Below are positions 1-39,864 of a stretch of DNA of 39,864 nucleotides, in pieces; position 1 is the stretch's first letter, and every line of letters starts with the position of its first letter. Source of the DNA: a virus; the IMG/VR virus record IMGVR_UViG_3300037189_005706, positions 1-39,864 of that record. One strand, written 5' to 3'. The notes under the pieces were generated by a model. That model saw only the letters and a list, made by a program, of their open reading frames with translations, was not told where the DNA came from and searched no databases. Both the position numbers and the translations under genes were made by a program.

Positions 1-2
1 CT

Positions 3-203
3 GAGGCTGGCGCTGAGGCTGGCGAGTCTGAGGGTGGCAATACTCGCGAAACCCGTTCGCTGGCGCGCCGATACATCGAGGAATTGACCGTACTTTATAA
101 GGCTGGCAAACGTGCTGAGTCTCTGAGCGATAAAGAATCCGATGCGCTGACCAAAATCGGCGGGGCTTTGATCGCCTTGGGTGTTGACCTGAGCATGCTG
201 TAA
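3..203 (+). CDS. C-terminal end of an unidentified protein (cut by window edge)
   Basis: The open frame enters from the left edge and ends at TAA 201-203, giving 66 visible residues. It starts with an Ala/Gly/Glu-rich stretch (EAGAEAGESEGG, from a GAGGCTGGC-type DNA repeat) that looks like a flexible linker. A compact, probably helical C-terminal domain follows (RSLARRYIEELTVLYKAGKRAESLSDKESDALTK is summarised here by its ends RSLARR and DALTK) and ends in GVDLSML. I do not recognise the family. It is the upstream neighbour of the first complete gene and is separated from it by a G/C hairpin and the first copy of the 13-bp palindrome. That frame is real is supported by the clean stop and by the spaced gene that follows; the function is unknown. 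Confidence 0.6.
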   Translation, partial: EAGAEAGESEGGNTRETRSLARRYIEELTVLYKAGKRAESLSDKESDALTKIGGALIALGVDLSML

Positions 204-209
204 ACCACG

Positions 210-225
210 GGGGGCCTTGGCCCCC
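210..225 (+). other. G/C-rich hairpin between genes, no T-tract
   Basis: GGGGGCC (210-216) is complementary to GGCCCCC (219-225) around TT. It lies 7 bp after the stop of the upstream gene and abuts the first 13-bp palindrome. There is no T-run after it, so it is not a standard intrinsic terminator; it may act as an mRNA-processing or stability hairpin. Confidence 0.5.
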
Positions 226-237
226 TAACATTGTTAG
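225..237. repeat. 13-bp palindrome copy 1 (CTAACATTGTTAG)
   Basis: Exact copy lying just before the gene at 248. Its final TTAG runs into GGAG, so the palindrome overlaps the Shine-Dalgarno sequence. The following 10 bases to the ATG are identical to those after the copy at 7618. Confidence 0.9.
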
Positions 238-247
238 GAGAAACCAA

Positions 248-436
248 ATGGAAACCATGACACAAAACCAAATGCAAACCCTGCACAACATGGCGATGGA
301 TCAAATCCAAATGTATGCGAGTGGCTTGATTACCTTGCCTGAGCTAACGCAAGCAATCAGCGAAATCGGGCGGGCCGTCAACGTTCGCAACATCGTCGGC
401 CTGATTGACCCATCATCTGGTTTGCGTTTCGAGTAA
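248..436 (+). CDS. Small hypothetical phage protein, 62 aa
   Basis: This 62-residue protein is rich in Met and Gln at its N-terminus and then forms a predicted helical segment (LPELTQAISEIGRAVNVR) before a short tail, DPSSGLRFE. No known domain is recognised. The ATG at 248 is preceded by a strong TTAGGAG ribosome-binding site that is partly built from the 13-bp palindrome at 225-237, so a protein bound there could also affect transcription into the gene. The gene is followed within 20 bp by a strong intrinsic terminator, making it the last gene of the upstream transcript. Real by spacing and RBS; function unknown. Confidence 0.7.
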   Translation: METMTQNQMQTLHNMAMDQIQMYASGLITLPELTQAISEIGRAVNVRNIVGLIDPSSGLRFE

Positions 437-453
437 CCCTTCCACCTTCCAAC

Positions 454-478
454 GCCCCGGCATGTCCGGGGCTTTTTT
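454..478 (+). terminator. Intrinsic terminator ending the first transcript
   Basis: Perfect 7-bp stem GCCCCGG (454-460) and CCGGGGC (466-472), loop CATGT, then six T residues (473-478). It lies 17 bp after the stop of the gene at 248-436. Confidence 0.93.
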
Positions 479-493
479 GCGTCTGGCCCTGCC

Positions 494-506
494 CTAACAT
501 TGTTAG
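494..506. repeat. 13-bp palindrome copy 2 (CTAACATTGTTAG)
   Basis: Exact copy, 15 bp beyond the T-tract of the terminator at 454-478 and outside any gene. Confidence 0.9.
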
Positions 507-545
507 GCGGGGCTTTTGTCTTTGGGGGTTGGTCAGAAATTTTCT

Positions 546-574
546 GATGACCGTTCTCTGGTCGGCAGTAGCGG
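546..574 (+). repeat. 29-bp direct repeat, copy A
   Basis: GATGACCGTTCTCTGG followed by TCGGCAGTAGCGG. It matches copy B (663-691) at 28 of 29 positions. Both copies are preceded by AAATTTTC one or two bases upstream (537-544 and 653-660), so the conserved block is nearly 40 bp. Confidence 0.9.
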
Positions 575-594
575 CGTTGCACCGTTGCCCTGAC

Positions 595-618
595 TGATAT
601 GCTGCGTGCAGCATATCA
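595..618. repeat. 24-bp near-perfect palindrome
   Basis: TGATATGCTGC (595-605) and GCAGCATATCA (608-618) are exact 11-bp inverted repeats around GT. It is placed between the two 29-bp direct repeats. The size and tight centre fit a dimeric protein binding site; there is no T-tract for a terminator. Confidence 0.9.
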
Positions 619-662
619 CTATTTTTGGCTTTCGTCAAACTCTTTTTTGCCTAAATTTTCCC

Positions 663-691
663 GATGACCGTTCTCTGGGCGGCAGTAGCGG
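663..691 (+). repeat. 29-bp direct repeat, copy B
   Basis: Second copy of the block at 546-574, with G instead of T at one position. The first 11 bases (GATGACCGTTC) recur at 12231-12241, directly after the -10 box of the replication-operon promoter. Confidence 0.9.
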
Positions 692-693
692 GG

Positions 694-1010
694 CGCGTTA
701 CGTTTTTGGGGGGCCGTGTGAAACTTCGCGTTACGTTTTTTAAGGGCAAAAACCTCTTGAAACCCGCATGGATGCTAGATTGGGAAATGTTATGCGTTTT
801 AAAAATTGAGAGTGGACTTTTTTTTCTGAGATCGGCAAGGCCTTCCAGCAAGTGCGACGCAACGAGGCAAATCTCCGAAGAAAAAAAACTCCTGTTCAAT
901 ATTATTTCTTAAAACTTTAAAACATAAACACCCCCAACCATCTTTTTCTTCAATCAAATCAACAACTTAGCGCGTTACGTTTTCAGATTATATGTAATCC
1001 CGCGTTACGT
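694..1010 (+). repeat. Four direct copies of CGCGTTACGT
   Basis: Exact copies at 694-703, 727-736, 971-980 and 1001-1010, the first three followed by TTT. They form two pairs with spacings of 33 and 30 bp, about three helical turns. The right-hand pair ends 7 bp before the -35 box of the promoter of the tandem ribbon-helix-helix gene, a position suited to a regulator. They could be operator half-sites or iterons. Confidence 0.85.
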
Positions 1011-1017
1011 AACACGC

Positions 1018-1046
1018 TTGACCTCACCATTACATATATGTTATGC
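1018..1046 (+). promoter_or_regulatory. Sigma70-type promoter of the ribbon-helix-helix gene
   Basis: TTGACC (1018-1023), a 17-bp spacer, then TTATGC (1041-1046; TATGCT with an 18-bp spacer is an alternative). The start codon of the regulator is about 38 bp further on. The CGCGTTACGT pair lies immediately upstream. Confidence 0.65.
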
Positions 1047-1084
1047 TCCCAACACCCTCTTTTTGCACTTTACTGGAGTACACA

Positions 1085-1525
1085 ATGCGCCCTCTCGAAC
1101 CCTTCCGCCTATCTAACATTGTTAGCGTCAACATCACTGCCCTCCTGCACAAACAGGTCAAGCACCACGCCGCCACCCACAAGCGCACCATCGCCGCCAC
1201 CGTACGCGATGCCATCAACGCCTTCACCCACGACCCCGACAGCTACCGCCCACCCAACATCCCCGCCCTGCTCCGTGCCGACCCCTCACTGCCCACCCGC
1301 ATCACCCGCAACCGCACCATCGTCCTGACACTGCCACCCACCGACCGCGCCCCACTCGACGCCCTCTCCCGAGCCACCCTGCTGCCCAACTCGTCCATCA
1401 TGCGCCGTGCTATCTACGAATACACAAAGGGGAGTGGAGGTGAAGCTGCGGTGATTCCCGAGCTGCTGCTCGACGCATGGGGCGACCAACCCCTTGCTGC
1501 ACTGCCCAAACCAAAGCAGAAATGA
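1085..1525 (+). CDS. Tandem ribbon-helix-helix DNA-binding regulator
   Basis: This 146-residue protein appears to hold two ribbon-helix-helix units: residues 13-47 (VSVNITALLHKQVK... to RDAINAF) and 77-114 (RTIVLTLPPTD... to MRRAIYEYT). Each has a short beta strand ending in a N/P-capped turn followed by two helices, the pattern of Arc/MetJ/CopG-type regulators, which bind DNA through paired strands. Two units in one chain would give a pseudo-dimer. ATG 1085 was chosen because TGGAG precedes it by 8 bp; the longer frame to 1043 has no RBS. It has its own promoter, upstream repeats and an internal copy of the 13-bp palindrome 28 bp into the gene, which suggests autoregulation. The coding strand is extremely C-rich and G-poor over 1085-1400, unlike its neighbours, hinting at separate ancestry. 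The target is not known. Confidence 0.72.
   Translation: MRPLEPFRLSNIVSVNITALLHKQVKHHAATHKRTIAATVRDAINAFTHDPDSYRPPNIPALLRADPSLPTRITRNRTIVLTLPPTDRAPLDALSRATLLPNSSIMRRAIYEYTKGSGGEAAVIPELLLDAWGDQPLAALPKPKQK
1113..1125. repeat. 13-bp palindrome copy 3, inside the regulator gene
   Basis: Exact CTAACATTGTTAG, read in frame as part of codons for Ser-Asn-Ile-Val-Ser near the N-terminus of the ribbon-helix-helix protein, about 65 bp after its likely transcription start. Confidence 0.9.
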
Positions 1526-1536
1526 GAGGGGAGCTT

Positions 1537-1554
1537 TAGTCTCGGCCAAGACTA
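1537..1554. promoter_or_regulatory. Inverted-repeat operator candidate upstream of promoter A
   Basis: TAGTCT (1537-1542) and AGACTA (1549-1554) flank 6 bp; read as a whole the 18 bp form a palindrome with one mismatched pair. It ends 6 bp before the -35 box. The equivalent site at 4256-4274 has TAGTCA and TGACTA, so the outer arms changed in a compensating way. Confidence 0.7.
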
Positions 1555-1560
1555 GATCGC

Positions 1561-1589
1561 TTGACTTAGGTCTTATAATGTGTTACAAT
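1561..1589 (+). promoter_or_regulatory. Sigma70-type promoter A, duplicated at 4281
   Basis: TTGACT (1561-1566), 17-bp spacer, TACAAT (1584-1589). The surrounding sequence (GACTAGAT before it and GTGTTACAATATAAGCTGGT over and after the -10) is nearly identical to the promoter at 4281-4309. It drives the genes from 1703 on. Confidence 0.88.
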
Positions 1590-1658
1590 ATAAGCTGGTT
1601 GGGAGAAAAGTAAATGTGGGTTCAGGCTCGCACGTACCAAGCCCCATCCAGTCCTCAC

Positions 1659-1671
1659 CTAACAATGTTAG
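1659..1671. repeat. 13-bp palindrome copy 4, in leader A
   Basis: Exact CTAACAATGTTAG in the untranslated leader, roughly 60 bp after the expected transcription start of promoter A and 31 bp before the ATG at 1703. The flanks (CACC before, AGG after, then CATCAGA) match those of copy 7 in leader B. Confidence 0.9.
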
Positions 1672-1702
1672 GCCCATCAGAAGTCAATTAGAAAGGTTAG
1701 AC

Positions 1703-1936
1703 ATGTCAGTCGATCACGATTGGAAAGAGTGCCGCGAGTGCGGCGACGATGTGCACATCGAGCGTTGGGCCCTCGGCTACCGCCTGTGCAAGTTCTGCGG
1801 CGAAGAAGCTGCCCGTATGGAGCGCATGAGTTGGTGCGTTGTCCAAGAGTACGGCAAGGGTAACTACCAATACGTTACCACCCAGAGTGCACCCACCACC
1901 CTGCGCAACACCAACCAGAAGCAGACACGCTCATGA
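1703..1936 (+). CDS. Small zinc-ribbon phage protein, 77 aa
   Basis: Residues C10-x2-C13 and C29-x2-C32 form a four-cysteine zinc ribbon (ECRECGDD and LCKFCGEEAA), and the remaining C-terminal part is polar with a YGKGNYQYVTT segment. Short proteins with this layout (two CxxC knuckles, then a YxxVTxxxxL-type tail) are common in podophage early regions and have no established role; nucleic-acid or protein binding is the usual guess. ATG 1703 is chosen over upstream starts because it follows AGAAAGG and the leader with the palindrome. It is the first gene of the operon from promoter A, and its stop overlaps the next start (ATGA at 1933). Confidence 0.75.
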   Translation: MSVDHDWKECRECGDDVHIERWALGYRLCKFCGEEAARMERMSWCVVQEYGKGNYQYVTTQSAPTTLRNTNQKQTRS

Positions 1937-2118
1937 CTGCACCAAACAAACCCAAACCCCAAACCAAGCCCCCCGTCAAATACACGGGGCCAGCCGAGCC
2001 CATACCAACGCACAGGGAGTCAATGAGCGACCGAGCCGAGCTGATCTGGTTTGTTGTGCTCGCTGTGGTGTTCCTAACAATGTTAGCCCTCGGGCTGTTA
2101 GATGGGAGTGGTGTATGA
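1933..2118 (+). CDS. Single-span membrane protein, 61 aa
   Basis: A Pro/Lys-rich N-terminal half (KPKPQTKPPVKYTGP) is followed by one hydrophobic segment (LIWFVVLAVVFLTMLALGLL, about residues 37-56) and a three-residue tail. With positive charge before the span, the N-terminus probably stays in the cytoplasm. Start and stop overlap the neighbouring genes by ATGA, so translation is coupled. A copy of the 13-bp palindrome (2074-2086) encodes LTML inside the span. Small one-span early phage proteins often act on the host envelope or on superinfecting phages, but nothing here fixes the role. Confidence 0.7.
   Translation: MTAPNKPKPQTKPPVKYTGPAEPIPTHRESMSDRAELIWFVVLAVVFLTMLALGLLDGSGV
2074..2086. 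repeat. 13-bp palindrome copy 5, inside a membrane-protein gene
   Basis: Exact CTAACAATGTTAG read in frame as Leu-Thr-Met-Leu, a different reading phase from the copies that encode Asn-Asn-Val or Asn-Ile-Val. Confidence 0.9.
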
Positions 2119-2282
2119 GCGGACTCAATAGATATTACGTCACAGGCTGGAGCGCAAGGTTCGGCATGTGGGTTGCAGAGACTATGGAATGTGCAACGAT
2201 GGAGATCGCCAAGAAGCGATACCAGACCAGCCACCCGACCTTGAAGCAGATCAAGGTTTACCGACTCAACAAGGAGAATTGA
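2115..2282 (+). CDS. Small hypothetical protein, 55 aa
   Basis: Begins at ATG 2115, whose last two bases overlap the TGA of the preceding gene. The 55 residues (MSGLNRYYVTGWSARFGMWV... ending YRLNKEN) look like a compact alpha/beta fold with several aromatic residues and no cysteines. I do not recognise a family. A longer upstream extension exists in the same frame but would overlap two other genes, so the ATGA-coupled start is preferred. It lies 1 bp before the next gene, whose RBS (AAGGAG) sits in its last codons. Confidence 0.65.
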   Translation: MSGLNRYYVTGWSARFGMWVAETMECATMEIAKKRYQTSHPTLKQIKVYRLNKEN

Positions 2283-2283
2283 C

Positions 2284-3432
2284 ATGTTTCAATCAACACG
2301 CAGACTGCCGTACATATACAGCTACGAAGGGGCCAAGAAGTGGTTCGATCAGATCAAGCCACTGCGAAGCGGTGCACGTATGGGGCGCAAGCCACTGGGC
2401 GCACGCAGGGATGCGCACATGTATATACAAGAGAACGCAGAGGGTAGTCTCGAGTGCGTGCTCTACGACACGGCGGTGGTGACATTCAAGCAAGACGGCG
2501 GTGTGGTGGTCACGCCGGGCAAGTGGCCGTCATCGTTTACGTGCGCGTTCATCACAGGGTTGCTGCCCGATACGAGCGCAAACAGAACGAAGGGCATGCT
2601 CATCCTGTACCTCAACCGCCGGGACAACAAGCACCCACTCAAGCAAGGCCAGAGCATCGAGCTGGTGCGCGTACCCGTGGAGCCGGGCCGTGCTGGTAAG
2701 TGGGAAGTCAGGAACGCTGAGGGTGTGCGCGTATGGGCACCCAACCGGGCCAAGGCTAACAATGTTAGGGCCAAGTACAAAGAGATGCTGAACTACCACA
2801 AGGGCATGGTCTCACTGCTCACACAAGAGCGCGAGAAGTCCAACGAGGACGACCCGTTCGAGGCAAAGAAGATACTGGCACTGCCCAAGACGATGCTTGC
2901 CGACACGCTCGGAGTAACGACGAGGATGGAGCGCCGGTATCAGGGCCAAGGCCAGCACAGGGAGGTTGAGCATGCGTACGTCAACACACAGGTGTTCGCG
3001 TCGGCGTTCAACAACAAGCCGACATGGTCGGGGTATGGCTACCACTTTGAAGCGGGAAGCCCTGAGCACGAAGCACGGGTGCAGGAATCACAGAAGCGCA
3101 GAGCTGAGTGGTACGGCAAATGCCACGAGGTGTTGGACCTCATGCGCAGTGACCAGCCCGAGGAGACCAAGCATGCCAACTTTCTCAAGGCATCGCTGGG
3201 ACTCATGTGCGTGGCGTCAGGTGTGCGGTCGTTCAGCATGGGGGTGCATGCCTCGAACATCCCCGTCGAGCTTAGCTATTCCACTGCATCAACAGCAGTG
3301 AGCAAGTTCCTAACGCTTGTGTTCGCCGAGGAGATTATGGAGCTCAAGCAGATGCCCGTGGGCCATGTGCCTACGACAAACTATGCAGAGATGTTGTTCG
3401 AGGACTTTAAACAGCAAGGAGAGAAAGCATGA
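2284..3432 (+). CDS. Conserved-looking hypothetical phage protein, 382 aa
   Basis: The second longest product of the accessory arm. The first 140 residues look beta-rich (for example LECVLYDTAVVTF and MLILYLNRRDN), the middle is basic and helical (about residues 155-215, KYKEMLNYHKGMVSLLTQER), and the end is helical (AVSKFLTLVFAEEIMELK). No catalytic motif, membrane span or cysteine pair is evident. AAGGAG lies 8 bp before the ATG. The 13-bp palindrome at 2756-2768 falls inside the gene and encodes Asn-Asn-Val-Arg. The stop overlaps the start of the next gene (ATGA). Function unknown. Confidence 0.8.
   Translation: MFQSTRRLPYIYSYEGAKKWFDQIKPLRSGARMGRKPLGARRDAHMYIQENAEGSLECVLYDTAVVTFKQDGGVVVTPGKWPSSFTCAFITGLLPDTSANRTKGMLILYLNRRDNKHPLKQGQSIELVRVPVEPGRAGKWEVRNAEGVRVWAPNRAKANNVRAKYKEMLNYHKGMVSLLTQEREKSNEDDPFEAKKILALPKTMLADTLGVTTRMERRYQGQGQHREVEHAYVNTQVFASAFNNKPTWSGYGYHFEAGSPEHEARVQESQKRRAEWYGKCHEVLDLMRSDQPEETKHANFLKASLGLMCVASGVRSFSMGVHASNIPVELSYSTASTAVSKFLTLVFAEEIMELKQMPVGHVPTTNYAEMLFEDFKQQGEKA
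2756..2768. repeat. 13-bp palindrome copy 6, inside the 382-aa gene
   Basis: Exact CTAACAATGTTAG, read in frame as Ala-Asn-Asn-Val-Arg. Confidence 0.9.
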
Positions 3433-3599
3433 AGACATTTGAAGTGGAGTTGCGCCGCACGAGTTACATCACTGTGACTGTGGAGGCTGAGAACGAAGAC
3501 GATGCCGAGGCCAAAGCATGGGCACGGATTGAAGCCGACAACGTAAACATCAACGACTCCCAATGGGACGTCGAATCAGTCGAAGAAATATTCAGTTAA
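3429..3599 (+). CDS. Small DpnD/PcfM-like protein, 56 aa
   Basis: ATGA-coupled to the preceding gene, with AAGGAGAG 8 bp upstream. The product starts MKTFEVELRRTSYITVTVEAENEDDAEAKA and has the beta-hairpin then helix pattern (strand, TSYITVTVEA, acidic helix EDDAEAKAWARIEA) typical of short DpnD/PcfM-like phage and plasmid proteins, whose role is unknown. The protein is strongly acidic. It is under 60 residues and so easy to miss, but the RBS, coupling and 12-bp gap to the next gene support it. Confidence 0.7.
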   Translation: MKTFEVELRRTSYITVTVEAENEDDAEAKAWARIEADNVNINDSQWDVESVEEIFS

Positions 3600-3611
3600 A
3601 GGAGAAGGTAA

Positions 3612-3860
3612 ATGAAACAAGTAAACATCGGAGTGCCGACAGGCTACAAGGGATGCATCATCGTGCCCGTCAATGATGGGTTCGATGTGGTGGACAGGGC
3701 AAGCGGTCGGTGGATGCACGTCCCCAACCAACGCACAGCGAAGTGGAACGCCACGGTGTGGACACGCTTGCGCGATGAGTTCGGCGAGTCCGAGCCCCTA
3801 ACAGTGTTACCCACTGTGGTAGCCGAGATAGTCACAAGGAAAGCGATGGTGATGAAATGA
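3612..3860 (+). CDS. Hypothetical protein, 82 aa
   Basis: A strong AAAGGAGAAGG ribosome-binding site precedes ATG 3612. The product has a beta-rich start (VNIGVPTGYKGCIIVPVNDGFDVVD) and a short helical end. No family is recognised. A degenerate version of the 13-bp palindrome (CTAACAGTGTTAC, 3798-3810) lies inside it, encoding Leu-Thr-Val-Leu. The stop overlaps the next start by ATGA. Confidence 0.7.
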   Translation: MKQVNIGVPTGYKGCIIVPVNDGFDVVDRASGRWMHVPNQRTAKWNATVWTRLRDEFGESEPLTVLPTVVAEIVTRKAMVMK

Positions 3861-4051
3861 GCTTCACTGATCTGGAGTACGTGCTCATGATTGCAGTGTT
3901 CGCACTGCTGTGGCGCAACGCATCGGCCAACCTGAACGCAGCGAGAGAGGAGGCGAGAGCCAACAAGTATTCACGCTGGCTGATGAGTGTGTACGAGAAC
4001 AAGGGCAGGATCGTCCACAAGGATGACGGCTATTACTTCGAGGAGCATTGA
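3857..4051 (+). CDS. Small N-terminal membrane-anchored protein, 64 aa
   Basis: Starts by ATGA overlap with the upstream gene. Residues 7-19 (EYVLMIAVFALLW) form a short hydrophobic segment that may be a membrane anchor, followed by a charged amphipathic helix (NAAREEARANKYSRWLMSVY) and an acidic tail. Short type-II-like anchors of this sort are frequent in phage early genes. No family recognised. Its stop TGA overlaps the next ATG (TGATG). Confidence 0.65.
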   Translation: MSFTDLEYVLMIAVFALLWRNASANLNAAREEARANKYSRWLMSVYENKGRIVHKDDGYYFEEH

Positions 4052-4275
4052 TGCCGAGGCGCAAAAAGAAATGGATGCTGCTGCGCGGGAAGTTCGGCAA
4101 CTTCATTGTCGTTGAGCGCCAATGGTACGACTTCGTAGGTATAGCCAAGAAGCGAGGCCGTGATCAGATGTGGTGGATCGCTGCTGAGAGCGACGACCAC
4201 GGGGCCATGCAAGCGATGGCCCAGCTAACAGACAGGTACGTAAGGGCTAGAGATTTAGTCACGACCAATGACTAG
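4051..4275 (+). CDS. Hypothetical basic protein, 74 aa
   Basis: ATG 4051 overlaps the preceding stop by one base. The product begins MPRRKKKWMLLRGKFGNFIVV, a very basic start followed by two strands, and contains QMWWIAAESDDHGAM, then a helix to the end. It might bind nucleic acid but no motif proves it. It is the last gene of the operon from promoter A; the next promoter begins inside its final codons. Confidence 0.65.
   Translation: MPRRKKKWMLLRGKFGNFIVVERQWYDFVGIAKKRGRDQMWWIAAESDDHGAMQAMAQLTDRYVRARDLVTTND
4256..4274. promoter_or_regulatory. Inverted-repeat operator candidate upstream of promoter B
   Basis: TAGTCA (4256-4261) and TGACTA (4269-4274) flank 7 bp. Compared with 1537-1554, the inner base of each arm has changed while pairing is kept, which argues that the dyad itself matters. 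It overlaps the end of the gene at 4051-4275. Confidence 0.7.
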
Positions 4276-4280
4276 ATTGC

Positions 4281-4309
4281 TTGACTTAGGTATCTATCTG
4301 TGTTACAAT
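4281..4309 (+). promoter_or_regulatory. Sigma70-type promoter B, near copy of promoter A
   Basis: TTGACT (4281-4286), 17-bp spacer, TACAAT (4304-4309), within the same extended block as promoter A. It drives the ATPase operon from 4405. Confidence 0.88.
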
Positions 4310-4347
4310 ATAAGCTGGTGAGGACAAATGCGTCCCGCCAAATCCAC

Positions 4348-4360
4348 CTAACAATGTTAG
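4348..4360. repeat. 13-bp palindrome copy 7, in leader B
   Basis: Exact CTAACAATGTTAG about 30 bp after the expected start of promoter B. Its flanks match leader A (CACC before, AGG after), so promoter, leader and palindrome were duplicated together. Confidence 0.9.
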
Positions 4361-4404
4361 GTTCACATCAGAGTTCAATCAGAGTTCATTAGAAGGAAAT
4401 CAAA

Positions 4405-5469
4405 ATGTCAGAAGTATCTTTCGGTAAGAGCATCACGCTCAAGCAAGCGGCCAACTTGATCCGCACCAACCCAACCACCCGCTTCCTGTTGCAAGGCGAG
4501 CCCGGCATCGGCAAGTCATCACTGCTGGAAAACATTGCCGACTCGCTCGGGTTTGAGTATGCGTACATAGACGTACCGAACATGGACTTGGGCGACATTG
4601 CCATGCCCGTGATCGACCACGACACGAAGACAACACGCTACTACCCCAACGCACGCTTCCGCATCCACGAGAACAAGCCACTGGTCATCATGCTCGACGA
4701 GTTCACCAAGGGTGCCGACCCGGTGAAGAACATGCTGCACCCCATGCTTGAGAAGGCCAACCCACGACTCGGTGACATCCCACTGACCAAGGACACGATC
4801 GTATTCTTGACGGGTAACCTGAGCACGGACGGCGTGGGCGACTCCCTCAAAGCACACAGCCGTAACCGACTGGTTCCGGTGACGATCAGCAAGCCTGACG
4901 CAGACCAGTGGATCGACTGGGCCATCAATAAAGGCATCGAGCCCGAGGTGATTGCGTGGGTGAATCGTTTCCCTCATGCACTGGCAAGCTACACGGATGG
5001 TGGACAGGGCGACAACCCTTACATCTACAACCCAAGGAAGACACAGACAGCGTTCGTATCACCACGCTCACTTGAGACTGCATCTAACATTGTTAGGACA
5101 CGCAAGGACAACGACAGTGACGCAGTGATTGCCGCGCTGACTGGTGCGATCGGTGAGAGTGCAGCCCGTGACATGCAGGCGTACATCGAGTTCTCGGACC
5201 AACTGCCAACATGGGAGTCAACCATCGAGCATCCAAAGACTACGACTGTACCCACAAGCCCCGGCGCATGTGCCATCGTGGTGTTCGGTGCTATCGCCCG
5301 TGTGGACAAGACAACGATCGCTCCGTTCATGTCCTATCTGGAGAGGTTCGAGCCCGAGTGGCAAGCATGCTTTGCTATCAACATCGCACGTACACCATCC
5401 AAACAATCCATTGCGTTCAGTTGCAAGGCGTTCTCGGACTGGGTTGCGAAGAATCAAGACCTGCTTTGA
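4405..5469 (+). CDS. MoxR-like AAA+ ATPase
   Basis: The 354-residue protein has Walker A GEPGIGKSS (31-39), Walker B VIMLDE (94-99), a sensor-1-like TGN (136-138) and arginines in HSRNRLVPVTI (151-161) in the expected place of an arginine finger. This layout fits the MoxR/CobS-type AAA+ ATPases, which act as hexamers and work with VWA-domain partners to remodel proteins or insert cofactors. Its likely partner, a VWA protein with a metallopeptidase-like N-terminal domain, lies 0.7 kb downstream. First gene after promoter B, with AGAAGGAAA before ATG 4405. The C-terminal third is helical without a clear extra domain. A 13-bp palindrome copy (5084-5096) encodes Ser-Asn-Ile-Val-Arg inside it. ATPase assignment is firm; the substrate is unknown. 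Confidence 0.9.
   Translation: MSEVSFGKSITLKQAANLIRTNPTTRFLLQGEPGIGKSSLLENIADSLGFEYAYIDVPNMDLGDIAMPVIDHDTKTTRYYPNARFRIHENKPLVIMLDEFTKGADPVKNMLHPMLEKANPRLGDIPLTKDTIVFLTGNLSTDGVGDSLKAHSRNRLVPVTISKPDADQWIDWAINKGIEPEVIAWVNRFPHALASYTDGGQGDNPYIYNPRKTQTAFVSPRSLETASNIVRTRKDNDSDAVIAALTGAIGESAARDMQAYIEFSDQLPTWESTIEHPKTTTVPTSPGACAIVVFGAIARVDKTTIAPFMSYLERFEPEWQACFAINIARTPSKQSIAFSCKAFSDWVAKNQDLL
5084..5096. repeat. 13-bp palindrome copy 8, inside the ATPase gene
   Basis: Exact CTAACATTGTTAG, read as Ser-Asn-Ile-Val-Arg. Confidence 0.9.
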
Positions 5470-5470
5470 G

Positions 5471-5767
5471 ATGTTATACGCAACCATTGCATTTCAGAAC
5501 TACCCGCTTGGATGGGAGGAGCTTGAGTGGAAGATGCGCAAGCTCCGGCAAATCGTTTGGGGGTATGACTTGGACATAGCACAGCAGGTGTTTAGCCTGA
5601 AGGCTCCGCCGTATCGGTTCACTTTGATTCGGTGGGGCGTCAGGCCAAGCATACACACAGCGGCACCGAGAGAGGTGCTGTACGAAGGGCACGACTACTA
5701 CGCCGTGCTCGGATTCGTTACTTTGCTGTTGACAGCAGAGGAAGATAAACAACACATGAGGAGCTAA
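5471..5767 (+). CDS. Hypothetical protein between ATPase and VWA genes, 98 aa
   Basis: ATG 5471 is 1 bp after the ATPase stop, so translation is probably coupled; no good RBS is seen. The product has an amphipathic helix (WEELEWKMRKLRQIVW) and an aromatic-rich middle (HDYYAVLGFVTLLL). No family recognised. Its stop codon TAA (5765-5767) is the TAA inside the 13-bp palindrome at 5764-5776. Position in the ATPase-VWA operon suggests a role in the same complex, but this is inference. Confidence 0.65.
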   Translation: MLYATIAFQNYPLGWEELEWKMRKLRQIVWGYDLDIAQQVFSLKAPPYRFTLIRWGVRPSIHTAAPREVLYEGHDYYAVLGFVTLLLTAEEDKQHMRS

Positions 5768-5776
5768 CAATGTTAG
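5764..5776. repeat. 13-bp palindrome copy 9, provides a stop codon and SD
   Basis: Exact CTAACAATGTTAG. Its TAA ends the upstream gene and its final TTAG joins GGAG to form the ribosome-binding site of the gene at 5786. Confidence 0.9.
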
Positions 5777-5785
5777 GAGCAAGAC

Positions 5786-6160
5786 ATGGGGTATAGAAGC
5801 GAGATAACTGCGGTGTTCTACACCAACGAGAAAGACGAATGGCCGCTGCTCAAGCTGTTCGTTAACGAGAACTTTCCGAAGGACTTGGACAAATACTTAG
5901 AAGAGGAGTGCGAGGAGCCATGCAAGCGGCGGGGGTTCGTGTTCCGTGTGCCTCACTACAAATGGTACGACAGCTACCCCGAAGTGCAGGCGTTCAACGA
6001 GTTCGAGGATAAGTTCACAAGCATGGAGAAGTGCCAAGACGGTACGTGGGCTTGCGAGTTCGTACGTATTGGGGAAGAGACTAACGACATTGAAGAAAGA
6101 AATTCATTTAACGCTGACTACGTTATCAGAGTCGTTCGTCATATCGAAGTTGATTTTTAA
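5786..6160 (+). CDS. Hypothetical MGYRSE-type phage protein, 124 aa
   Basis: The N-terminus MGYRSEITAVFY resembles a recurrent group of phage proteins starting MGYRS, whose function is not established. The protein is acidic (EEECEEPC) with predicted alternating strands and helices and contains DGTWACEFVRIGEE and a C-terminal strand (YVIRVVRHIEV). TTAGGAG lies 7 bp before the ATG. It lies between the MoxR-like ATPase and the VWA protein in one operon. No catalytic motif is visible. Confidence 0.75.
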   Translation: MGYRSEITAVFYTNEKDEWPLLKLFVNENFPKDLDKYLEEECEEPCKRRGFVFRVPHYKWYDSYPEVQAFNEFEDKFTSMEKCQDGTWACEFVRIGEETNDIEERNSFNADYVIRVVRHIEVDF

Positions 6161-6168
6161 ACAAGGAG

Positions 6169-6181
6169 CTAACAATGTTAG
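6169..6181. repeat. 13-bp palindrome copy 10, contains a start codon
   Basis: Exact CTAACAATGTTAG. The ATG in its centre (6175-6177) is the start codon of the metallopeptidase/VWA gene, with AAGGAG at 6163-6168 just before the palindrome. Confidence 0.9.
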
Positions 6182-7377
6182 AGGAACGCAAGGTTCAGAA
6201 GGCCAAGATCACCTTGATGCGACACCCCAAGTTTGCATTGTTGCAAGGTATCTTGATGGTGGGCAAGACGAAGGTAGCCGACAACGTGCCGACTGCATGC
6301 ACCAACGGTCGCGATGAGATTTATGGTCGTGAGTTTGTGCGCAAGCTACGTGACTCCGAGCTTGCCTTTGTGATTGCACACGAGGCGGGGCACAAGATGT
6401 ACCGCCACATGACTACGTGGAAGAAGTTACATGACGAAGATCACGCGTTAGCCAATCGGGCTTGTGACTACGTTATTAACCTCATGCTCAGAGACCTCGA
6501 TCCGGGCGAGAACGTCATCGCCATGCCTATGTACAGGGATGGGCCACATGCTGGCAAGAAGATAGGCTTGATCGACGAGCGGTTCCGTGGCATGAACACG
6601 AAGCAAGTGTTCGACATTCTCAAGCAAGAGCAAAAGGATGGCGAAGGCGGCGGCGATGATGGCGATGGTATCGACGAGCACGACTGGGATGGTGCGAAGG
6701 AGATGACCGACGAGCAGAAGAAGGAACTGGCGCGGGACATTGACCAAGCTATCCGGCAGGGGTTGATGGCGCACCAGAAGATCAACGGCAAGGGTGCGGG
6801 TGGACTCGACCGCGAGTTGCAAGACTTGCTGGAGCCCAAGGTCAACTGGCGCGAGGAGTTGCGTGAGTATGTGAAAGCAATCTGCCGAGCCAAAGACACA
6901 TCAAGCTGGCGCAGGGTCAACCGGCGCTTCCTGTCTACTGGTATCTACATGCCATCAATGGTGGGTGAGAAGGTGGGCCACATCGTTGTGGGTATCGACA
7001 CATCGGGTTCGATCGGTGGGCCTGAGCTCGCAGAGTTTCTGTCCGAGGTAAAGGGTATCGCGGAAGAAGTAAACCCCGAGAAGGTTGACCTGATCTATTG
7101 GGACAGTGACGTGGCGGCGCACGAGGAGTATGCCGACGCTGACGTATCTAACATTGTTAGCTCTACCAAACCCAAGGGTGGCGGGGGCACAAGCCCAAGC
7201 TGCATGTCTGAGTATCTGAAGGAGAAGAAGATTGTTCCTGAGTGCATCATCGTTCTCACAGATGGCTATGTCGGCAATGACTGGGGCAGTGACTGGACTG
7301 CTCCGGTTATGTGGGCCATCACAGGAGGTAACACAAGTGTCGCTCCAAACGGCAAAACAATTCACATCAGCAACTGA
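6175..7377 (+). CDS. Metallopeptidase-like/VWA-domain protein (DUF2201 type)
   Basis: 400 residues in two domains. The N-terminal part has HEAGH (69-73) followed by ANRACDYVIN (93-102), matching the HExxH site and the N-x-A-x-D-x-x-x-N strip of the putative metallopeptidase domain that precedes DUF2201. A Gly/Asp-rich linker (158-170) follows. The C-terminal part is a von Willebrand A fold with a complete MIDAS: DTSGS (275-279), T339 in GGTSP and D363 in LTDG. In known families such proteins pair with MoxR-like ATPases, and one lies upstream in this operon. The start ATG is inside a 13-bp palindrome with AAGGAG 6 bp before it; another palindrome copy (7148-7160) is near the 3' end. Peptidase activity is not assured; the fold assignment is strong. 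Confidence 0.9.
   Translation: MLEERKVQKAKITLMRHPKFALLQGILMVGKTKVADNVPTACTNGRDEIYGREFVRKLRDSELAFVIAHEAGHKMYRHMTTWKKLHDEDHALANRACDYVINLMLRDLDPGENVIAMPMYRDGPHAGKKIGLIDERFRGMNTKQVFDILKQEQKDGEGGGDDGDGIDEHDWDGAKEMTDEQKKELARDIDQAIRQGLMAHQKINGKGAGGLDRELQDLLEPKVNWREELREYVKAICRAKDTSSWRRVNRRFLSTGIYMPSMVGEKVGHIVVGIDTSGSIGGPELAEFLSEVKGIAEEVNPEKVDLIYWDSDVAAHEEYADADVSNIVSSTKPKGGGGTSPSCMSEYLKEKKIVPECIIVLTDGYVGNDWGSDWTAPVMWAITGGNTSVAPNGKTIHISN
7148..7160. repeat. 13-bp palindrome copy 11, inside the VWA gene
   Basis: Exact CTAACATTGTTAG, read as Ser-Asn-Ile-Val-Ser between two MIDAS elements of the VWA domain. Confidence 0.9.
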
Positions 7378-7387
7378 GGAGATCAAC

Positions 7388-7612
7388 ATGATGGTATTAA
7401 AGTTGGGCTGGGATACGCAGGTGCTGCTGTCTGTCAAGGACGCAGTGACTGTGGCCGAGATTCTGTCGAAGGCGCATGTATGGGAGGAGAAGTATGCAGA
7501 AGGCAACACCGCCTACTTTGCGTACCCATCCGAGCGGGACTTCACGATGAAGATCGTGCCCGACGAGGTTGCGAACATGGCACGTATGGCTGGCAAGCCA
7601 GACAAGAAGTGA
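7388..7612 (+). CDS. Hypothetical protein, 74 aa
   Basis: GAGGAG precedes ATG 7388 by 6-7 bp. The product MMVLKLGWDTQVLLSVKDAVTVAEILSKA... has a strand, helix and strand pattern, with a central aromatic region (NTAYFAYPSERDFTMKIV). The layout (short strand, then SVKDAVTVAEILSKA helix) recalls small phage proteins with no known role. It lies 10 bp after the VWA gene and is presumably in the same operon. Confidence 0.7.
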   Translation: MMVLKLGWDTQVLLSVKDAVTVAEILSKAHVWEEKYAEGNTAYFAYPSERDFTMKIVPDEVANMARMAGKPDKK

Positions 7613-7617
7613 TCCGA

Positions 7618-7630
7618 GTAACAATGTTAG
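7618..7630. repeat. 13-bp palindrome copy 12, one mismatch (GTAACAATGTTAG)
   Basis: First base is G instead of C. Like copies 1 and 9 it runs into GGAG and forms the RBS of the next gene. The 26 bp from here to the ATG at 7641 match 225-250 at 24 positions. Confidence 0.85.
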
Positions 7631-7640
7631 GAGAAACCAA

Positions 7641-8495
7641 ATGAGTATCAGCGCATCAGCAGTGTTAGTTGAATTGAACATCAGTGTGTGGCCTGCGTCG
7701 AAGATCGACCGAGAGGTTACGGACAAAGTGAATGCAGACGCATCGGCAGTGGCCGGGGCATCGCAGACCAAGAAGAATCTGTTTGCGGGTACGAGCCTGC
7801 GCAAAGACATTGAGAAGTTCGCGGCTCGCGTTCGCCTGTACCACAACCAGCACACCCTACCGTGGGCTGACAAGGGCGAGCGCATGCTGCCGACCAAGCT
7901 GTTCATGGAATACAAGCAGACCATGAATGACTTTGAGCGCACGTTCGACATGATGTGCCACAACTTTTACACCGAGTACCCACGACTGGTGGGCGAGGCG
8001 CAGAAGAATCTTGGCACGATGTACAAGGCCGAGGACTATCCAGACTTGGAGACAGTCAAAGCCAAGTTCGGTTTCCGCCGAGCCGTGAACCCCATGCCCG
8101 AGTCAGGTGACTTCCGATTGGACATACCTGCGGATGACTTGGCAGAGATGCGCGAGGAGTTCGAGGACAAGTTCAAGGAGCGACTGGCTGACGCAGTGCG
8201 CGAGCCGTGGAACCGCCTACACAACATGCTGACAACCATGTCGGAGAAGCTGACAGACGTTGAAGGCGACGACGCCAAGAAGCGTTACCACGACTCACTT
8301 ATCAGTAACCCTCTGGAGTTATGCGGGCTGCTGACAAAGCTGAACGTGACCAACAACCCCCTGCTCGAAGAAGCTCGCCGACAGCTAGAGCTAACAATGT
8401 TAGGGGCAAACATAGAAGTCATCAAGGAAAGCAGCGATGCACGAAGCGAGCTGAAGTCCAAGGTGGACAACATCCTCAAGAAGTTTGAATGGTAA
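7641..8495 (+). CDS. Hypothetical helical protein, possibly DUF3150-like, 284 aa
   Basis: Largely helical: LRKDIEKFAARVRLYHNQ, LPTKLFMEYKQTMNDFERTFD, and DLAEMREEFEDKFKERLADAV are long charged helices. The overall pattern and the companion genes (MoxR-like ATPase and VWA protein) resemble loci in which a DUF3150-type protein accompanies a CobS-like ATPase and a CobT-like VWA protein; I could not confirm the family from motifs alone. The ATG at 7641 has TTAGGAG upstream from the palindrome. Another palindrome copy (8391-8403) encodes Leu-Thr-Met-Leu near the C-terminus. It could be the third component or the substrate adaptor of the ATPase system. Confidence 0.72.
   Translation: MSISASAVLVELNISVWPASKIDREVTDKVNADASAVAGASQTKKNLFAGTSLRKDIEKFAARVRLYHNQHTLPWADKGERMLPTKLFMEYKQTMNDFERTFDMMCHNFYTEYPRLVGEAQKNLGTMYKAEDYPDLETVKAKFGFRRAVNPMPESGDFRLDIPADDLAEMREEFEDKFKERLADAVREPWNRLHNMLTTMSEKLTDVEGDDAKKRYHDSLISNPLELCGLLTKLNVTNNPLLEEARRQLELTMLGANIEVIKESSDARSELKSKVDNILKKFEW
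8391..8403. repeat. 13-bp palindrome copy 13, inside the DUF3150-like gene
   Basis: Exact CTAACAATGTTAG, read as Leu-Thr-Met-Leu. Confidence 0.9.
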
Positions 8496-8505
8496 GGAGA
8501 ACACA

Positions 8506-9369
8506 ATGAGATTCAACACACGCAACCTGCCCAACGTATCGTTCGAGCCCGAGACATTGAATCGGGTCAACCAACGGTACAACAACTGGGGCGGCGACTT
8601 CAAATTCAGATCGACCATGATGGGCGAGCTGTTCAATGCGCTTTACTTGGCTAACCCGACATGGCGGTTTCAGCTAGAGGGGCTTGTCTACAATGACACC
8701 AGCGCAGCTACACCCAAGACAATTCACATCAGTTGCGACGGTGAGAAGCTGGGCTACATAGAGACAGATTATTTCCGTGGTAACCACGGCGTGGGCATAT
8801 ACAACCACCGGGTGAACAACAGCCGCATGCGCACGAGCAACGACAAGCGTGCGCTCAGTGCCATTAAGAAGTACTTTGTTAAGCGTAATCTCAACGAGCG
8901 ACTCGATAAAGCGGAACGCGATGCGAGCGATGCAATCACCTCCGCTGTGAATCGGTCTAACCACGAGACGCAAGCAGTCAAGTACAAGCTGGAGACCGCA
9001 TGCCTCAAGTTTGTTATGGAGCACAACCGCGAAGCGTTCGAGCAGTTTTCCAAAGTGCTTGCGCCAGAGAACCTAACAATGTTAGAGAGTTACGACAAGA
9101 AGAAGTTGGACGCAGACACTATTGAGGAAGTGCGGAGCAAATACTCCGCGAACAATGCTGCGCTTGTTGTGTTGGATCAGGGTAAATACATAGTTAAAAC
9201 AGGTGACAACGTACAACTGTTTGATGATAATGACCTCCCCGAACAAATACGGGGCCGACTGGGTCTGCTGAAGCTGGTCGAGTACAGACAGATGGTGACG
9301 AATGCTGGTTGCAGAGTAAGCAGTGAAGTGTTCGTTGTTGTGTTAGATGCAGAAGGAGCAAACAAATGA
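8506..9369 (+). CDS. Hypothetical protein, 287 aa
   Basis: TAAGGAGA lies 6-7 bp before ATG 8506; an in-frame ATG at 8485 is rejected because it has no RBS and overlaps the previous gene. The N-terminal half looks alpha/beta (LYLANPTWRFQLEGLVYND, then EKLGYIETDYF), followed by a charged helical segment (NERLDKAERDASDAI) and a mixed C-terminus. No motif I recognise. It follows the DUF3150-like gene by 10 bp and closes the block of larger genes of this operon. The 13-bp palindrome at 9073-9085 encodes Leu-Thr-Met-Leu within it. Confidence 0.75.
   Translation: MRFNTRNLPNVSFEPETLNRVNQRYNNWGGDFKFRSTMMGELFNALYLANPTWRFQLEGLVYNDTSAATPKTIHISCDGEKLGYIETDYFRGNHGVGIYNHRVNNSRMRTSNDKRALSAIKKYFVKRNLNERLDKAERDASDAITSAVNRSNHETQAVKYKLETACLKFVMEHNREAFEQFSKVLAPENLTMLESYDKKKLDADTIEEVRSKYSANNAALVVLDQGKYIVKTGDNVQLFDDNDLPEQIRGRLGLLKLVEYRQMVTNAGCRVSSEVFVVVLDAEGANK
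9073..9085. repeat. 13-bp palindrome copy 14, inside the 287-aa gene
   Basis: Exact CTAACAATGTTAG, read as Leu-Thr-Met-Leu. It is the last copy for 3 kb. Confidence 0.9.
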
Positions 9370-9545
9370 AGAAGACTATCCCTTGGATACCCGTGGGTCA
9401 TCCTGATTTCAAATGGAGCAGTGGCTCCGATGTGCAAGCACTGTGGCGCAAGTACGGCTGGACACCGCCGAGCGAGAAGATAGTGCCCCCACCTGTGGTG
9501 AGCGAAGAACCCATGTGGGTAAACCTAGTGCGGCGGATTAAATGA
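9366..9545 (+). CDS. Small podophage-type protein (KKTIPWIPV...), 59 aa
   Basis: ATGA-coupled to the preceding gene, with AAGGAG upstream. The product MKKTIPWIPVGHPDFKWSSG... contains a short conserved-looking core (DVQALWRKYGWTPPSE) and a proline-rich tail. I know proteins of this pattern (WIPV..P.F ... FR..GW.PPSE) as tiny genes shared among podophages; their role is not established. The next gene overlaps its stop (ATGA). Confidence 0.75.
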   Translation: MKKTIPWIPVGHPDFKWSSGSDVQALWRKYGWTPPSEKIVPPPVVSEEPMWVNLVRRIK

Positions 9546-9727
9546 AAGCCGTCCTTGAGTTCAACTACCCCGAAGACGAGCACAAACTAGAGCATGCCCT
9601 GAAAGGCACTGAATACTACGAGGCGCTCGTCTCTATCGACAACATCCTGACTGCGCCGTTTACGAAAGCAGACGCACACAGCAGGATCAAGAAGATCGTT
9701 GCACAGATACTAGGAGAGACAGTATGA
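9542..9727 (+). CDS. Small podophage-type protein (MKAVLEFNYPEDE...), 61 aa
   Basis: Starts at ATG 9542, overlapping the previous stop. The product MKAVLEFNYPEDEHKLEHAL... matches the general pattern of a small phage protein often found beside the WIPV protein: a strand, an acidic turn and two helices, reminiscent of a half-ferredoxin fold. It is acidic and has no cysteines. No activity is known. The stop overlaps the next start (ATGA). Confidence 0.75.
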   Translation: MKAVLEFNYPEDEHKLEHALKGTEYYEALVSIDNILTAPFTKADAHSRIKKIVAQILGETV

Positions 9728-10053
9728 GGAAACTTTTAACCATTGCTGGACTGTTGTTGTCTTGCTCCGTCCATGCTCAGCAGTCGTCCACCCTGATTAC
9801 GGGGCAAGAGCTACTCACCCGCATGGGCGACAACCGCATGTGGGTGTTTGGCTACATCGCAGGGGTTGCCGACTCTCAATCGGGTGTGACGATCTGCATC
9901 CCACCGGGGGTTGTGACAGTGGGCCAAATGACTGACATGGTCAAGCAATCTTTGGAGCGCATCCCGTCCGAGCGGCATCTGGCTGCGGACGTATATGTTC
10001 AGGTCACGCTGGCTAACCGCTGGCCGTGCGCCAAGAGAGGGAGTGGGGTATGA
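9724..10053 (+). CDS. Secreted Rap1a/Tai-like protein
   Basis: The 109-residue product starts with a signal peptide (MRKLLTIAGLLLSCSVHA, cleavage expected after A18; C14 could alternatively be a lipidation site, although LLSC is a poor lipobox). The mature part, GYIAGVADSQSGVTIC...PPGV...MTDMVKQSLERIP...ANRWPC, fits the Rap1a/Tai immunity family: GYI.G..D, C58, V..YL-type helix, P..RH..A, WPC. C58 and C102 probably form a disulfide in the periplasm. Founding members neutralise type VI secretion effectors in Serratia; many phages and Burkholderiales carry relatives of unknown function. Here it is embedded in an early operon, with AGGAGAG before the ATG, so superinfection or envelope control is possible but unproven. 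Confidence 0.82.
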   Translation: MRKLLTIAGLLLSCSVHAQQSSTLITGQELLTRMGDNRMWVFGYIAGVADSQSGVTICIPPGVVTVGQMTDMVKQSLERIPSERHLAADVYVQVTLANRWPCAKRGSGV

Positions 10054-10223
10054 CCAAAGACGAAGCACTGGACTTAGCGCTGGAGGCGTTGGAAAGCGTA
10101 TTGGCAAACCATAACGGAGCGCCTGTTCTGCCTTGGATTGAAGCAAGAGATGCCATCAAGCAAGCCCGTGCCCTCGACAAGAAGGCAGAGAACGCCAGAG
10201 AGTTGGGGCTGGACTATGACTGA
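10050..10223 (+). CDS. Small MTKDEAL-type phage protein, 57 aa
   Basis: Overlaps the preceding stop (ATGA at 10050). The sequence MTKDEALDLALEALESVLAN... then IEARDAIKQARALD is a common short helical protein in phages of Gram-negative bacteria: helix, turn, second helix. It has no known role. The next gene starts within its last codons (ATG 10216). Confidence 0.75.
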   Translation: MTKDEALDLALEALESVLANHNGAPVLPWIEARDAIKQARALDKKAENARELGLDYD

Positions 10224-10344
10224 ATGCAAACACCGCTGGGAACAAGTCACCTACATCAAGAACCTGCCGCCTAACAGCTACTGGTACTGCTGCACACGCT
10301 GCGGCAACTTCATCAAAGCAATACTTGAGGAGAAGCAAGAGTAA
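10216..10344 (+). CDS. Small zinc-knuckle protein, 42 aa
   Basis: ATG 10216 overlaps the end of the previous gene by 8 bp and the stop TAA overlaps the next start (TAATG). Its 42 residues contain CKH near the N-terminus and CTRCG (CxxC) near the middle, enough for a single zinc site (C4, H6 and the CxxC pair). It is too short for more. Overlaps at both ends and the cysteine pattern make it likely real. Confidence 0.65.
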   Translation: MTECKHRWEQVTYIKNLPPNSYWYCCTRCGNFIKAILEEKQE

Positions 10345-10733
10345 TGGGGACAACCAACACAGGCGTGCATGTCATCAAGGCACTGGAAGCGTTCGCGGAG
10401 TTCAAGCGCATGACTGCGCAGGAGTTTGCCGACTACGCCGACATTGGACGCTACGATGCACATGCTGTACTGAACCGCATGAACAAACGCACCAAGGCTG
10501 GTGAGAAGCGCATACACGTTGCCAACTGGACCTACGAGCACGACGATGCGCGGCGCTACCCACGGGCGGTGTACATGCTTGGAGATAAGGAAGACAAGCC
10601 AAAGCCCAAGCCTGACATTCGGGCAAACCGCAAACGCAGTGCGCAAAAGACCATCAAAGTAATTCGCATGACCAGCGTATTCAACATGGGCTTGACCCGT
10701 GACAAGGTAAGAGAAATAAGGAGAGCACTATGA
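10344..10733 (+). CDS. Winged-helix-like DNA-binding protein, 129 aa
   Basis: Residues 10-75 have the helix, helix-turn-helix and wing layout of a phage winged-helix protein: VIKALEAFAEFKRMTAQEFA, then YDAHAVLNRMNKRTKAGEKRIHVANW with YPRAVYML as the wing strand. A Lys/Pro-rich linker (KPKPKPDIRANRKR) and a basic tail follow. The GAGGAG of the RBS lies in the end of the upstream gene. It probably binds DNA in the accessory or replication arms, but no target is known. Confidence 0.68.
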   Translation: MGTTNTGVHVIKALEAFAEFKRMTAQEFADYADIGRYDAHAVLNRMNKRTKAGEKRIHVANWTYEHDDARRYPRAVYMLGDKEDKPKPKPDIRANRKRSAQKTIKVIRMTSVFNMGLTRDKVREIRRAL

Positions 10734-10921
10734 GAGAAGATGACGACGACATTCAAGACTACGTGAGTTCAAGGAACAAAGCAGTGGAGCGGGAGCACGA
10801 CTACGAGCGCAACCTGCGCAACGCAACACTGGAAGAAGTTGCCCGAGAGTTCGACAAGATGAAGGTGCTTGGAGATACCGCAGCATCCTTTGCGGCATAC
10901 GTGAGGAACATGAAGAAATGA
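10730..10921 (+). CDS. Small acidic helical protein, 63 aa
   Basis: Starts at ATG 10730 overlapping the previous stop, with AAGGAGAG upstream. MREDDDDIQDYVSSRNK... is highly charged and predicted to be helical throughout (VEREHDYERNLRNATLEEVAREFDKM). No cysteines or hydrophobic span. No family recognised; a coiled-coil adaptor is possible. The stop overlaps the next ATG. Confidence 0.65.
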   Translation: MREDDDDIQDYVSSRNKAVEREHDYERNLRNATLEEVAREFDKMKVLGDTAASFAAYVRNMKK

Positions 10922-11178
10922 TCGACACCATCGCGCTCACGCGCTACGACCCTGAACGTAACTGTTTCGTTTTGAAAGGCACCATGAAAAAACTAGCTTG
11001 CAACTGCCACCCCAACTCGCCTTTTCATTGGGCGTACAACAAGCAACCCAGCATCTTTTTGCAAGACGTTGCGTTTCGTGCTAAGGGTGCGGTCGTAAGC
11101 ACAGACTACAAAGCGTTCGGCATTTACAGCCGGGCCACCCCCCACATCAAACCCTACCTCAACAAACACGAACTATGA
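10918..11178 (+). CDS. Hypothetical protein, 86 aa
   Basis: ATGA-coupled to the upstream gene. The product is mixed alpha/beta with two cysteines close together (LACNCHPNSPFHW) and no further pair, so zinc binding is possible only if the His residues contribute. Several Lys and aromatic residues (YNKQPSIFLQDVAF, FGIYSRATPHIKPYL). No family recognised. Stop overlaps the start of the zinc-ribbon gene (ATGA at 11175). Confidence 0.62.
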   Translation: MIDTIALTRYDPERNCFVLKGTMKKLACNCHPNSPFHWAYNKQPSIFLQDVAFRAKGAVVSTDYKAFGIYSRATPHIKPYLNKHEL

Positions 11179-11420
11179 AATGCCCTATCTGTGGCGTATG
11201 GACCCGCACACTGGAGACACGAGTCAATGAAGACACCAACGAAATCTGGCGCAGAAAAGAATGCGGCAACACACACATATTCATCACGCTTGAACAAGTC
11301 GCAGCGGGAACAACTCCACGCCCTCGTAACAAAAGCGTGGTGGCCGTTCGATCGGGCCGATCCCAAGGTCTTGAACTTGATGCACCTGTCTATCGTCGAA
11401 AGACGGAAACCGACAACTAA
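11175..11420 (+). CDS. NrdR/Ogr-like zinc-ribbon protein, 81 aa
   Basis: MKCPICGVWTRTLETR... RRKECGNTHIFITLE has C3-x2-C6 and C30-x3-H34, the zinc-ribbon layout of small NrdR/Ogr-like phage proteins that bind nucleic acid. The zinc-ribbon part ends near residue 40; the remainder (AAGTTPRPRNKSVVAVRSG...) looks less natural. From about 11227 the +1 frame holds a second credible ORF (11227-11442), and that frame, not this one, is joined by ATGA to the next gene. Either the two genes overlap deeply or this gene normally ends earlier. The start by ATGA overlap is solid. Confidence 0.68.
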   Translation: MKCPICGVWTRTLETRVNEDTNEIWRRKECGNTHIFITLEQVAAGTTPRPRNKSVVAVRSGRSQGLELDAPVYRRKTETDN

Positions 11421-11442
11421 CCAACCCGAAGCACTGCTATGA
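11227..11442 (+). CDS. Hypothetical protein overlapping the zinc-ribbon gene, 71 aa
   Basis: In the +1 frame relative to the zinc-ribbon gene, ATG 11227 (GGAG about 10 bp upstream) opens a frame giving a natural-looking basic sequence: SSRLNKSQREQLHALVTKAWWPFDRADPKVLNLMHLSIVERRK in outline (core LNKSQREQLHALVTKAWW). Its TGA overlaps the next ATG (ATGA at 11439), the coupling seen throughout this operon, whereas the zinc-ribbon frame stops 18 bp short. This gives about 190 bp of dual coding. No family recognised. Confidence 0.5.
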   Translation: MKTPTKSGAEKNAATHTYSSRLNKSQREQLHALVTKAWWPFDRADPKVLNLMHLSIVERRKPTTNQPEALL

Positions 11443-11642
11443 ACACAGAAGCAATCGAACCTAAAAAAGAACGCAAGGGGCGGGGCCCCGGCAAGAAGCC
11501 ACGCATGTTGTGCACAAGCCTACGGCTACCTGCGCATGTGCTGGACTACTTTGGCAAGCACCACGAGTATTCAAAACAAGCAAAGATCAGGGAGATTTTA
11601 GTGAACTACGTTAACCAACAGACTGGAGCAAACAATGTCTAA
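11439..11642 (+). CDS. Ribbon-helix-helix (BrnA-like) protein, 67 aa
   Basis: A basic N-terminal arm (KKERKGRGPGKKPR) leads into CTSLRLPAHVLDYFGKHHEYSKQAKIREILVNYV, a strand followed by two helices in the ribbon-helix-helix pattern, close to BrnA-type antitoxins and small phage repressors (strand TSLRLP, helix VLDYFG, helix KIREILVNYV). A dimer would bind DNA. No BrnT-like toxin gene is beside it, so a toxin-antitoxin role is unlikely. It overlaps the next gene by 8 bp. Confidence 0.65.
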   Translation: MNTEAIEPKKERKGRGPGKKPRMLCTSLRLPAHVLDYFGKHHEYSKQAKIREILVNYVNQQTGANNV

Positions 11643-12144
11643 ACACGCAAACTCAACCGCAGCAAAAATCCGTGCATACCTGCGAAACAACCCAACAGCT
11701 ACACCTAAGAAGGTAGCCGAAGTGCTAAACGTTACCGCACAGCACGTTTCAGTAATCAAATATGAAATGAAAAAAGCAGGGGAGAAAACAATGCCCGTGC
11801 CCAGAACACCACGACCTGTGCCGAAGAAGTGGAAGACCCTGCATATCAGCACGTCTGACAACAGCGTTGAGAAGGAGATGGAGCTAGCGTATCAGGCAGG
11901 TAAGGGCCGAATTCGTAACCCGCAAATCGAAATGATTGAACCCAAGTCCGACCCGGTCAACCACCCTGCCCATTACAAGGTAGGCGGTATCGAGACCATC
12001 GACTTCATCGAGGCCAAGCGTTTGAACTACAACATGGGCAACGCAGTGAAGTACATCACCCGTGCCGACCACAAAGGCAGTCGCAAGCAAGACCTTGAGA
12101 AAGCAATCTGGTATCTCAAGCGCGAGATTGAACATTCTGTCTGA
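11635..12144 (+). CDS. HTH domain fused to DUF3310 (SaV-like) domain
   Basis: 169 residues. The first 45 (AAKIRAYLRNNPTATPKKVAEVLNVTAQHVSVIKYEMKK region) form a helix-turn-helix of the kind used for DNA binding. After a proline-rich linker (PVPRTPRPVPKKW), residues about 107-167 match DUF3310: DPVNHPAHYK, GIETIDFIEA, NMGNAVKYITRADHKGS and KAIWYLKREIE. DUF3310 proteins of phages are described as SaV-like and have been proposed as nucleotide kinases; activity here is untested. DUF3310 usually stands alone or with other metabolic domains, so the HTH fusion is notable. GGAG precedes ATG 11635. It is the last gene before the terminator at 12171. Confidence 0.85.
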   Translation: MSKHANSTAAKIRAYLRNNPTATPKKVAEVLNVTAQHVSVIKYEMKKAGEKTMPVPRTPRPVPKKWKTLHISTSDNSVEKEMELAYQAGKGRIRNPQIEMIEPKSDPVNHPAHYKVGGIETIDFIEAKRLNYNMGNAVKYITRADHKGSRKQDLEKAIWYLKREIEHSV

Positions 12145-12147
12145 CAC

Positions 12148-12160
12148 CTAACATTGTTAG
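12148..12160. repeat. 13-bp palindrome copy 15 (rightmost)
   Basis: Exact CTAACATTGTTAG, 3 bp after the DUF3310 stop and 10 bp before the terminator stem. No exact copy occurs further right. Confidence 0.9.
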
Positions 12161-12170
12161 GGAAACTACT

Positions 12171-12195
12171 AGCCCGCCAAGTGCGGGCTTTTTTT
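12171..12195 (+). terminator. Intrinsic terminator ending the accessory arm
   Basis: AGCCCGC (12171-12177) pairs with GCGGGCT (12183-12189) around CAAGT, and the T-tract runs to 12195. It separates the accessory arm from the replication operon. Confidence 0.93.
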
Positions 12196-12205
12196 CGTCT
12201 GGGTG

Positions 12206-12233
12206 TTGACAAAGTAAAGAGCGATGATATGAT
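12206..12233 (+). promoter_or_regulatory. Sigma70-type promoter of the replication operon
   Basis: Consensus TTGACA (12206-12211), 16-bp spacer, TATGAT (12228-12233). It starts 11 bp after the terminator T-tract. The -10 overlaps GATGACCGTTC (12231-12241), which is also the start of the 29-bp direct repeats at 546 and 663, suggesting a shared binding site. Confidence 0.85.
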
Positions 12234-12263
12234 GACCGTTCCCTAAACAGATTGGAGTATTAG

Positions 12264-12617
12264 ATGGCATTCGGTTTAAACCCCGCTGTGGTTGACAGCG
12301 ATAACTACGGCGAGCTACGCTGCCCATGCGGGAGCGGCGGCAACATTCACCAAGGCAACACCACGATCTTTGAATGTGGTGAGGACCCCGAGACAGTCAC
12401 AGTCATTGCACAAGACGGCCACAACGTGCAAGCGACCAAGTTCCCCGCACGAGACACCTGCAACCCAAGCCCACGCAGGCACGGCATGCTCATCGAGTTC
12501 ACTTGCGAGCAGTGTAGTTACAACTACGACGGCGAGAACGACCCAACAGTTGGTAAAGTATTTCGACTGGCTATCTTCCAGCACAAGGGCAACACGTTCA
12601 TGGAATGGGTTGACTGA
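12264..12617 (+). CDS. Zinc-binding hypothetical protein, 117 aa
   Basis: First gene after the promoter at 12206, with TTGGAG 7 bp before the ATG. It has cysteines C20, C22 and C38 in the first half (RCPCGSGG and FECGED) and a CEQC pair in the second (FTCEQCSYNYDGE), enough for one zinc ribbon with the pairs far apart. The end is beta-rich (KVFRLAIFQHKGNTFMEWV). No family is recognised. Its TGA overlaps the ATG of the VRR-NUC gene. Confidence 0.7.
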   Translation: MAFGLNPAVVDSDNYGELRCPCGSGGNIHQGNTTIFECGEDPETVTVIAQDGHNVQATKFPARDTCNPSPRRHGMLIEFTCEQCSYNYDGENDPTVGKVFRLAIFQHKGNTFMEWVD

Positions 12618-12913
12618 TGGCTACGACCCCAGAGGCCAAGGTCAAGGCCAAGATCAAGGCCATACTCAAAGAACACAACGTCTACTACGCCATGCCTATC
12701 GGCACTGGCTACGGCAACAGCGGCGTGCCCGACTTCCTGTGCTGTGTGAACGGCAAGTTTGTGGCGATCGAAGCCAAGGCAGGCAAGGGCTTAGCAACGG
12801 CCCTCCAACTCAAGAACCTCGACCAAGTCAACAAAGCTGGCGGGTACGCCTGCATCATCAACGAGACCAACCTCGACTACCTCAAAAACGTAATAGCGGA
12901 GTGCATGCAATGA
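12617..12913 (+). CDS. VRR-NUC domain nuclease
   Basis: 98 residues with the VRR-NUC signature: E6 in the first helix (PEAKVKAKI), GVPDF with D39, then VAIEAK with E52 and K54, and Q64 after TALQLKNL. This is the restriction-endonuclease-like fold with a D-x(n)-ExK catalytic core. Related single-domain phage proteins are thought to cut branched DNA such as Holliday junctions, which suits a place just before the polymerase. All catalytic residues are present and the size is normal for a stand-alone VRR-NUC. Confidence 0.9.
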   Translation: MATTPEAKVKAKIKAILKEHNVYYAMPIGTGYGNSGVPDFLCCVNGKFVAIEAKAGKGLATALQLKNLDQVNKAGGYACIINETNLDYLKNVIAECMQ

Positions 12914-13236
12914 GCGACAAAGAAGACTACGACCTGAACAACGGCGTGCAGATCATCCTGAACCGTATGAAGACCAACCCCGAAGAATTCTTTGATGATG
13001 GTGGTCGGTGGCGGTGGATTTTCAAGGACACACTGCGCGAGGTGATGACTGAGATCGAGAAGGCCGCTATCTTTGAAGGCCTCAAAGAAGTTCGACGTCT
13101 GGAGATTACATCTAGGGCAGCAGCCACAGTGCTCCGAGGCGAAGAGGACGAGAAAGAACAAGCGATAAAAAAAGAGTACTACAACCAAGCAATACCCAAA
13201 GCCGAGGGCGGACTAATCAAACGGGGGATTTTCTGA
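12910..13236 (+). CDS. Hypothetical helical protein, 108 aa
   Basis: ATGA-coupled to the VRR-NUC gene. The N-terminal part includes LNRMKTNPEEFFDDGGRWRWIF; a similar string, VARMHERPEDFEYGSRWRDLV, occurs in the next gene (13236), so the two may be paralogues or share a domain. The rest is a highly charged helix (EEDEKEQAIKKEYYNQ). The upstream part of the open frame (from 12292) overlaps the two preceding genes and is not used. No known family. Confidence 0.7.
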   Translation: MSDKEDYDLNNGVQIILNRMKTNPEEFFDDGGRWRWIFKDTLREVMTEIEKAAIFEGLKEVRRLEITSRAAATVLRGEEDEKEQAIKKEYYNQAIPKAEGGLIKRGIF

Positions 13237-13628
13237 TGGTCGAGAAATTCCTTATCCGTTTCTGCGCATCCGAAGTGCGCGTCATGGTTGCGCGTATGCA
13301 CGAGCGGCCCGAAGACTTTGAGTATGGCAGCAGGTGGAGAGACTTGGTAGAAATGAAGCATGGTTTCACTTGGGCCGAACGCAAGGTGCTGGACAAAGAG
13401 TGGGCCAAGTTCAAGAAGACCCAAAAGCGCCGTGAGTTGCTGAGCCTTATCACCAACGAAGTGATTAACCCGACACCGAAAGATAAGTGGGGCCTCTCAA
13501 CCCACGGTAACTTTACGACAGCTCTGCATCAACACGCCCAGCTTGACATGCAGATACAGCAACAACTAGCCCAGTACCGGCAACACGTTGACCCCCGTGT
13601 ACTGTACGGAAACGGAAGCTCCAAATGA
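13236..13628 (+). CDS. Hypothetical helical protein, 130 aa
   Basis: Starts by TGATG overlap with the gene before and ends by ATGA overlap with the DNA polymerase. Residues 18-40 (VARMHERPEDFEYGSRWRD) resemble the N-terminal motif of the upstream 108-aa protein. The middle is basic and helical (WAERKVLDKEWAKFKKTQKRREL) and the tail is Gln/His rich (HQHAQLDMQIQQQLAQYRQH). It may bind DNA or a replication partner but has no diagnostic motif. Confidence 0.7.
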   Translation: MVEKFLIRFCASEVRVMVARMHERPEDFEYGSRWRDLVEMKHGFTWAERKVLDKEWAKFKKTQKRRELLSLITNEVINPTPKDKWGLSTHGNFTTALHQHAQLDMQIQQQLAQYRQHVDPRVLYGNGSSK

Positions 13629-15451
13629 AAATCATCACACTCGATTTCGAGACCTTCTACTCCACCGAGTACAGCCTGAGTCGCATGACCACCGAGGAGT
13701 ACGTGCGCGGCCCCGAGTTTGAAGTGATCGGCGTATCAGTGCAGGAGGATGACGGCGAGCCAGTTTGGTTTAGCGGCTCCATGCTGCAGACCGAGAAGTT
13801 CCTCAAGCAGTACGACTGGGAGAACTCGCTGATGTTGGCGCACAACACGGCATTCGACGGAGCCATCATGGGCTGGCTGTTTGACATACACCCCAAGGGC
13901 TTGCTCGACACGCTGAGCATGGGGCGTGCACTGCACGGCACCGAGGTGGGCGGCAGCTTGAAGGTACTTGCGGAGCACTACAACGTCGGCGTCAAGGGCA
14001 CAGAGGTCAACGATGCCAAGGGCTTCCATCGCGCAGACTTCACGCCGGAGCACCTAGCCACGTACGGGGAGTACTGCAAGAACGACGTTGCCATGACGTA
14101 CCAACTGTTCCGACACATGGCACAGGGCTTTCCCGCTACGGAGCTGCGCCTGATTGACTTGACGCTGCGCATGTACACACAGCCCACGCTGGAGCTGGAC
14201 ACGAAAGTCCTCGCCGACCACATCATATCTGTGCGTGAGAAGAAGCAGGCGTTGATGGACACCATCGTGCACAGCAAAGAAGAGCTGATGAGCAACCCGA
14301 AGTTTGCCGAGCTGCTGCGTTCGCATGGCGTTGTGCCCCCGATGAAGATCAGTGCGGCAACGGGCAAAGAGACCTACGCCTTTGCCAAGAACGACGAGGA
14401 GTTCAAGGCACTGCTCGACCATGATGACGTTTACGTACAGACACTTGTGGCTGCTAGGCTTGGCACAAAGTCTACGCTGGAGGAGACTCGCACCGAGCGT
14501 TTCATCTCTATCGCAGAAAGGGGCAAGCTGCCTGTACCACTGCGCTACTACGCTGCACACACCGGGCGTTGGGGTGGTGACGACAAACTCAACCTGCAGA
14601 ACCTGCCGAGGAGCTCTCCGCTGAAGAAGGCGATCGTTGCCCCAGCGGGGTACATGATGATCGACTCAGACTCTTCGCAGATTGAAGCGCGTACGCTGGC
14701 ATGGCTAGCTGGGCAAGACGACTTGGTGGAGGCATTCGATCGTGGCGAGGACGTATACAAAATCATGGCATCTGCTATCTACGGCAAGGATATATCGCAG
14801 ATTACGAAAGACGAACGGTTCGTTGGTAAAACGACGATCCTTGGGGCGGGGTACGGCATGGGAGCGGCTAAGTTCAAGGCGCAGCTCAAAAACTTTGGCG
14901 TGGATGTTGAACTGGAAGAAGCTCAACGCATCATCGCCACGTACCGCCAAACGTATCCGAAGATCACGGAGCTGTGGAGAGCTGCCAACAACATCCTTGG
15001 TGCAGTTATCGGCGACCAACTGACCGAGCTGGGCCGAGGCGGTCTGCTCAAGGTAGAAGGTACAAAAGGCATACGCCTGCCCAACGGCTTGTATTTGAAG
15101 TACCCCAACCTGCGCTGGGCCACCAACGAGCAAGACGGCAAACCCGAGTACGTCTACGACACCAAGAAGGGCAAAGCCATTATCCCCAACCGCATCTACG
15201 GCGGCAAGGTGGTGGAGAACGTGTGCCAAGCCCTTGCGCGGATCATCATCGGCGAGCAAATGCTTATGGTTGCCAAGAAATACAAAGTGGTCATGACGGT
15301 GCATGACGCGATCGCCTGTATCGTGCCCGAGGCGGAAGTCGAACGTGCGCAGGAGTACGTCGAGATTTGCATGAAGATACGCCCTACATGGGGGCCTGAA
15401 CTCCCGCTAAACTGTGAGTCCGGTTTTGGTAAAAGCTACGGAGATTGTTAA
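13625..15451 (+). CDS. Family A (PolI-like) replicative DNA polymerase
   Basis: 608 residues. The 3'-5' exonuclease has Exo I LDFET (D7, E9), Exo II LAHNTAFDGA (N74, D78) and Exo III YCKND (Y150, D154). The polymerase has motif A IDSDSSQIEAR (346-355, D347), motif B around K402 in GKTTILGAGYGMG and motif C MTVHDA (H560, D561). The length and domain order (exo then pol, no 5' nuclease) fit phage replicative polymerases rather than host PolI. It sits between the small replication-associated genes and the nuclease, HNH and helicase genes, all overlapping by one to four bases, so they form one operon. All catalytic residues appear intact. Confidence 0.96.
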   Translation: MKIITLDFETFYSTEYSLSRMTTEEYVRGPEFEVIGVSVQEDDGEPVWFSGSMLQTEKFLKQYDWENSLMLAHNTAFDGAIMGWLFDIHPKGLLDTLSMGRALHGTEVGGSLKVLAEHYNVGVKGTEVNDAKGFHRADFTPEHLATYGEYCKNDVAMTYQLFRHMAQGFPATELRLIDLTLRMYTQPTLELDTKVLADHIISVREKKQALMDTIVHSKEELMSNPKFAELLRSHGVVPPMKISAATGKETYAFAKNDEEFKALLDHDDVYVQTLVAARLGTKSTLEETRTERFISIAERGKLPVPLRYYAAHTGRWGGDDKLNLQNLPRSSPLKKAIVAPAGYMMIDSDSSQIEARTLAWLAGQDDLVEAFDRGEDVYKIMASAIYGKDISQITKDERFVGKTTILGAGYGMGAAKFKAQLKNFGVDVELEEAQRIIATYRQTYPKITELWRAANNILGAVIGDQLTELGRGGLLKVEGTKGIRLPNGLYLKYPNLRWATNEQDGKPEYVYDTKKGKAIIPNRIYGGKVVENVCQALARIIIGEQMLMVAKKYKVVMTVHDAIACIVPEAEVERAQEYVEICMKIRPTWGPELPLNCESGFGKSYGDC

Positions 15452-16116
15452 TGAGCGTTACATGGTCATACAGCAGCCTGAAGACATTTCAGCAGTGCCC
15501 CAAGAAGTACTACCACCTCAAGGTGGCAAAGGACATCAAGGACCCGCCAACCACGGCCACGCTGTACGGCCAAGCGGTGCACAAAGCTGCTGAGGACTTT
15601 GTCAAAGACGGCACGCCAATACCGGAGAAGTTCGAGTACATCCGTCCGTTTGTGGAAACGCTCTCGGCCATACCCGGTGAGAAGCATGTAGAGCTGCAGC
15701 TTGGCCTGACCCGTGACTTCGAGCCCTGTAAGTTTGACGCACCGAACGTGTGGTGGAGGGGCATCGCCGACTTCGTCGTTATCTCGGAGGAGAAGGGGCT
15801 CGCGCACTCTGTGGACTACAAGACCAGCAAGTCAGCACGCTACGCCGACAAGCAACAGTTGGACTTGGTAGCTGCGGCCCTGTTCGCCCACTTCCCGAAG
15901 ATCAAGCGAGTCAAGTCTGCGCTGCTGTTTGTGGTGAGCAAAGAGTTCGTACGCGCCGAGCACGTCGCCGACCTGAAGGAAGCCTACCTGAACAAATTCG
16001 TGCCGGACCTTGATCGGATCGAAGCGGCGTTAGAAAATGGTGTTTGGAACCCCGTGACTGGACCGCTGTGCCGATTCTGTCCGGTCAAACAATGTGAGCA
16101 CAACAGGAGTGAATGA
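15451..16116 (+). CDS. Cas4/RecB-like PD-(D/E)XK exonuclease with Fe-S cysteines
   Basis: 221 residues starting at ATG 15451, which overlaps the polymerase stop (TAATG). The nuclease core shows H44 (GQAVHKAAE), D107 (GIADFVV), D122-Y-K124 (SVDYKTSKS) and Q135 or Q136. C16 (FQQCPKK) together with C207, C210 and C215 (LCRFCPVKQCEH) forms the C...C-x2-C-x4-C pattern of an iron-sulphur cluster found in Cas4, AddB and related nucleases. Such phage enzymes probably resect DNA ends in recombination-linked replication. No CRISPR array or cas genes are nearby, so an adaptation role is not suggested. Confidence 0.9.
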   Translation: MSVTWSYSSLKTFQQCPKKYYHLKVAKDIKDPPTTATLYGQAVHKAAEDFVKDGTPIPEKFEYIRPFVETLSAIPGEKHVELQLGLTRDFEPCKFDAPNVWWRGIADFVVISEEKGLAHSVDYKTSKSARYADKQQLDLVAAALFAHFPKIKRVKSALLFVVSKEFVRAEHVADLKEAYLNKFVPDLDRIEAALENGVWNPVTGPLCRFCPVKQCEHNRSE

Positions 16117-16415
16117 TGCCCTACGTAAACAAACCCCGCCCGTACAAAAAAGAGTACGAGAACTACGACGGCACTGAAGCTGTCAAGAAGAAGCGAGCCC
16201 AGCGCAACAAAGCGCGGCGACTCATGGAGGCCGCTGGCAAAGTCAGCAAAGGCGATGGCAAGGACGTGGACCACAAGAAGGCTCTGTCCAACGGCGGCGA
16301 GACAACCAAGTCAAACCTACGTGCTGTATCTGCGTCAGCTAACCGTTCGTTCAAACGCAACTCCGGCCACGACCTCGTATCCCAAACCAGCACAAGAGAG
16401 CGCAAAGCAAAATGA
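16113..16415 (+). CDS. HNH-type endonuclease, 100 aa
   Basis: Overlaps the Cas4-like stop by ATGA. A basic N-terminus (KKKRAQRNKARRLM) leads into GKDVDHKKALSNGG...SNLRAVSASANRSFKRN, the usual HNH core: D-x-DH, then N in SNLR, then N in ANRS. The second H of a strict HNH is replaced by N, the common HNN/HNH variant of small phage enzymes. It lies in the replication operon between nuclease and helicase rather than near a terminase, so it is more likely a DNA-processing or mobile-type nuclease than a packaging partner. Confidence 0.82.
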   Translation: MMPYVNKPRPYKKEYENYDGTEAVKKKRAQRNKARRLMEAAGKVSKGDGKDVDHKKALSNGGETTKSNLRAVSASANRSFKRNSGHDLVSQTSTRERKAK

Positions 16416-17821
16416 ACCTATCAGAATACGAATGGCCCCGCCCTCATGGGTTTCAACCGTTCGACCATCAGAAGTTAACTGCCGAGTTCCTTGTTAGTAA
16501 TCGCAAAGCGTTCTGCTTCAACGAGCAGGGCACTGGCAAAACAGCATCAGTGATTTGGGCGACCGACTACCTCATGAGCGTGGGTGCGATCAAGCGCGTC
16601 TTGGTTGTGTGCCCCCTGTCGATCATGAAGTCAGCGTGGCAGAACGACCTGTTCAAGTTTGCTCTGCATCGCACCGTAGCCGTAGCTCATGGGTCTCGGA
16701 CCAAGCGCAAAGAAATCGTCAACGGCAGTGCCGAGTATGTCGTCATTAATTTCGACGGGCTCGGTATTGTCAAAGACGAGGTTATCAATGGCGGCTTCGA
16801 TCTGATCGTCGTAGATGAAGCGTCTGCGTACAAAAACGCGCAGACAGACCGTTGGAAAATTTTGCGTGACATCAACCGCAAGGTCAAAGGGCTGTGGATG
16901 CTGACAGGCACACCTGCTGCTCAGTCCCCTGCGGATGCGTATGGCTTGGCAAAACTCGTGAACCCCACGGGCGTGCCCCCCTTCTTCGGACAGTTTCGTG
17001 ACTCCGTCATGAACAAGATAACGATGTACAAGTGGGTGCCGAAACCAACAGCCATCCATGTGGTGCACAAAGCACTGCAGCCAGCAATTCGGTTTGAGAA
17101 GGCCCAGTGTCTTGACCTGCCACCAGTTACGTTCGTAGAGCGTGACGCCCCCCTCACGTCGCAACAAGTAAAGTTTTACAACAAGCTCAAGTCGCAGCTC
17201 ATGATTGAAGCCGGTGGAGAAGAAATCTCTGCGATTAACGCAGCAGTGGCAATCAACAAGCTGCTGCAAATATCTTGCGGCTCCATCTACACCGACACGG
17301 GCGAGGTGGTGGATTTTGATGTATCAAACCGTCTCAACGTGGTGCAGGAAGTGATCGAGGAGTCGTCACACAAGGTGCTCGTCTTTGTGCCGTTCACGCA
17401 CACCATCAACCTGCTGAAGACGCACCTCGAAAAAAGCGGCATAACCTGCGACGTCATTAACGGCGAAGTGAGCTTGAACAAGCGCAGTGACGCAGTGCAA
17501 CGCTTCCAGAACCAGACTGATCCAAAGGTGCTCATTATCCAGCCGCAAGCGGCCTCCCACGGGTTAACCTTGACTGCGGCTAACACTGTTATCTGGTACG
17601 CTCCCGTCTCCAGCGTTGAGACCTATCTGCAAGCCAACGCACGGATCGATCGCCCCGGTCAAAAGAACAATATGACAGTGGTGCACATCAAGGGCAGTGC
17701 AGTTGAGCAGCGTCTGTACAACATGTTGCAGAACAACATCGACAACCACTCAAAAATAATTGACCTCTACCGCGAAGAAATTTCTGATGACCTATTGACA
17801 GTGTCAACAGAAGCCCTATAA
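16412..17821 (+). CDS. SNF2-like superfamily 2 helicase/translocase
   Basis: 469 residues: motif I EQGTGKT (38-44), Ia region RVLVVCPLSIMKSAW, motif II VVDEASAYKN (DEAS 135-138), motif III MLTGTP (164-168), motif V in LIIQPQAASHGLTL and motif VI NARIDRPGQKNNMTVVH. The GTP loop, DEAx box and IDRPGQ (the phage form of the QARDRAHRIGQ motif) assign it to SNF2-type translocases. Phage members of this length are widespread in replication cassettes. It is joined to the HNH gene by ATGA. The promoter at 17795 lies in its 3' end, so later genes need not depend on read-through. Confidence 0.93.
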   Translation: MNLSEYEWPRPHGFQPFDHQKLTAEFLVSNRKAFCFNEQGTGKTASVIWATDYLMSVGAIKRVLVVCPLSIMKSAWQNDLFKFALHRTVAVAHGSRTKRKEIVNGSAEYVVINFDGLGIVKDEVINGGFDLIVVDEASAYKNAQTDRWKILRDINRKVKGLWMLTGTPAAQSPADAYGLAKLVNPTGVPPFFGQFRDSVMNKITMYKWVPKPTAIHVVHKALQPAIRFEKAQCLDLPPVTFVERDAPLTSQQVKFYNKLKSQLMIEAGGEEISAINAAVAINKLLQISCGSIYTDTGEVVDFDVSNRLNVVQEVIEESSHKVLVFVPFTHTINLLKTHLEKSGITCDVINGEVSLNKRSDAVQRFQNQTDPKVLIIQPQAASHGLTLTAANTVIWYAPVSSVETYLQANARIDRPGQKNNMTVVHIKGSAVEQRLYNMLQNNIDNHSKIIDLYREEISDDLLTVSTEAL

Positions 17822-17822
17822 T
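17795..17822 (+). promoter_or_regulatory. Consensus sigma70 promoter inside the helicase 3' end
   Basis: Exact TTGACA (17795-17800) and exact TATAAT (17817-17822) with a 16-bp spacer. The -35 and first spacer bases form a 13-bp palindrome, TTGACAGTGTCAA (17795-17807), a likely operator. It probably boosts the genes from 17851 onward. Confidence 0.88.
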
Positions 17823-17850
17823 AACCCCACCACAACACGAAGGAGCTAGC

Positions 17851-18282
17851 ATGAACGACGAAGTTCAGGGGGGAACTCCCTCCGAAGACCGCAACGTAGG
17901 CGATTTGACTGCGGTTTACATCAAGATTCGCGACCACCGCGCTGACCTCAAAAAACAATTCGAGGCTCAAGACAAAGACCTCGAAGATCAACAGAACCTT
18001 CTGGCAGAAAAAATGCTGGACATCTGCAAAGACATGGATGCCGACAGCATCCGCACCCCGCACGGCACGATCATCCGCTCAGTGAAATCACGGTACTGGA
18101 CGAATGATTGGGATTCAATGTACAGCTTCATCGAGGAGACTGGTGCATTCGGCCTGCTTGAGAAGAGACTTCATCAAACCAACATGAAGGACTTCCTCTC
18201 AGAGAATCCAGACGTTTACCCGCAAGGGCTGAATGTCGAAAGTCAATATACCGTGGTTGTTAGACGTGCAAAGGAAAAATGA
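17851..18282 (+). CDS. Phage coiled-coil protein upstream of the SSB-like gene, 143 aa
   Basis: GAAGGAGCTAGC precedes the ATG. Residues 20-60 form a coiled coil (VYIKIRDHRADLKKQFEAQDKDLEDQQNLLAEKM in outline). The C-terminal part has SIRTPHGTIIRSVKSRYWTNDWDSMYSFI and RLHQTNMKDFL...NPDVYPQGLN then VVVRR, a set of motifs I know from a conserved but uncharacterised phage family that lies beside replication genes. It is first after the 17795 promoter, so it is probably produced in quantity. A role binding DNA or the replisome is plausible. Confidence 0.8.
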   Translation: MNDEVQGGTPSEDRNVGDLTAVYIKIRDHRADLKKQFEAQDKDLEDQQNLLAEKMLDICKDMDADSIRTPHGTIIRSVKSRYWTNDWDSMYSFIEETGAFGLLEKRLHQTNMKDFLSENPDVYPQGLNVESQYTVVVRRAKEK

Positions 18283-18283
18283 A

Positions 18284-19198
18284 ATGAGCAACATTACAGT
18301 GATCGACCAAAACCTGCCTGACTTCCTGCAAACTGCTGGCGTCAGTGAACTCACCAAGCAACTGGCTGGCAACTCCGGCGTCAAGCGCATCGTGCCCAAA
18401 AACGGCATCTTCCGCAAAGTCGTCGGCAAAGAAGAAATGGGCAAGATCAAGGGCAACCTCAATGCCATCGTGGTCAGCGCATCCCCCAAAGTCGGACGTA
18501 TCTTCTACGTCAAGCAATGGACTCCAGATGCTGAGCCTAGCGCACCTGACTGCTTCAGCAATGACGGCGCGACACCAGATGCTGGCTCGCAAAACCCACA
18601 AGCAGCTCGCTGCGATGCCTGCCCCCAAAACATCAAGGGCTCTGGCATGGGTAACTCCAAGGCATGCCGCTACTCCCGCCGACTGGCTCTTGTGCTCGAA
18701 GAAGATTTCGGCACATCGCTTGAGGGTGAGGTCTACCAGATGAACTTGGCCTCCAAGTCTCTGTTCGGTGAAGGCAGTGGCGACAACTCGCACACGTTCG
18801 AGAACTACGCGAAGTATCTGGCCAACAACGGCAAGAGTTTGGACTACGTCGTTACCCAGATCAGCTTCAATGAAGACAACGACAACCAGTCGGTGCTGTT
18901 CACTCCAGCGCGGTTCATCAACAAGAACGAGTACGCAGTCACGAGCGTGGCCGTGCAGAAGCCTGAAGTGCACAAGATGGTCGTGATGACTCCGTACCAA
19001 GCGGATGCGTCTGGCCGTCAGCAGAAGTTGGAAGCCCCCAAGGCTGCGCCCCAAGCCGCTGCTCCTGCGCCCCAAGCTGCCGAGGAGACCGCCGAGCCCG
19101 AGCCAACAGTTCGCCCTAGCAAGAAGGCTGCAGCACCTGCGCCCGAGGCTAAGAAGGACTTGAACTCTGTGCTCGACGCATGGACTAAAGAGGAGTAA
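18284..19198 (+). CDS. Candidate single-stranded DNA-binding protein, 304 aa
   Basis: ATG 18284 (AAAGGAAAA upstream) is preferred to an in-frame ATG at 18233 that overlaps the previous gene. C90, C110, C113 and C128 (DACPQNIKG and KACRY) suggest a zinc site within a beta-rich core (KVGRIFYVKQW, VYQMNLASKSLF). The C-terminus is a long Ala/Pro linker (PKAAPQAAAPAPQAA) ending in LNSVLDAWTKEE, the flexible tail with an acidic tip typical of phage single-stranded DNA-binding proteins. Position between the coiled-coil protein and primase-helicase supports this. The family itself is not recognised with certainty. Confidence 0.7.
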   Translation: MSNITVIDQNLPDFLQTAGVSELTKQLAGNSGVKRIVPKNGIFRKVVGKEEMGKIKGNLNAIVVSASPKVGRIFYVKQWTPDAEPSAPDCFSNDGATPDAGSQNPQAARCDACPQNIKGSGMGNSKACRYSRRLALVLEEDFGTSLEGEVYQMNLASKSLFGEGSGDNSHTFENYAKYLANNGKSLDYVVTQISFNEDNDNQSVLFTPARFINKNEYAVTSVAVQKPEVHKMVVMTPYQADASGRQQKLEAPKAAPQAAAPAPQAAEETAEPEPTVRPSKKAAAPAPEAKKDLNSVLDAWTKEE

Positions 19199-19200
19199 TC

Positions 19201-19455
19201 ATGAGCCACGGTTACAGCCAGAGCTTGGTGCAAGCGAACAAGAAAGCAAGTGCTAGGTCTCTGGGTGTGGCCTTGGGCCGTGAGTGCATCCGTGCCAACA
19301 TAAGTGTAGATCGCGTAGCAGATGCGTTCGGCGTAAGCCGTATGACGATTTACAACTGGTTCAAGGGGGACGGTGTTCCCCTCCCTTCTCGGCATGGGTA
19401 CATCCGCGAGCACATCGCTGCACTGAAAAACAAAACTCACAACTGGCTAGACTGA
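19201..19455 (+). CDS. Small helix-turn-helix protein, 84 aa
   Basis: AGAGGAGT precedes ATG 19201, 2 bp after the SSB-like gene. Residues 35-60 (ISVDRVADAFGVSRMTIYNWFKG) are a clear helix-turn-helix with the VSRMTIYNWF recognition helix, and the tail is short and basic. Similar proteins are found just before primase-helicase genes in podophages. It may regulate this cassette or help load the helicase. No partner domain. Confidence 0.8.
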   Translation: MSHGYSQSLVQANKKASARSLGVALGRECIRANISVDRVADAFGVSRMTIYNWFKGDGVPLPSRHGYIREHIAALKNKTHNWLD

Positions 19456-19458
19456 CCC

Positions 19459-22314
19459 ATGCACAACTTCGACCTACTAGACGTGGTACTGCCGCCAGAA
19501 GGCCGGTACTGCGTGATGGGGATTAGTCGGTACGCAGACCAGCGGTTTGCAGACACAAGAGAAGAAGCTGAGGAGCTGATCCAAGAGTTCGTCCAGAACA
19601 AAATCGATGCCTATTTCGGGTGCGCCAAGTTTGGCCCCGAGAACAACCGCACGCACGAGAACGCCCAGTTCTTCAAGGCACTGTGGATGGACATCGACTG
19701 CGGCCCCACAAAGGGCGTGCCCGACGAGAAGGGCATCATCAAGGGCTATCTCGACCAACAGATCGGACTTACAGAGTTCTCCCGTTTTTGCAAGGCAGTC
19801 GGCCTACCCAAACCCATTCTGATCAACTCTGGTAACGGCATACACGCCTACTGGCTGCTTGATAAAACCATCTCCCGCCGCGAGTGGGAGCCACTGTCGC
19901 AACGCCTACGTGAGCTGTGCGAAGAAAACAATCTGATCGTTGACTCCTCCGTGTTTGAGGCGTCTCGGGTACTGCGCCCACTGAACTCGTTCAACTTCAA
20001 GGACAAGGCAAACCCCAAGCCTGTCGAAGTGTGGAACACAGACACCCCCCGCTTCACGTACGAAGAACTGAAAGAACTGCTCGGAGCGCCGGAGCCAAAA
20101 GACAGCATCCCTGACTTTCTGCCGCGCACGGTCAGCCCTATGATGGAAGCCCTGATGGGCAACAAGGTCAAGAAGTTTCAGACCATCATGATCCGCTCGG
20201 CCCAAGGCGACGGATGCAACCAACTGCTGCATTGCTACGAAAACCAAAACGACATAGAAGAGCCCCTGTGGTTCTCCGCGCTGTCGATCGCTGCACACTG
20301 TATTGACGGTCCGTGGGCTGCACATAAGCTGTCAGATCAATACGCAGGCTACGACGCTGCCGAGGTAGACCGCAAACTCGCAAACATTCACAAAAGCGGT
20401 GGCCCGCACCACTGCGCTACGTTCAAGAAACTTAACCCCAGCGGTTGCACCGGATGCCCCCACGAAGGGAAGATCAAGTCCCCGATCGTTCTGGGTATGG
20501 AGATAGCTGAAGCCGACGATGACGGCGAAGTTGAGGTGGAAGACGAAGACGGCGTAGTTGAAACGGTACGGATTCCAGAGTATCCGTTTCCTTATTTCCG
20601 TGGCAAGAACGGCGGTGTGTACAAGAAGGCTGAAGACGACGAAGAAGAGCCGACACTTGTGTACGAGCACGACCTGTATGTGGTCAAGCGCATGAAACAT
20701 TCAGAGATGGGCGAGGTCGCGCTGATGCGACTGCACCTTCCACAAGACGGGGTCAAAGAGTTTGCCGTCCCCGCAACGGCCATCGTGGTCAAAGAAAAAT
20801 TACGTGAGGTTCTGGCGCATTACGGTGTGGTGCCGACTACGAAGCAAATGACTTCTCTGTCGAACTACCTGACTACGTTCATCAAGAACCTGCAGTTCAA
20901 AAAGAAAGCTGAAATTATGAGGACACAATTTGGGTGGATCGACGACGACAGCAAGTTCATTCTGGGGGACCGGGAGATCACCAAGGACGGCGTTTTCTAC
21001 AGCCCTCCGTCTGCGACAACCAGAGACATATCGGCCAACATCCGCGCTGAAGGCAACATGGACGCTTGGAAAGATGTGTTCAACATGTACAACAGGCCGG
21101 GGCTGGAGCCCAATGCGTTTGCTGCGCTCACAGGCTTTGGTTCTCCGCTGCTCAAGTTCACCGGGATGAAGGGCGCGATCATCAACCTGATCCACAAAGA
21201 CTCCGGTACGGGCAAGTCAACTACGTTGTATGTATGCAACAGCATCATGGGGCACCCCTCTGAGCTTGCGTCTATCTGGAAAGACACAGCCAACTCCAAG
21301 ATGTTCCGCCTCGGTGTCATGAACAACTTGGCAAATACGATCGACGAGATCACGAACATCCCAGCAATGGAGTTCTCCGACCTGATCTACGGTATCAGTC
21401 AAGGCCGAGGCAAAGACCGCATGAAGTCGCAGAGCAACGAGATGCGGATCAACAACACCAAGTGGCAGGGCATCACGCTTACCTCATCGAACGCATCGTT
21501 CTACGAAAAACTGGGTGCGGCCAAGAACTCCCCCGACGGCGAGAACATGCGTCTGCTTGAGTACAAGATTGCCCCCACCACGGTGATCTCGGTAGCCGAG
21601 GGTAAGCACATGTTCGACCACCAGTTGATGCAGAACTTCGGCCATGCCGGGGAAGTCTACTTGCAGTGGCTCGTCAACAACTTGGAATCGGCAACCGACT
21701 TGGTCCGAAAAGTCCAAGCACGCATCGACAAAGACTTGCAGGTCACAGCCAAAGAACGCTTCTGGTCGGCCACAGCAGCTTGCAATATCGCAGGGGGCCT
21801 GATCGCCAAGAACCTCGGGCTCCACGACTACGACATGCGTGCGATCTACGAGTGGACGATCAAGATGCTCAACGAGATGCGCGGCGACGTAAAGCCTGCA
21901 GAGTTCAACTCAACCGCATCCGTCCTCGGCGAATACATCAACGCGCACATGGCAAACACGCTTGTGGTCAACGGTCTGAACGACGCTCGGACAAACCTGT
22001 CGTCGATGCCTCTTATGGAGCCGAAGGGGGAGTTGCTGGTACGTTACGAGCCAGACACAAAAGAACTCTTCATTGCGGCTAAGAGCTTCAAGGACTACTG
22101 CGTCAAGTACCAGATAAATTACAAGGACACGATCAGAGAGCTGACAACCACCGGGGCCTTCAAAGAAGCAACGAACAAGCGGATGGCCAAGGGCATGAAA
22201 GTGTTGTCTCCTGCTGTGCGCGTGCTGCGCTTCAACGCCGAGAACTTCGACTTTATCCACATCGACCAACCTGCGCCAAGCGATGAAGATCGAGACAGTG
22301 ACGTATCAAATTAA
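19459..22314 (+). CDS. Primase-helicase (AEP-like primase plus DUF927-type helicase)
   Basis: 951 residues. The N-terminal primase-polymerase region has a D-x-D motif (LWMDIDCG, about 74-81) and GNGIHAYW (about 125-132), like archaeo-eukaryotic-type primases. A cysteine/histidine-rich segment (CATFKKLNPSGCTGCPHEG, about 318-336) binds zinc. The C-terminal helicase has Walker A HKDSGTGKST (about 579-588) and a DEIT Walker-B-type site (NTIDEITN, about 626-633), with the surrounding IINLIHKDSGTGKS and GKDRMKSQ of DUF927/D5-like helicases. It would unwind and prime the phage genome. Start ATG 19459 is 3 bp after the HTH stop with no strong RBS, so coupling is likely. Confidence 0.9.
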   Translation: MHNFDLLDVVLPPEGRYCVMGISRYADQRFADTREEAEELIQEFVQNKIDAYFGCAKFGPENNRTHENAQFFKALWMDIDCGPTKGVPDEKGIIKGYLDQQIGLTEFSRFCKAVGLPKPILINSGNGIHAYWLLDKTISRREWEPLSQRLRELCEENNLIVDSSVFEASRVLRPLNSFNFKDKANPKPVEVWNTDTPRFTYEELKELLGAPEPKDSIPDFLPRTVSPMMEALMGNKVKKFQTIMIRSAQGDGCNQLLHCYENQNDIEEPLWFSALSIAAHCIDGPWAAHKLSDQYAGYDAAEVDRKLANIHKSGGPHHCATFKKLNPSGCTGCPHEGKIKSPIVLGMEIAEADDDGEVEVEDEDGVVETVRIPEYPFPYFRGKNGGVYKKAEDDEEEPTLVYEHDLYVVKRMKHSEMGEVALMRLHLPQDGVKEFAVPATAIVVKEKLREVLAHYGVVPTTKQMTSLSNYLTTFIKNLQFKKKAEIMRTQFGWIDDDSKFILGDREITKDGVFYSPPSATTRDISANIRAEGNMDAWKDVFNMYNRPGLEPNAFAALTGFGSPLLKFTGMKGAIINLIHKDSGTGKSTTLYVCNSIMGHPSELASIWKDTANSKMFRLGVMNNLANTIDEITNIPAMEFSDLIYGISQGRGKDRMKSQSNEMRINNTKWQGITLTSSNASFYEKLGAAKNSPDGENMRLLEYKIAPTTVISVAEGKHMFDHQLMQNFGHAGEVYLQWLVNNLESATDLVRKVQARIDKDLQVTAKERFWSATAACNIAGGLIAKNLGLHDYDMRAIYEWTIKMLNEMRGDVKPAEFNSTASVLGEYINAHMANTLVVNGLNDARTNLSSMPLMEPKGELLVRYEPDTKELFIAAKSFKDYCVKYQINYKDTIRELTTTGAFKEATNKRMAKGMKVLSPAVRVLRFNAENFDFIHIDQPAPSDEDRDSDVSN

Positions 22315-22477
22315 CTGGCAGAAGTTCCGCAGGGGGCGATCGTTCTTTGTCCCCTGCATCGACACCGTGGCAGCTCGCGCAACAGTTGCTCGCGTAGTCA
22401 AACGCCTACGCATGGAGGTAGTAACGAAGGTGGTAGTTGAGGACGGCGTGAAGGGATTGCGGGTGTGGCGCGTTTGA
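22283..22477 (+). CDS. Small basic hypothetical protein, 64 aa
   Basis: ATG 22283 overlaps the 3' end of the primase-helicase by 32 bp in another frame. The product MKIETVTYQINWQKFRRGRSFFVPCIDT... is strongly basic with a helical middle (AARATVARVVKRLRMEVVTKVVVE) and ends in GLRVWRV. It resembles small nucleic-acid-binding proteins in composition only. It is the last plus-strand gene before the terminator at 22559. No strong RBS; translation coupling is assumed. Confidence 0.6.
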   Translation: MKIETVTYQINWQKFRRGRSFFVPCIDTVAARATVARVVKRLRMEVVTKVVVEDGVKGLRVWRV

Positions 22478-22558
22478 GCTACACTATTTTTGTTGGTTAC
22501 ATCGCAGTTGCCAACACTTCCGACGAAGTTAGCTCCTTCCGCTGGAAACTCCCCTTCA
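22478..22558. other. Short gap at the convergence point
   Basis: About 80 bp between the last plus-strand gene and the terminator. I see no gene or promoter here. Confidence 0.6.
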
Positions 22559-22583
22559 CCCCCGGCAAGTCCGGGGGTTTTTT
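22559..22583 (+). terminator. Intrinsic terminator of the replication operon
   Basis: CCCCCGG (22559-22565) and CCGGGGG (22571-22577) around CAAGT, followed by six T (22578-22583). It protects the convergent late operon. In the other direction there is no T-tract, so the late transcript needs a different stop. Confidence 0.93.
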
Positions 22584-25500
22584 ATTCCTCGGGCTTGGCA
22601 GCTTCCCGCTCAATCTTCTCGCGTGACAAGTCGAGCAGCTCGGCAAGGTAGGGGTACATGTCCTTGTCCACCTTGAACCCACGGTCCGACATCGCACGCT
22701 GCTTGGCCCGGTTGAGCAACTGCTTGGGCAGCTCGCTGGCTTTGATCGCCGACTGCGGATTCTTGGCGTTGAACTTCAGCAGATTCTCCATCGCGTCATC
22801 CACACCCTCGTCGGAACCCAGCTCAAGCTCGCGGTCTAGGCGGGCGCGTACTTTGCCCTTTTCCTGCACAACCTTCTGGCGAATCGCCTCGGCTTTGAAG
22901 TTTGCTTCTTGCACAGCAGCCAGACCCTCGGTGCGGAAACCCAAAGCCTGAGCAACGAGCTGTCCATTTGTGAACTCGTCGGCTTCCTTGAGCACGGCCC
23001 CAGTAGCTGTACGTGCGCCTTCTTGCGAGTACCGATACGAAGTGAGAGGCTGTCGGAACAACGCTGGCAGCAGCTTCTCAAACCCTTGCATAGTCTTACC
23101 AGCGGCAAAGTCATCGTAGGCTGCAGGGAACTGCTTGAGGTACAAACTTGCGCTTGGCCCCAAGAGAGACATGGCGTAGTCCATCATTGTGGCTTGCGCA
23201 GTGCGCTGCTCTTTGAGCTCGGGCATCCACATGTTGTTCATGGACAAACTGCTGGACATGTCGTACCCAGTGAGCGAATCCAGACCACCTGCCTCAATAA
23301 CCTCGCCGAGCTTTTGATCGCCGATCTTCACATCACCGAACAGGTTGGGCAAGTACACCGACCGGAACCAAAACTCCAAGTCGCGCTTCTCCAGCGGATC
23401 GTCTTCCTCGTCCTCTTCATCTCGCATTGCGTTGATAAACGCCTGAGCTGCGCCGAGCGCCATGCTTGCACCGGGGACACCGACGTAACCTGCAAGCAAC
23501 AGTGACATGCCCAGCGTGCCGAGCAACTGAATCCGCGCTTCCTTCTTTGTGGCTGCGTCCATACCGGCAGTAGCACGATACCCGTTGCGCAACAGGTAGG
23601 TAGTTAGGAACATCGGGAACATCTTGAACTGCAGCAGCACGCGCCCAGCAGGGGCTCGCATGACACGGGGGCGGTTCTGAGCGGTGAAGTTACCAAGGGC
23701 TGCATACGTATCGCTAACCGCTTGCTCGATGGCATCCTCAACACTCATCCCCTCGTTGCGGCTCAAGCGGAACGAAGACATGAACATGATCTCGCGGTTG
23801 AGACGCTCGGTGTGATGGAACAGTGCGCCCATCAAGTTGGTTCCAGTGTTGAACGCACTGGTGTACTTGGTAGTCGGCTTATCTTGGCGGTCCATCAAGT
23901 CGTACGTCAGCGTGACTTCCGCGATACCCCGATCGTGCATAGCCTCGATAGCCGCACGCTCGTCTGCGTTCATGTTGATCTCTTTGGATGCCTCGATAGT
24001 CGGCATCACCAGCTTGCCGTCCTTGACCACACCGAATTGGTTGTAGACCAGCATGAAGCGGCCCATCTCCTTGACCACCTGCAGCGGGTTGTGTCGAGAC
24101 ATGAGCACTGGCGCACCGAAGATAGGCAGCGACGAGAGCTGCACAAGGGCAGTCTTCACCGAGGTCATGAAGTACAGGAACGCCGACTTGTTCAAGAAGT
24201 TGGCTGCGTTGTTCAAGAACGGGCTGTCCACCTCCGGGTACACGTCCAGCTCCACGCGCTTGCCCATCTCCTTGACCAGCATCTCCAGCCGTGGCTTGTC
24301 TGGGTTTCCATCTAGCGACGCTTGTGCAGTGTCGATAGAGTTGAGCATCTGGTAGCCGTACTTGATCCGCGACAACTGGTTCGCCATGTTCACGGACGAC
24401 GTGATGAAGTTGCGCAGTGCGTCACCGGAGAAACCAGCAGTACCCTTGCGGTGGATGAACTGCCTGCGGAAGTTGTTCTCTGGCATCGTGGTCAGATACA
24501 ACTGGTAAATCTGGTCCTTGAGCGCCTCAATGTCTTGGTTGGCTCCGGGCACGTCGAGCAGCTCAAAGATGTTCTTGAGCATGGTGCTGTTCTCGATGCT
24601 GGACTTGCGCAGGCCGGACAGCTCGTTACCGCTGTCGAGGTCTTGGTCTTCACGCATCTGCGCCTCGGTGCGGCTATCTCCAGCGGCTTGCAACTGACGC
24701 ACGCGCTTCTTGATGAACAGCTCCCGAGCCACTTGGCTCTCGAACATGTAAAACTCTTTGGACTTGCCGCTGCCGACGCGCACCCAGAAGTTACCGTAGC
24801 GCATCAGTGGGAAGTACGGGGCCATGCCCTTGCCGTTCTCGTACGCCTTCTTGATCTCCGCCATCAACTGACCCTTGGGTGTGTCTGGGTCGTCAACTTC
24901 GCCGGGGATACTAGACTCGGCAATACGGGCGTCGAGCAAGCCACGGTACAAGTCGTACTGCGCTTGGTAGAAATCACGGACTTCAGCGTAAACCTTCTGA
25001 GCTTGTGGGCTCAAAGCCTTCCACATCTTGTTGAGCACTGGGTCCTTGGTGCTCTTGGTTGGGTCGATCCGCTGGTCGGTCGAGTAGTGCATGACATCAG
25101 CCAGTGCAGTCAGCTCGTTCTTCTTGCCGCGCAGCTTGCCGACCACGCCGGGTTGAATCTTCAGCCACTCCTGCACTACGTCAGAAGACGCAGACAGCAT
25201 CTTGTTGCGCATCGCGCTCATGTCTTGGCTCATGCGCCAAGTACGGCCCAGCTCGGGGATACCTAAATTTTGTGCCCACTCCACCAAGTTACTGGTCTGG
25301 ATTGCAGGCAGGAGTGCCTTCAGCTTGGTGGTGTTAGCCGTAGCCCATAGAGCGCCAAGCGTATCCACAAACAACTGGGGGTCGCGCAGTGTGGTGAGGA
25401 TGCCGATGTCTTCGGCGACTTCCTGTGCGTCCCTGCTGCGCATGAGCTTGCGCTCGGCTGCGGAAATCTTGACCGACTTTTTCTTGACCTGCGACAGCAA

Positions 25501-28500
25501 CCCAGTGCCGGGCAGGCTCTCGCCGCGAGGGACACGGGAAGTGAGCAAGGAGTCAGTGGCGATGATGAGGTCAGACAGGGCGTTGATGTCCGAGTCGTCC
25601 ATGCCGAACATGCGGCGGATGGAGTCCACGAAACGTGTGAAGAACGATGTGTCTTCCTGCACGCCCTCAGCAGACATGAGGAACTCTTGGAACTGCTCGT
25701 CCGACATGCCATACGCCAAGAACTCGCGGGGGTCTGCAACGATCTCGCCGTCTGTGCTCTCGTACAAATCAGCAAGCGCGTCGGTTACCTCACCGTTGTC
25801 GCTCATCTCAATCAGGCGGTCCTGCGCTGCCCGCATGGTGTCGAGCAGGTCCTGATACGCACGTACCAGTGGAGTGTTGAGGTTGATGCCCTTGTTGATG
25901 TATTCCTGCGCCAGTGCGATCTTCTTGACCGTGGCGGCGTGCAGCAGCTCGTGCAGCACAGTGACGTTGTTCACCCCTTGGGAGTTGCCGAAGGATGCAC
26001 CGCGCACGTAGACCACGCGCTTGCCGGTCTTGAAATTCTCGATATACAGAGCGCGTGACCGTTCCCACTGGGGTGCGTATTTGGCTTGTTGAAGCTGCGC
26101 AGGGATTTCAGAATCTTGCTCAAGCACAACGAAATCAACGTCACGCACAAAATTGCGCAGGCGCTGGGCGACGGCTTTCTGGAACCGGGTGCCAGTCTTG
26201 ATGATGTGGCCGATGGCCTGTGCGCCCGTCTTGAACGCGCCGAAGGCTGGGTCTGCTTTGGTAACCGCTGCGCCCTTGCGCTCAGTAGAAGATACTGGGC
26301 CCAGCAAGTTGGTCTTGTCCGAGAGTGCTTTCTTGGCGCGAGCTAGCCCACGCTTGATGTCGTCGATCTCGGTCTGAGGGATGTTGGCATCCTTGAGAAT
26401 CTTGCGTGCACGCTTGCCCTCTGGCTTGAGCCCGGACTCCTCAGACACGCGCAGGAGTTCTTTGACCGCGTTGCGGCGCTCGGCACGCTGGTCATCCTGA
26501 GCCTCTTTGAGTTCGGCCTCGTTGGCAAACTCGCCTTCGTCCAGCGGAGCTAGGGCTTTTTGCAGAGACGCCTCTGCTTTGTTTACCGCACGCTCGTGCC
26601 GACCACGAGAGGCTCGGTCCTCTTTGCGCTCTTTGTCTCGCTGAGCCTTTTGCTCGGGCGTGAGCGTTATCGGACGGCCTCGCTTGGTTGCTGGTGCTTC
26701 TTGTCCTTCTTCTTTTGCTTGGACGGTTTCAGTGGTCGCAGTGCCATCGGTCGTGGTTCCTCTTTGCTTGTTAACTTCGGCGTCAAATGCGCGGTTTGCA
26801 GCGTTGAGCAGACTGTCGTAGTCGGGGTCGGTTCTGAGCCCTTCTTCCGCCAGAGTGTCTGCCATGTTTGTGCGGTACGAATCTAGCGCTTCATCGAGAT
26901 CAGCGTACTCACCCACTTGATCAAACGCAGTGCTTGCGTTCCTACGAGCAATATCTTGGGCTTTGGCCTTCTTGGCTTCGTACGCCGCATTTTGCTCGTC
27001 TTCCGCTTTAATCCGCTCGGCTTCAGCTTCGGTCACTGCACTTGGCTGTGTTCCTTCTCTTTCAGCAACGACTCCAGCATCCTGTCGAGCAGGAACCACT
27101 CCATCTCGTTGAGCCCCTTCAGGTCGTTCGGCGGTGGAAAGCTCGTCGGCTGCAGGTGCAGATACTGTAGTGCTGACTCCACTTGGCTCTGTGTCAGGTC
27201 TTGCAACATCTTGTCTCCCTTCAGTTGGCGCACTCTTGCTCCGATCCAAAAATAGTTGAGCCTGAACGCGAGCTTCGTCCTCGGTCAGCCCTTGGTCGAT
27301 AAATTCTGTGGTGAGGGACTCCAGTGTCGGAGGGGCCTCGCGGCTAATGATCGCCGACGGAGCCTGCACTGGCTGCGTGATGACGGGCTTTTCTCTGTCG
27401 AGACGCATCTGGGCCAACACACGCGCTTCTTCTTCCGGCAAGCCTTGGTCAACGAGCTCGGCAGTGAGCGACTCCAGTGTCGGTGCCGCTTCAACATCCG
27501 TGGGTTCTACAGTAGGAGCAACGGTTGTTTCGGCAGGTGTTTCATCCACGACAAACTCGGCCTCAGCTTCGGCTGCTTTTGCGGCTTCTGCATCTTGCTC
27601 GGCAACAGTCCGACGCGCCAGCATCTCGGCGTCGTCCTTCATCATGCCCATGCCACGGTACTTCTCGGTCAGCTCGGCGGTGCGGGTCTCGGCGGTGGGT
27701 GTTTCTGCTTCGACTTCCCAGTCGCCCATCTCGGGCTCAACCCGCTCTTTGGTTTCCGCAGGCTGTGCTTTCTTTGCGTCGCGAGCCGCTGCACGCGTTT
27801 GCGTATAGACCTCTAAGGGCGCAGTGCCAAGACCGCCGAAGGCTTCGGCCAAGATTTCTCCGGGCTTACTAACTTTCCCTTCGGTTGCCACTTGTGCAGC
27901 AGCCTCGAACCCGCCACCGCCAACTGCCTGAGCGCCAACTTGCGCACCGATGTTAGTAACGTTCTTAGCTACGGGGCCCGTGATTCGTTTCGGCACCAGA
28001 GTCTTGCTGGCTAGCCCACCCAAGAACAAGTCCCCTGCACCGATGATGCCCGCTCGTGTACCCGCTTTATTCACGCCCTCGCGCAGCAGCTCTTTGTTTT
28101 CAAACAGCGCAGCCATTTGCTTGGGGTCGGTTGTGTCGATCCCGTTGTCTCTTGCGAACTCCAGAAAGGAGTTACCAAACTCGACACCGAACGAGCTACC
28201 ACCTAACACAGCCGCCCCAAGTGCGGGGTTTATAACGCCAGCGATCAAGCCGGGAACTGCCGTCGGCAATGACTGCGCCGTGAGGTTGGCAACAATGTTT
28301 ACTGGGTCTTTGGCGAAAGTTTTGAAGCCTTCTGAAAAGGTCTTGGCTTCGCTCAGATCGCGAACGCCCGAATAGGTTGGAGCCCCCTGCAGTTCTTTTT
28401 GCTTTGCCGCCAAGTCTTTGAAATACGTGCCTTGTCGGTTGGTGTAGAAGTCAAGCGTCTTGCGCAAGCCCTGCGCTTCTCTGGACTCGCCTTCGCCTTT

Positions 28501-28749
28501 GGCCTCGAGTGCTTTGAGTCGGTCGGCAGTCTTTGCAATCTGGTTGCCCTGCGCAACCACCGTGAGGCCCTGCAAGCCCGCCTGCGCTTGGGGGATGCCG
28601 ACGTCCATAAAGGACTTTTTCAACTGCCCGAAAAACCCCGGCTTCTCTTCGGGCGCGGCAATAGGGGTCTCGGACGCGACCTCCCAACCCGAATTATCGG
28701 TTGCACCGACTGGAGTTTCGGAAACAACCGACCATTCGTCTTTTGCCAT
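22582..28749 (-). CDS. Giant virion/ejection protein with HELLH zincin site, 2055 aa
   Basis: The last gene of the late operon. The first residues repeat a motif, EWSVVSETPVG, GWEVASETPIA and a later DWEVEAETPTAE near residue 340. Residues about 150-195 are hydrophobic (PTAVPGLIAGVINPALG region). Helical-hairpin repeats occur between 350 and 510 (TAELTEKYRGMGM, ESLTAELVDQGL, ESLTTEFIDQGL). HELLH at about 933-937 with NNVTVLHELLHAA is a zincin metallopeptidase site of the kind found in large polyvalent phage proteins. Long coiled segments and a hydrophobic stretch (LLLAGYVGVPGASMALG, about 1765) follow. This suggests a protein ejected with the DNA, perhaps with protease activity in the host envelope. 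Enzymatic activity is inference; virion localisation is likely from context. Confidence 0.85.
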   Translation of the reverse strand: MAKDEWSVVSETPVGATDNSGWEVASETPIAAPEEKPGFFGQLKKSFMDVGIPQAQAGLQGLTVVAQGNQIAKTADRLKALEAKGEGESREAQGLRKTLDFYTNRQGTYFKDLAAKQKELQGAPTYSGVRDLSEAKTFSEGFKTFAKDPVNIVANLTAQSLPTAVPGLIAGVINPALGAAVLGGSSFGVEFGNSFLEFARDNGIDTTDPKQMAALFENKELLREGVNKAGTRAGIIGAGDLFLGGLASKTLVPKRITGPVAKNVTNIGAQVGAQAVGGGGFEAAAQVATEGKVSKPGEILAEAFGGLGTAPLEVYTQTRAAARDAKKAQPAETKERVEPEMGDWEVEAETPTAETRTAELTEKYRGMGMMKDDAEMLARRTVAEQDAEAAKAAEAEAEFVVDETPAETTVAPTVEPTDVEAAPTLESLTAELVDQGLPEEEARVLAQMRLDREKPVITQPVQAPSAIISREAPPTLESLTTEFIDQGLTEDEARVQAQLFLDRSKSAPTEGRQDVARPDTEPSGVSTTVSAPAADELSTAERPEGAQRDGVVPARQDAGVVAEREGTQPSAVTEAEAERIKAEDEQNAAYEAKKAKAQDIARRNASTAFDQVGEYADLDEALDSYRTNMADTLAEEGLRTDPDYDSLLNAANRAFDAEVNKQRGTTTDGTATTETVQAKEEGQEAPATKRGRPITLTPEQKAQRDKERKEDRASRGRHERAVNKAEASLQKALAPLDEGEFANEAELKEAQDDQRAERRNAVKELLRVSEESGLKPEGKRARKILKDANIPQTEIDDIKRGLARAKKALSDKTNLLGPVSSTERKGAAVTKADPAFGAFKTGAQAIGHIIKTGTRFQKAVAQRLRNFVRDVDFVVLEQDSEIPAQLQQAKYAPQWERSRALYIENFKTGKRVVYVRGASFGNSQGVNNVTVLHELLHAATVKKIALAQEYINKGINLNTPLVRAYQDLLDTMRAAQDRLIEMSDNGEVTDALADLYESTDGEIVADPREFLAYGMSDEQFQEFLMSAEGVQEDTSFFTRFVDSIRRMFGMDDSDINALSDLIIATDSLLTSRVPRGESLPGTGLLSQVKKKSVKISAAERKLMRSRDAQEVAEDIGILTTLRDPQLFVDTLGALWATANTTKLKALLPAIQTSNLVEWAQNLGIPELGRTWRMSQDMSAMRNKMLSASSDVVQEWLKIQPGVVGKLRGKKNELTALADVMHYSTDQRIDPTKSTKDPVLNKMWKALSPQAQKVYAEVRDFYQAQYDLYRGLLDARIAESSIPGEVDDPDTPKGQLMAEIKKAYENGKGMAPYFPLMRYGNFWVRVGSGKSKEFYMFESQVARELFIKKRVRQLQAAGDSRTEAQMREDQDLDSGNELSGLRKSSIENSTMLKNIFELLDVPGANQDIEALKDQIYQLYLTTMPENNFRRQFIHRKGTAGFSGDALRNFITSSVNMANQLSRIKYGYQMLNSIDTAQASLDGNPDKPRLEMLVKEMGKRVELDVYPEVDSPFLNNAANFLNKSAFLYFMTSVKTALVQLSSLPIFGAPVLMSRHNPLQVVKEMGRFMLVYNQFGVVKDGKLVMPTIEASKEINMNADERAAIEAMHDRGIAEVTLTYDLMDRQDKPTTKYTSAFNTGTNLMGALFHHTERLNREIMFMSSFRLSRNEGMSVEDAIEQAVSDTYAALGNFTAQNRPRVMRAPAGRVLLQFKMFPMFLTTYLLRNGYRATAGMDAATKKEARIQLLGTLGMSLLLAGYVGVPGASMALGAAQAFINAMRDEEDEEDDPLEKRDLEFWFRSVYLPNLFGDVKIGDQKLGEVIEAGGLDSLTGYDMSSSLSMNNMWMPELKEQRTAQATMMDYAMSLLGPSASLYLKQFPAAYDDFAAGKTMQGFEKLLPALFRQPLTSYRYSQEGARTATGAVLKEADEFTNGQLVAQALGFRTEGLAAVQEANFKAEAIRQKVVQEKGKVRARLDRELELGSDEGVDDAMENLLKFNAKNPQSAIKASELPKQLLNRAKQRAMSDRGFKVDKDMYPYLAELLDLSREKIEREAAKPEE

Positions 28750-28750
28750 G

Positions 28751-30397
28751 TTACTTCACTACCTGTACAGGTTTGCCGTTTTTAAGAGTCCAAGTTTGCC
28801 CGTTTTTGAACTTAGTTTCAACACCTTCTTTCAGAAGGCTAACTGGCGGGGACGAAGTAGGAGCTGCGGCAGGTTTTGCGGGTGCGCCACCAGTAGCGGG
28901 GGCGGCGGCTGCATCAGGACGGACTTTGTACTGCGTCTCGACTTCCTTGCGGATTTCTTCGAGTCGTGTTTCGTACGCTGCGGGGTCTGTTGTGCGCAGT
29001 TTACGCAGATTGCGGTCCATCAGGACTTTGTTTTCAAACGCAGTGTTGGCTTTGTCGATTGCATCTGTTTCAGCACGAGTAGTGCCAGCCGACTTGCTCA
29101 AAGCCCGTGTAGCGTTATCAGCAGCAATCCGCCTTGTGTTTGGGTCTTTGGGGTCGGCCCCGTTGGCTACCAGCGCGTCGAATTGGATTTGGATCATGTT
29201 GCCCAAATCGGTTGGCTTGTCGGGCTTGTCTTTGTTGAGCCTAGCGGCATCCACTCTTGCTTTTGCGGCAATCTTGGATTTCCGATCCCCAGCCACAATA
29301 GAACTGATAGCGGCAATCTGTCTGCCGAGCGCAGAGTTCTCAGAGATGTTGTAGTCTTTGGCGAGCTTCGCCAATTCCATCTCACGCTTTTCTTCCTTGG
29401 CAAGATCGCCGTCCGCACGAGCTTGCTTAATCTCATCAATTTTGTTACGCGCTTCCGCCTCAACCTTTTGAAGCTCAAGCTCTTTCATGCGCAAAGCCTG
29501 CTCTTGCTGCAACTGCTTGGCATCTGCACCGGAAGCCAACTCAGAATAACCGCCGAGGATGGAAGCCAGAGCGCTGCCGCCCTTTTGACCGCGAGTGCCC
29601 ATAGCCGCTTGGCCGAGCAACTGCAAGACGCCGGGCTTGGACTTGGCAAGCTCCTCTCGTTGGGTAGCAAACTCCGAACGCTGTGCGCGTTGCAAGTCTT
29701 GCAGGCGCTGGATTGCATCCCGACCGATTGGAGTGTTCAGAATGCCGTAGCGCTCTGGGTCTTTCTCTGCCATCATATTTCGTCTATCGGCCAGAGACAT
29801 CATGGAAGCCGGTTTCGCGCCAGAGCGCGCCTCGCGCAACCGCAACAACCGAGCCAACTCAGCCTCTGCGTCGACTGGACCCCCGGCTAAAGCTGTTGGT
29901 GCAGCTTCTTTTTCGGTTGTCTTTAGCTCATCAACCAACTTTTCGTCGTCATCGTCATCGTCTTCTGGGTCAACCAAGTCTCCCTCTCTGAATGCAATCA
30001 CGCCGCCTGAGCGATAGCCGGGGCGCAAAGAAGCGAGACCCCCAGCGGCCATAGCCTGTGCTTGGGGTTGTGGTTGAGCAATGCCTTGAGGCACGGGGGT
30101 TGGAGCAGCCATACCTTGGCGCATCATGTTCTGCATGGCCTGCTGCTGACGCCCTTGCTGGAGAGCCATGACGCCTGCCTGCTGCTCGATCTGGTCTTTG
30201 ACTGTGCCGGTAGGGGGTTGCCCAGCCTTCTCCATCTGCGCACGCTCCATCTCGCCTTTGCGGCGGTTCAGCTCACCAAGGGCAAGGTACGGAGGAACTT
30301 GTGGGTTCTGGCCGTTGGCGTAAGACGTCAGTAGCTGCATGACCCGAGGATCATTGGGCAGGCTTTTCAACTTGTCTTGGATTTGAATCAGGTTCAT
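28751..30397 (-). CDS. Virion/ejection-type protein, 548 aa
   Basis: ATGA-coupled to the preceding gene (30394-30397). Low-complexity Gln/Met-rich segments (QQGRQQQAMQNMMRQGM), a GGLASLRPGYRSGGVIAFREGD motif often seen in this class of phage virion proteins, then an acidic run of eight Asp/Glu. The second half is a long Lys/Glu/Ala coiled coil (KELELQKVEAEARNKIDEI) with an Ala/Pro linker and a short beta tail ending PVQVVK. It lies directly upstream of the giant ejection protein with a 1-bp gap. No enzyme motif. Confidence 0.78.
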   Translation of the reverse strand: MNLIQIQDKLKSLPNDPRVMQLLTSYANGQNPQVPPYLALGELNRRKGEMERAQMEKAGQPPTGTVKDQIEQQAGVMALQQGRQQQAMQNMMRQGMAAPTPVPQGIAQPQPQAQAMAAGGLASLRPGYRSGGVIAFREGDLVDPEDDDDDDEKLVDELKTTEKEAAPTALAGGPVDAEAELARLLRLREARSGAKPASMMSLADRRNMMAEKDPERYGILNTPIGRDAIQRLQDLQRAQRSEFATQREELAKSKPGVLQLLGQAAMGTRGQKGGSALASILGGYSELASGADAKQLQQEQALRMKELELQKVEAEARNKIDEIKQARADGDLAKEEKREMELAKLAKDYNISENSALGRQIAAISSIVAGDRKSKIAAKARVDAARLNKDKPDKPTDLGNMIQIQFDALVANGADPKDPNTRRIAADNATRALSKSAGTTRAETDAIDKANTAFENKVLMDRNLRKLRTTDPAAYETRLEEIRKEVETQYKVRPDAAAAPATGGAPAKPAAAPTSSPPVSLLKEGVETKFKNGQTWTLKNGKPVQVVK

Positions 30398-31299
30398 ACA
30401 GCTTCTCCGCCACCAAAGTTAAGCCCCAAATTTCTCAGCATGGTTCCGAGGTCACCCTGACCTGTTTGCTGCAGCAGCTTGTCAATACCTCCAACAGAGG
30501 AGATCAACTGAGCGATGCCGGAAAGCTGCGCAGGGGTGTTGGTTACCGAGCCAGTCGGCAAGCCAGAGATCATGTCGCGTTGGAACTGAATCTGTTTGTA
30601 GGGGAACTCGCGCTGAGCGTTGAACTCGCCCAAGTCTGCTGCGATGCCTTCTGACGTAATGCCGCGCTGGACTCCACCCGCAGTAAGCTGCTGGTTCAAA
30701 ATGTCGCGCTCAGCGCCCAGACCCTTGAGGCCAAAGTCCGCACCGAACTGAGCTTCTTGAACCTTGCGCTGCTGGTCGGCATTAAACTGCTGCATCGCCT
30801 TGTCGTAGGCAGAGGCGTAGCCTTGACCCAGAACGTTGGACTGCTTGTCCAGCAGGTTGCGGCGAGCTTCGGACTCCATGATGGCCTGACGGCTACCACC
30901 AAACGCACCGGCACGGGTTAGGCGTGCAGCATCATCCAGACGGGCGATGTCAGACTGGCGCTTGAGTTCTGCCAACTGCGGGTCGAGCGCTTTTTGCAGG
31001 TACGGGTTCATGTACGCCTGAGCCTGCGTGGAGTCGAACGTACCTCCGACCGGGGTGTACTGGCCTTGGTTTGGTACAGTCAGACCGCCGATACCTTGGA
31101 ACGCCTGAGTTTGCAGGCCAGAAGTACCTGCAGTCAGCGGACCCTGATAGGTCTGGTATGGGGTGCTGCCCAGAGCTTGGGCTTGACCGAGGTAGTTTGT
31201 GATGTAAGGCGAGGCCCAGTCGGCCAAACCTGCCATCGACGTGCCGCCTGTTGTGCCGAGCGCAGAGCCCGCAGTACCTGTAGTTCCAGTGGTTGCCAT
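30394..31299 (-). CDS. Virion/DNA-injection-like protein, 301 aa
   Basis: AAGGAAAC lies 6 bp before the ATG on the minus strand. The N-terminus is Gly/Thr rich (ATTGTTGTAGSALGTTGG), then the conserved-looking LADWASPYITNYLGQAQAL and AYMNPYLQKALDPQLAELKRQS, ARLDDAARLTRAGAFGGSRQ and a coiled coil (DKAMQQFNADQQRKVQEAQ). Proteins of this type occur beside the ejection proteins of many podovirus genomes, which suits virion internal-protein function. Not catalytic. Confidence 0.75.
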   Translation of the reverse strand: MATTGTTGTAGSALGTTGGTSMAGLADWASPYITNYLGQAQALGSTPYQTYQGPLTAGTSGLQTQAFQGIGGLTVPNQGQYTPVGGTFDSTQAQAYMNPYLQKALDPQLAELKRQSDIARLDDAARLTRAGAFGGSRQAIMESEARRNLLDKQSNVLGQGYASAYDKAMQQFNADQQRKVQEAQFGADFGLKGLGAERDILNQQLTAGGVQRGITSEGIAADLGEFNAQREFPYKQIQFQRDMISGLPTGSVTNTPAQLSGIAQLISSVGGIDKLLQQTGQGDLGTMLRNLGLNFGGGEAV

Positions 31300-31308
31300 T
31301 TTGTTTCC

Positions 31309-32823
31309 TTATGCCAGCAGGTGGCGGTAGGCTTTAGAGTCTTTGCCGACCCCAGCTTTTCTGTCGTCACGCAGGATGTCTTTGCGCATTTTATCGAGTC
31401 TTTCGGCTCCTGCGTCAGTCGATCCGTTGCCCAGAGCGGCAACAGTGCGTGCGTCAATCACATACTCCCCACGAGCGAGCTTGGCGGGCTGACCGCCACC
31501 GGCCATACCTTCATCGTCGATTACCGCAGGGATGCTGTCAGATACACCGTCGCCGGGACCGTCAAGCAGTCGAGCAATCCCACCACCAGCAGCCATCCTT
31601 GGGGCGTATTGGGTCTGGTCGAAGTAAGTGACCCCGCCTTGGCCCGGACGGTAGCCCGGAGCGCGTTGCTGCTGGGCGTAGGGAGTCTGTCTTTGCGTAG
31701 CTGTCAGACCGGGAATAACCGTGCCTTTGCTCTCGCCGCTGCCACCACCTCGATTCATCGCCAGCAGGGCCAGCAACAGAGGGAGCAGCGCACCCAAACC
31801 GCCTTGCTGAGTGTTTGTTCTGCCGCCGGGCGTGGTGGTTGTTTTGGTGTTATCGATTGTTTTGGTGTTGTCGATAGTTTTCGTGATTACTTTGCCGTCA
31901 TCACCGACAGTTACAACTTTGTACGTGCCGTCACCATTGTTAATCACAGTGCGGTCGGGAGACACTGTGGCCTGCTGCCCTGTAATAGATGGGCGATTGA
32001 TGAGCGACTTTGGATCGCCGAGTGAATACTTTGCGCCCAAGGGATTCTGAGCACTGCTCTGCGACAGGAATCCAGTCTGAGACAACGTACCCCCTGTACC
32101 TCTGAATGGGGTCAAACCTCTGTCGCCAAAAATAGTGTTGTTGACGTAGTCTTCGATTGAGTCAAATTTACCCGGATTGTTTCTAATCAAGTCTTCCAGC
32201 ACGCTGCTACCGTACTCGGCAGGTATGTACTTGGAGATGCCTTGACCGCCGCCCATAAAGTCAAGCCCCATGCCGCGAGTGGCGTCCGTAGACAAGCCCT
32301 GACCGTCAGCGGTCTCAAGGCCCGAACGAATGGAGTAGTCTGCGGTTCCGGGTGTGTAGCGTGCAATCTCTTCTGCCGTGCCTGAGCCAAGCAAGTCTTT
32401 AAGGCTCGTGAAGCCTTCTGCAGTCAGGCCGGTTGCACCGGTTTCGGGGTCCCGGATAGACATCTGCCCACGACCAGTGGGTGTGAGGCCAAGACCACCA
32501 AGGTCCATTCCGCTGGAGAGATCGATGTTGCTCAGGCTTCTGGAAAGGCCAGTGTCGCCACCACCCAAAGCAGAACCAAGGTCCAAGCCCTCAACCGCAG
32601 CCAAGTCTTCAAACGAACCAAGGTCGAAGTTACTGCCAAAATCAACGTTGGAAAAATCAGCCAGCATCGAGTCGAGGTCATCAAAGCTAAAAGCGTTTGA
32701 GTCGAGCGTACCGAAATCAAAGTTTTCGCCACCGTCAGTGAAGTAGTTGCTGAAATCAAAATCGCTCGACGCCGAGTCGATCATGCTGTCGAGGTCGTCA
32801 TAGCTGAAAGCGTAATCGCTCAT
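31309..32823 (-). CDS. Virion protein with GPGDGVSDSIPA motif, 504 aa
   Basis: AAGGAAAA before ATG (minus strand). The N-terminus is acidic and repeats AFSYDDLDSM and AFSFDDLDSM (residues about 5-14 and 44-53). The middle has a tandem 18-bp repeat encoding KTIDNT twice (31842-31877), then a hydrophobic segment (GALLPLLLALLAMN). The C-terminus holds GIARLLDGPGDGVSDSIPA, PAKLARGEYVIDA and LGNGSTDAGAERLDKM, a motif set I know from virion proteins of podophages of aquatic bacteria. The exact role is unknown. Confidence 0.78.
   Translation of the reverse strand: MSDYAFSYDDLDSMIDSASSDFDFSNYFTDGGENFDFGTLDSNAFSFDDLDSMLADFSNVDFGSNFDLGSFEDLAAVEGLDLGSALGGGDTGLSRSLSNIDLSSGMDLGGLGLTPTGRGQMSIRDPETGATGLTAEGFTSLKDLLGSGTAEEIARYTPGTADYSIRSGLETADGQGLSTDATRGMGLDFMGGGQGISKYIPAEYGSSVLEDLIRNNPGKFDSIEDYVNNTIFGDRGLTPFRGTGGTLSQTGFLSQSSAQNPLGAKYSLGDPKSLINRPSITGQQATVSPDRTVINNGDGTYKVVTVGDDGKVITKTIDNTKTIDNTKTTTTPGGRTNTQQGGLGALLPLLLALLAMNRGGGSGESKGTVIPGLTATQRQTPYAQQQRAPGYRPGQGGVTYFDQTQYAPRMAAGGGIARLLDGPGDGVSDSIPAVIDDEGMAGGGQPAKLARGEYVIDARTVAALGNGSTDAGAERLDKMRKDILRDDRKAGVGKDSKAYRHLLA
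31842..31877 (-). repeat. Tandem 18-bp repeat in a virion gene
   Basis: Two adjacent 18-bp units that differ at two positions, translated as two copies of a six-residue unit (KTIDNT). Such in-frame repeats arise by slippage and may vary in number between strains. Confidence 0.85.
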
Positions 32824-32834
32824 GGTGTTTTTCC

Positions 32835-35642
32835 TTATCTCGGTTGCGATGAGAGGTAGTTTGCTGCCGTACCAAACACCTTGATTGGGTTGACTTTCTC
32901 GCCTTGGAGCAGCGGCACCGCAATCCCTGTGGCAAAGTTTAACTGTTGTGGGGTCAAACCGGAACTACCCAAAGCTGTGTTTAGACCGTAATTTGAGACG
33001 CCCTCCAGAATGCCGGTCTGGAGTAAATCCCCAAAGTTGGCATTACCTTGGAGCGCACCCCTCACCGCCCCGGTTCCAGCCCCTGTGATAGCTTTAGCCA
33101 AGTCTGGGTTCATACCAGTCGGCAGGAGGTTTGAGATGCCTGAGCTCACAAAGGGAGACACAGCACCACCGAGGAAGCCCTTTTCAAACTGACCGCCGCC
33201 AAGCGCGGTCATGCCGCCACTCAAAATACCCTGAGTCAGCGCTGCGTTTGCCAGAGAACCCGTAGCCAGAGCGGACCCGCCAGCGCTTGCCAGCCCACTA
33301 CTCAATGCAGCGCCCACGCCGGGCAGCACAAACGGCAGCGCCATAGAAATGATCGGTGCGAGGTCTTGCACGAGTGCGCCGAAGCCTGTCTTTTCCTGCG
33401 TCGAATACAGAACGGGAACACCTTCTTTGGTAAACCCGACGTTCAGCTCGTTGCGCTTTCTGTTGTTCCACCTGCCGCTTTTTTCTGCGTCGATGGTTCC
33501 GTCTACGCCAGCAATCTCTTTGCCCGTGTCTTTGTCGATGGCAACAGTGCCAATCTTTTGCTGGTAGTTGCCGTCCTTGTCTATTTCGCTTTCGGGTATC
33601 TCAACGAATGTGCTGGTAGAAGTCTCACCATCAGGATTGAGAGTGGACTCGGTGCGGCCATACACAGTTTTGACTTGGTTCTTGGGCACTACAGACGAGT
33701 AGCCGCCCTCGCCGTCCGCAACTCCAAACGTGCCGTTGCCAAAGTCCTGTACGGGTGTGCCATCTGGCGCAAAGTGGCGCTTCTCCGCAGGTACAGCCTC
33801 AAACTTTTCCTTCTGGCCGATGTCTGCAAGCGTGTCGATGCCCAGCTTAGCCAGAGTGGCGGCTGTTTTCATGGGGTCGGCGAATGAGCCACGGAACAGG
33901 TTTGGGTTATTAATCGCTTTGCGCTGCGCATCAAGCTGGTCATAGACGCGCTGAGCTTGAAATGGGTCTACCCCGCCGTAGTCCTTCCACCTGTCTTCCA
34001 GCTCCGTGATTTTTGTATCCAAGTCATTAAGACCCTTGCTATACAACTGAGATACTGCACCGTTAGACCGGGCATCCTCGGCAAACTTTTTGATGTCTGC
34101 TGTTGTAGCGTCAGTGTTGGTCAGGACTTTGCGGAACTCGGTTTCAAAGTTTCTGACTGGGTTCAAGAACCCTTTTACTTGATCCACAGAAAGGTCGGTA
34201 GCTTTTGCCAAGTCTTCATCGGTAAAGCCAAACTTTTGCTGCAGAGCCAAAGCTCGGACAACTTGATCGTCTTGAGTCTTGACGTCTTCAGCCCCAAGCA
34301 CGCTATCAACGATTTGGTTTGTTCTGTCGTCGTAGTTTTTGAATATGGCGTCGAACACCTTTTTGTCTGTGCCCGTCAGGTCAGCCAGCTTCTGCGCATC
34401 GTAGCCGTAGTCACGACCGAACTTAACCGCAGTACGCGCCTCATCAAAGGACAGTTGCTTGTCGGCAAGGATGTTAGCAATCCCGGTTTTGGCGTAGTCG
34501 GCAAACCCAGTCTTGTACGTGTTGAAAGCGTCATTGCCCAACACCTGCTTCATGGTGTTTTCGTCAAGACCATTTTCGTTTGCGTACTTGAACCCAGACA
34601 GAATGCCCTCCGTGGTGGGGGCGGCTGCAGCATCGGTCAACCCAAAGCTGGACTTCAGTCCAGCCATTTCTCTGTAGTCTTTGTAGCCGCTCTCGATCAT
34701 CGGGTCAGAAATACCCAATTTCTTGAGATACGCAACGGCTTCTTGCTGGTTTGCTTGAGTATCCCCACCAGCGCCGCTTGTTAATTGGTAGTAGGCCCGA
34801 GCAATGTCGTCTGACGTGCTATTTGCTGTGAGGCTTTTGTACAGTGGCTCACTCGCAGCTATGCCCATCCCCACTGGCGTGGCACCACCCGTGTAACCAC
34901 CATCTTTAGCTACTCCAGTCGTTCCGCTACCCGTATTAACGTTCTGACCAAGTGACGCTACGCCAGTGCCTGAGGTTATAGGCGCTTTAACCCTATCCAA
35001 AACTTGACTGTAGGTGCTCGCAGCTCCTTCCGGGGTATAGCCCTGAGCAACAACGTGCCGAGTATTCGCCTCCCGATAGTTTGGATCAGAATACATTTGT
35101 ATGGTTGCTTGCCTTGCTGCTTCAGCAGGGTTGCTGGATGCCATGATGGCACTCCAATTGCGCGTATCAAGGTTTGCACCAATGTTTCCGTATATGGTGT
35201 TTGAGGCAGTGGTGAAGTCAGCGCCCGTTGCATCCATGAACTCTTTGATGTTGGGCCTTGCCAAATGCACGTTTGCTGCGCTTGCAACATCTCCAATAAG
35301 GCTGGGAGCGGTCGTCGTTTTGGCGGTATTGTTTGCTGCAGCGGTTGTCACAACAGGAGCCGCTGTTGCCGCTACCGGCTGGACAATGCTTCCAGTGCCT
35401 GTAGCTGGGTTATACGTTGCCAGATTTTGTGCAACCAAGTCTGGGCGACCAGCCACTTGCTGGTTGTATGCGTTGCTTGCGGCTGCGACAGAAGCGTCAC
35501 CAGAGGAAAGAAGACTCTGCGCCCTTGCCACTTGCGCTGGGTCGAGCTGAAAGGCTTGCGCGGCAGCTTGAAGTCCTGAGCCGCTTAGTGCGTTGTTTTG
35601 AATGTACGACGCAACCTGTGCATCTGTAAATCTTGTAGACAT
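32835..35642 (-). CDS. Large virion/internal protein, 935 aa
   Basis: TAAGGACA lies 8 bp before the ATG. The sequence is Ala/Gln/Asp/Asn-rich with a helical first half (VASYIQNNALSGSGLQAAAQAF), a central coiled region (FETEFRKVLTNTDATTADIKKF) and a strongly hydrophobic, Gly-rich end (IISMALPFVLPGVGAALSSGL, SGGMTALGGGQFEKGFLGG), like ejection proteins that cross or coat the membrane. No enzyme motif is seen. It lies between a tail protein and the 504-aa virion protein, so it is probably an internal or tail-associated structural protein, perhaps forming part of the DNA conduit. Confidence 0.75.
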   Translation of the reverse strand: MSTRFTDAQVASYIQNNALSGSGLQAAAQAFQLDPAQVARAQSLLSSGDASVAAASNAYNQQVAGRPDLVAQNLATYNPATGTGSIVQPVAATAAPVVTTAAANNTAKTTTAPSLIGDVASAANVHLARPNIKEFMDATGADFTTASNTIYGNIGANLDTRNWSAIMASSNPAEAARQATIQMYSDPNYREANTRHVVAQGYTPEGAASTYSQVLDRVKAPITSGTGVASLGQNVNTGSGTTGVAKDGGYTGGATPVGMGIAASEPLYKSLTANSTSDDIARAYYQLTSGAGGDTQANQQEAVAYLKKLGISDPMIESGYKDYREMAGLKSSFGLTDAAAAPTTEGILSGFKYANENGLDENTMKQVLGNDAFNTYKTGFADYAKTGIANILADKQLSFDEARTAVKFGRDYGYDAQKLADLTGTDKKVFDAIFKNYDDRTNQIVDSVLGAEDVKTQDDQVVRALALQQKFGFTDEDLAKATDLSVDQVKGFLNPVRNFETEFRKVLTNTDATTADIKKFAEDARSNGAVSQLYSKGLNDLDTKITELEDRWKDYGGVDPFQAQRVYDQLDAQRKAINNPNLFRGSFADPMKTAATLAKLGIDTLADIGQKEKFEAVPAEKRHFAPDGTPVQDFGNGTFGVADGEGGYSSVVPKNQVKTVYGRTESTLNPDGETSTSTFVEIPESEIDKDGNYQQKIGTVAIDKDTGKEIAGVDGTIDAEKSGRWNNRKRNELNVGFTKEGVPVLYSTQEKTGFGALVQDLAPIISMALPFVLPGVGAALSSGLASAGGSALATGSLANAALTQGILSGGMTALGGGQFEKGFLGGAVSPFVSSGISNLLPTGMNPDLAKAITGAGTGAVRGALQGNANFGDLLQTGILEGVSNYGLNTALGSSGLTPQQLNFATGIAVPLLQGEKVNPIKVFGTAANYLSSQPR

Positions 35643-35651
35643 TTCTTGTCC

Positions 35652-36296
35652 TTACGGTGGGGTGGGCCGTGGAACTGGCAGCGGCGCAACGAAGTTTACA
35701 GCTATGACCGCCGACGGCATACCCGGATGCGGTGCTGTTGGAGCCGTAGCTTCCAAGACAACATTGGTGTCATCAGCGGTCCAGCGCATCTCGATGTACT
35801 CGCCTTCATCAAGGTCGATATTGAAGTTCCAAGAGATGTTCAGGTGCGTATTGCTGCCGGACAGCGTGTACTGGTGGGTGGAGTAGCCGATGTCGGTCGT
35901 ATTGCGTCTGATCCAAATGTAGACCTGCTTTGCGCTGCTCGACCCGCTGCGAAGCTGCCCGGAGAACTGAAAGTTGTACACACCGGGAATATCTACATAT
36001 ATGCGGCTTTCCGTCCCTGCGTTTACATACACGGCGTTGTTTAGATACTCCAGCGGGAAGTCGATTGGCTGAGCCACGTTCGCAGAAACAATCGGCTGAT
36101 CTGTGGTGCTGAAAAATAAACCGTTCGGGCAGTCTACATACTGACCACCATTGGGGCCAATCAGGCTGTTGACATTGCCATTGAGCAGGTTGAAATACAG
36201 GCGCAGAATGTTATTGAGCTGATCCTGATAGGACCGCCCAAACTGTTCCGGCGACAGCGGCAGGTTCGGTACTGCTGTTTGCTGAAGTTGTGTCAT
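35652..36296 (-). CDS. Jelly-roll tail or receptor-binding protein, 214 aa
   Basis: The N-terminal 60 residues form a helix (EQFGRSYQDQLNNILRLYFNLLNG) with a trimer-type linker; the C-terminal part has alternating strands (NAVYVNAGTESRIYVDIPGVYNFQFSGQL, YIWIRRNTTDIGYSTHQY, LNISWNFNIDLDEGEYIEMRW in outline) like the C1q/TNF jelly-roll heads of phage tail fibres. The end is proline-rich. ATGA overlap with the upstream stabilisation gene. It is a candidate adhesin and should be among the fastest-evolving genes here. Confidence 0.75.
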   Translation of the reverse strand: MTQLQQTAVPNLPLSPEQFGRSYQDQLNNILRLYFNLLNGNVNSLIGPNGGQYVDCPNGLFFSTTDQPIVSANVAQPIDFPLEYLNNAVYVNAGTESRIYVDIPGVYNFQFSGQLRSGSSSAKQVYIWIRRNTTDIGYSTHQYTLSGSNTHLNISWNFNIDLDEGEYIEMRWTADDTNVVLEATAPTAPHPGMPSAVIAVNFVAPLPVPRPTPP

Positions 36297-38200
36297 CTGC
36301 GTCCGTCAGATTTGATGTCGATCCGAGGCGCACCAAGCTGCCATGCAGTACCCAATCGGTTGGAGTCCACCTTAAAGATGAGCTGCCTGCCGCGCACACG
36401 AATGTAAACCTGACCCGTAAACTCCTCAATTGGAGCTGTAGCGATGCGTTGAATTTCCGCAGAGCTGGTGCCGTTTGTAGAGGCTGGAGTTGTAAACCCC
36501 GAGCCAGAGTTGCGCAAAGGGATCAGTGTCATAGTGCACTGCGGTGTCAGGTTTCCCGTAGACCCCCGGAATGTCAAGTCCGGCAGTACGCGCCAAATAA
36601 AGCCAAAGTTGTGCCCGTCATCAATATCAAACTCAGACGAGCCAATTGACGCCGCAATAGGCAAAGGAGTAGCTGTTTCATTGTCATCCACGCCTTGTTC
36701 GTGGTTCACCAGATTGCGGCTGTACGTTGCGGCCAGTGGATAGTCGCGCAGTCCAGAGTCCAGCCACGCCGTACGGCCCATCGTGCCGTAGTACCAAATG
36801 TCCTCCGCGTAGTTGTACACCACATACTTGTCCACCACAGTGCTTCCAGAGGAGCAGTAGAACCACCAGACCTCATTGAAGCCCTCGTTCGTGCTGGCAA
36901 ACACTTGCTGGTTTTGGGACTGGTTAATGTCACTGAAGATGTACTGCCGTAGATCGCAGCGCAGGGTTTGAGTGCGACCATCGTACTTGTAGAACTTGTC
37001 CACACCCATCCAGTAAATAACGCCAGAGGCCACGGCTTTTGCGTTTGGCCCATAGATTGAAATGTTGCTTGCTAAAAGCTGAGTGCTCCAAACCGCAGGC
37101 ACACCCACGTACTGGATTGAGTAAATGGCTGAGTCCGTCCACACCACGATTTCCTGCCGGGTTTGCAAGCAGGTTACCAACTCAGAGCCATCAGACAACT
37201 GAATGCTTCCAGCCTGACCCGTAGGGGATGGCGTCCAAACTTCGGCGGACTCTTGGTCAGACCAGCGAATCAGCATGGGGTTTTGAACCGCACTGCCGAT
37301 CTCGTTACACCCAAACGCAAACACAAATCGGCTGATGTCTGACACAAAGATGAACTTCTGCACGGTCGGCACATCCGACGCATCGTCCAAAGAGGACAGC
37401 AGAACCCCACGGGTTTCAATCCCGTCGGTGGCATCCCAGTAGTAAATTGGGCCGTCACGAGGCGCAAAAACCAAATCTTCGCCAAAGTTAATCTGACTCC
37501 AAAGACGCAAGGGGGCTTGGGAGGTTCCACCAGTACCCCAAGTGCCCGTGCTCCAAGTGCCCGAACCCCAACCGGTAGTTGGAATCTGAAACTCAGGGCC
37601 GACATTAATTTGATACGCGGCTGTTACCGTGCCGCCACCGGGAGAGCCCGATACATCCGTGGCGTTAGCATTAACGCCAACATTGATTGTGTAAGCATTG
37701 CCGCTTACCAATGTGATTTGAAACTCTCGGTTGAGCACGTCCGCCGTGATGTTGCCGCCCAAGCCCGTAGAGCCGCTGAACGTCACAAAATCCCCGGTTA
37801 CACAGCCATGCGACGTATCTGCGACAGTGATAATTGGGGAGCCGTTGGTTGCAGTAAACGGGTTGGTCAGGGTGGCTGTATCTCGTATTGGGGTGATGTC
37901 GTAATACGCACCGCCGCGCTCGATGTAAAACTTCAGGTTTGTACCGACGCCAACAAGGTTCAGTACACCAAGAGTCACCCAGTTCCACAGAGAGCGGCAC
38001 ACACCAAGGAACGTGTTTGCCGAAATGCGCTGCCACCCACCAATCTTTTCTGGCGTACCTGCGCGAAAACGCACCTTCTCGGATTCGTACCAACCCCCAG
38101 CAACTTGCGTGGACGCAGTCACCGCACCGATTGCCTCAGAGGCGTAGCGGGTGTTTTCCCGATTTACGCCGGGTCGGAACAGTATGGACTTCAGGGGCAT
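36293..38200 (-). CDS. Phage stabilisation-type head-tail protein (P22 gp10-like), 635 aa
   Basis: Begins MPLKSILFRPGVNRENTRYASEAIGAVTASTQVAGGWYESEKVRFR in outline, which matches the start of P22 gp10-like stabilisation proteins (L..PGV....T.Y.....WY..EKVRFR.G..E.IGG). The rest is beta-rich with propeller-type strands (LRLWSQINFGEDLVFA, GPIYYWD, LIRWSDQESAEVWTP, WWFYCSSGSTVVDKYVVYNY). In P22 this protein closes the portal and links it to the tail. The overlap with the next gene is ATGA. A firm structural assignment; the subtype is less certain. Confidence 0.82.
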   Translation of the reverse strand: MPLKSILFRPGVNRENTRYASEAIGAVTASTQVAGGWYESEKVRFRAGTPEKIGGWQRISANTFLGVCRSLWNWVTLGVLNLVGVGTNLKFYIERGGAYYDITPIRDTATLTNPFTATNGSPIITVADTSHGCVTGDFVTFSGSTGLGGNITADVLNREFQITLVSGNAYTINVGVNANATDVSGSPGGGTVTAAYQINVGPEFQIPTTGWGSGTWSTGTWGTGGTSQAPLRLWSQINFGEDLVFAPRDGPIYYWDATDGIETRGVLLSSLDDASDVPTVQKFIFVSDISRFVFAFGCNEIGSAVQNPMLIRWSDQESAEVWTPSPTGQAGSIQLSDGSELVTCLQTRQEIVVWTDSAIYSIQYVGVPAVWSTQLLASNISIYGPNAKAVASGVIYWMGVDKFYKYDGRTQTLRCDLRQYIFSDINQSQNQQVFASTNEGFNEVWWFYCSSGSTVVDKYVVYNYAEDIWYYGTMGRTAWLDSGLRDYPLAATYSRNLVNHEQGVDDNETATPLPIAASIGSSEFDIDDGHNFGFIWRVLPDLTFRGSTGNLTPQCTMTLIPLRNSGSGFTTPASTNGTSSAEIQRIATAPIEEFTGQVYIRVRGRQLIFKVDSNRLGTAWQLGAPRIDIKSDGRR

Positions 38201-38231
38201 GGTTTACCTCAGTTTTGCGACATTTTCGCAC

Positions 38232-38738
38232 TTAACTTAGGAACAGCGCAATCTCGGCTTCCCGGCGCTTGACGAGTCCCGGCAGGACTTTACCCCCGCC
38301 CTTGGTCCAAGCCCGGAATGCGTCGGCTGCACCCTCCCAGTCGCCCCGGTTGGCTCTCATGCGGATCGTGCTGCGTTGGAGGTTGCCGCTGCCTATGTTA
38401 TAGGCCAGACATACCAGAGCGTCAAAGCGGCCTTGATACCCAGAAACGCCGGGAACAAGTCGTAAAACAGCACGCTCAAAAGTTGCGAGGTCAGCCTTGA
38501 ACATCTCAGCCAATTCTTCTTTGGACCAGACACGGTTATCCTCCGGGCGTAGCGGGTATTCTTTTCGAATCATAGGCACGTCCTTGCCTTCGACGCGCAC
38601 CATTGGCAGCCTGATCTGATCTTGGTATAAGACGGTTCCCCATCCACAAGTCCAAATGTGCGCCGGGCACAAATAAGGCCGGTTGCGAAAACCTTCAAAC
38701 TTGTGCATCAAATGCAAGCCAGCATCAGAGGTTTTCAT
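38232..38738 (-). CDS. Phage endolysin, GH24 lysozyme
   Basis: 168 residues. E15 in HKFEGFR, then x8, C24, then x5, T30 in WTCGWGT, the catalytic E-x8-C/D-x5-T arrangement of phage-21-type and T4-type lysozymes, with CLAYNIGSGN and VLPGLVKRREAE also in the family pattern. It cleaves the glycan of peptidoglycan. There is no signal peptide or signal-arrest-release segment at the N-terminus, so a canonical holin is needed, and a holin-like gene lies upstream. The 14-bp overlap with the GIY-YIG gene is unusual and suggests the nuclease inserted just before the ATG. Confidence 0.93.
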   Translation of the reverse strand: MKTSDAGLHLMHKFEGFRNRPYLCPAHIWTCGWGTVLYQDQIRLPMVRVEGKDVPMIRKEYPLRPEDNRVWSKEELAEMFKADLATFERAVLRLVPGVSGYQGRFDALVCLAYNIGSGNLQRSTIRMRANRGDWEGAADAFRAWTKGGGKVLPGLVKRREAEIALFLS

Positions 38739-39426
38739 AAAAGCTCCAACCGTTCCGTTGCATCATTCTGCGGAAAGTGGGTGTTGATACTTGGTAGTGC
38801 TGGGCTGCAACATCAAGTCCAAAAAAGCACGCCGTATCCGTGCATACCGTTTTTGCGCGGCAACGATTGCCCTTTTTTGCCAAAGACTGCTTTAGACGGG
38901 TTTCCTGAGACGCCACGTTTCCAAGGTTTGTGGGAGCTTGGATGGCACGTTTTGCTTTGATCTTGGCCTTTGCTTCGTTGGTATGTTTTCGTCCAAGTTG
39001 CGGGCTTTGCATACCCTCTTGATAACGTTTTTTCAAAGATTCTGAAATTAGCTTTCGTTGCTCTGGCGATCTAAATGCGCCCGAGTTCTTGATGCCAATC
39101 TTTTGTTTTGTGGTCTGATCAAGCGGCCTACCAAGCCGATGGAGATGATCTGCTCTTTTTGATGCGTTGTAGAAGTCATCATGCCAAATATCAAGCATGG
39201 CCTGCTCAAGTGCCTGCGCCTCTTCGCGTGTTGCGCATTCCGCAAGAACACGAAACTGAAACTTTTTTTCTCCGTGCAGGCTAAAAGAACTTTGAAGATG
39301 TGGGCAGTGGTGCTTGCCGCGCTTCAAAAAAGATGCGTGGCATAAAAAGCGTTTCTTTACGTTCTTGCTGCTGCCAACATAGGCCTTGTGGGCTGCAACG
39401 TTGACAATCGCGTAGACCCCAATCAT
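38725..39426 (-). CDS. GIY-YIG homing endonuclease with NUMOD repeats, 233 aa
   Basis: G3-V-Y5 and Y16-V-G18 form the GIY-YIG core, with R26 and E74 as the expected catalytic residues. The middle has NUMOD3-like elements (PEQRKLISESLKKRY and HTNEAKAKIKAKRA), and the C-terminus (FFGLDVAAQHYQVSTPTFRRMMQRNGW) looks like a NUMOD1-type helix-turn-helix. This is a free-standing SegA-type homing endonuclease. It is wedged between the holin and endolysin with an ATGA overlap to the holin and a 14-bp overlap with the endolysin, so it can spread without breaking the lysis genes. Confidence 0.93.
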   Translation of the reverse strand: MIGVYAIVNVAAHKAYVGSSKNVKKRFLCHASFLKRGKHHCPHLQSSFSLHGEKKFQFRVLAECATREEAQALEQAMLDIWHDDFYNASKRADHLHRLGRPLDQTTKQKIGIKNSGAFRSPEQRKLISESLKKRYQEGMQSPQLGRKHTNEAKAKIKAKRAIQAPTNLGNVASQETRLKQSLAKKGNRCRAKTVCTDTACFFGLDVAAQHYQVSTPTFRRMMQRNGWSFYENL

Positions 39427-39863
39427 TTTCTAGCCCACCCTCTTGACCCAAACCAGTAGCCAATCACGCCCCCGAGCATTGCCATCTCGTCGCTGGAGAA
39501 GATCAGGTCGGCATAGCGCACCACGTCGTCAATGTTGTTGATCAAGCCCGGTTGCTGGTACAGATACCAAGCCATGAAAGCGTTGATGCAGACCAACTCC
39601 AGCACGAAGATGTAGGTCACCGTGGGGCGAACAGTGCCCACGTAGCTGGACACCCATGTGGAGGCTTTTTCAAGCACCTTGGCGTCGTGGGCCAGAGCTG
39701 CCTCGGTCATCCGGGCTTCGGTCTCCATCGCCACTTGTTCGGTGCGAATCTCTTCGACACGGGCTTGTGCAGCAAAACCAGCAGCGGCCAGTTGCAGCTC
39801 CCGCTCGGTCTGGACTCGGGCCAGCGCCAGCTCGTGCTTTTGGTCGGCCTTGTTCTGGAAATA
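39423..39863 (-). CDS. 3TM holin-like protein (5' end outside the window)
   Basis: The open frame continues past ORF starts to the right edge and is partial. The visible 146 residues begin with a charged coiled coil (QKHELALARVQTERELQLAAAG in outline), then YVGTVRPTVTYIFVLELVCINAFMAWYLY, about two membrane spans, a short polar loop, and EMAMLGGVIGYWFGSRGWARK, a third hydrophobic segment. The VRPTVTY motif and the layout fit the 3TM holin family first described for gene-transfer-agent release. It lies upstream of the endolysin, completing a holin, endonuclease, endolysin lysis cassette. Confidence 0.75.
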   Translation of the reverse strand, partial: YFQNKADQKHELALARVQTERELQLAAAGFAAQARVEEIRTEQVAMETEARMTEAALAHDAKVLEKASTWVSSYVGTVRPTVTYIFVLELVCINAFMAWYLYQQPGLINNIDDVVRYADLIFSSDEMAMLGGVIGYWFGSRGWARK

Positions 39864-39864
39864 C

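Follow-up and report, generated by a model that had tools for sequence, protein, structure and literature searches.

Positions 437-1084 of the window (the whole 39,864-nt stretch analysed here) probably form the iteron plus AT-rich replication origin of this phage, placed just before the early operon. The locus is most likely both the start site of DNA replication and the site where the early genes are switched on, and its arrangement is best read, with fair though not high confidence, as an iteron-type origin with embedded promoters, for which we infer binding, melting and initiation from the sequence. The initial annotation had left the choice between an iteron origin and a switch region open; comparison with relatives favours the origin, and a control component is present as well. 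The origin is preferred to a pure switch because the iterons are conserved and adjoin the least stable DNA in most full genomes, and also because of the IHF-like 13-mer, the synteny with phage KPP25 and the DUF927 helicase of an initiator type.

At 99.997% identity the window matches part of a record of 62,271 bp with a 123-bp end repeat, from which we conclude that the phage genome is closed, with 62,148 bp. The nearest named phages, RHph_TM3_14A, KPP25/phiR18 and Rollin, are distant (DNA polymerase identity 32-37%). Late genes are transcribed leftward and early/replication genes rightward, and the repeat region is found about 1.3 kb rightward of this divergence, with two small early genes followed by a terminator in between. 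The region, earlier described as 540 bp without genes, is indeed gene-free, but it really extends from about 437 to 1084. A mechanical ORF at 664-912, which runs through the repeats, was rejected as a gene, as it stops early in relative L004 (CCC GCA TGA, by eye). Elsewhere in the window, a MoxR-like ATPase and metallopeptidase/VWA pair (4405-7377) is strongly conserved in the clade and also present in RHph_TM3_14A, and was not found in KPP25 or Rollin; a GIY-YIG homing endonuclease (38725-39426) is inserted amid late/lysis genes. The features of the region and the proteins discussed with it are as follows.

437-1084, no strand: gene-free origin-like/control region, no conserved ORF, module order kept at the same locus in relatives
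454-478, plus: intrinsic terminator of the preceding genes, 7-bp GC stem followed by TTTTTT
494-506, no strand: dispersed palindrome CTAACATTGTTAG, exact copy, left border of the region
546-574, plus: 29-mer, copy 1
595-618, no strand: 24-bp palindrome, operator-like, also terminator-like for plus-strand transcripts
610-638, minus: predicted sigma70 promoter directed leftward, TTGACG-17-TATGCT, with the -10 lying within the 24-bp palindrome
663-691, plus: 29-mer, copy 2
694-703, plus: iteron 1, exact CGCGTTACGT
727-736, plus: iteron 2, exact CGCGTTACGT
762-799, plus: element ACCCGCATG-N4-CTAGA...TGTTATGCG, conserved in relatives and similar to KPP25's 3 x 49-nt repeat
869-968, no strand: AT-rich stretch and candidate unwinding element, the 100 bp of lowest stability in the 62-kb genome
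957-969, plus: 13-mer AATCAACAACTTA, matching the IHF consensus, sole copy in the genome
971-980, plus: iteron 3, exact CGCGTTACGT
1001-1010, plus: iteron 4, exact CGCGTTACGT, overlapped by an inverted fifth copy with one mismatch (1007-1016)
1018-1047, plus: predicted early promoter TTGACC-18-TATGCT, adjoining the right-hand iteron pair
1085-1525, plus: regulator with two ribbon-helix-helix-like motifs, by sequence only, confined to close relatives and a few others
1113-1125, no strand: dispersed palindrome CTAACATTGTTAG, exact copy, inside the start of gene 1085
19459-22314, plus: 951-aa primase-helicase with DUF927 (Pfam, 1.6e-27; PDB matches 5dgk and 8tch), candidate initiator

The four exact iterons stand in two pairs, 33 and 30 bp apart, just as first noted, and the window holds no further exact copy. 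When the 514-bp core was simulated 2000 times (Markov-2), no run contained more than one exact CGCGTTACGT. The hexamer GTTACG was seen five times in the core compared to 0.28 expected, a count not reached in any of the 2000 simulations, and it is enriched 20-56-fold in the core of seven of the nine full genomes. In G005 and G007 the enrichment is weak and GTTAT-like repeats are found instead. As in iteron origins, several direct short repeats are clustered in non-coding DNA, with an AT-rich, easily unwound segment next to them. One sub-clade has its right iterons in inverted orientation, which makes the core roughly symmetric. Contig L131 (G005) carries a tandem GCCTATTTTTTAAGCA array inside its origin-like region, at about 13110-13290; other relatives have single copies.

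That an AT-rich stretch lies near the repeats had also been recognized before, and the comparison extends this observation: in seven of the nine full genomes, KPP25 included, the core contains the 100 bp of lowest stability in the whole genome, and it ranks second in G002 and third in G006. AT-richness would, however, be expected of gene-free DNA ahead of an early operon in any case, which counts against the origin. Beside the AT-rich stretch an IHF-type 13-mer match is present in 39 of the 56 loci and is nearly unique per genome, with AATCAANNACTTA occurring as a single copy in G001, G003 and G007. About half of the loci with a 13-mer have two matches around the AT-rich stretch, approximately 180-210 bp apart and in varying orientation. 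DnaA boxes, which are common but not universal in iteron-type origins, were not found in the window core; G002 and KPP25 have one each.

Direct repeats, an AT-rich unwinding element and an IHF-like site characterize the iteron origins of plasmids. The region shares all three with them (reviewed in PMC4980987), whereas neither a RepA/TrfA-type initiator nor a DnaA box was found here. A relationship to plasmids was considered and dismissed, as only two weak, unrelated matches were obtained.

For the comparison, a scan with the early ATPase yielded 80 related contigs, in which 56 loci cover the region (window included, near-duplicates counted). The order of modules is highly regular across the loci and is found at the same genomic place in about 55 related contigs. 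From the left, a dispersed palindrome, two 29-mers, the left GTTACG iterons and the ACCCGCATG or 13-mer element are followed by the AT-rich stretch and then usually by the 13-mer (AATCAANNACTTA, IHF-like) and the right iterons. The Pseudomonas phage KPP25 (Kochitakasuvirus), with a DNA polymerase 36% identical, is too diverged for DNA alignment. Its syntenic gap (26218-26895) is likewise a gene-free gap of the early region with GTTACG repeats (8 sites), contains the least stable DNA of its own genome and carries an ACCCGC(A/G)TG...CTA element. In contrast to the window, the iterons of KPP25 are set as three 49-nt repeats ending in TGTTACGAAATTTTTT, the 29-mer, 13-mer and dispersed palindrome are missing, and the helicase is of the DUF5906 class. 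No description of an origin for the KPP25 group was found in the open papers. In the Rhizobium phage RHph_TM3_14A a comparable 770-bp gap holds the three least stable windows.

A candidate for the protein that binds the iterons is the 951-aa DUF927 primase-helicase, which matches solved SCCmec and pathogenicity-island helicases (PDB 5dgk, 8tch). The DUF927 helicase class is related to the Rep of SaPIbov1 and contains self-loading initiators that recognise short iterons; SaPI Reps recognise the iterons at their own origins through the C-terminal domain, and for Cch2 binding to such repeats has been demonstrated (PMC7581432). Like the SaPI/SCCmec origins with their Rep/Cch helicases, the window has short iterons, and like those elements, whose helicase is a self-loading initiator, the phage encodes a helicase of the DUF927 or D5 class (PMC7581432). 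The SaPI/SCCmec origins lie directly downstream of rep, whereas here 18 kb separate the region from the helicase gene, and the iteron sequences are unrelated. Iteron binding by the phage protein is a prediction. The assignment of the 951-aa protein as initiator is uncertain because iterons and protein occur apart: KPP25 has the iterons without the protein (its ORF056, a DUF5906 protein, is probably of the other helicase class), and Rollin and RHph_TM3_14A have the protein without the iterons. Either the binding specificity has changed or another protein binds GTTACG. AlphaFold (AF2) predictions for both the helicase and the 1085 protein, with a mean pLDDT of about 42, were too poor to define a DNA-binding domain. 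In RHph_TM3_14A (L148, 42239-45000) a protein annotated as 'putative integrase' carries DUF927 and is a homologue of the primase-helicase; it has probably been annotated wrongly.

The region does have a control component, consisting of the terminator, the predicted leftward promoter under the palindrome and the predicted early promoter at 1018. It is nevertheless unlikely that the region is mainly a transcriptional switch, in which iterons, palindrome and 29-mers would be operators or activator sites for the rightward early promoter and the leftward promoter toward the late genes. Such a switch would fit three promoter-like sites (610-638, minus; 1018, plus; 1561, plus), an inverted iteron half-site adjoining the -35 at 1018, dispersed palindromes on both sides and the vicinity of the early/late divergence point. 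The right-hand iteron pair does abut the promoter of the regulator, as had been reported. The suggested tie between the repeats and the 1085 regulator did not hold, however, since relatives lacking the 1085 gene keep both iteron groups, with the right-hand pair about 200-300 bp from any promoter, and the iterons were therefore rejected as operators of the 1085 protein. Both groups are retained where neither an adjoining promoter nor gene 1085 exists, and a switch leaves the location of the genome's least stable DNA unexplained.

The 24-bp palindrome bears on the same question. It was confirmed with its 11-bp arms as TGATATGCTGC-GT-GCAGCATATCA, and no other palindrome in the window combines perfect arms of 11 bp or more with a centre no longer than 4; ten Markov-2 simulations of the window gave one such palindrome in total, and a chance origin is unlikely. 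Its arms co-vary in relatives (TGATATGCTGC, TGATAGACTGC, CGATACACTGC, TGCTACACTGA). In favour of a switch, the palindrome sits on a -10 whose -35 is conserved: its minus strand carries the -10, with a -35 17-18 nt away, in six cases, the spacing being 17 nt as in the window in L010, L036, L065 and L068 and 18 nt in L042, while L044 has the palindrome and no clear promoter. Against a switch, palindrome and promoter are missing from many relatives. Within an iteron-type origin the palindrome would be an optional operator on the leftward promoter, not part of the core.

The two 29-bp direct repeats, 28/29 identical as described, remain 89% identical when extended to 38 bp. They represent a bipartite motif, roughly ACCAGTTC-(7-12)-GGTAGC, with all copies on the same strand; two or three copies are present in 46 of the 56 loci, one in 3, and none is recognisable in 7. 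In complete genomes with a recognisable 29-mer the motif is confined to the repeat region, and the pattern tested was absent from 84,980 bacterial genomes, and a host attachment site was rejected on that ground. A sigma54 promoter was discarded because the GG-GC spacing is 9 and not 10 (by eye). An RNA hairpin was rejected as well, since variants break the possible stems (inspection), and this also speaks against a structured non-coding RNA encoded by the region. Such an RNA is highly improbable: a T8/A8 inverted repeat at 814-892 is partly conserved in L004 and L090, but no Rfam family reached its gathering score.

That the terminase uses the 29-mers as its packaging (pac/cos) signal also seems quite improbable; origin and packaging site would in that case adjoin. 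The terminase gene starts about 1.3 kb left of the 29-mers. A motif that the genome carries only here, twice and on the same strand, and whose tested pattern is absent from the 84,980 bacterial genomes, would suit such a signal. Contig ends of relatives accumulate immediately to the left of the 29-mers: two 500-bp bins hold 11 of the 49, with hazards of 0.14 and 0.10 compared to usually 0.03. This is suggestive only, and local sequence diversity also yields assembly breaks. Moreover, the spacing of the 29-mers varies from 43 to 242 bp, and the 7 loci without a recognisable copy argue against packaging. Beside an iteron-type origin the paired 29-mers would be a conserved extra element.

The window holds 14 exact copies of the 13-bp dispersed palindrome CTAACAWTGTTAG (CTAACA-W-TGTTAG) and the whole genome 16, with 0 expected. 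The window copies start at 225, 494, 1113, 1659, 2074, 2756, 4348, 5084, 5764, 6169, 7148, 8391, 9073 and 12148, all in the first 12 kb and none in the other 27 kb, and all 16 genome copies lie in the stretch from the divergence point to the middle of the early region. Most relatives have 5-16 such sites, with a 1-nt or 2-nt centre depending on the clade. A 67-aa ribbon-helix-helix-like protein (11439-11642), conserved in both sub-clades, is a candidate for binding CTAACAATGTTAG. A link of the centre length to one protein was discarded, as this protein occurs in both groups with no strict residue signature. The sites resemble the stoperators of cluster A mycobacteriophages, 13-bp sites spread genome-wide with a motif that varies between relatives (PMC6550527), in being many dispersed copies of one operator-like site. 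Stoperators are one-directional, whereas the sites here are palindromic apart from the centre base, not asymmetric along transcription, and restricted to the early region, and no evidence of lysogeny was found. RHph_TM3_14A has an analogous operator-like set of other sequence, GTTACC-N6-GGTAAC; 45 kb contain 14 copies of it, or 23 when the shorter TTACC arm is allowed.

The GC skew, suggested earlier as a check, has its whole-genome minimum at window position 2013, close to the region, but it follows gene direction. The third-position skew of late genes gives no replication signal and does not shift at the position opposite the core, and GC skew was therefore discarded as origin evidence.

In the sequence, two GTTACG groups flank the DNA that melts most easily in the genome, an IHF-like bend site adjoins the right group and a terminator insulates the region on the left, an order kept across the clade. 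For an iteron-type origin the following course can be proposed. The DUF927 primase-helicase, possibly with host IHF, would bind the iterons, open the AT-rich stretch, load there and prime synthesis, and transcription from nearby promoters may aid or regulate opening. A more far-reaching proposal, which we regard as speculative and rather doubtful, is a composite origin new to description in a large phage clade, in which the paired ACCAGTTC...GGTAGC 29-mers would couple initiation to packaging or partition and flanking CTAACA-N(1-2)-TGTTAG sites would link the region to a genome-wide early-gene operator network read by the ribbon-helix-helix protein.

To our knowledge, few phages apart from the classical models have a known replication origin. 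For a large group of uncultured phages the region provides a sequence-defined, modular origin candidate, and it brings out three conserved motifs, the 29-mer, the 13-mer and the dispersed palindrome. It may also supply the DUF927 primase-helicases of phages with an iteron partner, and the matching origin candidate in the cultured phage KPP25 is directly testable there.
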